DNA of 27,557 nucleotides from a virus: IMG/VR virus record IMGVR_UViG_3300030107_001378, positions 1-27,557 of that record; one strand, 5' to 3'. Positions 1-27,557 of the stretch are shown in pieces (position 1 is the stretch's first letter; the number at the start of each line of letters is the position of its first letter). The notes beneath the pieces are model-generated. The model was given only the letters and a program-made list of their open reading frames with translations, did no database searches and was not told where the DNA came from. Position numbers and translations under genes: made by a program.

Positions 1-368
1 CTGCTATTGCAGCATCTCCATTCCTACTCGCTGGTGCAGCTTTTGCTGGTCCATATGTGAATGTTGAGAGCAACCTTTCTTACCCTGATGGTGAGTATTC
101 TTCTGCTTCTACAGACATTCATGTAGGTTACGAGGGAGTAAACGAAACAGGTAAGCTTGCATACTACGTACAAGGTGGTCCAGCTGTAAATCACAGTGAG
201 TCTGCTGATGACACAGACCTAGACTTCTCTGGTAAAGTAGGAGTTTCTTACGCAGTTGCTGACGCTACATCTGTATACGGTGAGCTATCAGGTGCTACTG
301 ATGAGGACACTGCTGGCGAATCTCTAGTTAACTGGGGTGCAAAAGCAGGCGTTAAGTTTACTTTCTAA
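1..368 (+). CDS. Porin-like outer-membrane beta-barrel protein (5' truncated)
   Basis: The reading frame is open from base 3, so the gene begins outside the window; a GTG at 57 lies inside it and is not the likely start. The visible N-terminal part is hydrophobic and ends in A-x-A (AGAAFA/GPY), which looks like the end of a Sec signal peptide. The mature part (about 105 aa) is rich in alternating polar/aromatic beta-strand sequence (VGYEG, YYVQGGPA, VGVSYAV, VYGELSG) and ends in Phe (VKFTF), the usual C-terminal signature of outer-membrane barrels. Short proteins of this type occur in marine cyanophages and picocyanobacteria. Role unknown; alteration of the host outer membrane is inference. 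A terminator follows directly. Confidence 0.7.
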   Translation, partial: AIAASPFLLAGAAFAGPYVNVESNLSYPDGEYSSASTDIHVGYEGVNETGKLAYYVQGGPAVNHSESADDTDLDFSGKVGVSYAVADATSVYGELSGATDEDTAGESLVNWGAKAGVKFTF

Positions 369-394
369 GACAGTAACTTAATACGCAACTATAT

Positions 395-421
395 AAAGGG
401 TCTCAATAGAGACCCTTTTTT
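395..421 (+). terminator. Rho-independent terminator after the porin-like gene
   Basis: Perfect stem AAAGGGTCTC / GAGACCCTTT (395-404 with 409-418), 4-nt loop AATA, with the 3' arm running into a T tract (416-421). It separates the porin-like gene from the glutaredoxin gene starting at 440. Confidence 0.9.
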
Positions 422-439
422 CTTTCCACTATTAATACT

Positions 440-703
440 ATGGCCGAGATACCAACAATACAACCAGGCAATACAGCAATCTATACAAGACCAGGTTGCG
501 GATTTTGCACAAAGATTAAGGAAGTTTACAAAAGCAAGGGGTGGGCCTTTGCAGAATACGTTTTGAATGTTAACTTTACAAGGGAGCAATTCAAACAAGA
601 GTTTGGACAGACCGCTACCTTCCCCCAAGTTATCATACAGGGACAAAAGATGGGTGGTTGCACCGAAACTATTAAATACCTTCGAGAGGGAAAATTTGTA
701 TGA
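440..703 (+). CDS. Glutaredoxin
   Basis: 87-aa thioredoxin-fold protein. The dithiol active site C-G-F-C is at residues 20-23 after a beta-strand (AIYTRPGC). The cis-Pro segment (ATFPQVIIQG, about residues 59-68) and the GG-x-T glutathione-binding turn (GGCTETI, about 72-78) are both present, so all glutaredoxin landmarks are kept and the length is normal. In T4-like phages glutaredoxins (NrdC type) reduce the phage ribonucleotide reductase, which fits the nucleotide-metabolism genes downstream. The stop overlaps the next start (ATGATGA at 700), indicating translational coupling. Confidence 0.9.
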   Translation: MAEIPTIQPGNTAIYTRPGCGFCTKIKEVYKSKGWAFAEYVLNVNFTREQFKQEFGQTATFPQVIIQGQKMGGCTETIKYLREGKFV

Positions 704-1053
704 TGAGTGACGCTAACTCAGAGGAACTCTATACTATTATTGACAGAGCAATCGACGAAGCGATGTTCAATGGTAGATTCCTATTGAATATGAAGTCGTA
801 TCTAACTGGTAACAAGTGGACACGCAAACAAACTGCTGAATTAATAGAGTCATCTTCAATGGGTGAGCTTAAGCAAGTGTCTGATGAATTAACACAGTAC
901 ATTGCAAGGGACAAATACATGACTGAGGCTTATAGTAATCTACCTAAGCCACAGGCACGTAAGATTAGAAAATACTTCGAGACCCTTATTAATGATGCAA
1001 AAGATTATTATGAAACACGTAGACCTGGGCGACCAAGAAAGTCTACTAAATAA
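700..1053 (+). CDS. Hypothetical protein with AT-hook-like C-terminus
   Basis: 117 aa, mostly helical and charged, without Cys. The C-terminal residues RRPGRPRK form an AT-hook-like G-R-P core flanked by basic residues, a short minor-groove DNA-binding element. Seen directly: overlap with the glutaredoxin stop and two possible ATG starts in tandem (700 and 703). Inference: small DNA-binding protein. The body matches no family I recognise with confidence. Confidence 0.7.
   Translation: MMSDANSEELYTIIDRAIDEAMFNGRFLLNMKSYLTGNKWTRKQTAELIESSSMGELKQVSDELTQYIARDKYMTEAYSNLPKPQARKIRKYFETLINDAKDYYETRRPGRPRKSTK
1046..1052 (+). promoter_or_regulatory. Candidate late-type -10 element (CTAAATA)
   Basis: CTAAATA lies at the end of the upstream gene, 28 nt before the ATG at 1080, and a good Shine-Dalgarno (AAGGGAG, 1065-1071) follows. 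It resembles the T4-type late element NATAAATA with one base changed. The same heptamer sits just upstream of genes at 6781, 11725 and 19075. Weak as a single site. Confidence 0.35.
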
Positions 1054-1079
1054 AAACAAATAGTAAGGGAGAAATTCTT

Positions 1080-1322
1080 ATGTCCGATGTTTCATTCTAT
1101 TACATCGCATTCTTCCTAACTATAGGTAGTTTTTTATTAGGTTTTGTGGTATCATGGAACCTTAAAGACATCTTTGATGAGTGGAAGGCAAGAGCAGACT
1201 ACGCAGCAGTTGTTATGCATCCTGAGATGCAGACAGCAGACGGTGGACAAGTTGACCCAACTGAGTTAATATACTTGCGTATAACTGACGAAGATGATAC
1301 ACTAGACGATGAAGATGAGTAA
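1080..1322 (+). CDS. Small membrane-anchored protein with acidic tail
   Basis: 80 aa. One transmembrane helix near the N-terminus (about residues 7-26, FYYIAFFLTIGSFLLGFVVS), then a charged cytoplasmic-like part and a very acidic C-terminus (DEDDTLDDEDE). The start is supported by AAGGGAG 8 nt upstream. No known domain. Similar one-helix small proteins are common in cyanomyovirus genomes; function unknown. Confidence 0.75.
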   Translation: MSDVSFYYIAFFLTIGSFLLGFVVSWNLKDIFDEWKARADYAAVVMHPEMQTADGGQVDPTELIYLRITDEDDTLDDEDE

Positions 1323-1325
1323 GTT

Positions 1326-1766
1326 ATGAGACTAATGATTTCTGAGGTGCTTCAGAAGGCTCACAATGCCAAGACGAAAGCACAGAAGATCAAGATCCTT
1401 CAGGATAATAATACTCCTGGTTTAAGATCGATCTTTATTATAAACTTTGATGAGAGTTTACAACCTCGTGTCCCTCTAGGTGAGGACGTACCTTATCGTA
1501 AGAACGATGCACCTAAAGGCACAGAGCATACACTACTAGAGAAGGAGTCTAAGAAACTCTATCGATTCTTTAGAGGTGGTGATGACAACTTGAAACCACT
1601 GAAGGTAGAGAGTATGTTTATTCAACTGCTTGAAGGTCTACATGAGAGTGAGGCAGAGGTATTAATAAAAGCAATTAACAAGACACTGCACAAGAGATTT
1701 CGTATCACTAAGGCAGCAGTCCAAGAAGCATTCCCTTCTATAGAGTGGGGTGGCAGAGGTAGATGA
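1326..1766 (+). CDS. Conserved cyanophage hypothetical (DUF6433-like)
   Basis: 146 aa, soluble, rich in Lys/Glu, no membrane segment. It looks like the protein found beside these small genes in many T4-like cyanophages (family recalled as DUF6433, not searched). Segments such as ILQDNNTPGLRSIF and FPSIEWGGRGR at the end are distinctive. A second in-frame ATG is at codon 4. It starts 3 nt after the preceding stop and overlaps the next gene by ATGA (1763). Function unknown. Confidence 0.75.
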   Translation: MRLMISEVLQKAHNAKTKAQKIKILQDNNTPGLRSIFIINFDESLQPRVPLGEDVPYRKNDAPKGTEHTLLEKESKKLYRFFRGGDDNLKPLKVESMFIQLLEGLHESEAEVLIKAINKTLHKRFRITKAAVQEAFPSIEWGGRGR

Positions 1767-2077
1767 AACTAACCGAAGAGCAGATTGTTGACATCAACAA
1801 CGCTGGTATGGGGTGTTCAATCATAAAGACTGGATGCACACCTGACTCAGCTAACGATAAGACGTTGCCAACTAACGCATATCTGCTAGAGTTAAAGAAA
1901 GATGGTGAAACATGGTTTGATATAGTGATGGGTGAATCTGTTGGTATCTTCGACACATACTATGATTTGTTTGGTAATGTGATGCAGAAGATGTCATACA
2001 CTAAGGGCACTAGACAACCTGCTACGTTTAATAATCCTTTGAATCCTATTAAACCTAAGTCTAAGAGGAAGAAATGA
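1763..2077 (+). CDS. Hypothetical protein
   Basis: 104 aa, no recognised domain. The N-terminal two thirds is mixed alpha/beta with Cys18 and Cys25; the C-terminus is basic and Pro-rich (NPIKPKSKRKK), suggesting contact with nucleic acid or an acidic partner (inference). Four-base overlaps with both neighbours (ATGA at 1763 and at 2074) place it in the same operon as the pyrE-like gene. Confidence 0.7.
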   Translation: MKLTEEQIVDINNAGMGCSIIKTGCTPDSANDKTLPTNAYLLELKKDGETWFDIVMGESVGIFDTYYDLFGNVMQKMSYTKGTRQPATFNNPLNPIKPKSKRKK

Positions 2078-2667
2078 AATTAGATTCACAGTTCGCTGTA
2101 CCTCATCTAGCAGAAGATAATCATTACTGGAAGTACCATGATATCTTGCTCAAGCTTCTAAAGGAGAAAGCATACAGACGTGGAGAATATACATTATCAT
2201 CTGGTGTAAAGTCAGAGCATTATGTTAACTGTAAACCTGTAACACTATCGTGTGAGGGTAACGCACTCATGTCACGTCTAATGATAGATTTGGTAGATAC
2301 TGATGCAGTAGCAGTTGGTGGTCTAACATTAGGTGCTGACCCAATAGTCTGTGGTATTGCACAGAAAGCATACTACAACAACCATAAACCTCTTGATGCA
2401 CTCATCATAAGGAAGAATGTTAAAGGATATGGTACAAAGGAACGCATTGAAGGTCCAAGACCTCCAAAGGGATCAGTTATAACAGTTGTAGAGGATGTTA
2501 CAACAACAGGTAGCAGTGCTATCTCAGCAGTCAATGTGCTACGTGATGCAGGTTATATTGTTAAGCGTGTCATTGCTATCGTAGATAGGATGGATGACCA
2601 TGCTACATGGGTGGAGAATGATCTAGACTTTATATCATTGTTTACATTGGAGGATATAATTACATGA
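2074..2667 (+). CDS. pyrE: Orotate phosphoribosyltransferase-like protein
   Basis: 197 aa, type I phosphoribosyltransferase. The 5-phosphoribosyl-1-pyrophosphate (PRPP) loop is at about residues 137-149 (TVVEDVTTTGSSA). The OPRT-type flexible catalytic loop is at about 113-127 (RKNVKGYG...RIEG), and the N-terminal LSSGVKSEHYVNCK resembles the OPRT substrate segment. Length is close to bacterial PyrE (about 200). Known for the family: orotate plus PRPP gives OMP, the penultimate step of UMP synthesis. It would supply pyrimidines for phage DNA, alongside thyX. Substrate is inferred from motifs, so another PRTase specificity is possible. Confidence 0.8.
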   Translation: MKLDSQFAVPHLAEDNHYWKYHDILLKLLKEKAYRRGEYTLSSGVKSEHYVNCKPVTLSCEGNALMSRLMIDLVDTDAVAVGGLTLGADPIVCGIAQKAYYNNHKPLDALIIRKNVKGYGTKERIEGPRPPKGSVITVVEDVTTTGSSAISAVNVLRDAGYIVKRVIAIVDRMDDHATWVENDLDFISLFTLEDIIT

Positions 2668-2909
2668 CAGTATATTTTGACCCTCGAAAGGCAAAGAAAC
2701 CTGTCGAGGAAATGACTGAGGAAGAGAAGAATCTAGAGATGGGTAAGCAAGCAACAACAGCACTTGCTAACCTTTTCGGATCACCTTTAATTCTTATGCT
2801 AGTATGGAATGCATGTATACCAGGCATATTTGGGTTAGCAACCCTAGGATACTGGTCAGCAATGGGACTCTATGTAGTCTCTCGCATATTATTGAAGAAG
2901 AATGACTAG
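2664..2909 (+). CDS. Small membrane protein
   Basis: 81 aa. Charged N-terminal half (KAKKPVEEMTEEEKNLEMG), then a hydrophobic half from about residue 33 to 75 that could hold two transmembrane helices (LFGSPLILMLVWNACIPGIF and ATLGYWSAMGLYVVSRIL), ending KKND. Overlaps both neighbours by 4-8 nt. No family recognised; an inner-membrane location is inferred. Confidence 0.75.
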   Translation: MTVYFDPRKAKKPVEEMTEEEKNLEMGKQATTALANLFGSPLILMLVWNACIPGIFGLATLGYWSAMGLYVVSRILLKKND

Positions 2910-3069
2910 ACTATGGAGAGTATGGAAGTATGCGTTGGGTAGTTTCGCTGATGAGAAGACGCAGAGGTATGATAATCTTATTGTCCTTGTTCGATCTTTT
3001 ATCTTTCTTACTTATCTCATCACTAATTTTTTTATTATTAGCGGAGTAATCAGACACTGGAATGACTAA
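2902..3069 (+). CDS. Short membrane protein, 55 aa
   Basis: ATG at 2902 overlaps the end of the preceding gene, and the stop TAA (3067-3069) overlaps the thyX start at 3062, filling an otherwise empty 150-nt gap with chained overlaps typical of this operon. The product starts MTRLWRVWKYALGSFADEK, then a charged linker, then one hydrophobic helix (about residues 25-50), ending GVIRHWND. Trp/Arg-rich starts with an R-H-W end are a pattern I associate with a small conserved cyanophage membrane protein (memory, not searched). Function unknown. Confidence 0.75.
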   Translation: MTRLWRVWKYALGSFADEKTQRYDNLIVLVRSFIFLTYLITNFFIISGVIRHWND

Positions 3070-3769
3070 AGTATGTCTCGTCACGGTAACACCTGACGCT
3101 GAAAAAACTATAGGATACATCGCAAGAGTATCCAATCCAAACAATCAAGACAACCCTAAAGTAGAGGGGTTGTTAAAGTATTGTATCAAGCATGGACACT
3201 GGTCTATCTTTGAGCAAGCACACATGACCTTGCAGATAGAAACTACTCGTGGTATTGCAGCACAGATACTAAGGCATCGTAGCTTCACATTCCAAGAGTT
3301 TAGTCAGAGATATGCTGACACTAACCTCCTTGATCCACCAGAGATACCTGAATTGAGGAGACAAGACACCAAAAACAGACAGAATAGTATCGATGATATC
3401 CCAGAAACCGAGCGAGCCTTTTTACAAGGCCGAATTAAACAGTACTTTGATGAAGGACAAGCCCTCTACAATGACTTACTTTCTAGCGGGGTTGCAAAAG
3501 AGTGTGCGAGATTTGTGCTCCCCTTGGCTACTCCTACTCGTATCTATATGTCTGGTTCTGTGAGATCATGGATGCATTACATACAATTACGCACTGCCAA
3601 TGGCACACAGAAGGAGCACATGGACATCGCAAACCTATGCCGTGACCATTTTATCTGCAACTTTCCAATCACATCCAAGGCACTAGGATGGTGTCCTGAA
3701 GTAGAAGACGACTGTGATTGTCGCTACGATGGATGGGATGACTTACAACCTTGTTTACGAATAGACTAA
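3062..3769 (+). CDS. thyX: FAD-dependent thymidylate synthase ThyX
   Basis: 235 aa, about the usual ThyX length. The signature motif RHRxxxxxxxSxRY is at residues 71-84 (RHRSFTFQEFSQRY); the second Ser of the usual motif is Thr here. The conserved C-terminal substrate region is clear (LPLATPTRIYMSGSVRSW...RT). Known reaction: dUMP to dTMP using methylenetetrahydrofolate, FAD and NADPH. It sits four genes after glutaredoxin and one after the PyrE-like operon genes, consistent with nucleotide supply for replication. Overlaps the 55-aa gene at its start and the next gene at its stop (TAATG). Confidence 0.95.
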   Translation: MTKVCLVTVTPDAEKTIGYIARVSNPNNQDNPKVEGLLKYCIKHGHWSIFEQAHMTLQIETTRGIAAQILRHRSFTFQEFSQRYADTNLLDPPEIPELRRQDTKNRQNSIDDIPETERAFLQGRIKQYFDEGQALYNDLLSSGVAKECARFVLPLATPTRIYMSGSVRSWMHYIQLRTANGTQKEHMDIANLCRDHFICNFPITSKALGWCPEVEDDCDCRYDGWDDLQPCLRID

Positions 3770-3999
3770 TGCCAACATACCCTGTCATAAATAAAACTAC
3801 AGGAGAGACTAAAGAACTCTCTATGTCAATGAAAGCCTACGATGATTGGCGAAAGGAAAATCCCGACTGGGATAAGGACTGGAGTCAAGGTACTGGAGGT
3901 ACTATATACGGAGATCCGAAACAATCAGAAGGATTCAAAGAGGTAATGAGTAAAGTCCAAGAGAAACATCCACGTGCAAACCTTTCAAGGTTTACTTAA
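3769..3999 (+). CDS. Conserved small cyanophage protein (MPTYPV)
   Basis: 76 aa. ATG 3769 is chosen because it overlaps the thyX stop (TAATG), the usual junction here; a longer frame from 3751 would extend into thyX. N-terminus MPTYPVINKTTGETKEL resembles the opening strands of FmdB-like zinc ribbons (MPTYxxx), but there is no Cys, so no zinc site. The middle is Trp/Asp-rich (DDWRKENPDWDKDWSQG). Widespread next to phoH in cyanophages as far as I recall. Function unknown. Confidence 0.75.
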   Translation: MPTYPVINKTTGETKELSMSMKAYDDWRKENPDWDKDWSQGTGGTIYGDPKQSEGFKEVMSKVQEKHPRANLSRFT

Positions 4000-4001
4000 T
4001 T

Positions 4002-4760
4002 ATGCCAGCAAGGAAAAAGAAAAACGGAAATGGTAACGGAAACGGTACTGTATCAAGAGCGATGAAGAAGAAGCCACCTATCAACCTTGAGCATCTTAGG
4101 GTCATCGAACCTTTGACACCTAGTCAAGAAGATGTTTTCGATGCGTTCAAGAATGGCCAGAATTTAGTACTACATGGCTCAGCAGGTACTGGTAAGACAT
4201 TTATCAGTCTCTACCTAGCATTACAGGCAGTGTTGGAACCTACCTCACCATATGATAGAGTATATATTGTCAGGTCTCTTGTCCCTACAAGAGAGATAGG
4301 ATTCCTACCAGGTGATGAGGAAGACAAGTCCAACCTATATCAGACACCATACAGAAATATGGTACGATATATGTTTAATATGCCTGATGAAGGGACATTT
4401 AAAGTATTATATGATAACCTAAGAAACCAAGGGTCAATAGATTTTTGGTCTACTTCTTTCTTGCGTGGTATAACACTTGACAGAGCGATTATAATAGTAG
4501 ATGAGTTCTCTAACCTAAACTTCCATGAGTTAGACAGTATTGTCACTCGTGTTGGTCAGGATAGTAGAATCATATTCTCTGGAGATTACACACAGTCTGA
4601 CCTTGTTAAGTCACATGAGAGGACTGGTGTGCTAGACTTTATGAAGATAACTCAGGCAATGGATAAATTCACTTGCACTGAGTTTGGTATCAATGATATT
4701 GTGAGGTCTGGATTCATCCGAGACTACCTTATCTGCAAACATGAAATGGGATTTGCTTAA
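4002..4760 (+). CDS. phoH: PhoH-like P-loop ATPase
   Basis: 252 aa. Basic, low-complexity N-terminus (KKKNGNGNGNG), then a PhoH core: TPSQEDVFDAF (Q-motif-like), Walker A GSAGTGKT at residues 59-66, Walker B IIIVDEFSNL at about 164-173, and a sensor segment SRIIFSGDYTQSD. Known of the family: ATPases related to superfamily 1 helicases, common in marine phages; a phosphate-starvation role is by name only and unproven in phages. The next gene is a predicted nuclease, so a nucleic-acid role is reasonable (inference). Confidence 0.92.
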   Translation: MPARKKKNGNGNGNGTVSRAMKKKPPINLEHLRVIEPLTPSQEDVFDAFKNGQNLVLHGSAGTGKTFISLYLALQAVLEPTSPYDRVYIVRSLVPTREIGFLPGDEEDKSNLYQTPYRNMVRYMFNMPDEGTFKVLYDNLRNQGSIDFWSTSFLRGITLDRAIIIVDEFSNLNFHELDSIVTRVGQDSRIIFSGDYTQSDLVKSHERTGVLDFMKITQAMDKFTCTEFGINDIVRSGFIRDYLICKHEMGFA

Positions 4761-5428
4761 TGTTTAATTATGTTGGTCCTGCTAAGCCTCTTAATGAGGT
4801 GACTAGTAGGACGTTGGAGACTGGTCGTTTCTATAAGATTGATGACCAATGGATGCCAAGTATTACAACAGTGGTTGGCAACCAGAGTAAGCATGGTATA
4901 CTAGCTTGGCAGAAGCGAGTAGGTTTTGCTGAAGCAGAGAAGGTCAGACGTGCTGCTGCATGGCGAGGCACTCAGTACCATAACTTAGTGGAGAAGTATC
5001 TCAAAAATGAATTGGAGGAAATTAAGGAGAGCAAGGGTCTTCCCACGTACCTTTTTAGGTCTGCTCGTGAGACTCTTAATCGTATTAGTAACATTCACGC
5101 TATTGAAGCCCCTCTTTATAGCCGCACTCTGGGTGTTGCTGGCAGGGTCGATTGCATTGCTGAGTTTGATAATGAGCTTGCTATAATTGACTTCAAGACC
5201 ACTAAGAATCTTAAGAAAGAGGAGCACCTAGAGAAATTCTTTGTGCAAGAGGCAGCATATGCTTACATGTATTATGAATTGACTGGTGTTGAGGTAGAGA
5301 AACTTGTAACATTATCTGTTGCTGAAGACGGAAGCATGCAAGTTGCTCAGAAGTATGATAAGGATACCTATATCGATACACTTATCGAATGGATCCGACA
5401 GTATCATAATGAGAAGGCAGTAGCATGA
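4760..5428 (+). CDS. PD-(D/E)XK exonuclease (MGME1/RecB-like)
   Basis: 222 aa. Motifs in order: SITTVVG (34-40), the helix RGTQYHNLVE (69-78, R-G-T-x-x-H as in RecB/MGME1 nucleases), E116 (IEAPLYS), then D131 in GRVDCIAEF and the core D144-F-K146 (IIDFKTTK) with a Q-x3-Y helix (QEAAYAYMY, about 164-172). This is a complete PD-(D/E)XK metal site. Known for relatives: single-strand DNA exonucleases. In the phage it could degrade host DNA or work in recombination (inference). Starts at TAATG with the phoH stop and ends in ATGA with the next gene. Confidence 0.85.
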   Translation: MFNYVGPAKPLNEVTSRTLETGRFYKIDDQWMPSITTVVGNQSKHGILAWQKRVGFAEAEKVRRAAAWRGTQYHNLVEKYLKNELEEIKESKGLPTYLFRSARETLNRISNIHAIEAPLYSRTLGVAGRVDCIAEFDNELAIIDFKTTKNLKKEEHLEKFFVQEAAYAYMYYELTGVEVEKLVTLSVAEDGSMQVAQKYDKDTYIDTLIEWIRQYHNEKAVA

Positions 5429-6114
5429 CAGGTTGGGTATCTCCAGAGTATAAAGGTGGACCACAAGACAAGTGGATGTTCCGTGAGGTATTAGGTATAC
5501 CTTTCTATAGGTTTGACATGGGATACTCTAGGAGGGATAAGGTGGAGGAGATCTTTAAGATACTCCAAGCACTCCCTTGGAGAGAGAATGACACCAATCA
5601 AATTTGGGAGGGTGTCAAGCTTGAAGGTGAAGGTGGAAGTGACCTTTACAATCACGAGCCCCTACGTTATCTTTTCGACTGGATGCAAGACTGCATGGCC
5701 GAAGTTGAAGATCGTATGGGTATACCGAATAAATTGGTATGCAATGCTGCATGGGCTAATCTAAATAAAAAAGGTGATTGGTTTTATGACCACACCCATT
5801 CTAATTGTTTCCTTAGTAGTAACTACTATGCCTCAGGGGATACAGGTGTTACAAAATGGATCCATCCCAACCCTTACTATGACAAGACCAACATATGGCC
5901 TTTCAATTCTAAGGACTGGGAAGATAAATTTAATCTAACCCATGAAGAACCTACTGTACCTGGTAGGTTTATTGTTTTCCCACCTACTATCAGACACAGG
6001 GCTACCCCAAATGAGTCAGACTGTGATAGAATAACAATAGCAGCTAATTGGTTCCCAACAGGACTTATTAATTCCAGTGGTGTTTCTCACCTTAACATTC
6101 AAGTTGTACAATGA
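5425..6114 (+). CDS. 2OG-Fe(II) oxygenase (TIGR02466-like)
   Basis: 229 aa. Double-stranded beta-helix oxygenase pattern: H123-T-H125 (DHTHSNCFLSSNYYAS) in the position of the usual HxD, the distal His at H191 (PPTIRHRATPN), and the 2-oxoglutarate-binding Arg at R202 (DRITIAANWF). TIGR02466-type phage proteins commonly use HxH. Known for the superfamily: oxidation of protein, nucleotide or small-molecule substrates with 2-oxoglutarate and O2; the substrate here is unknown. A second member with the same motif layout is at 24240. Confidence 0.82.
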   Translation: MTGWVSPEYKGGPQDKWMFREVLGIPFYRFDMGYSRRDKVEEIFKILQALPWRENDTNQIWEGVKLEGEGGSDLYNHEPLRYLFDWMQDCMAEVEDRMGIPNKLVCNAAWANLNKKGDWFYDHTHSNCFLSSNYYASGDTGVTKWIHPNPYYDKTNIWPFNSKDWEDKFNLTHEEPTVPGRFIVFPPTIRHRATPNESDCDRITIAANWFPTGLINSSGVSHLNIQVVQ

Positions 6115-6356
6115 AAGACATTGAAGAAAAGTTTATGACACAAGGCAAGTTTACATCCTTAGTTGAAGAAAGAGTTAAGGATAGTCAAGGTCTTATAAAT
6201 TATATCGAGGGTGTAGCCTCGGTGTGCGAAGAGTTTGAGATTGAAGTGGAGACAGTAGGTAAACTGATCTCTAAACCATTAAAGGATAAGATCAAATGGG
6301 ATGCACAACAACTTAACTACATTAAACGTACAAGTAAAGCAATTTTAAACCTATGA
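6111..6356 (+). CDS. 33: Late transcription coactivator gp33
   Basis: 81 aa. The helical pattern with FTSLVEERVK, a central CEEFEIEVE and LISKPLKDKIKWDAQQLNYIKR is what I recognise as the cyanophage form of T4 gp33. Known for T4: gp33 binds the beta-flap of host RNA polymerase and, with the sigma factor gp55 and the gp45 clamp, activates late promoters. T4-type late elements (TATAAATA) elsewhere in this window agree with that. It lies two genes before gene 32, close to T4 order (33-59-32 region). T4 gp33 is longer (about 112 aa). Confidence 0.75.
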   Translation: MKDIEEKFMTQGKFTSLVEERVKDSQGLINYIEGVASVCEEFEIEVETVGKLISKPLKDKIKWDAQQLNYIKRTSKAILNL

Positions 6357-6721
6357 CTGAAGACTTTGACTTCTTTAGATCAGAAGTAGTAAAAGAGGAA
6401 CTAGAAGCAATTCAGGAGTGTTATACAGAACTCTTGAAGATGTCTGCTGGTTTAAAGGAATTTTCTCCAAAGGAGAGGTTGGATCACATCGAGAAGACTT
6501 TAGAGTTAGTAGCGAAGCAAAAAGTATTTTATGCACGGTTACAACTAGCAGCTAATGAGTTACAAGATGATGACTCAGCAAAAGAAATTAAGAGTAGAAT
6601 AGAGTTGATGTCTACCGAGTATAGTGGTGGTATGAATCTCACTATGGTACTAGATCAGATGGAAGATAAGTTGAGGACATGGAGAAGGGAACTTAAAGAA
6701 TCGGGTGTTGACACAGCCTAA
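6353..6721 (+). CDS. DUF1825-like cyanobacterial/cyanophage protein
   Basis: 122 aa, almost all helical. The opening FFRSEVVKEELEAIQECYTEL, the LKEFSPKERLDHIEKTLELV helix and KVFYARLQLA match the layout of DUF1825 proteins, which are otherwise typical of cyanobacteria (recognised by memory). Function is not known in either host or phage. Position between gp33 and gp32 suggests a role in replication or transcription takeover (inference). Overlaps gp33 by ATGA; its last codons overlap the promoter for gene 32. Confidence 0.7.
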   Translation: MTEDFDFFRSEVVKEELEAIQECYTELLKMSAGLKEFSPKERLDHIEKTLELVAKQKVFYARLQLAANELQDDDSAKEIKSRIELMSTEYSGGMNLTMVLDQMEDKLRTWRRELKESGVDTA

Positions 6722-6739
6722 ATAGTATGCTACTATAAT
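6708..6739 (+). promoter_or_regulatory. sigma-70-type promoter for gene 32
   Basis: TTGACA at 6708-6713. Two -10 options follow: TACTAT at 6731-6736 with a 17-nt spacer, or the perfect TATAAT at 6734-6739 with a 20-nt spacer. A CTAAATA late-like element also lies at 6718-6724. The ATG of gene 32 is at 6781 with GGAG at 6767-6770. Host RNA polymerase could start gene 32 independently of the upstream operon. Confidence 0.6.
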
Positions 6740-6748
6740 CCAGTAGCA
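6728..6748. repeat. Inverted repeat around the gene 32 -10 box
   Basis: Perfect 7-bp inverted repeat TGCTACT (6728-6734) / AGTAGCA (6742-6748) separated by 7 nt, and it encloses the TATAAT. It could be an operator, or a leader hairpin in readthrough transcripts. T4 gene 32 mRNA is autoregulated through leader structure, but at a different kind of site. Confidence 0.55.
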
Positions 6749-6780
6749 ATATCACAATACAACTTCGGAGACAAATACTA

Positions 6781-7698
6781 ATGTCATTCGCATCATTAAA
6801 GAGCAAGTCTGGTAAGTTTGCTAAGCTTACACAACAGATTGAAAACATGTCCAAGCCTCAGGGGCGTGGTCCAGATGAAAGACTCTGGAAACCAGAGGTA
6901 GATAAAAGTGGTAACGGTTATGCCGTTATTCGTTTCCTACCAGAGCCAGATGGAGAAGATCTCCCTTGGGCACAGGTATGGAGTCATGCATTTCAAGGAC
7001 CAGGTGGTTGGTACATTGAGAATTCTCTCACCACACTTAACCAAAAGGATCCTGTAGGTGAATTGAATAGGACACTATGGAATAGTGGACTAGATGCAGA
7101 CAAAGATACTGCACGTAAGCAGAAGCGTAAGCTTTCTTACTACAGTAACATCTATGTTGTAAAGGATCAACTTCATCCAGAAAATGAAGGTAAAGTATTC
7201 TTATATAAGTATGGTAAGAAAATCCATGACAAGATTGCATCAGCAATGCAACCACAGTTTGAAGATGAAAGTCCAATCAATCCTTTCGATCTTTGGAAGG
7301 GTGCTAACTTTAAGATCAAGATCCAGACCATTGGTGGATACTGGAACTATGATAAGAGTGAGTTTGACTCACCCTCTGTGTTAGGTGGATTGGAAGATGA
7401 CGCACTTGAAGCAGTCTGGAAGTCACAACATTCTCTTAAAGAGTTTACTGACCTTAAGAACTTTAAGTCATATGAGGAGTTATCCTCACGTTTGAATGTT
7501 GTGCTTAACAAGTCAACAAGACCTGTAGTGCAATCAAACGAGGAAGAAGAGGATTTAGTGCCTCTTACTAGTCCAGTTGTCAAAGCGGACCCACCTACCC
7601 CCACTAAGTCAGGGTTTGGTGCTAAGATAGAAGAAATAGAGGAGTCAGGTGAATCTCCAGATTTATCTTACTTCGCTGCTCTAGCTAACGAAGACTAA
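6781..7698 (+). CDS. 32: Single-stranded DNA-binding protein gp32
   Basis: 305 aa, near T4 gp32 (301). Order: short basic N-terminal cooperativity region (SLKSKSGKFAKL), OB-fold core with GNGYAVIRFLPEPDGE (about 44-59), WYIENSLTT, SYYSNIYVVKD and NEGKVFLYKYGKKIHDKI (about 135-152), and ANFKIKIQTIGGYWNYD. A linker and acidic C-terminal tail follow (EEEEDL, then EEIEESGESPDLSYFAALANED), which in T4 recruits replication proteins. The protein contains no Cys, so the T4 zinc site is lost. Coats ssDNA in replication, recombination and repair. Its own promoter lies at 6708-6739. Confidence 0.95.
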   Translation: MSFASLKSKSGKFAKLTQQIENMSKPQGRGPDERLWKPEVDKSGNGYAVIRFLPEPDGEDLPWAQVWSHAFQGPGGWYIENSLTTLNQKDPVGELNRTLWNSGLDADKDTARKQKRKLSYYSNIYVVKDQLHPENEGKVFLYKYGKKIHDKIASAMQPQFEDESPINPFDLWKGANFKIKIQTIGGYWNYDKSEFDSPSVLGGLEDDALEAVWKSQHSLKEFTDLKNFKSYEELSSRLNVVLNKSTRPVVQSNEEEEDLVPLTSPVVKADPPTPTKSGFGAKIEEIEESGESPDLSYFAALANED

Positions 7699-8021
7699 TG
7701 AAGAAACTACTACTGCTCCCACTTCTACTAATTGGTATCACAACACCAGTCAAAGCAGAAGCATTAACTTGGAAGGAATTCTGGGAGCCGTTTGTAGAGT
7801 CCTATCATTATGGTCACGATCATGGATCGGGTCATTGGGAAGACTGGCACTATGACCACCATCATAGAAGACCAAGACGAAGGATGTGTGAGTATGTTAT
7901 TACAACAAAAACATGGAGACCAGGTCATTATTTCCGCAATAGTAACGTATGGAGTCCAGGTTATTATGAGACACGTGACCATCTAAAATATCGTCCGTGT
8001 CGTAAACATCGTCCTCTCTAA
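7698..8021 (+). CDS. Secreted His-rich small protein
   Basis: 107 aa. N-terminal signal peptide (MKKLLLLPLLLIGITTPVKA, cleavage likely after residue 20). The mature part is extremely rich in His, Tyr and Trp (for example YGHDHGSGHWEDWHYDHHH) followed by RRPRRR, with a repeated W-x-PG-Y/H element (TWRPGHYFR and VWSPGYYET). Two Cys remain. Periplasmic export is predicted; metal binding is suggested by the His clusters (inference). Starts at the gene 32 stop (TAATG) and ends before a terminator. Confidence 0.7.
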   Translation: MKKLLLLPLLLIGITTPVKAEALTWKEFWEPFVESYHYGHDHGSGHWEDWHYDHHHRRPRRRMCEYVITTKTWRPGHYFRNSNVWSPGYYETRDHLKYRPCRKHRPL

Positions 8022-8055
8022 GTCCGTATATTATTTCGATTTTTGAACAAGCGAA

Positions 8056-8084
8056 ACCCCCGAAAAAATCGGGGGTATTTTTTT
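8056..8084 (+). terminator. Terminator between convergent transcripts
   Basis: Perfect stem ACCCCCGA / TCGGGGGT (8056-8063 with 8069-8076), loop of five A, then a T run (8078-8084). It ends the gene 32/His-rich transcript. The hairpin also lies just past the end of the leftward gene 53, where its downstream side is only moderately T-rich, so two-way termination is possible. Confidence 0.9.
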
Positions 8085-8098
8085 GCCCTGTAGGTTTT

Positions 8099-8986
8099 TT
8101 AAGTTCCGCTAGATGAACTTGTGGAAGATCCGTATTGATTAGTTGTGGTACCAACATTGGAAGAAACTCCTGCTACACCAGTAGTCACTACTGTGCTGCC
8201 ATCTGCCAAAACATCCCCTTCGCCAATAGTAGCAGCAGAGGTGTCAAACGTTCTAGATGAGTAATCCGCTTCAGACGCAAAATCGATAGAACTTGATTGA
8301 CCGATATTTGTGCTATAAGTCTCTTTAACGCTAATAAACTGCTCTTGGACAGAACCATTAGTTCTCTTAGTTTGAGTGTCAAAGTCAACTTCGTCATTTG
8401 GAAGATAATCGACCAAATTGCTAAATTCTTCAATAAACCCACTTACGTACTCTTTGCGTAAAAGGTAAATATTGCGTTTGAAGTCATTTTTCTCAGATTC
8501 GTAATCATAAACAGATATTGGTCTAACTATATCTTCTTTGGGAATTGCAGTTCCGTCAGGTCTGGTATAACTGAAATCTTCGGAAACAATACGACCTTCT
8601 TTGAGTAAAGTCCTACCTCTAGTATCTGTGACTTTTTGAGTAACCCAATGATGCACTGAATCTGCATCTTCTTCATATTCACTGTCAATATACCTTTCTA
8701 GCTCATCTTCGGACATGGGCCATTCATCGTATAGATTGATTATATTGTTAGTAAGTAAAACAACCCAGTCATATTCCATGGTACCATATATTTCCAAAGC
8801 AACTTGATCTGGTCTTTGGTTGTTTTTAATCGTATATTGATTAAAACCTAAAATAATGTCATCTAGGTTTTCACGGATTTTGATCCTTCTGAAGATGTTT
8901 TTAGCTAATTTGTAAGGATCAACGTTATTTGTTCTATAACTTGATGTCCTTACTTGCACATTTGGTAGATAATTGAAGTATGACAT
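8099..8986 (-). CDS. 53: Baseplate wedge subunit gp53
   Basis: 295 aa. The N-terminal half matches the gp53 pattern: FNYLPNVQV, a helix IRENLDDIILGFNQYTIKNN, then RPDQVALEIYGTMEYDWVVLLTNN and the YDEWPMSEDEL segment, which in T4 reads as PEELANAIYG...YWVLLMCND. The C-terminal part is longer than T4 gp53 (196 aa) and ends in a Ser/Gly/Thr-rich tail. Known role: last wedge protein to join, needed for baseplate hexagon closure. Its start overlaps the gene 48 stop by one base (TAATG on the minus strand). Confidence 0.85.
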   Translation of the reverse strand: MSYFNYLPNVQVRTSSYRTNNVDPYKLAKNIFRRIKIRENLDDIILGFNQYTIKNNQRPDQVALEIYGTMEYDWVVLLTNNIINLYDEWPMSEDELERYIDSEYEEDADSVHHWVTQKVTDTRGRTLLKEGRIVSEDFSYTRPDGTAIPKEDIVRPISVYDYESEKNDFKRNIYLLRKEYVSGFIEEFSNLVDYLPNDEVDFDTQTKRTNGSVQEQFISVKETYSTNIGQSSSIDFASEADYSSRTFDTSAATIGEGDVLADGSTVVTTGVAGVSSNVGTTTNQYGSSTSSSSGT

Positions 8987-10056
8987 TATCCTATGTTTGC
9001 TGAAGTAAATGGTCCGAAATCACCTATCATATCCCTCATTGCGTCTAACCAATTCTGCATTTCTGGATCAGTAGTGTCATTATCATTATCTGTAGTATCT
9101 TGACCTGCACTTTCATTTGCTGGAGATCCATATGATTCCTTGGTAAGGAAGGATGTCTCGCTGAATTCAAGAGATAGGTTATACTGTAAAGCACCAAAAT
9201 CTATATACTCAGCCTTTTTCATAGTTGATCTGAGTGACGTGTAGTTTGGCATACTAACAGTCATATTCTTTAGTATGAGTTTGGTGGGGAATTGCATTAT
9301 TGCGTTTAATATTCCACCTTTTCCACCAGTCTCAGGATTATCAATAGTTTCATTACCACCACCTTTGTCAACATATCTGACAATTTGTGCTCGGAAGTAT
9401 TCTGGTATTGTTAACCAGTTTTTATCACCTTTACCTGGTAATGAGAATTTCCTAAATTTGCTTACAATTTGATATATTTCTTTAGCATCGTCAGCAGTCT
9501 TTGGTATTAATTGCCAATCCCACTTATGTGTTCTGAAACCTGCTTGACCTTTATATACTGCTTCTGCATATGGGTTAAAGATCTTTTTACCAACTAGAGA
9601 GGTTAATGCTGCTGTATCAATATTATTTTGTTGACCTGTTGCTGACAGTGCAGTAGCAATTACACCAGATGCAGCAGTATATGCTACTTGAGGTGCAGCA
9701 GCTTTTGCTGCTTTTGCTATTTTATCTGCAACTTCATCAGTACCCATATCTACTGGACCATCACTACCTAAACCTGCTGCTTGAGCAGCGTCTAAGGCAG
9801 CTTTACCTGCTGGTCCTAGATTTACAGTATCCCAGTTTTGACTTTGTGTTTCTTGTAAAGATGTTGGGAGATATAGATATATTGAGCCTCCACCTTTACT
9901 TGGTGGTACTAAGGTGTTTGACTTCTGGTCGAATATATCAAATTTTAGATAGTCAATTACTTTTGTAGGGAAAGCTGCACTATCTCTGATAGCTTCCCTA
10001 CTAGATGCAGAGTTAACGCCTATCGGTTTAGCCTTTGGAAATACTAAATTAGCCAT
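8986..10056 (-). CDS. 48: Baseplate tail-tube cap gp48
   Basis: 356 aa, like T4 gp48 (364). N-terminus LVFPKAKPIG, then YLKFDIFDQ and SIYLYLPTSLQETQSQNWDTVNLGP; an Ala-rich linker; then KKIFNPYAEAVYKGQAGFRTHKWDWQLIPKTADDAKEIYQIVSKFR, the tube-fold segment shared with gp19/gp54. Known role: sits on the hub and starts tail-tube growth. Read leftward with gene 53 from a late promoter at 10120-10127. Its ATG (10056-10054) shares the bases CATG with the divergent gene 4 start. Confidence 0.88.
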   Translation of the reverse strand: MANLVFPKAKPIGVNSASSREAIRDSAAFPTKVIDYLKFDIFDQKSNTLVPPSKGGGSIYLYLPTSLQETQSQNWDTVNLGPAGKAALDAAQAAGLGSDGPVDMGTDEVADKIAKAAKAAAPQVAYTAASGVIATALSATGQQNNIDTAALTSLVGKKIFNPYAEAVYKGQAGFRTHKWDWQLIPKTADDAKEIYQIVSKFRKFSLPGKGDKNWLTIPEYFRAQIVRYVDKGGGNETIDNPETGGKGGILNAIMQFPTKLILKNMTVSMPNYTSLRSTMKKAEYIDFGALQYNLSLEFSETSFLTKESYGSPANESAGQDTTDNDNDTTDPEMQNWLDAMRDMIGDFGPFTSANIG

Positions 10057-10489
10057 GAGTTATAAAGGATACTTTAGACCATCAAACAAGCATAAGTACA
10101 AAGGTGATCACACTAATGTTATTTATAGGAGTTTGTGGGAAAAAAAGTTTATGCATTGGTGTGACATGAATAACAACGTATTGGAGTGGGGAAGTGAAGA
10201 GATTATTATTCCTTATAGGAGTCCCTTGGATAATAGGACTCACCGTTATTATCCTGATTTTTATGTCAGAGCGAGGACCAAGGATGGAAGAATCGCCAAA
10301 TCGATCATCGAAATTAAACCAGCTTCACAGACTAAACCCCCTAAACGCAAATCGCAGAAAGCTCGGACTTTTATAACAGAAGTGAAGACTTGGAATGTAA
10401 ATAGTGCTAAATGGAGAGCTGCAAGACAGTTTTGTGCTCATAGGGGCATGCAATTTATCATACTGACCGAAAAACACTTAAATGTATGA
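10055..10489 (+). CDS. 4: Head completion protein gp4 (gp50/65)
   Basis: 144 aa. SYKGYFRPSNKHKYKGD-TNVIYRSLWEKKFM followed by VLEWGSEEIIIPYRSPLD...HRYYPDFYVR is the recognised T4 gp4 head-completion pattern. A nuclease-like PD-(D/E)XK core is visible: E in the SLWE helix, PDF (about residues 70-72), and IIEIKP (about 85-90). Known for T4: needed late in head assembly so that filled heads can join tails. The start overlaps the gene 48 start on the opposite strand; the end overlaps the next gene by ATGA. Confidence 0.88.
   Translation: MSYKGYFRPSNKHKYKGDHTNVIYRSLWEKKFMHWCDMNNNVLEWGSEEIIIPYRSPLDNRTHRYYPDFYVRARTKDGRIAKSIIEIKPASQTKPPKRKSQKARTFITEVKTWNVNSAKWRAARQFCAHRGMQFIILTEKHLNV
10120..10127 (-). 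promoter_or_regulatory. T4-type late promoter for genes 48-53
   Basis: The plus strand reads TATTTATA, so the minus strand carries exact TATAAATA. It is 64 bases upstream of the gene 48 ATG and lies inside the gene 4 coding region. No other exact late element for the leftward baseplate genes was seen. Confidence 0.75.
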
Positions 10490-10965
10490 GCATTTTCACA
10501 GACGTAAAAGACCTCGCAGGAGGAGTAAAACAAAGTAAACAATGGTATAGAGAGCAACTCCAGTATGGGTTGGAGGATTATGTTGGCGGTTTTACTGTAG
10601 GTGACATTATATTTTTCAATTATTCAGCTCAGACACCAGACTTAAAGTGGTGGGATACCTTTCCTATGGTACTAATCACAGATGTAGATTATCAGAAGAT
10701 GCAATTCTCTGGCGGTAATATGCACTATTTACGTCCAAACTCTCGTAAAAGTATGGCATCTACATGGTCTGCGGGTAGTATTGCATATCCTAAGCGTTGC
10801 CACCATAAATACTTTATGTCTAGTGTGACTAGAGCATATAATGTCCCTTCCGAGGAATTGAAAGATATGACACCGCTTCCAGTTGAGCAATTTGTTATTA
10901 GACCACCAGGTTTAGGTAGAGTGATGGAAGTACCAAGCAGCATAATTTGGGGTAGACTTAAATGA
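10486..10965 (+). CDS. Conserved cyanophage protein of the tail region
   Basis: 159 aa, aromatic-rich, no membrane segment or signal peptide. Notable segments: DLAGGVKQSKQWYREQLQYGL at the start, GDIIFFNYSAQTPDLKWWDTFPMVLITDVD in the middle, HYLRPNSRKSM, and CHHKYFMSSVTRAYNVP. I recognise it as a recurrent cyanomyovirus protein between gp4 and the tube-like gene, but know no function. The location among late tail genes and ATGA overlaps on both sides suggest a virion or assembly protein (inference). Confidence 0.75.
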   Translation: MSIFTDVKDLAGGVKQSKQWYREQLQYGLEDYVGGFTVGDIIFFNYSAQTPDLKWWDTFPMVLITDVDYQKMQFSGGNMHYLRPNSRKSMASTWSAGSIAYPKRCHHKYFMSSVTRAYNVPSEELKDMTPLPVEQFVIRPPGLGRVMEVPSSIIWGRLK

Positions 10966-11699
10966 GTCAGAATAGTTTTTCAATATTCAGAGACCTGGTA
11001 GTATCAGGTCAAAGGGAACCTGCTAGGTCCAATCTTTTTGGTGTGAAGATATATCTACCTCCATGTATACTTGCTAATGAAGCAGGAATTAAGAGAGATC
11101 AGAGAGATGCAGCAATAGCAATTAACTTTTTTGCAGAGTCAGTTTCAGTACCTGCTAGAAGAATTCAAGGTGAGCAAGTTAAAGCTGGTTGGCAAGGTGC
11201 AGCATATAATGTTGCAAGAGAGCAGCAAAATGGTCAGATGGATGTCAGCTTCATGGTAGATAAGAAGTTATTCCATCGTAAGTTTCTTGAGCAGTGGATG
11301 AATTATACTGTCGCTGACCAAGAGAATAGAGCAACAATATACGATGAATATACAACTAATATCGTTGTGCAGAAGTGGGAGCTTGCATCCCCTGTTAACT
11401 GGAGTGCTATAACTGAGAGTGGTACACAGTATACTCAGAGACTTAATATGGTAACAGGAGTATGGCAATTCTTCGGAGCATGGCCTGCTGATATGGGAGG
11501 ATTATCATTTAATAATGGTCCTGCTAGCTTAGTTAAGTTTAGTACTAAATTCAATTACGAGAGATATAGATTTGATACTGTTGGTGCTGAGGAATTGAAT
11601 TATAATACTCCAGATAAGTTTATAACTTCAGCATCTGAAGGTGTAGAAACTGTAGGATTAAGTCAAAATCAACAAGAAGCAGCCCAGTTTGGTGTCTAA
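10962..11699 (+). CDS. gp19/gp54-like tail-tube-fold protein, probable tube initiator
   Basis: 245 aa. EPARSNLFGVKIYLPP, the FFAESVSVPARRIQGEQVKAGWQGAAYNVAREQQNGQMDVSFMVD block, and FHRKFLEQWMNYTV are typical of the T4 gp19/gp54 tail-tube fold. It is longer than gp19 (163 aa). Main tail tube genes of cyanophages normally sit beside the sheath gene, which is not in this window, so the likely role is gp54, the baseplate protein on which the tube starts. gp48 being nearby agrees. The gp54 assignment is inference. Confidence 0.72.
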   Translation: MSQNSFSIFRDLVVSGQREPARSNLFGVKIYLPPCILANEAGIKRDQRDAAIAINFFAESVSVPARRIQGEQVKAGWQGAAYNVAREQQNGQMDVSFMVDKKLFHRKFLEQWMNYTVADQENRATIYDEYTTNIVVQKWELASPVNWSAITESGTQYTQRLNMVTGVWQFFGAWPADMGGLSFNNGPASLVKFSTKFNYERYRFDTVGAEELNYNTPDKFITSASEGVETVGLSQNQQEAAQFGV

Positions 11700-11702
11700 A
11701 TA
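11696..11702 (+). promoter_or_regulatory. Candidate late-type -10 element (CTAAATA)
   Basis: CTAAATA overlaps the stop codon of the tube-like gene, 22 nt before the gene 26 ATG at 11725, a spacing that would leave a short leader. Same motif and placement as at 19044-19050. Confidence 0.4.
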
Positions 11703-11724
11703 GAAATATAATAATGCAATCGTT

Positions 11725-12429
11725 ATGCCATTACCTAAGTTAGCCATACCTGAGTATGAAGCGACCCTGCCTGTTACAGGCACAAAAATATCATATAGAC
11801 CATTTCTAGTTAAGGAAGAAAAACTACTCTACCTTGCTATGGAGTCGCAAGACAACAAGCAGATGGTCAAAGCAGTGAAGACTATAATCAAAAACTGTAC
11901 CAATTTAAAGTCTAAGGTTGAAGATCTCGCTACTTTCGAGATTGAATATATCTTCCTTAAGATCAGATCTGTTGCGGTTGGTGAGACAAGTGAGTTTAAA
12001 GTCACATGTCCAGATGATGAGAAGACGCAAGTCAACGTTGAGATACCTCTTGGAGAAGTTGGTGTTATTGTTCCTGATGGACATAATGCTAAGATCGATT
12101 TAGATGGTAATGTTGGTATTGTGATGAAATATCCTTCATTGGATGTATTCATTCAGCAAAACCTTACTGATAATCCTGATATACAGGATATATTTGCACT
12201 TGCTGCTAGTTGTATTGGTCAAGTATATGATGCAGAAGAGGTCTATGATTCTTTCTCTCATAAAGAGGCATTAGAATTCCTTGAGAATTTGAATGCGGAT
12301 CAATTCCAAAAGGTTCAGACATTCTTTGAGACCATGCCTAAGTTGTCTTATACTTTAGAAGTATATAATCCTAACACTAAGAAGAAGAGTGATTTGGTAC
12401 TGGAGGGACTAGCAAGTTTTTTCGAGTAG
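11725..12429 (+). CDS. 26: Baseplate hub assembly protein gp26
   Basis: 234 aa (T4 gp26 is 208). The N-terminus PLPKLAIPEYEATLPVTGTKISYRPFLVKEEKLLYLAMESQD and the later IEYIFLKIRSVAVGE are the T4_baseplate (gp26) family pattern. The middle has a beta-rich insertion, and the C-terminus has the repeated YTLEVYNPNTKKKSDLVLEGL. Known role: baseplate hub assembly. The last codons contain the slippery run T-TTT-TTC (12417-12423), six bases before the stop... a -1 shift there joins the next ORF in frame (see the recoding feature), as in other phages' tail chaperones located just before the tape measure gene. Confidence 0.85.
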   Translation: MPLPKLAIPEYEATLPVTGTKISYRPFLVKEEKLLYLAMESQDNKQMVKAVKTIIKNCTNLKSKVEDLATFEIEYIFLKIRSVAVGETSEFKVTCPDDEKTQVNVEIPLGEVGVIVPDGHNAKIDLDGNVGIVMKYPSLDVFIQQNLTDNPDIQDIFALAASCIGQVYDAEEVYDSFSHKEALEFLENLNADQFQKVQTFFETMPKLSYTLEVYNPNTKKKSDLVLEGLASFFE

Positions 12430-12483
12430 CGTTAATGCATGACAGTCTTGAGAATTACTATAAGACTAACTTCGCATTAATGC
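12417..12483 (+). other. Probable programmed -1 ribosomal frameshift site
   Basis: Slippery heptamer T TTT TTC at 12417-12423, correctly phased to the gene 26 frame. Spacer of 5 nt (12424-12428). Then a 10-bp stem, GCGTTAATGC (12429-12438) with GCATTAATGC (12474-12483), one G-U pair. Inside its loop is a second 6-bp stem, AGTCTT (12444-12449) / AAGACT (12462-12467). After a -1 slip the frame reads CGA GTA GCG TTA and then the whole ORF at 12435-12620, giving a 298-aa fusion (11725-12423 joined to 12423-12620). The ATG of the second ORF (12435) lies inside the stem. Confidence 0.75.
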
Positions 12484-12620
12484 AGCACCACAAATACTCT
12501 TTAACAGAGTTGGAAAATATGATACCTTGGGAACGTGATGTATATGTGAACCTTCTTATTGCTCATATTCAAGAGGAAGAGAGAAGGCAAAAAGCAGAAG
12601 AGAATAAGTCGTCACTCTAA
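12435..12620 (+). CDS. C-terminal frame of a gp26 fusion, tail assembly chaperone-like
   Basis: 61 aa if started at ATG 12435, with no clear Shine-Dalgarno. Helical and charged: YYKTNFALMQHHKYSLTELENMIPWERDVYVNLLIAHIQEEERRQ. The pattern L-x2-M-x-PWERD-x-Y...LL...EE resembles the C-terminal extension of tail assembly chaperones and small hub-assembly proteins (gp51 function is possible but gp51 of T4 is 249 aa). The frame is -1 to gene 26 and is open across the junction, so it is probably expressed mainly as a gp26 fusion. Ends TAATG with the next gene. Confidence 0.75.
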   Translation: MHDSLENYYKTNFALMQHHKYSLTELENMIPWERDVYVNLLIAHIQEEERRQKAEENKSSL

Positions 12621-15061
12621 TGGCAATTAAGAGCTACATTAAGATAAAACCCATCAAGGATGATGGTCCTTTCGCTGGAAGTTTCGATGAAATTCGGAAG
12701 GGTATCAATCGTACTGGTGTAGTAGTAGAGAATATTGCCAATAATAATGTAGAGACTCATAAACTGATTCAGTTTGAGAAGGAGTGGTTGTCAACTACCA
12801 CTGAGAAGGAAACTGAGGTAGCTAAAGAAGAGCAGAAGGATGAAGAGAAGGGATTTAAGAAATGGTTTAAAGGTTTCCGAAACATGTTCCGTCTTAAGAA
12901 TAGAAGGGAACAGGAGAAGAAAGATGAAGCACCAGCAGAACCAGGAGCAGAACCAGAAGAGAAACCACCAAATAAGTTAAAACAAGCAGGTGGTGGGTTT
13001 CTTGGTAACTTTACTAAACTCTTAACTTCTATATTCAAATTTGTAATGATGCAGGTATTACTCAATTGGTTGAGTGATCCAGAGAAAGCTAAGAAAGCAG
13101 GTAAGGTATTCAACCTAGTGATGGCATTAGGTAAGTTTGCTTTGAAGATAGCTACTTGGGGTATTGATACTCTAGCTAGTGGTATTATTAATGTATTTGG
13201 TGGGTTTAAAGAAGGACCAATTAAAGGGACATTAGGTGCATTATTCGGATTCCTTCAGATATTTGCTGGATTTAAGACACTCCAGTATCTTTTAAATCCT
13301 TTTAAGGCAGTATCTGATGTTAAGAAGGTTGCTGGTCTATTCAAGAATACTACTGAGAAGGAAGTAGAGTGGAAGAAGCAAGAGCAATGGCGTAAGTTTG
13401 GATATAAGGATAAAGAGACTGGTAAGATATACACAGAAGAAGAGTATAAAGCACAGAAGAAGTCAGTTGAGAGACAACAGAAGAAGTTAAGAGCACAGGG
13501 TAAGAATGACCAAGCAAGGAAGGTTGGTAAAGGTTTTAATAATAGAGTAAATAACCCTACCAGATTACAGAAGGGTAAGAATGTTGGTAAGGGAATAGGT
13601 GGTAAGTTAATGAAACCTGGTGCACAGAAGGGATTAGCAGTAGCAGGTGGTCTCAGTCGTATGGCATCAGGTATTGCTATGGGTGAGGACAAGACTACCG
13701 CAGTTGGTGCAGGTCTTGGTCAAGCAGCAGGTGGTATGTTAGGTGCTGCTGCTGGTACTGCATTATTGGGTCCATTCCTTGGACCATTTGCACCTATAGT
13801 AGGTAATGCTATTGGTAGTTTCTTAGGTGAGTGGGTAGGTAAGACATTCTTACCAATGATTAAACCACTCTTTGAACCTATTCAGAAGATGTTTGGTATG
13901 TGGTTTGGTTTAATTAAACAGATAGCTGATGAGACAGGTATCACAGAATTCTTAGGTACCTTCTTTAAATTCGTAGGAGAGATTGGTAAGGTATTATTTA
14001 ATATAATTGGATGGATAATGAAACCTATCCAGTGGTTATTGGGTGGTGCACTCAAGGTACTTGGAGGTGTTATAAGTTTTATTATTAAAGCTGCTAAGAA
14101 TATATTTGCATTTATGATCAATCCTATAGGATTTGCATGGAAAATCATAAGACGTAAGGATCCTGGTAAGGATGTAAAACTGGAAGAGTTTGGTGATGGT
14201 GGTGAGATGGTTATCGCTAAAGGTAAACCTGCTAGGAAGTTACAGTCATTTGCTGGTGGTGGACCGACAAGAATTTCACTTACTAATGAGGATATAGAGC
14301 CACCTCAATTTGTATACAGTCATCAGAGGTTTACTAGTAAGATCACAGAGCATGTTAAAAATGGTGAGTTAGTTGAGTTGAAGAAGGAGAAGGAATTTTA
14401 TGAGGTAATGGGATCTATCTATTATCACATCCTTATGAAGCATAATGATGATATTCTTGGTAAGTTGATTAGTATGAAGTTACTTAAACCACATCATACT
14501 ATTAGAGATGTCATTGAGGGTAGTGCAGCTAATCATATCAAACCAGAGATACTATATCCTATCTTTAAAGGAAGTGAAGCACAGAAGTTAAGTGATGAGG
14601 AATCAAGAGAAAGGACAAAAGCATTCTATAAGAGACACAACCTTGAGATAGGTCAATCATGGGTAGCTGATAACTTTGCAAAGGGAGGCGAGGTAAATAT
14701 TAAAAATATTAATAATGCCTATTTTGAAAGGGGTGGTGAGGTAAAGAACATCCATAATAATTTCTTTGCAAGGGGTGGTGAGGTAAAGACTAAACCTATT
14801 AAGAGTGTCTATAAGGTACCACAATTCTCTATGGGTGGTAACGTACCAGACCTAGGTGATATAGAGGCAATGACTGAGACTAGGGATATGGCACTCAAAG
14901 AATTCCAATATAAGAATCAGAGGGATAGTGATATGGAAAATATAATATTACCTCCTAGGATAATTACTATACAATCTACAGTACCAATCATAAATAATAT
15001 TGCTGCTGGTAATAAAGCCACGCCAGTATATACTGCACCATCACCACTATTCACTTGTTGA
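12620..15061 (+). CDS. Tape-measure-like tail protein A (813 aa)
   Basis: Charged N-terminal helical part with a Lys/Glu-rich and Pro-rich stretch (about 60-117), then long hydrophobic helices at about 127-151, 163-195, 202-226, a Gly/Ala zipper region at 361-408 (AVGAGLGQAAGGMLGAAAG), and 411-510. A basic segment lies at 248-333. The C-terminal third contains three F-x-x-GGEV repeats (see repeat). Composition, size and position behind a chaperone-like frameshift gene fit a tape measure protein (T4 gp29 role, though longer). Clearly related in layout to the next gene. Weak point: no direct motif proves the function. Confidence 0.7.
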   Translation: MAIKSYIKIKPIKDDGPFAGSFDEIRKGINRTGVVVENIANNNVETHKLIQFEKEWLSTTTEKETEVAKEEQKDEEKGFKKWFKGFRNMFRLKNRREQEKKDEAPAEPGAEPEEKPPNKLKQAGGGFLGNFTKLLTSIFKFVMMQVLLNWLSDPEKAKKAGKVFNLVMALGKFALKIATWGIDTLASGIINVFGGFKEGPIKGTLGALFGFLQIFAGFKTLQYLLNPFKAVSDVKKVAGLFKNTTEKEVEWKKQEQWRKFGYKDKETGKIYTEEEYKAQKKSVERQQKKLRAQGKNDQARKVGKGFNNRVNNPTRLQKGKNVGKGIGGKLMKPGAQKGLAVAGGLSRMASGIAMGEDKTTAVGAGLGQAAGGMLGAAAGTALLGPFLGPFAPIVGNAIGSFLGEWVGKTFLPMIKPLFEPIQKMFGMWFGLIKQIADETGITEFLGTFFKFVGEIGKVLFNIIGWIMKPIQWLLGGALKVLGGVISFIIKAAKNIFAFMINPIGFAWKIIRRKDPGKDVKLEEFGDGGEMVIAKGKPARKLQSFAGGGPTRISLTNEDIEPPQFVYSHQRFTSKITEHVKNGELVELKKEKEFYEVMGSIYYHILMKHNDDILGKLISMKLLKPHHTIRDVIEGSAANHIKPEILYPIFKGSEAQKLSDEESRERTKAFYKRHNLEIGQSWVADNFAKGGEVNIKNINNAYFERGGEVKNIHNNFFARGGEVKTKPIKSVYKVPQFSMGGNVPDLGDIEAMTETRDMALKEFQYKNQRDSDMENIILPPRIITIQSTVPIINNIAAGNKATPVYTAPSPLFTC
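14675..14785 (+). repeat. Three F-x-x-GGEV repeats in protein A
   Basis: Residues FAKGGEV, FERGGEV and FARGGEV begin at bases 14675, 14723 and 14765 (16 and 14 codons apart), each followed by Asn/Lys-rich linkers. F-A-x-GG motifs are frequent in tape-measure C-termini; related FAKGGW occurs in the next protein. Confidence 0.75.
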
Positions 15062-15064
15062 TAA

Positions 15065-17530
15065 ATGGCAGAAGTAAAAGCTAAAGTACAGAAAGCAGCG
15101 TTGTATAAGATGATCTCTTATAAAGGGATCGAAGGTAAACAGAATTCTTATACACCGTTAACTGCTGCTGCAAGATTACCTAAGACTGAGAAGAGCATTC
15201 AAAGGGGAATGACCTCTGTCATGATGGGTCTTAATGCTTTAGGACGTACTCTTAACAGCATTGCTATCAACACACAGTTCATGTTGGAAGCATGGAAAGG
15301 TAGTATTAGACAGGGTATAAAGGATAAATCTGCTCTACTTAAACAAGAAGAGAAGACTAAGAAAGTAGAGAAAATATCTAAGACCAAGAAGGATAAAGCA
15401 ACAGAGAAGCAGAGGAAGTTAGATAAGAGAAATAAGGATGAAGAGGAAGCAGAGAAGACTAAACCAAAACCATTTGGTCAGAAGGTAGTAGAAGGTGTAA
15501 AGAGTACAGGATCAGCACTATTCAGTAGTTTGTTGGGGTTATTCAGCTGGTTGGGTAAGTTAATAGCAATACCAGTCCTTATGTGGATAGGTAATAATCC
15601 AAAGAAGGTGCAGAAACTTATTCAGATATTGGCATCTATTGGTAAGTTTGTATTCAATGTTGTTTCATTCCTAGGAGGGATGGCACTTGATGGTATTATT
15701 AATTTCCTTGAGAATCCCTTAAGTCTTAAAGGTTTATTCGGTGTAGTCCAGTTTCTACTGGGTGCTGTACCGTTATTCGCAGGTCTGGTATTCCTTAAGA
15801 ATCCTAAACTATTACTAGACACTGCTGGTAAGGTAATAGGAGGTTTAACTAATGGTCTTAAGAATCTGTTTGGGGCACAGGGTAAGGATGCAAAGCTCAG
15901 GCAGTTCCAACTTAAGAAGATAGGAGGTAAGAAAGGTAATTTCTTTTCTAGTAAGTTTGGTAAGATTGCTACTGGATTAGGTGCTGGTGCAGTTGCTGCT
16001 GGAACAGTCGCTGCTGCTGGAGGTACTGAGGGAGAAATAATTGGTGCTGGAGCTGGTGCTGCTGGCGGTCAGATGCTTGGTGCTAAACTAGGTGAGATGT
16101 CTGGTATTCCAGGTATGGGTGCTGTTGGTGGTATGATTGGTACCATGGCAGGTGGTGCTGTTGGTAAAGCAATAGGTCCTATGTTAGATCCAATCATCGG
16201 ACCTGTTAAGGACTTCTTTGGAGAGATCAGTAAGATATTTAATACTGTATTGTCAGCTATTAAAGATCCACTTGAAGACTTCTTTAAGACATTGGGAGCA
16301 TTCATGAGTGGTATACTTGAGGTTGTAGAACCACATATGCCATTGATAGGTAAGATAATAAGTGTGGGATTACAGGTGATGTTTGCACCTCTATTCTTAG
16401 GTATCAGAGCATTAACTGCTGTGATGAAACTATTCACTGGTGGGAAGGATGAAAAGGGTGGAGATGTCAAAGGTGATACTGGAAAGGAAGGTGATACTGG
16501 TGGTAAGACCATAACATCTAAGACTGAAGGTAGTGCATCGATGAATTTTGAAACTGGTGAGATGGAGTATACTGGTGATGTTACTCCTGACAGTTTAACT
16601 GATATGAAGATTGCTAGGGTGAGAGCACGTATGCATCCTGGATTGTCTAAAGAAGAGAAGAAAGGTTATGAGGAGCAGATAGCATATCTTGAGAAGCATA
16701 GAAAGACAGGTGGAATAGAGATAGTTAAGGGAGATGAGGGTGAAGCAGACCCTATGGGATTTGCCAAAGGTGGTTGGATTAATGGACCTCAGTCAGGATA
16801 TCCTGTATCATTAGATGGCAAGAGAACATCATTCATTGGTCACGGTAAAGAGTGGGTTGGTAGAAAGGCAGGTGGTAAAGCATTTGTGGTACCTTTTGAT
16901 ACTCCTGCTACTAAGACTAGTCCTGGACTCACTGCAAAGAGAATGGGTCAAGCTAAGAGACAAGGTTACTCTCTACCTTCAGCAATGGATTCTAGACTTA
17001 GACCTTATAAAGCTGGTGGTGAAATAATTAAACCTAAGAGAAAGAAGGGAATGGGTTCTTGGTTGAAGGATACTCTTAATAAGACACCTCAAGTAAGGTT
17101 AGCGAAGTGGCTTGGTAATAAAGCAAAGAATATAGTTACTGCAAAGGATGAAGAGGGTAAACCAAAGGGTGTAATGAGATGGTTAGCAGGTGCTGCTGAC
17201 CAAGCAACTGGTGGATTCTTTGATTTTGATAAGCAAGGACATTCAATGTATCAAGCTTCTGGTATAATGAAGAAGACAGGTGAGATCATAGATAATGCTA
17301 AACAGAGAGCACAAGAAGACAAATATAATAAAATGAGAAAGTCGATTGAGGAATCGCAAGGTCTTGTAAATATTAATGCTGGTGGTGGAGGTATACCAAT
17401 GGGATCCAGTGCAGTTGATGATGTACCTATCCTTATTCCAGGAGATGACCATTTGGATGCTGATAAGTATCTAAAACCTAAGTATGGTTTAATCGCTGAG
17501 TTTTTGACAGATCCTGTGGAGTTTATGTAG
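15065..17530 (+). CDS. Tape-measure-like tail protein B (821 aa), paralogue of A
   Basis: N-terminal helical part, then Lys-rich coiled stretch (about 92-136) and hydrophobic helices at about 150-176, 183-215, 222-245. A Gly/Ala region lies at 300-370 (GAGAGAAGGQMLGAKLG) with further hydrophobic helices to 457. It matches protein A block by block: MWIGNNPKKVQKLIQILASIGKF here against NWLSDPEKAKKAGKVFNLVMALGKF there, then ...DGIIN / SGIIN. The C-terminal part has FAKGGWINGPQSGYPVSLDG and GKEWVGRKAGGKAFVVPFD, a pattern common near tape-measure C-termini. Starts 3 nt after protein A. Role inferred from these features. Confidence 0.7.
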   Translation: MAEVKAKVQKAALYKMISYKGIEGKQNSYTPLTAAARLPKTEKSIQRGMTSVMMGLNALGRTLNSIAINTQFMLEAWKGSIRQGIKDKSALLKQEEKTKKVEKISKTKKDKATEKQRKLDKRNKDEEEAEKTKPKPFGQKVVEGVKSTGSALFSSLLGLFSWLGKLIAIPVLMWIGNNPKKVQKLIQILASIGKFVFNVVSFLGGMALDGIINFLENPLSLKGLFGVVQFLLGAVPLFAGLVFLKNPKLLLDTAGKVIGGLTNGLKNLFGAQGKDAKLRQFQLKKIGGKKGNFFSSKFGKIATGLGAGAVAAGTVAAAGGTEGEIIGAGAGAAGGQMLGAKLGEMSGIPGMGAVGGMIGTMAGGAVGKAIGPMLDPIIGPVKDFFGEISKIFNTVLSAIKDPLEDFFKTLGAFMSGILEVVEPHMPLIGKIISVGLQVMFAPLFLGIRALTAVMKLFTGGKDEKGGDVKGDTGKEGDTGGKTITSKTEGSASMNFETGEMEYTGDVTPDSLTDMKIARVRARMHPGLSKEEKKGYEEQIAYLEKHRKTGGIEIVKGDEGEADPMGFAKGGWINGPQSGYPVSLDGKRTSFIGHGKEWVGRKAGGKAFVVPFDTPATKTSPGLTAKRMGQAKRQGYSLPSAMDSRLRPYKAGGEIIKPKRKKGMGSWLKDTLNKTPQVRLAKWLGNKAKNIVTAKDEEGKPKGVMRWLAGAADQATGGFFDFDKQGHSMYQASGIMKKTGEIIDNAKQRAQEDKYNKMRKSIEESQGLVNINAGGGGIPMGSSAVDDVPILIPGDDHLDADKYLKPKYGLIAEFLTDPVEFM

Positions 17531-19042
17531 ATGCCATTTTTAGAGTTAATTAATGATATAAATGACGCATGGTCAAAGATCTCATATGGTGTTACTCCAG
17601 AGGGATCTTTACAAGCAGGAGATTCTCCCAGAGAATTTAAGATTGATAAGCTTCAGCTTACTATAGTAGATGAAAAGGGTGGAGATGATGAGACTTTTGA
17701 TATAAGAGATTTAGTATTACAATTCTCTTATCACGAGTCTATAGAGTCTGCCTTTCTTAGGTGTGATATTAGTATCCTAGACAGTGTTGATTTCAATAGA
17801 CTTCTGAAGGGTGGTGAGAAGGTCAGAATAAAGATGACCACTGCTACTGCTTTCAATAAGGAACCATTGGATACTACTATGGTGGTTTATAAGATTGGTA
17901 GTATATCAAAGACTGAGAGAGGACAACTGTATATACTACATTGTATATCTCCAGAGATGTACCATGATGAAGGTAATAAGGTATTTAAAGCATTTGGACC
18001 AGGTGAAGGCACTCTTCAACATGACTGTATACCTAAGCTTATATGTGAGAAGTGGCTTAAGTGTAAGGGTGGTAAGAAACTAAGGACGGATAACTTTGAA
18101 AATCATTCTCAATATACTTTCGTGGCTTGTAGTTGGAAACCTAGTGATACCATAGCATTCTTGTCTGACAAGGTAACTAGATTATCAGAGAGTAAGGCAG
18201 ATAAGAAGCAATCTGGATTCTTGTTCTGGGAGAATAGGAATGGTTTTAATTTTAGATCCATTGACAGTCTTGCTAAGGGTGAGGGTGAGCAGAATGGGAT
18301 CTATACTTACAACTATCAGCAACAGGCACAGCAAGGTGTAAACCCAATGTATGCTATTGAGTCAGTTACTTATCCTGATAAAGCAAATCATTTAGCTAAC
18401 ATGAGGATGGGTACCTATAAAACTGCTGCTATAGGTATATCATTACCATCTCAGAAGGATAGTTTTGCACCACCTTCGGGTAGTAAGGAGGAGGCAGAGA
18501 ATGAAGAAGCCACCAATGTAACAGCAGATAGTGGTACTGGAATGGGTACAGCACCAGGTGGTACTATAAACGAGACAAGAATATTGACTTATAAACAGGT
18601 ATTTGCTAAGGCAGATACTGTAGAGAAGTTTCCACCATTTGCAGTGCCAGATTTCTTTGACCTAGAGAAAGCACAACCAACTAGGATGAAGATCCGAGCA
18701 TTACCTGGAATGAAGAATCAGACCAGTGTTGGAAATCCGAATAACGGAACAAATCCTGACGTAGACTCTATGGCAGTTGCACAATATGCAGCAGCGAGGT
18801 ATAATTTACTTAAGGCAATTAAGTTAAACATAGTAGTACCTGGAAACACGGCTCTTGCTGCGGGAGGTATGGTAAAAGTAATCATACCAGCATCAGTAGA
18901 AGATGGTGAAAATGTAAAACAGGATTTACAGTTCAGTGGTAAGTATATTGTCGCTGCACTAACCCATGTATACAGAAGAACAGGTATAACCACAAAACTA
19001 TTCCTTATTAGGGATTCAAAACCTAAAGGAACCGAGAAGTAG
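17531..19042 (+). CDS. 27: Baseplate hub subunit gp27-like
   Basis: 503 aa (T4 gp27 391). Two tail-hub beta domains are suggested: about 35-150 (KLQLTIVDEKGG...FSYHESIESAFLRCDISILDSVDF, KVRIKM, VYKIGSISKTERGQLYILHCIS) and a C-terminal one (AGGMVKVIIPAS...LQFSGKYIVAALTHVYRRTGITTKLFLIRDS), as in hub proteins of the gp27/gpD type. An insertion-like Ser/Thr/Gly linker lies at about 315-350. Known role: trimer joined to the gp5 spike at the centre of the baseplate. Lies immediately upstream of cp12-cpeT and the gp5-type gene. Confidence 0.72.
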   Translation: MPFLELINDINDAWSKISYGVTPEGSLQAGDSPREFKIDKLQLTIVDEKGGDDETFDIRDLVLQFSYHESIESAFLRCDISILDSVDFNRLLKGGEKVRIKMTTATAFNKEPLDTTMVVYKIGSISKTERGQLYILHCISPEMYHDEGNKVFKAFGPGEGTLQHDCIPKLICEKWLKCKGGKKLRTDNFENHSQYTFVACSWKPSDTIAFLSDKVTRLSESKADKKQSGFLFWENRNGFNFRSIDSLAKGEGEQNGIYTYNYQQQAQQGVNPMYAIESVTYPDKANHLANMRMGTYKTAAIGISLPSQKDSFAPPSGSKEEAENEEATNVTADSGTGMGTAPGGTINETRILTYKQVFAKADTVEKFPPFAVPDFFDLEKAQPTRMKIRALPGMKNQTSVGNPNNGTNPDVDSMAVAQYAAARYNLLKAIKLNIVVPGNTALAAGGMVKVIIPASVEDGENVKQDLQFSGKYIVAALTHVYRRTGITTKLFLIRDSKPKGTEK

Positions 19043-19043
19043 C

Positions 19044-19050
19044 CTAAATA
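19044..19050 (+). promoter_or_regulatory. Candidate late-type -10 element (CTAAATA) for cp12
   Basis: CTAAATA two bases after the gene 27 stop and 25 nt before the cp12 ATG. Same spacing logic as at 11696. It would allow cp12-cpeT to be made from late-type transcription. Confidence 0.4.
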
Positions 19051-19074
19051 ACTATACACTCTACAGAGACCAAC

Positions 19075-19302
19075 ATGACAACTATAGAGCAACACATACA
19101 GCATGATAAGGATCTATTAGATGATCCAATGACTAATCCTGCTGCACGTCGTCACTTTAAAGAAGAGTTACACGACCTTATAGAATATGCAGATCACCAT
19201 AAGGCAGAGATAGAAGCTGGAGATCATCACGATCCGAATTGCTTAGAGCTATTTTGTGATCAAAACCCTGATGAGCCTGAGTGCTTAGTATACGACGATT
19301 AA
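19075..19302 (+). CDS. cp12: CP12 Calvin-cycle regulator
   Basis: 75 aa. The C-terminal CP12 signature is intact: L-E-L-F-C61-x8-C70-x2-YDD (residues 57-75), with NPDEPEC between the two Cys. The N-terminal half keeps EEL in RRHFKEELHDL but has no N-terminal Cys pair; an extra Cys is at 56. Known role: intrinsically disordered redox switch that binds GAPDH and phosphoribulokinase and shuts down the Calvin cycle. Cyanophage CP12 is thought to free carbon and NADPH for nucleotide synthesis, in line with talC at 23361. Located between tail-hub genes and read with cpeT (stop and start adjacent). Confidence 0.88.
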   Translation: MTTIEQHIQHDKDLLDDPMTNPAARRHFKEELHDLIEYADHHKAEIEAGDHHDPNCLELFCDQNPDEPECLVYDD

Positions 19303-19758
19303 ATGTTATTTAATGATGTAGTAGGTCACTATAGGAATAGAGATCAGGCATATTCTAATCCCTCGCAGTGGCCTCAGATTGATATTCGTATTTCTGAACC
19401 TAGCTATGGTATAATATTAGCTAAGTCATGGTATAAGTATAAGGGAGAAGAAGATCCATATAATTACATACAGTATGATTGGCAGAGGATGGATGAAAAC
19501 ATCGTCTATACTAAAACTACTAATCTTATCACTAATACTCCTTCCTGTCCTTTCATTTGGAACTGGGATGGAGTTTGGTGGAATGGAAATACTGACGGAG
19601 AATGCATCCAAGGTAATACGAGGATGGTCTCAAAGATAAGGTTTAATGGTAATGAATATCGTGCCATTGATACTGGATATGATTTAGAGACAGGAAAATT
19701 CCGATGGGGTAAAGAAGAATCGGAAGGGGAATTTCTCTTTAAAAGACTTGATAAATAA
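19303..19758 (+). CDS. cpeT: CpeT/CpcT-like phycobiliprotein lyase
   Basis: 151 aa. CpeT-family landmarks: HYRNRDQAYSNPSQWPQIDIR at 9-29, a beta-rich middle, the turn GNTDGECIQGNTRM (95-108), DTGYDLETGKFRWG (123-136) and FLFKR (144-148). The final D-x-G-x-D-x-E-T-G...WG...F-x-F-x-R string is the family C-terminus. Host CpeT (about 195 aa) attaches phycoerythrobilin to phycoerythrin; phage versions are short and may only carry or chaperone bilins. The gene starts right after the cp12 stop. Enzyme activity is not shown by sequence. Confidence 0.78.
   Translation: MLFNDVVGHYRNRDQAYSNPSQWPQIDIRISEPSYGIILAKSWYKYKGEEDPYNYIQYDWQRMDENIVYTKTTNLITNTPSCPFIWNWDGVWWNGNTDGECIQGNTRMVSKIRFNGNEYRAIDTGYDLETGKFRWGKEESEGEFLFKRLDK
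19750..19757 (+). promoter_or_regulatory. T4-type late promoter (GATAAATA) for the gp5-type gene
   Basis: GATAAATA matches NATAAATA, overlaps the cpeT stop codon and lies 16 nt before the ATG at 19774. A start site a few bases downstream leaves a very short leader. Confidence 0.6.
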
Positions 19759-19773
19759 AAGAAAAGTAATACG

Positions 19774-22587
19774 ATGGCACAACGTACTGATTTCCTAGGA
19801 AGGGATGGATACACTTGGTGGGTAGGAGAGGTTGAGGATGTAGAAGACCCCTCTGAGACTGGTCGTGTCAAGGTGCGTATTCTTGGGTGGTATACAGGTA
19901 ATCAAGAAGGACAGGCATATTTAAAGGAAGTACCTACTAAAGTCTTACCTTGGGCAACAGTGTTGCTTCCATGTGACCAACCACAAACTAAATCAACTGG
20001 TACCACAACAGAATTACAGTGTGGTGCATGGGTATTGGGTTTCTTCCTTGATGGTGAAGAAGCACAGTTACCTTGTGTACTAGGTGCATTCAGAGGATTT
20101 AGTCAAGAGAAGAAAGAAGCTAGTACTACTATTGCAGATCCAACTGTTGCTAAGAAGTTAGAGACTAATACACCCCAGAAAGAGAATATGCAGGGGGAGA
20201 AGCAGTTAGATGGTAACTCATTCCCTAAACATCCACGCACACCAGGATCTGCTACTGGTAAAGTTGAGGAAGCAAGAGGTGCTGGTCTTACTGCTGCTGA
20301 AACAACGGTACCTGGAAACCCAGTAAGTAACCCTAGTAAACCACCTATTACTGCTCAGTCTATTGCTGATGGTGTTGCTGGTCCTGCTGGTGCTGGATTT
20401 GAGAAAGACTTAAAGAGAATGCTCACTCAGTTGGGTGAGACAGCAGCATCTATGTCCTCTGGACCTGGTGGATTTGTATCTGTTATCACTGGTAATAAGA
20501 TAGCAGGAGATAAGGTTAGGCAGCAACTTGGAACTGCAATGAACTTCCTTGCTGGTGGTATATCAGGTATTCTTGCACCTCTAAAAGAGATGTTAGCGAA
20601 GTTAATCGCTGAGGTTGTAGGAATGTTGGTGAAGATTATATCTCAGTTTATTCCTATAGTAGTTGTCAATCTATTGATGACATTCCTAGAGCAGATCTTT
20701 GCTCTATTCTGTGCTAAGACACCAATGTGGTTAGGACTGGTGAAAGGGGCACTGAGTGATACGGCAAACTTTGCCAACCAAATGGCGAGCCTTGCTGTAG
20801 ATAAGATAGCCACTAGCAGTATAGCTGGTAAGATTGACTCTGCTGTTAAAGGTTTAAGTAATCGTATCTTGAGTGGTATCAAGGAAGCAATGAATCGTGT
20901 TAAGAGTGTTGCTGGTGATGTTATCTCTGCTATTAGTGCTGCTAAAGGTATGGCAGGTGCAGCAAGTAAACTAGGTGATACTGTCTCAATGATATTTGAG
21001 TTTGACTTCACTTCATTAGATTGGGGTAGTTTAATCCAAATCCTTCTTGCTATTCTTGCAGCACTATTCAAAAAGAGTTGTAACAGGAAGATAAAGAGGC
21101 CGAAATCAAAGTCGTGGTTCCCACTGATAGGTACCACGGAATGTGACAATATAGAGGATGCTATTAAAGGCACACCATATGAGAATGTAGATTTCTTTTA
21201 TGCAGCTGGTGGTGCTGACAGTACTTCTAGTGTTGTTAATATGGCATCAACACCTACAACTTCAACAACTAAGCAGAAGAATTACATAGACACAATGTTT
21301 GAAGGTGTTAATCCTTATTTAATGCAGACATATAGTGCATTGAATGGTACAAGGATTATAGATGATGCTACACCAAATAAAGAGAAGAGAATGGTTACTG
21401 GTCCTGGTGGTGTCAGTACTTTTGAAGATAAGTTTGGTAATAGACACACCAATGTACCAAACTGTGAGACTAAGATAGTTGCTAAGGATAAGTGTGAGAA
21501 TATTCAAAAGAATTATGCCATGACTATTGATGGTGACTTCACTCTTAAGGTTGGTGGTAATATGCACTTTGAGGTTGGTGGATCTTGGAATACACATGTA
21601 TCTCAAGGACCACAGGCAGAGTCCTCTGGTGATAGTAGTTCACCTGATAGTACTACTACTGGTGGAGCTACAAAGGCAACTGATACTAATGTTACTCAGG
21701 GAAGAGTATCTGCTGATGTGATCAGTCAGTCTCAATCATCTACTATTACTGATGCTAGTCAGGCAGCAGTAACTGCTGCTGAGACTTCTGATTCAGGAAC
21801 TGCGGATGATGCAACATCTGGTGCTTCTACAACAACAGCAATGTATAGTAAGATAGATAAGAGATTAGCGAAGTTAGTGGAAGAGAATGTAGGTGGTTTC
21901 TATCCAGTTGAGGACATACCATTTGCACCTGATGCAGACTATATGGGTAGGACACAGTTTGGTCCTCAACTATCAGGATCTTTATCTGATGATACTGAGC
22001 AGAAGTCTTCTGCTAGATTTGAAGGTGATCGTGATGTGTCAATAGGTGGTGAGTATAAGATGCAGTTTGCTAAGGGAAGCTTATCTGGTATTGAGTCAAC
22101 ACAGATTGTATCACAGGATATTAAGATAGAAGGTAATGCTATTGAGTTGGTCGCAGATGGTGAGATAATACAACAGGCAAACTGGATAACATCATTCCTA
22201 AACTCAGGTAGATTTGAGTTTATTGCATTATTTAATCAGACATCAACATCATTAACAGGACAGTTTAATCTAGTTAAGGGTTGTATTGTTGATATTACTA
22301 CTGACTTACCATTCCCAGGAGTTGCACCACCAGCACAGGTTAGAATTACTGTTGGTCAACAATTACCTGGCAGTATGGCAGATGTATTGGCTGGATCTCA
22401 AAACTGTTTCCATGCCACCTTTATATCAGCACCTACTGGTGTTATTGCTGAGTTTGTACCACAGGGTGCTATTATTAACCAGTGTAACAACGGTCTAGGA
22501 GCATACGTGGTCAACAATGGTTATATGGCAGTGGGTTGCTCTGCTGGTCCTTGTCAGATCTTCGGTTTACCAGTCCTTCTCAACTAG
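19774..22587 (+). CDS. 5: Baseplate hub/needle protein, gp5-type without visible lysozyme
   Basis: 937 aa. N-terminal OB-fold as in gp5/VgrG (about 15-110: WWVGEVEDVEDPSETGRVKVRILGWY, LPWATVLLPCDQP, GAWVLGFFLDGEEAQLPCVLGAF). A linker rich in Pro/Ala/Thr follows, then a long hydrophobic and helical section (about 210-440, including FIPIVVVNLLMTFLEQIFALF). The C-terminal third is beta-helical: FTLKVGGNMHFEVGGSWNTH (about 590-608), VSIGGEYKM, IKIEGNAIELVADG. Known T4 gp5: OB-fold, lysozyme, beta-helix needle. I see no Glu-Asp-Thr lysozyme core in the middle; the helical section takes its place. Follows gp27 functionally but is split from it by cp12-cpeT. Confidence 0.78.
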   Translation: MAQRTDFLGRDGYTWWVGEVEDVEDPSETGRVKVRILGWYTGNQEGQAYLKEVPTKVLPWATVLLPCDQPQTKSTGTTTELQCGAWVLGFFLDGEEAQLPCVLGAFRGFSQEKKEASTTIADPTVAKKLETNTPQKENMQGEKQLDGNSFPKHPRTPGSATGKVEEARGAGLTAAETTVPGNPVSNPSKPPITAQSIADGVAGPAGAGFEKDLKRMLTQLGETAASMSSGPGGFVSVITGNKIAGDKVRQQLGTAMNFLAGGISGILAPLKEMLAKLIAEVVGMLVKIISQFIPIVVVNLLMTFLEQIFALFCAKTPMWLGLVKGALSDTANFANQMASLAVDKIATSSIAGKIDSAVKGLSNRILSGIKEAMNRVKSVAGDVISAISAAKGMAGAASKLGDTVSMIFEFDFTSLDWGSLIQILLAILAALFKKSCNRKIKRPKSKSWFPLIGTTECDNIEDAIKGTPYENVDFFYAAGGADSTSSVVNMASTPTTSTTKQKNYIDTMFEGVNPYLMQTYSALNGTRIIDDATPNKEKRMVTGPGGVSTFEDKFGNRHTNVPNCETKIVAKDKCENIQKNYAMTIDGDFTLKVGGNMHFEVGGSWNTHVSQGPQAESSGDSSSPDSTTTGGATKATDTNVTQGRVSADVISQSQSSTITDASQAAVTAAETSDSGTADDATSGASTTTAMYSKIDKRLAKLVEENVGGFYPVEDIPFAPDADYMGRTQFGPQLSGSLSDDTEQKSSARFEGDRDVSIGGEYKMQFAKGSLSGIESTQIVSQDIKIEGNAIELVADGEIIQQANWITSFLNSGRFEFIALFNQTSTSLTGQFNLVKGCIVDITTDLPFPGVAPPAQVRITVGQQLPGSMADVLAGSQNCFHATFISAPTGVIAEFVPQGAIINQCNNGLGAYVVNNGYMAVGCSAGPCQIFGLPVLLN

Positions 22588-22588
22588 C

Positions 22589-22617
22589 TTGACAAGCGGT
22601 AGCACCTGATATATACT
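22589..22617 (+). promoter_or_regulatory. sigma-70 promoter of the talC module
   Basis: TTGACA (22589-22594), 17-nt spacer, TATACT (22612-22617), directly after the gp5-type stop and 22 nt before the ATG at 22639. Nearly perfect host-type promoter; it would make the talC module independent of late transcription. Confidence 0.8.
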
Positions 22618-22638
22618 ATACCCAGTGACCCATCCAAA

Positions 22639-22842
22639 ATGGCAGAGATAACAGGCGACACTGACACATACCTAGAGCATATCTGGGTTAATGTGCCAAA
22701 GAGAGAAGTGAAGATCATGGATAATGAAGGATATGATGAGATAGTGACGTGGGAGTTCAGTGAAGACGGAGTGGATGGGTTCACTGAAACACTGCAACAT
22801 TTCAAACGATTAGTCCCAGAGGACATGATTACATACCTATGA
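22639..22842 (+). CDS. Hypothetical acidic protein
   Basis: 67 aa, acidic, with W and aromatic residues (LEHIWVNVPKREVKIMDNEGYDEIVTWEFSEDG). No domain recognised. First gene after the sigma-70 promoter at 22589-22617; ends ATGA with the next gene. Read as real from promoter, spacing and overlap. The opposite-strand frame over the same bases (22584-22853) is regarded as a shadow. Confidence 0.7.
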   Translation: MAEITGDTDTYLEHIWVNVPKREVKIMDNEGYDEIVTWEFSEDGVDGFTETLQHFKRLVPEDMITYL

Positions 22843-23096
22843 ATATTATTCAATTAACACAGGCAGAGTTACAAGAGAACCTGCCTTTTTCATTGAATCT
22901 GGTAGAGAAAGGACATACTCTCAAGGTCACTACTGATAAGGGTATTGTTTGTATTATCTCACCAGTAGCATCGGTTGCTCAGGATCCACAAGAACCAGAG
23001 CTAAATATTCCAAACCCCGATGAGTTTGTCCCAGATCCAGTGGGCACACGAACATTTGTGGACGGAGCATTGAGGGATATGACCAAAGGATTCTGA
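22839..23096 (+). CDS. Phd/YefM antitoxin-like protein
   Basis: 85 aa. The N-terminal 43 residues have the Phd/YefM shape: a strand (IIQLTQAELQENLPFSLNLVEKG), then H-x-LKVTTDKGIVCIISPV, equivalent to the V-E-x-G-x3-x-I-T-x2-G-x-P-V-A pattern, ending with a Pro. The C-terminal half is Pro/Asp/Glu-rich and disordered-looking (PQEPELNIPNPDEFVPDPVG), where antitoxins bind toxins. No toxin is recognised next door (the next gene shows no Doc or RelE motif). Function as antitoxin or DNA-binding regulator is inference. Confidence 0.55.
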   Translation: MNIIQLTQAELQENLPFSLNLVEKGHTLKVTTDKGIVCIISPVASVAQDPQEPELNIPNPDEFVPDPVGTRTFVDGALRDMTKGF

Positions 23097-23097
23097 C

Positions 23098-23364
23098 ATG
23101 AAAGGACGTATCACACGCAGTTATTGCTATCTTGATGGTAAAGTAGTTGACATGTGGTACATTCAAGGTATACCTTTTACATTTGAGGAATTACCTCAAC
23201 CAATGCAAGAGGTTGAAGATGTTGAGCAAGAGGCAGCAGATGCCACTGGATATTCTATGGAAGATATGATGAGATGGTCTGACTATTTGATAGCAGAGCA
23301 ATGTCACCCACTACTGTTTACAGTAGATGAATTTATTGAAAACTATGAGGAAGTACCCGAGTGA
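23098..23364 (+). CDS. Hypothetical protein
   Basis: 88 aa, acidic. N-terminal beta strands (ITRSYCYLDGKVVDMWYIQGIPFTFEEL) then helices (MQEVEDVEQEAADATGYSMEDMMRWSDYLIAEQ). No known domain. Starts 1 nt after the preceding stop, and its last codon overlaps the talC GTG start, so it belongs to the talC operon. A toxin role would need testing; no toxin motif is visible. Confidence 0.68.
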   Translation: MKGRITRSYCYLDGKVVDMWYIQGIPFTFEELPQPMQEVEDVEQEAADATGYSMEDMMRWSDYLIAEQCHPLLFTVDEFIENYEEVPE

Positions 23365-24062
23365 AAATCTTTTTAGATACTGCTGATGTCCCAACCATTC
23401 TCAAACACTTTGAGACTGGGTTGATTGACGGTATCACAACTAATCCATCTCTTATTAAGAAGAGTGGTAGAGATCCATTGGATGTCTATCGTGAGTTGAT
23501 GATTGCTGGTGTCCCTGACATTAGCATGGAAGTCGTAGAAGACATGGAGTTTGAAGCAAGGAGACTTGCTGCTGAGTTTGGTGAGGTATGTACTATTAAG
23601 GTACCATGCACACCTGAAGGACTCAAAGTTTGTAAACAATTATCAGATGACGGAGTTAGAGTAAATGTTACGCTTATATTCAATGCTGCTCAGGCTATCC
23701 TATCTGCAAAGGCAGGTGCTACGTACGTCTCTCCTTTTATTGGGAGGTTGGACGACAATAGCGTTGCTGGGTTGGAGGTTATCCGATCAATAAGTGAAGT
23801 GTTTAGAGTGCAACAAGTTAAGAAGACACAGATACTTGCTGCATCTATTCGTGACGTATATAAAGTCAGTAGAGCATTCTGGAATGGTGCTAACATAGTA
23901 ACCATGCCACCTAAGATATTTGAAGGAATGTATAAACATATCCTTACAGATAAAGGACTAGAGATCTTTGATAAAGACTATCAAGATAGTAAGAAGTCCG
24001 TATTCAACCCACCCCCATTTGCATCAACAAAACATGTTAAACAAGATCTTGATCGTCTGTAG
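23361..24062 (+). CDS. talC: Transaldolase, TalC/MipB type
   Basis: 233 aa. FSA/TalC-type small transaldolase: MKIFLDTAD at the start (Asp6), GITTNPSLIKKSG (24-36), the Schiff-base Lys80 in CTIKVPCTPEGLKV, NVTLIFNAAQA (101-111), and the PFIGRLDD segment (125-132). GTG start chosen because it overlaps the previous stop (GTGA). A C-terminal extension after the barrel makes it slightly longer than bacterial TalC (about 215-220). Known role: non-oxidative pentose phosphate step; cyanophage TalC supports NADPH and ribose production. It works in the same direction as CP12 at 19075. Confidence 0.95.
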   Translation: MKIFLDTADVPTILKHFETGLIDGITTNPSLIKKSGRDPLDVYRELMIAGVPDISMEVVEDMEFEARRLAAEFGEVCTIKVPCTPEGLKVCKQLSDDGVRVNVTLIFNAAQAILSAKAGATYVSPFIGRLDDNSVAGLEVIRSISEVFRVQQVKKTQILAASIRDVYKVSRAFWNGANIVTMPPKIFEGMYKHILTDKGLEIFDKDYQDSKKSVFNPPPFASTKHVKQDLDRL

Positions 24063-24240
24063 TTTTCCTTTACTTATTGGGTGTACCAATGGAGGTATGG
24101 GATTCGGATATAATGGAGGAGCACCTGCAATTAACTGGAGTAATCCAGGCACAGCAGACTCATACACTTGCGAAGAAGCAGGTGAAAATGCAGCAGCATA
24201 CTATGCTACTGGTGAACACCCTAACTTAGCTGATTGTTAA
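24034..24240 (+). CDS. Small lipoprotein
   Basis: 68 aa. ATG 24034 is chosen over a longer frame because it opens a proper lipoprotein signal peptide: MLNKILIVCSFPLLIGC, lipobox L-I-G-C with Cys17. The mature part is Gly-rich (TNGGMGFGYNGGAP) then a Cys-containing Ala-rich segment (YTCEEAGENAAAYYATGEHPNLADC), so Cys pairing in the periplasm is possible. It overlaps the end of talC by 29 nt in another frame. Function unknown; export and lipidation are predicted. Confidence 0.7.
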   Translation: MLNKILIVCSFPLLIGCTNGGMGFGYNGGAPAINWSNPGTADSYTCEEAGENAAAYYATGEHPNLADC

Positions 24241-24815
24241 TGATTATTGATAGGATATTTCCTACAACTATTATGGTATTTGATGATGTATTGGAAGAAG
24301 AATACATCAAGAGTATGGGGAATGATATCCTATCTTTCAAAGGATATGATACAAAATGGCAGAGTACTTATAGACCTGAAGCTTTATCTAATAAAGCTTT
24401 AGAGTTAAGTAAAAAATATATTGATGAGTTAAAATATGAATATGAAGACCATTATATTACAGATATGTGGTCTAACATATTAAGAACAGGTGAAACACAC
24501 AGACCTCATACACATTCAAATAATTTAGTGAGTGGTGTTTTCTATTTACATTGTAATGACAACTCACCAGCAATAAATTTTATTGATCCTAGACCACAAA
24601 CAACTGTCTTACAACCTCAACAAAAAGAATATACGAGAGAAAACTCAACAACTTGGCAAGTGCCAGCAAAAATAAATCGTATGGTATTATTTCCTTCTTG
24701 GTTACAGCATTATGTTCCTAAGAATAATTCACACGATAGAATAAGTATTTCGTTTAATGTTATGTTGAGAGGACAAGTTGGTCGCTCTGAAAACTTTCAA
24801 TCAAATGTATTCTAA
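24240..24815 (+). CDS. 2OG-Fe(II) oxygenase (second copy type)
   Basis: 191 aa from ATG 24240, which overlaps the lipoprotein stop (TAATG). Oxygenase motifs: H90-T-H92 (HRPHTHSNNLVSGVFYLH), distal His157 (FPSWLQHYVP) and Arg167 (HDRISISFNV). Same layout as the 5425 gene (HxH, H, R) and shared wording such as H-S-N, so they are relatives rather than recent copies. Substrate unknown. The substrate-proposal that it modifies DNA, a protein or a metabolite cannot be decided from sequence. Confidence 0.82.
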   Translation: MIIDRIFPTTIMVFDDVLEEEYIKSMGNDILSFKGYDTKWQSTYRPEALSNKALELSKKYIDELKYEYEDHYITDMWSNILRTGETHRPHTHSNNLVSGVFYLHCNDNSPAINFIDPRPQTTVLQPQQKEYTRENSTTWQVPAKINRMVLFPSWLQHYVPKNNSHDRISISFNVMLRGQVGRSENFQSNVF

Positions 24816-25264
24816 TGAGTGTAACACATCTACCATGTTGGACCCAAGTAGATATACATTGGGATCAAGTTATCGAAAAGATAAATGGTGATGTACAAGG
24901 TGGGTTTTGGGGATATTCTAACGAGAAGACTCCAGATGAAATACTTCCTACAATAATATTAGAGGGTGATACGTTACCTTCTTCTTTTGTTCCTGTTGCA
25001 CAGAAGGTATATGATGAATTTGGTTTTGATATTGTTGACACCTATGTAGCATTTACACCACAGTCAAAGACATTCGGTAGACACTGTGATGGTCAAGACG
25101 TATTCATAGTGGGTGCTATAGGTGCTACCAAGTATAGATTTGACGACGGTAAGATATATACTATATGGCCAGGATGCGGTATATACATACCTGCTGGCAC
25201 ATATCATGAACCTATTAGTTGTACACCAAGAGTAGTATTAAGTTTTTCTAATGCCAATGGATGA
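24815..25264 (+). CDS. Cupin-fold Fe(II) oxygenase-like protein
   Basis: 149 aa. A metal-binding cupin pattern is seen: H90-C-D92 (GRHCDGQDVFIVG) and His131 (PAGTYHEP), with strands IYTIWPGCGIYIPAG between them, as in JmjC/cupin oxygenases; Arg139 could bind 2-oxoglutarate. N-terminal part is helical (WDQVIEKINGDVQGG). Overlaps both the previous stop (TAATG) and the next small ORF. Third predicted non-heme iron enzyme of the window. Activity inferred only. Confidence 0.68.
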   Translation: MSVTHLPCWTQVDIHWDQVIEKINGDVQGGFWGYSNEKTPDEILPTIILEGDTLPSSFVPVAQKVYDEFGFDIVDTYVAFTPQSKTFGRHCDGQDVFIVGAIGATKYRFDDGKIYTIWPGCGIYIPAGTYHEPISCTPRVVLSFSNANG

Positions 25265-25394
25265 AATCGAATGGGACTACGAAGATTTGAAAAAGGCACT
25301 ACTTGACAGTGCCAGAGACTATGATAGAATAGTTAAAAATATGAATCGAGATGACTCTAAACACAGAGAAGAGAAGAGCCCAAGTAAAGAGTAG
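25257..25394 (+). CDS. Small charged protein, 45 aa
   Basis: ATG 25257 overlaps the preceding gene by 8 nt; an ATG at 25251 is also in frame. Product MDEIEWDYEDLKKALLDSARDYDRIV..., helical and charged. The frame overlaps the next gene by 44 nt. Kept because the 86-nt gap is fully coding and overlaps are the rule in this operon. No homologue recalled with certainty. Confidence 0.5.
   Translation: MDEIEWDYEDLKKALLDSARDYDRIVKNMNRDDSKHREEKSPSKE
25303..25330 (+). promoter_or_regulatory. Possible sigma-70 promoter for the 25351 gene
   Basis: TTGACA at 25303-25308, 16-nt spacer, TAGAAT at 25325-25330, 20 nt upstream of the ATG at 25351. Lies inside the preceding small ORF; plausible but unproven. 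Confidence 0.4.
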
Positions 25395-25542
25395 ATTTTA
25401 TTATCTCTTCTGGGGTATCGCTACATTTTCAGTTGTAGCAGGTCAAATATATGTTGGTAGTGGTTACCGAGGTTATGCTAGATCACTCAATAGATTATTT
25501 GATGCTATTGATGTGCAAGTACAACAACCTAGATTTTATTGA
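25351..25542 (+). CDS. Small single-helix membrane protein
   Basis: 63 aa. Basic N-terminus (KRRAQVKSRFYYL), one transmembrane helix at about 19-36 (YLFWGIATFSVVAGQIYV), then GSGYRGYARSLNRLFDAID. I recall very similar small proteins (MTLNT-x-KRRAQVKS...) in many T4-like cyanophages. No function known. Followed by the GC-rich hairpin at 25552. Confidence 0.78.
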   Translation: MTLNTEKRRAQVKSRFYYLFWGIATFSVVAGQIYVGSGYRGYARSLNRLFDAIDVQVQQPRFY

Positions 25543-25551
25543 ACAATAAAA

Positions 25552-25569
25552 TACCCCCTTTCGGGGGTA
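25552..25569 (+). terminator. GC-rich hairpin closing the talC module
   Basis: Perfect stem TACCCCC / GGGGGTA with loop TTTC, just after the last gene stop. There is no T run after the stem (AGTACTATT), so it is a weak intrinsic terminator or RNA end-protecting hairpin. Stem resembles the one at 8056-8084. Confidence 0.6.
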
Positions 25570-25627
25570 GTACTATTCACAACGGTAGACGCTGTTGCAT
25601 AGGGAAAAAGATAAAAACACTCCAGAG

Positions 25628-25789
25628 TCAGCAGAGCAAATGTCTACAGAGTCTTTCTTGCTCATAGCTGTCACTTTCAATAAGACAAGAGAAATAATCA
25701 TCTATTAATTCATCTTGTGGTGTGTTTAAGCAACGGTCTGAAGAGTGCTTCCACTCAGCTAATTGATTTGACGATCTAAGGTTATGCAT
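25628..25789 (-). CDS. Small Cys-containing protein (leftward)
   Basis: 53 aa from ATG at 25789 (a TTG 9 codons upstream extends the frame to 25816). MHNLRSSNQLAEWKHSSDRCLNTPQDELIDDYFSCLIESDSYEQERLCRHLLC: helical, acidic in the middle, four Cys spaced so that a helix-hairpin disulphide or metal site is possible. A canonical late promoter on the same strand at 25858-25865 supports it. The DDYFSCLIESD segment resembles a small cyanophage protein I remember without a name. Confidence 0.58.
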   Translation of the reverse strand: MHNLRSSNQLAEWKHSSDRCLNTPQDELIDDYFSCLIESDSYEQERLCRHLLC

Positions 25790-25857
25790 AGTACTTGAAT
25801 AAGGGGTAAATAACAAAGTAAGTTTTCACTTCATCTTGTTTTTCCTAATTCTATCAC

Positions 25858-25865
25858 TATTTATA
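25858..25865 (-). promoter_or_regulatory. T4-type late promoter, leftward
   Basis: Plus strand TATTTATA gives exact TATAAATA on the minus strand, 69 bases upstream of the ATG at 25789. It pairs with the rightward element at 25953. The rest of 25790-25986 holds only these promoters and an imperfect CTACTA/TAGTAG inverted repeat at 25912-25937. Confidence 0.65.
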
Positions 25866-25952
25866 TGTTGGTATCAAGAAATACATTAATTATCTTAACA
25901 AATATTATTGCCTACTAGGAATTACCTATTGTAGTAGTTGGCTCGTATCTCG

Positions 25953-25960
25953 TATAAATA
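25953..25960 (+). promoter_or_regulatory. T4-type late promoter, rightward
   Basis: Exact TATAAATA in intergenic DNA, 26 nt before the GTG start of the fibre-like gene at 25987. Confidence 0.8.
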
Positions 25961-25986
25961 AAACTGTAAGAAATCATTGAAAATCT

Positions 25987-27330
25987 GTGGCAACTAAACG
26001 GATATCCCAGTTAGAAACGATTTCAGATGCTTTGGTAACTGGCGAAGCCATAATGCCTATAGTTATCTCTGACCCACTAATACCTAATAGGAAGGCAAAG
26101 GTTAATCAACTCTTCCGTGGTCTTAGTGCAGGATCAGCGACAGCTCCAGGATTGGCTTTTGACTTGGACAGAGATACTGGAATCTACCAATCAGCAGTAG
26201 ATGAGATTGGAATTAGTTTCGGATCTGCATCTCTCTATAATAGTAGAAGAGCAAATACGGATGGATCGTCAACTCTAATTATTAGAGCAATCGATAGTGC
26301 TTCTGCAACATCTAGTATTGAGATTACCCCACAGGGTAGTGGATATGCTACTGTTAGTGGTGATTTCGTACAGACTGACACACAGTTCTATCTTTCAGGT
26401 GATCAAAACCCTGCTAAGAGAGCACATTTCAACGTAGATACTATTTCTACACAGTCAGGTACACGTCGTTTTGACTTACCTAATATTGGTACTTCTACAA
26501 GTACTACTATAGTTGCTAATGATACCTTCCAGACTTTAACTAATAAAACTATCCTTATTAAGGACGCTGAGCTACAGATCACTGGATCTACAGATACAGC
26601 AAAAATAGCAAAGTTTGAAACTGATGCTTGGGAAGCACCAGGTGCACATACTTATAGGTTACCTGATTTTGGTGCGTCACAAACACAATCTACATTACTT
26701 GATGATATTACTGAGCAGAATGTATTTAACAAGAATTTAGTTAACCCTACATTCTCTAATACTCCATCTAATGATGAGAATAACCCTACCAAGTATGTAA
26801 TTTTTGATTCATCACAATTAACTCAGGATCGTACTGTTATATGGCCAGACCTTAATATTAAGGCAGTTGGTGAAGCATCTGCACAAACTATATCTAACAA
26901 GGTCTTTAAGGGAGCAGTATTCTGCGATACTGATCCTGCTGATGGTGAAGGTCGTAAGATAACTCTTGATCTTTCTAATATTGAGGACAACCAAAACTAT
27001 GTGTTTAGTTTTCCCGATAATGAGGTTACTGCACCATTAAATAATGGTACTGATGCCAATATGCTTGTTACAGAGAAGAAGACTCAAACTCTGGTTAACA
27101 AGACTATGGAATTGATGAAGATAAATAACCCTAATGACCTCAATGGTAATATAACCTTTGATGCTCAGAACATCAAAAACGCAGTTACTATACAATTCCC
27201 CGATGCAGACGCAACTCTGCTATCTACTAACAACATTAGTGATGTTGCTATTAGTTTCGGTGGAGCACTAGCAGCACCTGTCCTAGGAGGACAATTAAGA
27301 ATACAACAACACTTTATGTCTGGATGGTAA
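25987..27330 (+). CDS. Tail-fibre-like structural protein with NKT repeats
   Basis: 447 aa from GTG 25987; this start gives MATKRISQLETISDALVTGEAIMPIV, a usual opening for cyanophage fibre proteins, and sits right after a late promoter (no strong Shine-Dalgarno). N-terminal PGLAFDLDRDTGIYQS (53-68) is the D-x-D-TGIY motif of phage fibres. From about residue 145 come at least five beta modules, each with a P-D or L-P strand and a Q-T-x-x-NK-x linker. Late virion protein, probably fibre or whisker-like. Which fibre (T4 equivalent) cannot be told. Confidence 0.75.
   Translation: MATKRISQLETISDALVTGEAIMPIVISDPLIPNRKAKVNQLFRGLSAGSATAPGLAFDLDRDTGIYQSAVDEIGISFGSASLYNSRRANTDGSSTLIIRAIDSASATSSIEITPQGSGYATVSGDFVQTDTQFYLSGDQNPAKRAHFNVDTISTQSGTRRFDLPNIGTSTSTTIVANDTFQTLTNKTILIKDAELQITGSTDTAKIAKFETDAWEAPGAHTYRLPDFGASQTQSTLLDDITEQNVFNKNLVNPTFSNTPSNDENNPTKYVIFDSSQLTQDRTVIWPDLNIKAVGEASAQTISNKVFKGAVFCDTDPADGEGRKITLDLSNIEDNQNYVFSFPDNEVTAPLNNGTDANMLVTEKKTQTLVNKTMELMKINNPNDLNGNITFDAQNIKNAVTIQFPDADATLLSTNNISDVAISFGGALAAPVLGGQLRIQQHFMSGW
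26530..27105 (+). repeat. Fibre module repeats (QTxxNKx linkers)
   Basis: Linkers QTLTNKT (residues 182-188), QNVFNKN (244-250), QTISNKV (300-306) and QTLVNKT (367-373) recur every 56-67 residues, each following a strand with Y/W-x-LPD or FPD. Shared at the protein level; DNA copies have drifted. Confidence 0.7.
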
Positions 27331-27331
27331 A

Positions 27332-27557
27332 ATGACAGCAGGAAGATTAGCCGCCAGCAAGCCTGGGGCAACTACAAATACAGTTCTGTATAGGACACCC
27401 ATTGATAAGAGTGCAAGTTCAGTAATGAATGTTTGCAATCAGTCAGGGGGTGCTTTGTCATATAGAGCTGCAATAAGAGATTATGAGCAAGTACTTCACT
27501 TAGATGGATTGAATACATCCGCATATAAGTTTGCTAAAGGTAATCCTATTTCAGGAT
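27332..27557 (+). CDS. Cyanophage virion structural protein (3' truncated)
   Basis: ATG 27332, one base after the previous stop, open to the window edge (75 codons). The start MTAGRLAASKPGATTNTVLYRTPIDKSASSVMNV...YRAAIRDYEQVLHLDG is a pattern I recognise from a recurring T4-like cyanophage structural protein. Beta-rich, no signal peptide. Probably in the same late transcript as the fibre-like gene. The exact virion part is unknown. Confidence 0.72.
   Translation, partial: MTAGRLAASKPGATTNTVLYRTPIDKSASSVMNVCNQSGGALSYRAAIRDYEQVLHLDGLNTSAYKFAKGNPISG

Follow-up and report, generated by a model that had tools for sequence, protein, structure and literature searches.

Genes and features at the end of gene 26

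We analysed a 27,557-nt stretch of viral DNA (the window; IMG/VR virus record IMGVR_UViG_3300030107_001378), in which a programmed -1 frameshift had been proposed to fuse the product of a T4-like gene 26 to the next ORF. The features at this locus are as follows.

10962-11699, + strand: tail tube protein gene, T4 gp19-like, the upstream neighbour (phrog_45, 2.7e-35; PF06841, 0.0016)
11725-12429, + strand: gene 26, short form, a TAC-N and T4 gp26 homologue of 234 aa (PF12322, 1.6e-66; phrog_150, 3.5e-75)
12402-12407, + strand: Shine-Dalgarno (SD)-like GGAGGG, 9 nt upstream of the heptamer
12417-12423, + strand: putative slippery heptamer T TTT TTC
12423-12620, + strand: region that a slip would add in the -1 frame, encoding the C-terminal domain of gp51 (RVALMHDSLENYYKTNF...; phrog_634, 2.5e-32 for 12417-12617)
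12427-12429, + strand: TAG that terminates the short form in the 0 frame, read from the sequence
12429-12438, + strand: putative outer stimulator stem, 5' arm GCGTTAATGC
12435-12620, + strand: ORF2 in the form expected from annotation, with its ATG in the stem; most likely no independent gene
12444-12449, + strand: inner stem, 5' arm AGTCTT
12462-12467, + strand: inner stem, 3' arm AAGACT
12474-12483, + strand: putative outer stimulator stem, 3' arm GCATTAATGC
12620-15061, + strand: 813-aa ORF, tape-measure candidate by position

In a Pfam profile search, the gene 26 product matches PF12322 over its full length (224.6 bits against a curated cut-off of 24.5), and T4 gp26 can be aligned with it from end to end. 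The AlphaFold2 model of the protein has a pLDDT of 87 and its top structural match in the PDB is the HK97 tail assembly chaperone (2OB9), at a non-significant E value of 0.26; a sequence search of solved structures found nothing relevant. According to the original prediction the tape measure gene follows, which gene order makes plausible and profiles support weakly (6e-6 to 2e-5). Two ORFs of about 815 aa downstream of the site (12620-15061 and 15065-17530) show mixed endolysin and tape-measure profile matches, and 19774-22587 encodes a large gp5-like baseplate hub/tail lysozyme protein (937 aa, phrog_694).

Position 12417 is the third base of codon 12415-12417 of the ORF 11725-12429, which places the heptamer in the correct phase for an X XXY YYZ site, and the -1 frame runs open into the ORF 12435-12620. 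A slip would give a fusion of 298 aa with the junction ...LEGLASFF-RVALMHD... and the predicted tryptic junction peptide SDLVLEGLASFFR. The short form ends in ...LASFFE, and a product of reinitiation would begin MHDSLENYYK. The next ORF is most likely the fusion partner, and what had been taken for an unknown ORF carries the C-terminal domain of T4 gp51. Using the PHROG profiles, we found that ORF2 matches the gp51 family (phrog_634) in the profile's second half only (positions 61-120 of 121), and that the score is higher when the translated region begins at the heptamer. We rejected ORF2 as a stand-alone protein of the T4 gp51 type: only the C-terminal domain is there, and an N-terminal PF12322 domain of its own is absent. 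A short form and a C-terminally extended form of one protein are both encoded at the locus, as judged from sequence.

Conservation of the heptamer and coding in the -1 frame

Bare TTTTTTC occurs at chance frequency in the window (5 copies observed, 5.04 expected), so that the case rests on its phase, its place and context, and its conservation. We collected 163 loci, drawn from 80 IMG/VR relatives of 49-89% identity, 78 more distant ones and isolates, which cover marine T4-like phages as well as phages of Sinorhizobium, Pseudomonas, Stenotrophomonas and Vibrio; 99 were left once those of at least 85% identity had been removed. The heptamer is kept as TTTTTTC or TTTTTTT in 163 of the 163 loci. 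It is in phase in every IMG/VR locus that reaches the gp26 stop, and isolate phages of Prochlorococcus, Synechococcus, Sinorhizobium, Pseudomonas, Stenotrophomonas and Vibrio (including PVA8) agree; P-TIM40 and syn9 are examples of isolates with this layout, and a Pseudoalteromonas phage has T TTT TTA. Among the 163 loci, no relative with the overlapping layout has TTC TTT or a third base other than T, and among the Kyanoviridae-like and related phages that reach the gp26 stop every homologue of this layout retains both the heptamer and an open -1 frame. The frameshift is strongly backed by conservation and withstands the refuting condition set with the original prediction.

The two Phe codons might have been kept solely for the GL..FF motif of the protein, with the heptamer as a by-product; T4 gp26 ends in GLKEFFELL without a heptamer, so FF itself is a protein feature. 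We regard this reading as highly improbable, given that seven different residues (S, N, D, A, G, H or T) precede TTT TTY and the third base of their codon is T in 99 of 99 loci (P of about 1e-24 under gp26 codon usage, on the assumption of independent sequences, which these are not), that TTT alone is used for the first Phe (99 loci; background 64%), and that the -1 frame remains open and conserved. The distance from heptamer to gp26 stop is 7, 10, 13, 16 or 31 nt among relatives and the register of the heptamer with the -1 ORF is constant, so the -1 frame keeps a fixed position relative to the heptamer and not to the stop.

Judged by comparison, the -1 frame is coding from the heptamer on, ahead of any start codon. 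It has no ATG, GTG or TTG before +57 in 19 of the 99 loci (no ATG in 31), and the pattern FFR.AL.H.SLE.Y...NF is kept ahead of that point all the same. Differences in the -1 segment are concentrated at third codon positions (983, 828 and 1543 at first, second and third positions), and in ten loci the frame opens exactly at the heptamer or one codon earlier. Separate translation of ORF2 cannot explain the 19 loci. This weighs heavily against ORF2 as a separate small gene reached by reinitiation (TAG 12427, ATG 12435) next to an incidental heptamer, a reading that the in-frame ATG 6 nt past the stop in the window and the separate gp51 CDS of public records would favour. The heptamer is invariant and in phase, the extension is fused to a full N-terminal domain in T4 gp51, and the annotated gp51 starts vary by record (30-61 aa), all of which leaves reinitiation as the sole route very improbable.

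A combination of both routes, in which frameshifting gives the long form and reinitiation gives some free C-terminal domain in phages with an early ATG, is unlikely but deserves more weight. The first -1 ATG lies at +15 in 35 of the 99 loci, at +18 in 10 and at +24 in 11; against this, the early start is not conserved among relatives, and a clear SD-like sequence is absent immediately upstream of the ORF2 ATG in the window. A sequencing or assembly frameshift that split one gene has nothing in its favour apart from the split itself and is already refuted, since contigs and isolate genomes, over 160 in all, have the identical split in the identical place.

A group of more distant phages departs from this pattern. 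The canonical heptamer is absent from the end of the gp26-like ORF in Ackermannviridae (L087, L171-L185, L188 and L189; among them Mutine, Serratia phage 3M and Klebsiella phage KFM-TASP06) and in Vibrio phage K362 (L088), and in all of these a gp51-like -1 frame overlaps the gp26 stop all the same. The Ackermannviridae ORFs end in ATT TTC ATT TAA or GTT TTC ATC TGA, and their -1 peptide is conserved ahead of the first -1 start codon (+32/+35), which might be explained if just one tRNA-Phe slips on U UUC. The gp51-like C-terminal peptide is unannotated in Mutine and 3M.

Downstream RNA structure and the upstream SD-like element

The anatomy proposed for the signal in the window is as predicted: a 5-nt spacer (12424-12428), a 10-bp outer stem with one G-U pair, a nested stem of 6 bp, and the ORF2 start codon (ATG, 12435-12437) inside the outer stem. 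The region 12429-12490 folds at -19.4 kcal/mol (z = -4.58), and 0 of 200 shuffles were equally stable. Across the relatives, fold z-scores dip at the heptamer and just downstream of it (offsets 0 to +15; mean -1.6, with 34% below -2), as compared to 2-12% below -2 at most offsets distant from the heptamer; stability is otherwise unremarkable along gene 26 and ORF2.

Compensatory changes had been expected in this stem. They are present, in hairpins that are lineage-specific rather than in one shared stem: using RNAalifold, we sought a single consensus stem across clades and found none. The lineage-specific groups were selected once the individual folds had been viewed, which biases their percentages of paired cells upward and affects their two-sided changes less. 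In the window's own clade, 80% of cells are paired as compared to 28-45% when the stem is slid. The excess over column shuffles is modest (cells paired, 2/500; covariation score, 137/500), and RNAalifold retains almost none of the stem. Two-sided changes occur at 4 of the 6 pairs of the inner stem. Repeated ALM(H/Q) codons account for part of the window's palindrome, and the close relatives L004 and L005 fold poorly. The groups A3 and A4 have hairpins that differ from that of the window yet occupy the same place, both with compensatory pairs (A3, GGC[T/A/G]CA...TG[A/T/C]GTC, 4 cells; A4, 10 cells; 0/500 shuffles each). Structure 5-9 nt downstream of the heptamer is seen in the fold of the window, in the clade-wide dip and in two groups with compensatory changes. 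A search of Rfam gave a sub-threshold chance match only.

Upstream, anti-SD pairing is strongest at -12 (mean -6.4 kcal/mol, 99 loci), and the Glu codon of the SD-like element is GAG in 60 of 84 loci as compared to 36% elsewhere in gene 26. P-values for the SD-like signal, like those for the stem, are inflated by relatedness. We infer that the stem and the SD-like element stimulate the slip. In E. coli dnaX, an SD-like element lies about 10 nt upstream of the heptamer A AAA AAG and a stem about 5 nt downstream. The window shares the three-part layout and a homopolymeric-type heptamer with dnaX; it differs in the heptamer itself (T TTT TTC), in the proteins, which are unrelated, and in that its stimulation is deduced from sequence. 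We tentatively suggest, at somewhat less than even odds, that the chaperone genes of the T4 superfamily carry a dnaX-like three-part signal in which heptamer and SD-like element are fixed and the stem has been rebuilt repeatedly in different lineages, and that the Ackermannviridae would add this extension too, by way of a non-canonical site without the standard heptamer.

T4 genes 26 and 51 and the proposed mechanism

T4 gp26 and T4 gp51 both match the whole PF12322 model (BLASTP between the two, 2e-6), and gp51 alone has an extra C-terminal part, which matches phrog_634, the same profile as ORF2. These matches indicate one ancestral protein, of which T4 gp26 represents the short form and gp51 the long form, each now with a gene of its own. 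In 2022, Vladimirov, Gautam and Davidson reportedly identified the separate short and long genes of the T4 type as 26 and 51. The clear link between gp26 and gp51 comes from the Pfam and PHROG profiles and not from direct comparison: BLASTP of T4 gp51 against gp26 of the window gave a weak match, and when profiles were compared, the window's gp26 matched gp51 over a short stretch that is apparently misplaced. The T4 genes are on opposite strands and divergently transcribed, whereas the window has one gene with an overlapping -1 frame. We looked in T4 gene 26 for a remnant of the heptamer and found none; its GL..FF end uses TTC TTT, so a heptamer is not needed to encode this end of the protein. 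Genes 26 and 51 are adjacent on one strand in the RB43-like Pseudotevenvirus PF-CE2, which suggests that separate genes replaced recoding inside the Straboviridae; the Schizotequatrovirus PVA8 retains the heptamer.

Lambda slips on G GGA AAG, a heptamer different from that of the window, where the site is flanked by a stem and SD-like elements. The likeness to lambda gpG/gpGT and other -1 frameshifts of tail chaperones (Xu, Hendrix & Duda 2004) lies in a short form with a frameshifted long form, and in gene order, with the tail tube gene upstream and the tape measure gene (a candidate in the window) downstream. gp26 and gp51 have been named T4 hub-assembly chaperones (PMC3004832). A chaperone role is suggested by the upstream tail tube gene, by homology to T4 gp26 and gp51, and by HK97 2OB9 as the top, non-significant structural match; by analogy, the gp26 pair would be tape-measure chaperones.

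The original prediction knew of no such shift in a T4-like gene 26, a belief that is probably wrong. PMC12846349 attributes poly-T frameshift signals in TAC-N genes of T4-like phages to Vladimirov, Gautam & Davidson 2022 (Virology 566:9-15, doi 10.1016/j.virol.2021.11.003), and PMC10274946 attributes to Vladimirov et al. 2022 that some T4-like phages have a separate short gene and a long fused gene instead. Judging by these two papers, the genes concerned are the ones found here. On the comparative evidence, the locus is a well-supported further example of the known short/long chaperone frameshift; the anatomy of the signal is possibly new, as are the relatives in the Ackermannviridae without a canonical heptamer.

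Comparison of the loci establishes that the heptamer is conserved, that the -1 frame is coding, that the extension is homologous to gp51 and that downstream RNA structure is in excess; the rate of slipping, stimulation by the stem and the SD-like element, and the chaperone role are inferred. We put the probability that one gene gives a tail assembly chaperone in two lengths, 234 aa and, by a -1 frameshift, 298 aa, at about 0.93. The majority of ribosomes would translate gene 26 as far as its stop, and a minority would pause under the influence of the stem about 5 nt downstream and of the upstream GGAGGG, slip one base back on T TTT TTC and continue through the C-terminal domain of gp51. If they work as lambda gpG/gpGT do, the short and long forms would act on the tape measure protein, loading it for polymerisation of the tail tube.

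In many cyanophage and related genomes, a small 'gp51' gene is annotated separately, its start differing from record to record; it is most likely the end of a frameshifted protein. In four isolate records (L082, L089, L090 and L091) the annotated gp51 is 48, 61, 30 and 47 aa long, respectively, and the ribosomal slippage flag is on none of these. The locus offers a clean case in which recoding in one lineage is equivalent to separate paralogous genes in another (T4 genes 26 and 51). It also comes with a set of over 160 loci for dissecting frameshift signals by comparison.
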